A stretch of DNA of 10,321 bases from Nitrospirota bacterium. Lineage in GTDB: Bacteria > Nitrospirota_A > Leptospirillia > Leptospirillales > Leptospirillaceae. Location of the stretch: the NCBI GenBank assembly GCA_021795275.1, contig JAJYPO010000076.1, positions 1-10,321 on the forward strand, written 5' to 3'. Positions within the stretch are counted from its first letter, which is position 1. Each line of letters opens with the position of its first letter. Shown in pieces: positions 1 through 10,321 of the stretch. The position numbers and the translations under genes were made by a program. Under the pieces are notes generated by a model that was given only the letters and a program-made list of their open reading frames with translations, ran no database searches and had not been told where the DNA came from.

Positions 1-308
1 AGGAATCCTGGCGTCAGGCGTTGCAGAATGCCTTCGCGTCCTTCAATACGGGACCTTACGTTCTGCAGCCCTTTCGGTCGACGCGCGTGCTTTCCCTTTC
101 GGGATTTGACTTTCTGTCGGAGGAGGATCGTGAAGAGGGGTATCGCGTGCGCGTCTGTCCCTACTTTTTCGTTGCAAATGGCAAGGTCATTACGGGCGGT
201 GTTCTGGCAACAGCCTGTCCAAAAGATAAAAAGCTGATTCATGGGATGGTCGACTCGATCCTGTCACCTGTCTGGGCCGGAAAGGGCATGGAGGGCTCCG
301 GCGCTTGA
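1..308 (+). CDS. C-terminal fragment of an unrecognised protein (5' end outside window)
   Basis: The reading frame is open from the left edge (first complete codon at 3) to a TGA at 306-308, giving about 101 residues of a protein that starts upstream. A TTG at 21 is available but has no clear ribosome site, and the frame continues to the edge, so I read this as the end of a longer gene. The fragment is mixed hydrophobic and polar, with two cysteines, a strand-like stretch around VCPYFFVANGKVITGG, and a short Gly/Ser-rich end. I see no transmembrane helix, catalytic motif or family signature that I recognise. It is followed by 91 bp without a gene before kamA, so it is probably the last gene of an upstream unit. 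Function unknown. Confidence 0.6.
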   Translation, partial: ESWRQALQNAFASFNTGPYVLQPFRSTRVLSLSGFDFLSEEDREEGYRVRVCPYFFVANGKVITGGVLATACPKDKKLIHGMVDSILSPVWAGKGMEGSGA

Positions 309-332
309 GAGGTTCGTCTGGACTTATATGAG
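305..332 (+). promoter_or_regulatory. Candidate sigma70-type promoter for kamA-bluB-dcd
   Basis: TTGAGA at 305-310 (5 of 6 matches to the -35 consensus) and TATGAG at 327-332 (4 of 6 to the -10 consensus) are separated by 16 bp. This would start a transcript about 60 bases upstream of the kamA ATG at 400. The -35 overlaps the stop codon of the preceding gene. The match is only moderate, and no other good promoter is visible in the 309-399 gap. Confidence 0.3.
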
Positions 333-399
333 TTAATGAAGACGATTGACGCGGTTTCTGCTTAGGCCCGGCCACCAATGTCCGGGGAGCGAGGATAAG

Positions 400-1659
400 A
401 TGGATGAATGGCAGGAACTGCTTGTCGGGGGAATTCGAAGGAGTGAGGATATTCCTCCGGACTGGGCTTTCGTTCGGGACGGGATTGGTCCCGAAAATGT
501 GGAAACCCTCTACCCTCTCAGAATCAATTCCTATTATCAGTCATTGATCGAGCGTCCCGATGATCCGATCGGTCTTCAGGTCCTTCCGGACCCAGTGGAA
601 TGGATGGACGGGGAGAGCCCGCTCGATCCTCTTGGAGAAGACGAGGACAGCCCTGTTCCTTCCATCGTCCACCGGTATCCGGACCGGGTCCTTTTTCTCG
701 TCACGAACCAGTGTCCGATCTATTGCCGATACTGCACCCGAAAGAGACTTGTCGGTAAACCGGAAGGGGTTGTGACGCGCGAGGAGCTCCGGCAGGGAAT
801 CGCCTATATCAGAGAGCATGCGGAGGTTCGCGACGTCGTGCTCTCTGGAGGGGATCCCCTCATGCTGAAGGACGAACTGCTGGAAGAAGTCCTTTCGGGG
901 TTGCGATCCATTCCCCATCTGGAAATTATCCGCATCGGAACGCGTGTTCCCTCCGCCCTTCCACAGAGGGTGACCCCGGCTCTTTGCCAGATGCTGAAGC
1001 GCTATCACCCTCTCTACATGAACCTGCATTTCAACCATCCCCGGGAAATCACCCCGGAATCCTCCCGGGCCTGCACACTGCTCGCCGATGCGGGCATTCC
1101 TCTCGGATGTCAGACGGTCCTCATGAAGGGGGTCAACGATGATGCCGGAGTTCTTGCGACCCTCTTCAAACAGCTTCTCCGGATCCGAGTCAAACCCTAT
1201 TACCTTTATCAGGCGGACCTGACGAGAGGGGCCAACCACTTCCGGACTCCGCTCTCCACGGGGCTTTCGATCATGCGGGAGCTTCAGGGCCATATTTCCG
1301 GAATGGCGATTCCGCATTTTGTGATCGATGCCCCTGGGGGCGGGGGGAAAATCCCTGTCCTGCCTGACGACTACCTTGTCGGAAGAGAAGGGGGGAACAT
1401 CATTCTCAAGAATTATGAGAACCAGCTTTTTTCCTATCCCGATGTCGAACCCACTCCCTTCCCGGACGTGGAACGAGGTCTTCGCGAGGCTGATTCGATC
1501 GAAAAAAAGAAAAGCGGCTCCGATGAAAGATCCCTTGAAAAAAACTCGGGCCCGTCACTGCTTCCGAATGGTCATTCGGCCAAGAACGATCGAAATGGAC
1601 GCGTGCCGGGGATTGCCTCGCCTTCCTTCACGAAGCCTGCTGACCGGAGCCCTTTATGA
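400..1659 (+). CDS. kamA: Lysine 2,3-aminomutase family radical-SAM enzyme
   Basis: Predicted PLP-dependent radical-SAM aminomutase that converts L-lysine to L-beta-lysine in the cytoplasm (419 aa). The [4Fe-4S] motif CxxxCxxC is at C105, C109 and C112, followed by a SAM-binding SGGD at 149-152. The PLP lysine is K317 in PGGGGK. Acidic residues D273 (YQAD) and D310 (IDAPGG) have the same spacing to C105 and K317 as the lysine-binding aspartates of clostridial KamA, which argues for lysine over glutamate as substrate. PGGGGK also argues against EpmB, which lacks it. The ATG at 400 was chosen because GAGG at 391-394 precedes it; an upstream in-frame TTG at 346 has no ribosome site. The last 70 or so residues are a charged, Ser/Pro-rich tail without cysteine, so the clostridial zinc site is missing. 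Beta-lysine could serve as a compatible-solute precursor, but no acetyltransferase (ablB) lies here. The stop overlaps bluB by 4 bp (ATGA). Confidence 0.87.
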   Translation: MDEWQELLVGGIRRSEDIPPDWAFVRDGIGPENVETLYPLRINSYYQSLIERPDDPIGLQVLPDPVEWMDGESPLDPLGEDEDSPVPSIVHRYPDRVLFLVTNQCPIYCRYCTRKRLVGKPEGVVTREELRQGIAYIREHAEVRDVVLSGGDPLMLKDELLEEVLSGLRSIPHLEIIRIGTRVPSALPQRVTPALCQMLKRYHPLYMNLHFNHPREITPESSRACTLLADAGIPLGCQTVLMKGVNDDAGVLATLFKQLLRIRVKPYYLYQADLTRGANHFRTPLSTGLSIMRELQGHISGMAIPHFVIDAPGGGGKIPVLPDDYLVGREGGNIILKNYENQLFSYPDVEPTPFPDVERGLREADSIEKKKSGSDERSLEKNSGPSLLPNGHSAKNDRNGRVPGIASPSFTKPADRSPL

Positions 1660-2405
1660 TAGACCCGTCCATAGGTGACAACCACCCGGACCTTTCCCTG
1701 CCGGATGCGGAAAAGACGGGTGTTTATCATGCCATATACACACGCAGGGATATTCGCAGGGAATTTCTCTCCGATCCCGTCCCGAATGAAATCCTGATCC
1801 GGCTCCTGAAGGCGGCCCACCATGCTCCGTCGGTCGGTTTCATGCAGCCTTGGAACTTCATACTGATCGAGAATTCAGTCGTCAGGCAGGAACTTAAAAG
1901 GGTCGTAGACAAGGAAAGAAGGGCTGCGGCGATCGTGTTCGAGTCGCCTCGCTCGGAAAAATTCCTCTCTCTTAAGGTGGAGGCGATTCTCGACGCCCCG
2001 GTCCTCATCGGGGTCACCATTGATCCCGCCCGGGAGGGTCCGTTCGTTCTGGGGCGGCTTTCCGATCCGGACACCGATGTCTACAGCGCTTCCTGCGCTA
2101 TCATGAATCTATGGCTGGCCGCCCGCGCCGAAGGGATCGGAATGGGATGGGTGACAATCTTCCGACGGGAGGATGTTCAGGGAATTCTGAATCTTCCATA
2201 CCATGTCAAGCCGATCGGCCTCCTTTGTCTTGGCTATGTCCGGGAGTTTCCCCGGAAACCCATGCTGGAAACGGAGGAATGGGCCTACCGGCAACCCCTC
2301 TCCAAACATGTCTTCGTGGATGGGTGGGGCAAGCAGGAAGGGCCGTTCTGGGAATCGATCAGCGATGACCTTGATACGAAGGATGTGTGGCCTTGGGAAC
2401 GTTGA
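1656..2405 (+). CDS. bluB: 5,6-dimethylbenzimidazole synthase (flavin destructase)
   Basis: Cytosolic nitroreductase-fold enzyme that breaks down reduced FMN with O2 to form 5,6-dimethylbenzimidazole, the lower ligand of vitamin B12 (249 aa, close to the usual length). Typical BluB features are RRDIR at 30-34 with D32, the flavin-site stretch APSVGFMQPW at 57-66, and the late signature NLWLAARAEGIGMGW at 151-165. These separate BluB from ordinary NAD(P)H nitroreductases. D32 matches the essential Asp of Sinorhizobium BluB in both motif and number. The residue matching its Ser167 is Thr here (T167), a conservative change that keeps the hydroxyl. The ATG overlaps the kamA stop by 4 bp and is preceded by CGGAG at 1645-1649, which indicates translational coupling. 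The O2 requirement fits an aerobic host that makes its own cobalamin ligand. No other cobalamin gene is in the window. Confidence 0.92.
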   Translation: MIDPSIGDNHPDLSLPDAEKTGVYHAIYTRRDIRREFLSDPVPNEILIRLLKAAHHAPSVGFMQPWNFILIENSVVRQELKRVVDKERRAAAIVFESPRSEKFLSLKVEAILDAPVLIGVTIDPAREGPFVLGRLSDPDTDVYSASCAIMNLWLAARAEGIGMGWVTIFRREDVQGILNLPYHVKPIGLLCLGYVREFPRKPMLETEEWAYRQPLSKHVFVDGWGKQEGPFWESISDDLDTKDVWPWER

Positions 2406-3514
2406 GTGATTGCCAGATCCGTAGCTTGATTGCCGAGGCCGTTGTCACCTCCGAAAGGGAGTGGGGGGGGCGGCAGGTTCAGCCGGCTTCACTCGATCTC
2501 CGGCTCGGAGACATTGCCTACCGGCTCCGTTCGAGTTTCCTTCCCCTTGAAACCCCTGTTTCCGAACTATTGCCAGACCTGGCCCTTTATTCTTTCGACA
2601 TTCATTCCTCCCCCTTTCTTGAAAAAGGTGCGGTCTATCTGGTGCCCTTGTCCGAGGCTCTGGCCCTCCCTCCCTTTCTCTCGGCAAAGGTGAATCCAAA
2701 ATCCTCCACTGGCAGACTCGATGTCTTTACCCGGGTCCTGACGGAAAGAGGGGATCGATTCGACGATATCCCGGCGGGGTACAAAGGAAAATTGTACCTT
2801 GAAATCTTCTCTCGCTCGTTTACCTTAAAGATTAGTCCGGGACTAGCTCTTTGTCAGATACGTTTTTTCTCGGATAGGCGATTTCTTTCCGATGCTGAAA
2901 TCCTCGAGCGACAGAAAAAATCCTCTCTTTATCATGTTTCAAACGACGCCTCCCCCGAAACCTTTCGTGACAGGATCGTCGATGGGGGGCTTTACCTGGG
3001 GGTCCGTCTTCGGGGAGAGTCGATCGTCGGTTTCAGGGCTCGTCCTGATGCCGGCATTCTCAGCCTTCTCCCAGGCGACACCCAGCGGGCAACCGAGTTC
3101 TGGGAGCCAATCCGTGGGGTGCCACGGGGGGAGATGATTCTGGAGCCGGAAAAGTTTTATCTATTCGCATCGAGGGCCAAGATCCGGGTCCCGCTGGATC
3201 TTGCCGCTGAAATGCTCCCTTTTGACGCGGCGGCGGGAGAGCTCAGAACACACTATGCCGGCTTTTTTGACCCGGGATTCGGACTCTCTGGAGAAGGGGC
3301 TCGGGGAGTTCTGGAAGTAAGACCGCACGACGTCCCCTTTCGTATTGTCGATGGCCAACCGGTTTTCAAGCTGCGGTACGAGCGAATGGAGCGTGAACCG
3401 GACATTCCCTATGGCCAGGGAATCGGATCAAGCTATACCAACCAGGGACTGAATTTAAGCCGTTATTTCATTAACGACTTCTCCGTGATCGAATCCTCCT
3501 GCAATAAGGATTGA
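2387..3514 (+). CDS. dcd: Long-form 2'-deoxycytidine 5'-triphosphate deaminase (tandem dUTPase-fold domains)
   Basis: Predicted to deaminate dCTP to dUTP for thymidylate synthesis. At 375 aa it is about twice the length of E. coli Dcd (193 aa) and matches the less-studied long DCD family. The N-terminal half has QPASLDLRLG at 32-41, the nucleotide-binding KSSTGR at 105-110, and LEIF at 138-141, where E139 corresponds by eye to the catalytic Glu of Dcd. The second half (about 200-335) again looks like a dUTPase-type beta barrel (ILEPEKFYLF at 251-260, HYAGFFDPGFG at 289-299), which suggests an internal duplication. The polar tail, about 340-375, is Tyr/Asn/Ser-rich. The GTG at 2387 overlaps bluB by 19 bp and has AAGGA at 2379-2383 only 3 bases away. 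A TTG at 2393 would be better spaced, and a TTG at 2402 would give a TTGA overlap, so the start is uncertain by up to five codons. It is the last gene of the kamA-bluB-dcd unit. Confidence 0.85.
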   Translation: MALGTLSDCQIRSLIAEAVVTSEREWGGRQVQPASLDLRLGDIAYRLRSSFLPLETPVSELLPDLALYSFDIHSSPFLEKGAVYLVPLSEALALPPFLSAKVNPKSSTGRLDVFTRVLTERGDRFDDIPAGYKGKLYLEIFSRSFTLKISPGLALCQIRFFSDRRFLSDAEILERQKKSSLYHVSNDASPETFRDRIVDGGLYLGVRLRGESIVGFRARPDAGILSLLPGDTQRATEFWEPIRGVPRGEMILEPEKFYLFASRAKIRVPLDLAAEMLPFDAAAGELRTHYAGFFDPGFGLSGEGARGVLEVRPHDVPFRIVDGQPVFKLRYERMEREPDIPYGQGIGSSYTNQGLNLSRYFINDFSVIESSCNKD

Positions 3515-3539
3515 TTTTAGAGAAAGAAAAAAATATGAT
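3511..3539 (+). promoter_or_regulatory. Sigma70-type promoter of tRNA-Asn
   Basis: TTGATT at 3511-3516 and TATGAT at 3534-3539 (5 of 6 to the -10 consensus) are separated by exactly 17 bp. The predicted start near 3546 lies about 30 bases before the mature tRNA. The spacer is A-rich. The -35 element overlaps the dcd stop codon (TGA at 3512-3514), so the tRNA promoter is packed against the end of the preceding gene. Confidence 0.6.
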
Positions 3540-3577
3540 GATTCAGATGTTCCGTCGTTGATCAAACTCCTCCTTGT

Positions 3578-3653
3578 TCCCCGGTAGCTCAGTTGGCAGA
3601 GCGGGTGACTGTTAATCACCATGTCGCAGGTTCGAGCCCTGCCCGGGGAGCCA
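3578..3653 (+). tRNA. tRNA-Asn (anticodon GTT)
   Basis: A complete 76-nt cloverleaf with all stems paired. The acceptor is TCCCCGG (3578-3584) with CCGGGGA (3643-3649), then discriminator G and an encoded CCA at 3651-3653. The D stem is GCTC (3587-3590) with GAGC (3599-3602). The anticodon stem is GGTGA (3604-3608) with TCACC (3616-3620), around the loop CTGTTAA with anticodon GTT at 3611-3613. The T stem is GCAGG (3626-3630) with CCTGC (3638-3642), around TTCGAGC. It reads AAC and AAU codons. It sits alone between dcd and the transporter gene, and I see no integrase or repeat of its 3' end nearby. Confidence 0.97.
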
Positions 3654-3779
3654 TTTTCGGTTCATCCTTTCCTTAAATCCCTTTCGGCGTTCCCTTCATC
3701 TTGATCGGTGCTTCCTCGATGCCACTACATTTCGTGGATCCCTGGGATCGCTTCCACCTCTCACTGTCGGGGGGTTTCC

Positions 3780-4997
3780 GTGATCTTCATCGATGACTGG
3801 AAGGCCCTCGGAGAGGCCGAGCGACGCGTCGTGGCTGCTGCTTTCCTGGGCTGGGCGCTTGATGCCTTTGATTTTTTTCTCCTCGTCTTTGTCCTTAAGG
3901 ATGTTTCCCGGGCTTTTTCGGTTTCCCTGACGACAGTCACCGAAGCCATTTTCCTGACCCTCGCCACACGGCCTCTGGGAGCCCTGATCTTTGGAGCCCT
4001 CGCCGACCGCTACGGGCGAAGGCCGGTCCTGATGGCGGTCGTTCTTCTCTATCCTTTTTTCGGTTTCCTGTCGGCCATCGCCCCGACCATCGGGACATTT
4101 CTCATTCTCAGAGGATTGTTCGGAGTAGCGATGGGAGGTGAGTGGGGAGCCGGATCCTCCCTCGTCATGGAAAGCATTCCCGTCTCCTGTCGGGGCTTCG
4201 TTTCGGGAGTTTTGCAGGCTGGATATCCGTCGGGGTATCTCCTCTCGTCTCTGGCCTATGCGCTCATCTATCCGGCCACCGGCTGGAGAGGTCTCCTGAT
4301 GCTTGGAATCCTTCCGGCCTTCCTCGTTTTCTTCATTCGTAAAAATGTTCCCGAATCGCCTTCATTTTCACAGCGAAGACCGCATCTTTCCAAAAACTGG
4401 AAAACCTTGGCCTGGAACCATTGGAAACTTGCCGTCTTTGCGGTAGTCCTGATGACCGCATTCAATTTTCTCGGCCATGGAACTCAGGATCTCTATCCCA
4501 CATTTCTTGAGTCAGTCCATCATCTGGCGCCTGGAACGGTCGGGGGAATTGCGGTTTTTTATAACTTCGGGGCGATTCTGGGGGGGATCATCCTTGGAAC
4601 TGTTTCTGAGCGCGTTGGGAGAAGGCGCGCCATTCTGTGTGCGGCACTCCTTGCTCTGGCGGTTTTGCCATTCTGGGCCGGAGCCGACGGGATGCTGGCC
4701 CTTGCTGCAGGAGCGTTTCTGATGCAGTTTGCGGTCCAGGGGGCCTGGGGGGTCATTCCCGTCTATCTGAACGAGATATCTCCGCCAGAAATCAGGGGAG
4801 CCTTTCCTGGAGTCGTTTATCAGACCGGCAATCTTCTGGCTTCCGCAAATGCCACCCTTCAGGCCCTGCTGGCCAACCATCTGGGAGGAAGACTGGGGAT
4901 TTCCCTGGGATTGGTTGCGGCCGTGGCTGCCGTCACGATTGTGGCTCTGATAGGTCGGGGACCGGAGCGAAAGGGAGAACGCCTCCATTGCGGATGA
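3780..4997 (+). CDS. MFS carboxylate:H+ symporter, sialate/lactate (Jen1-like) type
   Basis: Inner-membrane major facilitator of 405 aa with about 12 hydrophobic helices. The MFS loop signature RPLGALIFGALADRYGRR is at 64-81, GGEWGAG at 119-125 and NEISPPEIRGAFPG at 331-344. The segment NFLGHGTQDLYPT at 229-241 closely follows the conserved motif of fungal Jen1 lactate permeases (NxxS/THxS/TQDxxxT), with Gly in place of the first Ser/Thr. Together with the early LGWALDAFDFF, this places it in the sialate:H+ symporter family, whose members import monocarboxylates or sialic acid, so a small organic acid is the likeliest substrate. GTG at 3780 was chosen because a GGGGGG run (3769-3774) lies 5 bases upstream. 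A further in-frame GTG at 3708 would add 24 residues with no clear ribosome site and no family match. The gene converges on the RuBisCO-like gene with only 36 bp between them and no clear terminator. Confidence 0.8.
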   Translation: MIFIDDWKALGEAERRVVAAAFLGWALDAFDFFLLVFVLKDVSRAFSVSLTTVTEAIFLTLATRPLGALIFGALADRYGRRPVLMAVVLLYPFFGFLSAIAPTIGTFLILRGLFGVAMGGEWGAGSSLVMESIPVSCRGFVSGVLQAGYPSGYLLSSLAYALIYPATGWRGLLMLGILPAFLVFFIRKNVPESPSFSQRRPHLSKNWKTLAWNHWKLAVFAVVLMTAFNFLGHGTQDLYPTFLESVHHLAPGTVGGIAVFYNFGAILGGIILGTVSERVGRRRAILCAALLALAVLPFWAGADGMLALAAGAFLMQFAVQGAWGVIPVYLNEISPPEIRGAFPGVVYQTGNLLASANATLQALLANHLGGRLGISLGLVAAVAAVTIVALIGRGPERKGERLHCG

Positions 4998-5033
4998 CAC
5001 AACAGAGACATTCTCCATTCGAAAAAACGGACT

Positions 5034-6215
5034 CTAGACGTAGGTGGCGAAGGCTGTGAGCGCGCGATCGAGGGCCTTGTGCTTTTTGCGGAACTTCTCC
5101 AGGGGAACCCCCTGGGACCAGGCTTCCCAAGATTGCCGGATGGATTGACCTCCGGCCCTGGCTCCATCGGGATGGCCGCAGACCCCTCCTCCGCATAGGT
5201 AGGCGAAGTCGGGGCCGAAAAGATCGGCATGGACCCCCAGGGTGCCCGCGTGCATTCCCCCGCCTACGGCGACCAGCGAAGACTTCATCTCCCCCATCGG
5301 GGTTCGGCATATCTCTCGAACCGTTTTAAGGTCCGATTTTTTCGCCTTGAGGGTGCCCTTGAGCGCCGGATAAAGAATGAGGTCCGATCCCAGAATCCGC
5401 ATGAACCGGGTCCAGGCGCGAACCGACATGCCATGCGTTTGCCATAGCCAGTCGCTTGTGGCCATGTGCGCCATGATCGGGACCTGGGAGTGGCGCGCAA
5501 GCTCTTCCAGCATGGGGAATCCGCTCGCGGCCGGAGAGAGCATGGCAATTTTTGCTCCCGTCCGGGCTCCTTTAAGATAGCGGTCTATCATGTTCTGGGG
5601 CCGGTCCACGGTGTGCATCATGACCCACTTGGGCTCCCCCGTCTCGGCTTCGGCCCGGCGTGCGGCATCAACCGTTGCCTCGAGCCTTTTGATATAATCA
5701 GCCTCCGGCTCCTGCAGAAGCTCATCTGATTTGACGACATCCATTCCTCCGACAAGACTTTCGTAGGCGATGGTCGCATACTCCTTGGGCGTCAGCCCCT
5801 GGGAGGGCTTCAGGACGGTGATAAAGAGAGGACGCTTCGGATTCCCGCGCCTTGCCGCGATGCCCTCCTCGCCGAATTGGGGTCCTGGGAGTCTTGAAAG
5901 AAGAGCGGGAGAGGGTTCAAAGTCGGTGAGCTCGATCGACTTAAGGATGTTGAGGCAGCTGATTTCTCCTGCGATGGAAAGCACGAGTCCATAGGCCGAG
6001 GAGATCCGTTGGGAAGGGACCATGATCTCCACCCGGGCGTATTTTTTACCCTCCTCGACTTTGAGCGGCTTTGCCGCGAAGCTCTCTGTCCCGGCTGTTT
6101 CGTAAGCCGTTTTCTTGACCCCCAGACTCATTTCCCGGGCGATCAGGGCGGCTGCCCTGGGAACGTCATTGGATCGGATCGTATAGGTGGTCCTGATGAT
6201 CTCAGGTTTGCTCAT
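5034..6215 (-). CDS. RuBisCO-like protein (form IV, probably AMC group)
   Basis: Large-subunit RuBisCO homologue of 393 aa, shorter than true large subunits (about 450-480). By-eye alignment shows conserved metal and carbamate residues: K136 (spinach K175), K162 (K201, the carbamylated lysine), D164 and E165 in the VVKSDE stretch, H250 (H294), and the phosphate-binding CGGGVCGHPDG at 341-351. Several substrate residues are changed: K177 to S138, R295 to M251, H327 to Y282, S379 to G318, N123 to E84. Loop 6 is Lys-rich but does not match the GK of RuBisCO. Carboxylation is therefore unlikely; known form IV proteins catalyse enolisation or isomerisation of sulfur-containing or sugar phosphates. 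The pattern recalls the acid-mine-consortium clade, of unknown function. ATG at 6213-6215 was chosen because AGAGGA lies about 8 bases upstream on the coding strand; 36 further upstream codons look like leader sequence. It is divergent from the flavin reductase gene. Confidence 0.88.
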   Translation of the reverse strand: MSKPEIIRTTYTIRSNDVPRAAALIAREMSLGVKKTAYETAGTESFAAKPLKVEEGKKYARVEIMVPSQRISSAYGLVLSIAGEISCLNILKSIELTDFEPSPALLSRLPGPQFGEEGIAARRGNPKRPLFITVLKPSQGLTPKEYATIAYESLVGGMDVVKSDELLQEPEADYIKRLEATVDAARRAEAETGEPKWVMMHTVDRPQNMIDRYLKGARTGAKIAMLSPAASGFPMLEELARHSQVPIMAHMATSDWLWQTHGMSVRAWTRFMRILGSDLILYPALKGTLKAKKSDLKTVREICRTPMGEMKSSLVAVGGGMHAGTLGVHADLFGPDFAYLCGGGVCGHPDGARAGGQSIRQSWEAWSQGVPLEKFRKKHKALDRALTAFATYV

Positions 6216-6254
6216 GGATGGGGTCCTCTGCTCTTGGGGATCGTTGGTGGGTTG

Positions 6255-6276
6255 TGGGAATTCGGTTACATTCCCA
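6255..6276. promoter_or_regulatory. Perfect dyad, candidate operator in the divergent RLP/reductase region
   Basis: TGGGAAT (6255-6261) and ATTCCCA (6270-6276) are perfect 7-bp inverted arms separated by 8 bp, a 22-bp site typical in size for a dimeric regulator. With a 3-base offset the symmetry continues outward (TTGT at 6252-6255, ACAA at 6279-6282). It lies in the 126-bp gap between the RuBisCO-like gene (start 6215, minus strand) and the reductase gene (start 6342, plus strand). A -10-like TACAAT at 6278-6283 sits directly beside it on the plus strand without a good -35, as expected if an activator is needed. No regulator gene is in the window. Confidence 0.45.
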
Positions 6277-6341
6277 TTACAATAGGGCAAAGAGGGAGTC
6301 ACAGGCAAGAAGCCGACAAACACAAGAAAGGATCAAAATTC

Positions 6342-7025
6342 ATGGGGCAGCAGACTGCCGCCACTATCGTGGCGGTCGAACAATTTGCCGAAGATGTGAA
6401 ACTCTTTCGGCTTGTTCCTGACGAGGGTCCGGTTTCATATGTTCAGGGTCAGTTCATCAAGGTTCTCTGGGAAGGCGAAAAGGGATCTTATTTTGCGATC
6501 GCATCGCCCCCCTATGAAAGAAGGTACCTTGAAATTCTGGTCAAGAAGGGAAAAGGTGTGTCGGAAAAACTCTTCGATGTCCGACCCGGGGAAAAAGTGA
6601 CCTTCGAAGGGCCACTGGGAAACGGATTTCCTTTGGATCCCCATCGTCACAAGAACCTCCTCTTCGTGGGTGTCGGTACGGCAATTGCCCCATTGCGATC
6701 GACCCTCCTTGAGGCGCTCAGGCGCCGCGATGAGTTTGGCCGCATCGATTTCTATTTTGGAACCATGACTCCAGGGCACCTCTATTTTGGAGAAGAGATG
6801 GTCGACTGGCATGCTCGCGGTGTCAATGTTGTCGTTACGGTGACCTTCCCGGACGAGAAGTGGGATCGCCATTCGGGATTTGTCCAGCACATACTCCAGG
6901 GGCAATCCGATCCGCTCCACCAGACCGTCGCCTACGTCTGCGGCATGAAGGAGATGGTCGAGGAAACAATCACCGTTTTGAAGGGGCGTGCCATTCCCGA
7001 AGAACACATTCTCCAGAATATCTGA
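6342..7025 (+). CDS. Ferredoxin-NAD(P)+ reductase-like flavoprotein
   Basis: Cytosolic oxidoreductase of 227 aa with the two-domain FNR fold. The FAD-binding barrel occupies about 5-100, with the flavin segment SYFAIASPP at 49-57 and a late GPLGNGF at 90-96. The NAD(P)-binding half has GVGTAIAPLRS at 110-120 and ends with the family's CGM at 200-202 followed by an acidic helix. It is compact and lacks the C-terminal iron-sulfur cysteines of PyrK and of the gamma subunits of some hydrogenases, so it probably passes electrons between NAD(P)H and an external partner such as a ferredoxin. The ATG at 6342 is supported by AAAGGA at 6327-6332, 9 bases upstream. The frame is open a further 111 codons upstream, but that stretch is antisense to the RuBisCO-like gene and has no homology to the family. 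Its partner and substrate are unknown. It is followed by 119 bp before the proteasomal ATPase gene. Confidence 0.82.
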   Translation: MGQQTAATIVAVEQFAEDVKLFRLVPDEGPVSYVQGQFIKVLWEGEKGSYFAIASPPYERRYLEILVKKGKGVSEKLFDVRPGEKVTFEGPLGNGFPLDPHRHKNLLFVGVGTAIAPLRSTLLEALRRRDEFGRIDFYFGTMTPGHLYFGEEMVDWHARGVNVVVTVTFPDEKWDRHSGFVQHILQGQSDPLHQTVAYVCGMKEMVEETITVLKGRAIPEEHILQNI

Positions 7026-7026
7026 C

Positions 7027-7060
7027 GGCTCCCAAAATTGACGAGAGACGGAGGGGAGCC
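7027..7060 (+). repeat. Inverted repeat straddling a promoter-like element
   Basis: GGCTCCC (7027-7033) and GGGAGCC (7054-7060) are perfect 7-bp arms around a 20-base loop, starting one base after the reductase stop codon. No T-run follows, so it is a poor intrinsic terminator. The -35-like TTGACG (7038-7043) lies inside the loop, so the repeat may instead be a control site for the downstream ARC gene, or chance. Confidence 0.35.
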
Positions 7061-7067
7061 TTACGAT
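7038..7067 (+). promoter_or_regulatory. Candidate promoter for the ARC-Dop unit
   Basis: TTGACG at 7038-7043 (5 of 6 to the -35 consensus) and TACGAT at 7062-7067 (4 of 6 to the -10 consensus) have an 18-bp spacer. The predicted start near 7074 gives a leader of about 70 bases before the ARC ATG at 7145. The leader holds a weak GGGC/GCCC hairpin (7086-7100), a run of seven T (7118-7124), and the palindrome CCTCATGAGG (7125-7134), which contains the GAGGA ribosome site. Confidence 0.4.
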
Positions 7068-7144
7068 GAACCAATAGACGATCTTGGGCGACAGCAGCCC
7101 TTTAAAGCATCTGGCCGTTTTTTTCCTCATGAGGATTCATTGAC

Positions 7145-8857
7145 ATGGACAAGACCGACCCTTTCAGCCGAAAGAAAAACGACTCCGAAAAAAACGGTGA
7201 CAAAAAAGAAAGCGCCGTGACGGAACCCTTCTCAGAGCTGGTCATTGCCATGGAGCGTCTGATTCGCCTTCTTGATGGCAAGGAAGAGGAGATGCGGGAA
7301 GCTTATCGGATCAGGAAAAAGCTTCAGGAGTTTGAAAACGAATGGCAACGGATGCAACATGAGGCGACGCGGCTTTCGGACGTCCTTGAAAAGGTCACGA
7401 AGCCGGCATTCCGGATCGGGACCTGTCTCGGAACCACGGACGACGGGCTGGCCTGGGTTTCAGTCGGCGGTGGCGATTACCAGGCCACGGTCGACCCCAG
7501 GGTTTCTCTCGAATCGCTTAAAAAGGGCGAGCGCGTCCGACTCAATGAAGCCCTTTCCATTCTGGGAACGGTCGGACCCGACCTTTCCGGTCCGATCGTG
7601 CGTGTCGGCCGCCTCCTTCCTGACGGACGACTCGAGATCGGCTCGGATCGTCCGGACAATACGCTGGGAACGATACTCGACAGGTCAGATCTTCTGAAGA
7701 ATGAACTGCTCTCGACGGGTGATTTTGTTCGCCTCGATAGTACCTCCCGCGTGGCGGTGGAGAAGGTGCGCAAGCGGGAGGAAAGCTACCTTCTGGCCGA
7801 GGTTCCGACAATCGGATGGGAATCGATCGGTGGTCAGGAGGAGGCGATCCGGGAAATTCAGAAGGCCATTCTCAATCCCGTCCTGTATCCTGAAGCCTAT
7901 GCCCGGTACGATTTCAAGTCTCCGCGGGGATTTCTTCTTTATGGTCCGCCAGGATGCGGAAAAACCCTGATCGGAAAGGCGACGGCCCGTGAAATCGCCA
8001 ATCGCCTGGCCCGGAAAGAGGGACGAGCCGTCAAGGGGGTCTTTTTCCATATCAAGGGACCCGAAATTCTGAATATGTGGCTGGGAGAATCCGAGCGCAT
8101 TGTCCGTGAGCTTTTTGAGGAAGGCGAAAAGATCAGGAAGAGCGGCGATTTTCCCGTCCTCTTCATCGATGAGGCCGAGGCCATTCTCGGCACCCGGCGG
8201 AATGGTCGGGGTTTCAGTATTCACAATACGATCGTGCCTATGTTTTGCGCGGAACTCGACGGCCTTGCCGGTCCGGCCGGTTTTCAGATGGTGATTCTGG
8301 CGACCAATCGTCCGGAGATGATTGATCCTGCGATTCTGCGGCCGGGTCGCGTTGACCGGAAGATCAAGGTCAAGCGTCCAACCTTCGAGTCTGCGATTGA
8401 GATTCTGAGGATTCACTTGGGGGCGGATGTTCCGGTTCGTTCAGCTTCTGCCGGACACGACGTCTCCCAAGATCGGGAAGCGCTGCTCGAGTCATTCAGG
8501 GACAGATTCTTTGCCGGAACGGACGAAAATGCCGTATTCGAGATTTTGCGCCGATCTGGCAAGCGAATGCCGGTCTATCGGGCGGACTTGGCCAGCGGGG
8601 CCATTCTTGAGTCAATTACGCTTCGCGCAAAGGAGAGGGCCCTTTTGCGTGAAATAGAAAGCGGTGAGGGGGGAGTTAGCCTCGACGATCTCCTCTGGGC
8701 TGCCCAATGTGAGTATGAGGAAGGGGACATCCTTCCGCCTGCGGAGATTGCCCTCGAGTGGATGAGTCTCCTGGATATCGATACCCAGGATGTGGTCGAT
8801 GTCAGAAAGATCCGCCCGGCAACGGGGGCTGCCAGAAATCTCAGGACGATCGAATAG
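7145..8857 (+). CDS. arc: Proteasome-associated AAA+ ATPase ARC/Mpa
   Basis: Hexameric ring ATPase that recognises Pup-tagged proteins through an N-terminal coiled coil, unfolds them, and threads them into the 20S proteasome (570 aa; mycobacterial Mpa is about 609). Visible in order: a charged N-terminal tail; a coiled coil around 44-85; the tandem OB region about 87-215; Walker A GPPGCGKT at 267-274; pore-loop segment KGPEILNMWLGESE at 304-317; Walker B VLFIDE at 338-343; sensor ATN at 386-388; and arginine-finger region RPGRVDR at 399-405. The pore loop reads Trp-Leu-Gly where mycobacterial Mpa has Phe-Val-Gly. The C-terminus ends LRTIE, without the Gln-Tyr-Leu ending that docks Mpa on the 20S core; no frame near the stop restores it. 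ATG at 7145 has GAGGA (7131-7135) at 9 bases. Dop follows 35 bp downstream, almost certainly in the same transcript, which makes ARC/Mpa much more likely than a generic Cdc48- or FtsH-type ATPase. Confidence 0.92.
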   Translation: MDKTDPFSRKKNDSEKNGDKKESAVTEPFSELVIAMERLIRLLDGKEEEMREAYRIRKKLQEFENEWQRMQHEATRLSDVLEKVTKPAFRIGTCLGTTDDGLAWVSVGGGDYQATVDPRVSLESLKKGERVRLNEALSILGTVGPDLSGPIVRVGRLLPDGRLEIGSDRPDNTLGTILDRSDLLKNELLSTGDFVRLDSTSRVAVEKVRKREESYLLAEVPTIGWESIGGQEEAIREIQKAILNPVLYPEAYARYDFKSPRGFLLYGPPGCGKTLIGKATAREIANRLARKEGRAVKGVFFHIKGPEILNMWLGESERIVRELFEEGEKIRKSGDFPVLFIDEAEAILGTRRNGRGFSIHNTIVPMFCAELDGLAGPAGFQMVILATNRPEMIDPAILRPGRVDRKIKVKRPTFESAIEILRIHLGADVPVRSASAGHDVSQDREALLESFRDRFFAGTDENAVFEILRRSGKRMPVYRADLASGAILESITLRAKERALLREIESGEGGVSLDDLLWAAQCEYEEGDILPPAEIALEWMSLLDIDTQDVVDVRKIRPATGAARNLRTIE

Positions 8858-8892
8858 AGGGAATTTTGCCGGAAACGAAGGAATTGAAGGAG

Positions 8893-10321
8893 ATGCCCCT
8901 CACTCCAAGTCGGATCGTAGTCGGAATCGAGACGGAATTCGGGATCATACGAAAGGATCTCGAGGCCTCCGATCCGGTTCGTGAGTCGATGGATCTTGTC
9001 AGGGCCTATCGTCCCCACTCCTTTGGGGCATGGGCTTATGAAGCCGAAGATCCTCGTGCCGACGCAAGGGGTTTTCGGGTGGATCGACTCGCTCAGGACG
9101 AAGAAGAGGAGGCCTTTTCCCGTTCGGACCAACAGCGTCATTTTTCCTTCAGGGAATCGAAAAGCGACAGGATTCTTCAGAACGGGGCCCGTTTTTACAA
9201 CGACCATACCCATCCGGAATATTCCACTCCCGAATGTCTGACATTGCGGGACCTGATCCTGTACGACCGGGCTGGTACGGAAATTATCAGGCAGGCCGTC
9301 AAGTCACGGGAAGAGGAACTTGCTTGCCCCGGTTCCATGGGCCTCTATCGGAACAACACGGACTTCCATGGCCACAGCTACGGGTGTCATGAAAATTACC
9401 TGCTTCCGAGGCGCCTCCCTTTCGGAAGCCTTGTGGAGGGAGTGACACCCTTTCTGGTGGCCCGGACCCTTCTTCTCGGAGCAGGCAAGGTCGGAAGGGA
9501 AGGGGACGACGGTTTTTCCCGGGAGGGGTATCAGCTTTCCCAGAGAGCCGATTTCATTGAGGAGCGGATTGGGGTCAACACGATGCACCATCGCCCCATC
9601 GTCAACAGTCGTGACGAGCCTCACGCCGATCGTACCCGTTATCGCAGGCTGCACCTGATCTGCGGGGATGCGAACATGTCCGAGTGGCAGACTGCGATGA
9701 AGGTGGGGATGACCCGCCTCGTTCTTTCGGCCGTTGCAACCCTTCCCCGGGAGAGCTTTCCTGTCTTGGCCGATCCGGTACGCGCTTTTCGGCTTGTGTC
9801 ACGATCGGAAAACGGAAATATCCCGCTGGAGCTCGATGGAGGGAAAAAGCTCACACCCAAGGAGCTTCTCCTCATCTACCGGGATCTGTGCTCGGGACTT
9901 CGGCTGGACTTTGAAGATGGCTGGGTCATGTCGGAGTGGGGCCGTGCCATTGAGGACTATGAAAAGGATCCGGAGCTGTTGAGCGACCGCGTTGACTGGG
10001 TCGCCAAGCGTCAGTTGCTGGAGCTTTTTCGGAGCGAGGAAGCGCTGTCCTCCGATGATCCCTGGCTTCAAAGCCTTGATCTCGCCTATCATGACCTGGA
10101 CCAGGATCTGGGAATGTTCTGGTCCCTTGAATCGGACGGTCGGATGATGCGGTTGACCGACCCCAGAGAGGTGAAGGTCGCTGCGATCGTTCCGCCGAAC
10201 ATGGGACGGGCCCCTGTCCGGGCGGCCGTCCTTCGCCGGTATGAAAAAGAGATTCGCGATGCAGGATGGGAACGCATCGCTTTTGTCGATGGCAGCTATA
10301 TCGATCTTCCCCTTTTCGTGA
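8893..10321 (+). CDS. dop: Pup deamidase/depupylase Dop (3' end outside window)
   Basis: Glutamine-synthetase-like enzyme that converts the C-terminal Gln of Pup to Glu and removes Pup from tagged proteins. The frame is open for 476 codons to the right edge; Dop is about 500 aa, so only the last stretch is missing. Catalytic features: VGIETEFGI at 10-18 with metal-binding E13 and E15, and NDHTHPEYS at 103-111 where D104 matches the nucleophilic Asp of mycobacterial Dop. WAYEAEDPRADARGF at 47-61 matches the Dop-specific region that PafA lacks. Later motifs are SYGCHENYLL, SQRADFIE, NSRDEPHAD and CGDANM. DHxHPEYS and GDANM favour Dop; the Cys in SYGCHEN is the one PafA-like feature. ATG at 8893 fits the family N-terminus, with GAAGGA (8877-8882) 10 bases upstream. 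An in-frame TTG at 8866 with AGAGG 5 bases upstream is an alternative adding nine residues. A pup gene is expected downstream. Confidence 0.9.
   Translation, partial: MPLTPSRIVVGIETEFGIIRKDLEASDPVRESMDLVRAYRPHSFGAWAYEAEDPRADARGFRVDRLAQDEEEEAFSRSDQQRHFSFRESKSDRILQNGARFYNDHTHPEYSTPECLTLRDLILYDRAGTEIIRQAVKSREEELACPGSMGLYRNNTDFHGHSYGCHENYLLPRRLPFGSLVEGVTPFLVARTLLLGAGKVGREGDDGFSREGYQLSQRADFIEERIGVNTMHHRPIVNSRDEPHADRTRYRRLHLICGDANMSEWQTAMKVGMTRLVLSAVATLPRESFPVLADPVRAFRLVSRSENGNIPLELDGGKKLTPKELLLIYRDLCSGLRLDFEDGWVMSEWGRAIEDYEKDPELLSDRVDWVAKRQLLELFRSEEALSSDDPWLQSLDLAYHDLDQDLGMFWSLESDGRMMRLTDPREVKVAAIVPPNMGRAPVRAAVLRRYEKEIRDAGWERIAFVDGSYIDLPLFV

Follow-up and report, generated by a model that had tools for sequence, protein, structure and literature searches.

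Form IV of the RuBisCO family, the RuBisCO-like proteins (RLPs), comprises seven groups according to a review, one of which is IV-AMC (PMC10173188). In R. palustris, the DeepYkr RLP is an isomerase of methylthioribulose-1-P, and the Photo RLP is without known function (PMC5893883). Genome papers on Leptospirillum describe a non-carboxylating RuBisCO-like protein in cells that fix carbon otherwise (PMC2607301, PMC5418355), namely by the reductive TCA cycle (PMC5418355). A multi-omics study of the L. ferriphilum type strain reports one 'RubisCO', whose transcript counts are low but whose protein levels are comparable to those of the reductive TCA enzymes; its role is stated there as unknown (PMC5772234), and it may be either of the two RLPs described below (RLP-A or RLP-B). 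Moreover, a metagenome study proposes the RuBisCO-like genes of Leptospirillum as a possible sign of sulfur metabolism (PMC4438317).

Here, we analysed a stretch of 10,321 nucleotides from a Nitrospirota bacterium of the Leptospirillaceae (contig JAJYPO010000076.1; termed the window), which encodes an RLP that we call RLP-A. The gene and the codons of its predicted active site, read from the alignment described below, are:

5034..6215, minus strand: RLP-A, RuBisCO-like protein, 393 aa (PF00016, homologues, alignment, selection)
6114..6116, minus strand: codon of K34, at the position of spinach W66
5964..5966, minus strand: codon of E84, at the position of spinach N123 (E in all 22 clade rows)
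5808..5810, minus strand: codon of K136 (K175)
5721..5732, minus strand: codons of K162-S163-D164-E165, carbamylation and metal site (K201, D203, E204)
5466..5468, minus strand: codon of H250 (H294), followed by M251 at the R295 position
5184..5192, minus strand: codons of G342-G344, phosphate loop (G402-404)

The open reading frame (ORF) runs from an ATG at 6215 to 5034. A longer GTG frame extends up to 6323, but is probably not the true start, since 22 of the 24 closest homologues (P0002-P0025) are 391-393 aa long (P0022 has 395 and P0011 414). The assignment of the ORF to the RuBisCO-like proteins was confirmed by a match to PF00016 (E 2.1e-41, 142.5 bits) and by an AlphaFold model with the full RuBisCO fold (pLDDT 93.9). 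RLP-A is a genuine gene under strong purifying selection, with dN/dS values of 0.031-0.135 against nine relatives (dS is saturated for the distant ones). Six NCBIfam families are matched, none above its own cut-off. The top score is that of type III RuBisCO (175.4 bits vs a cut-off of 497.45); OiaX (134.8 vs 700 bits) and the MtnW equivalogs (155.5 vs 409 and 118.5 vs 513.6 bits) are missed as well, the MtnW cut-off alone being a weak test which RLP-B also fails. Foldseek searches with the model ranked form III chains first. Thus, judged by the top NCBIfam score and the Foldseek ranking, the kinship of RLP-A to true RuBisCO is not remote. Among PDB sequences there are 99 distinct matches at E<=1e-3, the best being the C. 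tepidum RLP (1tel/1ykw). A function cannot be read from the fold, since the top-scoring chains of MtnW, form III and Photo are too alike, within 2 Z units (48.0, 47.8 and 46.7).

Site residues were read from a 77-row alignment, of which 22 rows belong to the RLP-A clade, with spinach numbering for the reference positions. The original prediction of a preserved metal site holds: K136, K162, D164, E165 and H250 correspond to K175, K201, D203, E204 and H294, occur in all 22 clade rows and in other groups, and are invariant in 58 rows of alignment A1. The phosphate-loop glycines 342-344 (GGG; G402-404) are likewise kept, as are glycines 380 and 381. The substrate site, by contrast with this metal site, has been rebuilt as predicted, S138 replacing K177, M251 R295, E84 N123 and G318 S379. 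A tyrosine had also been proposed in place of H327; the histidine is indeed lost, but its partner is either L281 or, one column on, Y282, and a single one-column gap decides this as well as the exact partner of K334. Further positions differ, too: W66 corresponds to K34 (K in 17 clade rows, R in five), K334 to T288 (S in five clade rows), H298 to S254 and D202 to S163 (S in 16, T in four and P in two clade rows). These variants aside, each site state is identical across the 22 clade rows, several of which are close relatives. Because the same state recurs in all of them, the alignment indicates that the site changes are not the chance of one sequence. Nor does this sequence alignment, by which the possible return of the missing residues in a structural alignment was checked, restore any of them.

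Position 123 separates the groups. All clade rows have E there, as do 8 of 8 Photo rows and another Nitrospirota RLP (L059). K stands in 7 of 7 RLP-B rows and, among the other MtnW-side rows, in 14 of 15, whereas form I, form III and NP rows have N and OiaX rows have G. The lysine found here in the MtnW of G. kaustophilus is reportedly the catalytic base (Imker, 2007). We take E84 to match both Asn123 of RuBisCO and this residue, Lys98. A glutamate at position 84 suggests a different proton transfer rather than a loss of catalysis.

How do these residues compare with the described systems? Form III RuBisCO (2CWX, 3A12) shares with RLP-A the fold, K175, the metal site and the GGG loop, but RLP-A lacks K177, R295, H327, K334, S379 and N123. 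MtnW, the DK-MTP-1-P enolase (2ZVI, 2OEM, 4NAS), carries K at 123 and P at 295, where RLP-A has E84 and M251, and the OiaX/NonPhoto rows keep R295 and K334, where RLP-A has M251 and T288. By family, fold and lost carboxylase residues RLP-A is a RuBisCO-like protein (form IV), and its residues, as aligned, place it outside forms I-III.

A phylogenetic tree of the 77 rows was inferred by IQ-TREE; named form II, DeepYkr, GOS and A. fulgidus-type RLP rows are absent from it. The window type and its Nitrospirota relatives form one group of 22 rows (support 100/100, stem 1.33), whose named members are all Nitrospirota. The Photo rows (100/100, stem 1.47), the OiaX/NP rows (100/100) and six form I/III rows (100/99; one long branch) group without the RLP-A clade. 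The 22 MtnW-side rows, which include RLP-B from 7 of 13 loci, also split off at 100/100 without it, in line with the predicted position outside MtnW. Some rows were assigned to their groups after the tree: P0068 fell with MtnW and P0077 with OiaX, u_P0059 was placed in Photo, and other groups received several rows that had carried no label. Long branches are u_P0087 and MtnWlike_P0074, and N_L055 and N_P0034 are near-copies. AU tests in which the RLP-A clade was joined with Photo (p 0.392), OiaX/NP (0.177) or form I/III (0.106) reject none of these arrangements, so that the order of the clade relative to Photo, OiaX and I/III is open to all joint placements. A position within forms I-III, named beforehand as evidence against the prediction, is therefore only partly countered: the I/III rows stand apart from the clade, but their union with it is not rejected in a tree that holds no form II rows.

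The Photo group deserves particular attention, since RLP-A might be the Nitrospirota counterpart of these C. tepidum-type proteins and be involved in sulfur or oxidative stress. Its members (C. tepidum 1YKW/1TEL, R. palustris RLP2 2QYG) share with RLP-A the metal site, E at 123 and G at 379, the three best PDB sequence matches are all Photo RLPs, and of the five groups compared Photo is the only one whose majority residue agrees with the clade at E84, G318 and six more of its invariant positions; the joint clade, as noted, is not rejected by the AU test. However, all eight Photo rows have W66 (vs K/R), R334 (vs T/S), S381 and R403 (both vs G), none of which occurs in any of the 22 clade rows, identity to Photo is 27-31%, and the stems of both clades are long. 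Moreover, the effects seen in C. tepidum do not appear in R. palustris when its Photo RLP is missing (PMC5893883). We consider such a role quite improbable.

The 87 matches of the protein search, in which the 7997 candidates with the most shared words were scored, fall into three bands of identity: 64-92% (26 proteins, two of which are partial), 51-57% (30) and <=35% (31). The few named proteins in the two upper bands are from the Leptospirillum class or other Nitrospirota, those in the 51-57% band being from other Nitrospirota. Presumably the RLP-A clade is the IV-AMC group of acid mine consortia (Tabita, 2007), with which it shares the type of habitat and the standing of a separate RLP group. 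As a separate clade RLP-A is likelier than RLP-B to be IV-AMC. Thirteen loci in public genomes match RLP-A at 66-97% identity, 11 labelled Nitrospirae bacterium and two Leptospirillum sp. Among 395 sampled Nitrospirota genomes, 18 have matches to P0029 at E<=1e-60. Sixteen of these belong to the Leptospirillum class, and the other two are G362 (95% identical) and G180 (36%; elsewhere in the tree). That the RLP-A clade reaches into other Nitrospirota is new here. The G180 protein (L059:9545-10756), encoded after MoeA, is another Nitrospirota RLP, which combines E at position 123 with retained R295, H327, K334 and S379.

A second, distant RuBisCO-family protein of the same PF00016 family, RLP-B, is present in all 13 genomes first searched. 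In the seven cases compared, its aligned identity with RLP-A is 22-25%. Unlike RLP-A, it lies in a fixed gene order in 13 of 13 loci, as judged by ORF clusters: ARD, RLP-B, an MtnX-like HAD phosphatase and MtnB, the families having been named from two of these loci. The later part of the ARD protein matches PF03079, and MtnB scores above the NCBI cut-off; RLP-B and the MtnX-like protein fall short of theirs. RLP-B also differs from RLP-A by K at 123 and by a phosphate loop that reads GTG (T at G403), not GGG; L033:9036-10217 and its kin are the rows with this loop, despite the strict gene order. In 10 of the 13 loci the ARD gene is preceded by an ORF that clusters with a 151 aa ORF of L033, which has no Pfam match.

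Both RLPs were counted in the genomes of relatives. RLP-B occurs in 21 of 21 Leptospirillum-class genomes and RLP-A in 16 of 21. In the remaining five (G054, G094, G099, G101 and G104), whose assemblies may be incomplete, a direct search did not find RLP-A; the best match (~30%) lies at the place of RLP-B. In G031 both RLPs are on the same 2.56 Mb contig, which rules out bin mixing for this genome. As for the salvage genes, searches recovered MtnA from 16 of 18 genomes and from 15 of the 17 with a clade protein, MtnB from 22 of 23 (21 above cut-off) and ARD from 21 of 23, the two without an ARD match being G362 and G180. MtnC, of the other enolase route, was found in none of the 23, and one of the control genomes gave a match above cut-off.

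Judged by its gene context, RLP-B probably fills the post of methionine-salvage enolase, and the salvage route in the Leptospirillum class probably runs via RLP-B. RLP-A would therefore have another role. It is parted from the salvage enolase because the salvage genes sit with RLP-B and because G362, which has the clade protein, shows no ARD match. Nor is RLP-A linked to salvage genes itself, in contrast to MtnW: in 21 RLP-A loci of 4.9-21 kb there is no ARD, MtnX or MtnB homologue (MtnA was not among the queries). A place within MtnW together with a complete salvage operon was thus not seen, and the MtnW role was rejected for RLP-A, which lacks the Lys at the N123 position while RLP-B holds the salvage neighbours.

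A different link to the pathway would be a second salvage-type activity, in which RLP-A works as an isomerase like that of R. rubrum and takes its substrate from MtnA, for instance 5-(methylthio)ribulose-1-P or 5-deoxyribulose-1-P. A singly phosphorylated substrate would fit, and the MtnA counts in genomes with the clade protein agree with it. G362 has MtnA and an MtnB-like aldolase above the MtnB cut-off, but neither an ARD match nor RLP-B, and its clade protein could serve there. We regard this possibility as unlikely, however, since in the Leptospirillum class the RLP-B gene set already explains MtnA, and the 21 RLP-A loci, in which MtnA was not queried, lack ARD, MtnX and MtnB homologues. 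The R. palustris Photo RLP, which has the glutamate by its clade, gives a mixed picture: it had no detectable activity with 5-(methylthio)ribulose-1-P, whereas an earlier study had seen slow partial conversion (PMC5893883).

The gene order in the window is KamA-family radical SAM protein, BluB, dCTP deaminase, tRNA-Asn (the only RNA family detected), MFS transporter, RLP-A (which is on the minus strand), FAD/NAD(P) reductase, proteasomal ATPase and Dop-type protein. The last two (window 7145-10320; ARC-type ATPase, PF17758/PF16450, then a Dop-like Pup_ligase protein) constitute a Pup-proteasome locus, and most related loci have two ORFs in the cluster of the window's Dop-like protein. The MFS transporter and the FAD/NAD reductase flank RLP-A in the window and in the most closely related loci. 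Overall, RLP-A occurs in at least four different contexts: the window type (L001-L010), Leptospirillum types (L011-L013 and L056-L058), A' (L018-L020) and L055. No immediate neighbour is common to the four contexts, and an operon-based function was ruled out since the immediate neighbours differ between them. The Pfam scan of neighbours covered 20 proteins. PurU (formyltetrahydrofolate deformylase) adjoins RLP-A in L056 and L057 and is two ORFs off in L058; on the opposite side there is an EamA transporter. Two of the three A' loci (L019, L020) have IlvD immediately upstream. PurU and IlvD score above their own biosynthetic cut-offs and are taken as local, chance neighbours. The two short ORFs between PurU and the RLP in L058 (L058:10368-11395) include one with an IS605 OrfB helix-turn-helix domain. 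The A' loci carry a further RLP-A copy, 71-72% identical to that of the window (L018:164-1513, L019:7381-8739, L020:797-1978), on short contigs of three bins that also contain RLP-A; this could be a duplicate gene or a mixed bin.

From the sequence evidence, we consider it somewhat probable that RLP-A is an enolase or isomerase of the Mg/carbamyl-lysine type whose substrate is a keto compound with a single phosphate, and not the salvage enolase, which in these cells is most likely RLP-B. The Leptospirillum class and a few further Nitrospirota would thus have it as a metabolic enzyme that stands alone. K162, probably carbamylated, would bind Mg2+ together with D164 and E165, and the metal would hold the enediolate of a keto, sugar-like substrate whose presumed single phosphate rests on the GGG loop. 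With the R295 and H327 ligands lost, the second phosphate site is probably gone, for which reason RuBP would not be the substrate. E84 may move the proton, leading to enolization or keto-sugar isomerization. The earlier interpretation of an intact metal site beside a rebuilt substrate site, outside MtnW and separate from the form I/III rows, stands on these points, and its enolase- or isomerase-type reaction is retained as our proposal. What speaks against this best reading is that D202 is S/T/P and K334 absent, so the site may be changed beyond expectation.

That RLP-A has kept the fold and lost catalysis, to become a binding, storage or regulatory protein, appears very improbable. Its many changed substrate residues, the lack of a common immediate neighbour and its absence from 5 of 21 assemblies of the class would fit, but the metal-site residues and phosphate loop are invariant in 22 rows, selection is strong, and a binding role would not need K162. 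Returning to the preferred enzymatic role, we suggest tentatively, as a possibility short of probable, a RuBisCO-superfamily reaction that has yet to be described, with glutamate 123 as acid-base group and a basic residue at 66, in the core metabolism of iron-oxidizing relatives of Leptospirillum, beside a separate salvage RLP.

In summary, RLP-A is a member of the RLP superfamily from a clade without known function, and our literature search, within the parts of the sources available, found no experimental test of the protein. New here are the division of labour between RLP-A and RLP-B, one copy with salvage genes and the other free-standing, and, in the alignment, the glutamate at 123 common to the RLP-A clade and the Photo rows. 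The split of RLPs in Leptospirillum cells removes the usual methionine-salvage guess for the free-standing RLP-A, whose function is directly testable. Once found, its activity would probably bear on the Photo clade too, which has the same glutamate.
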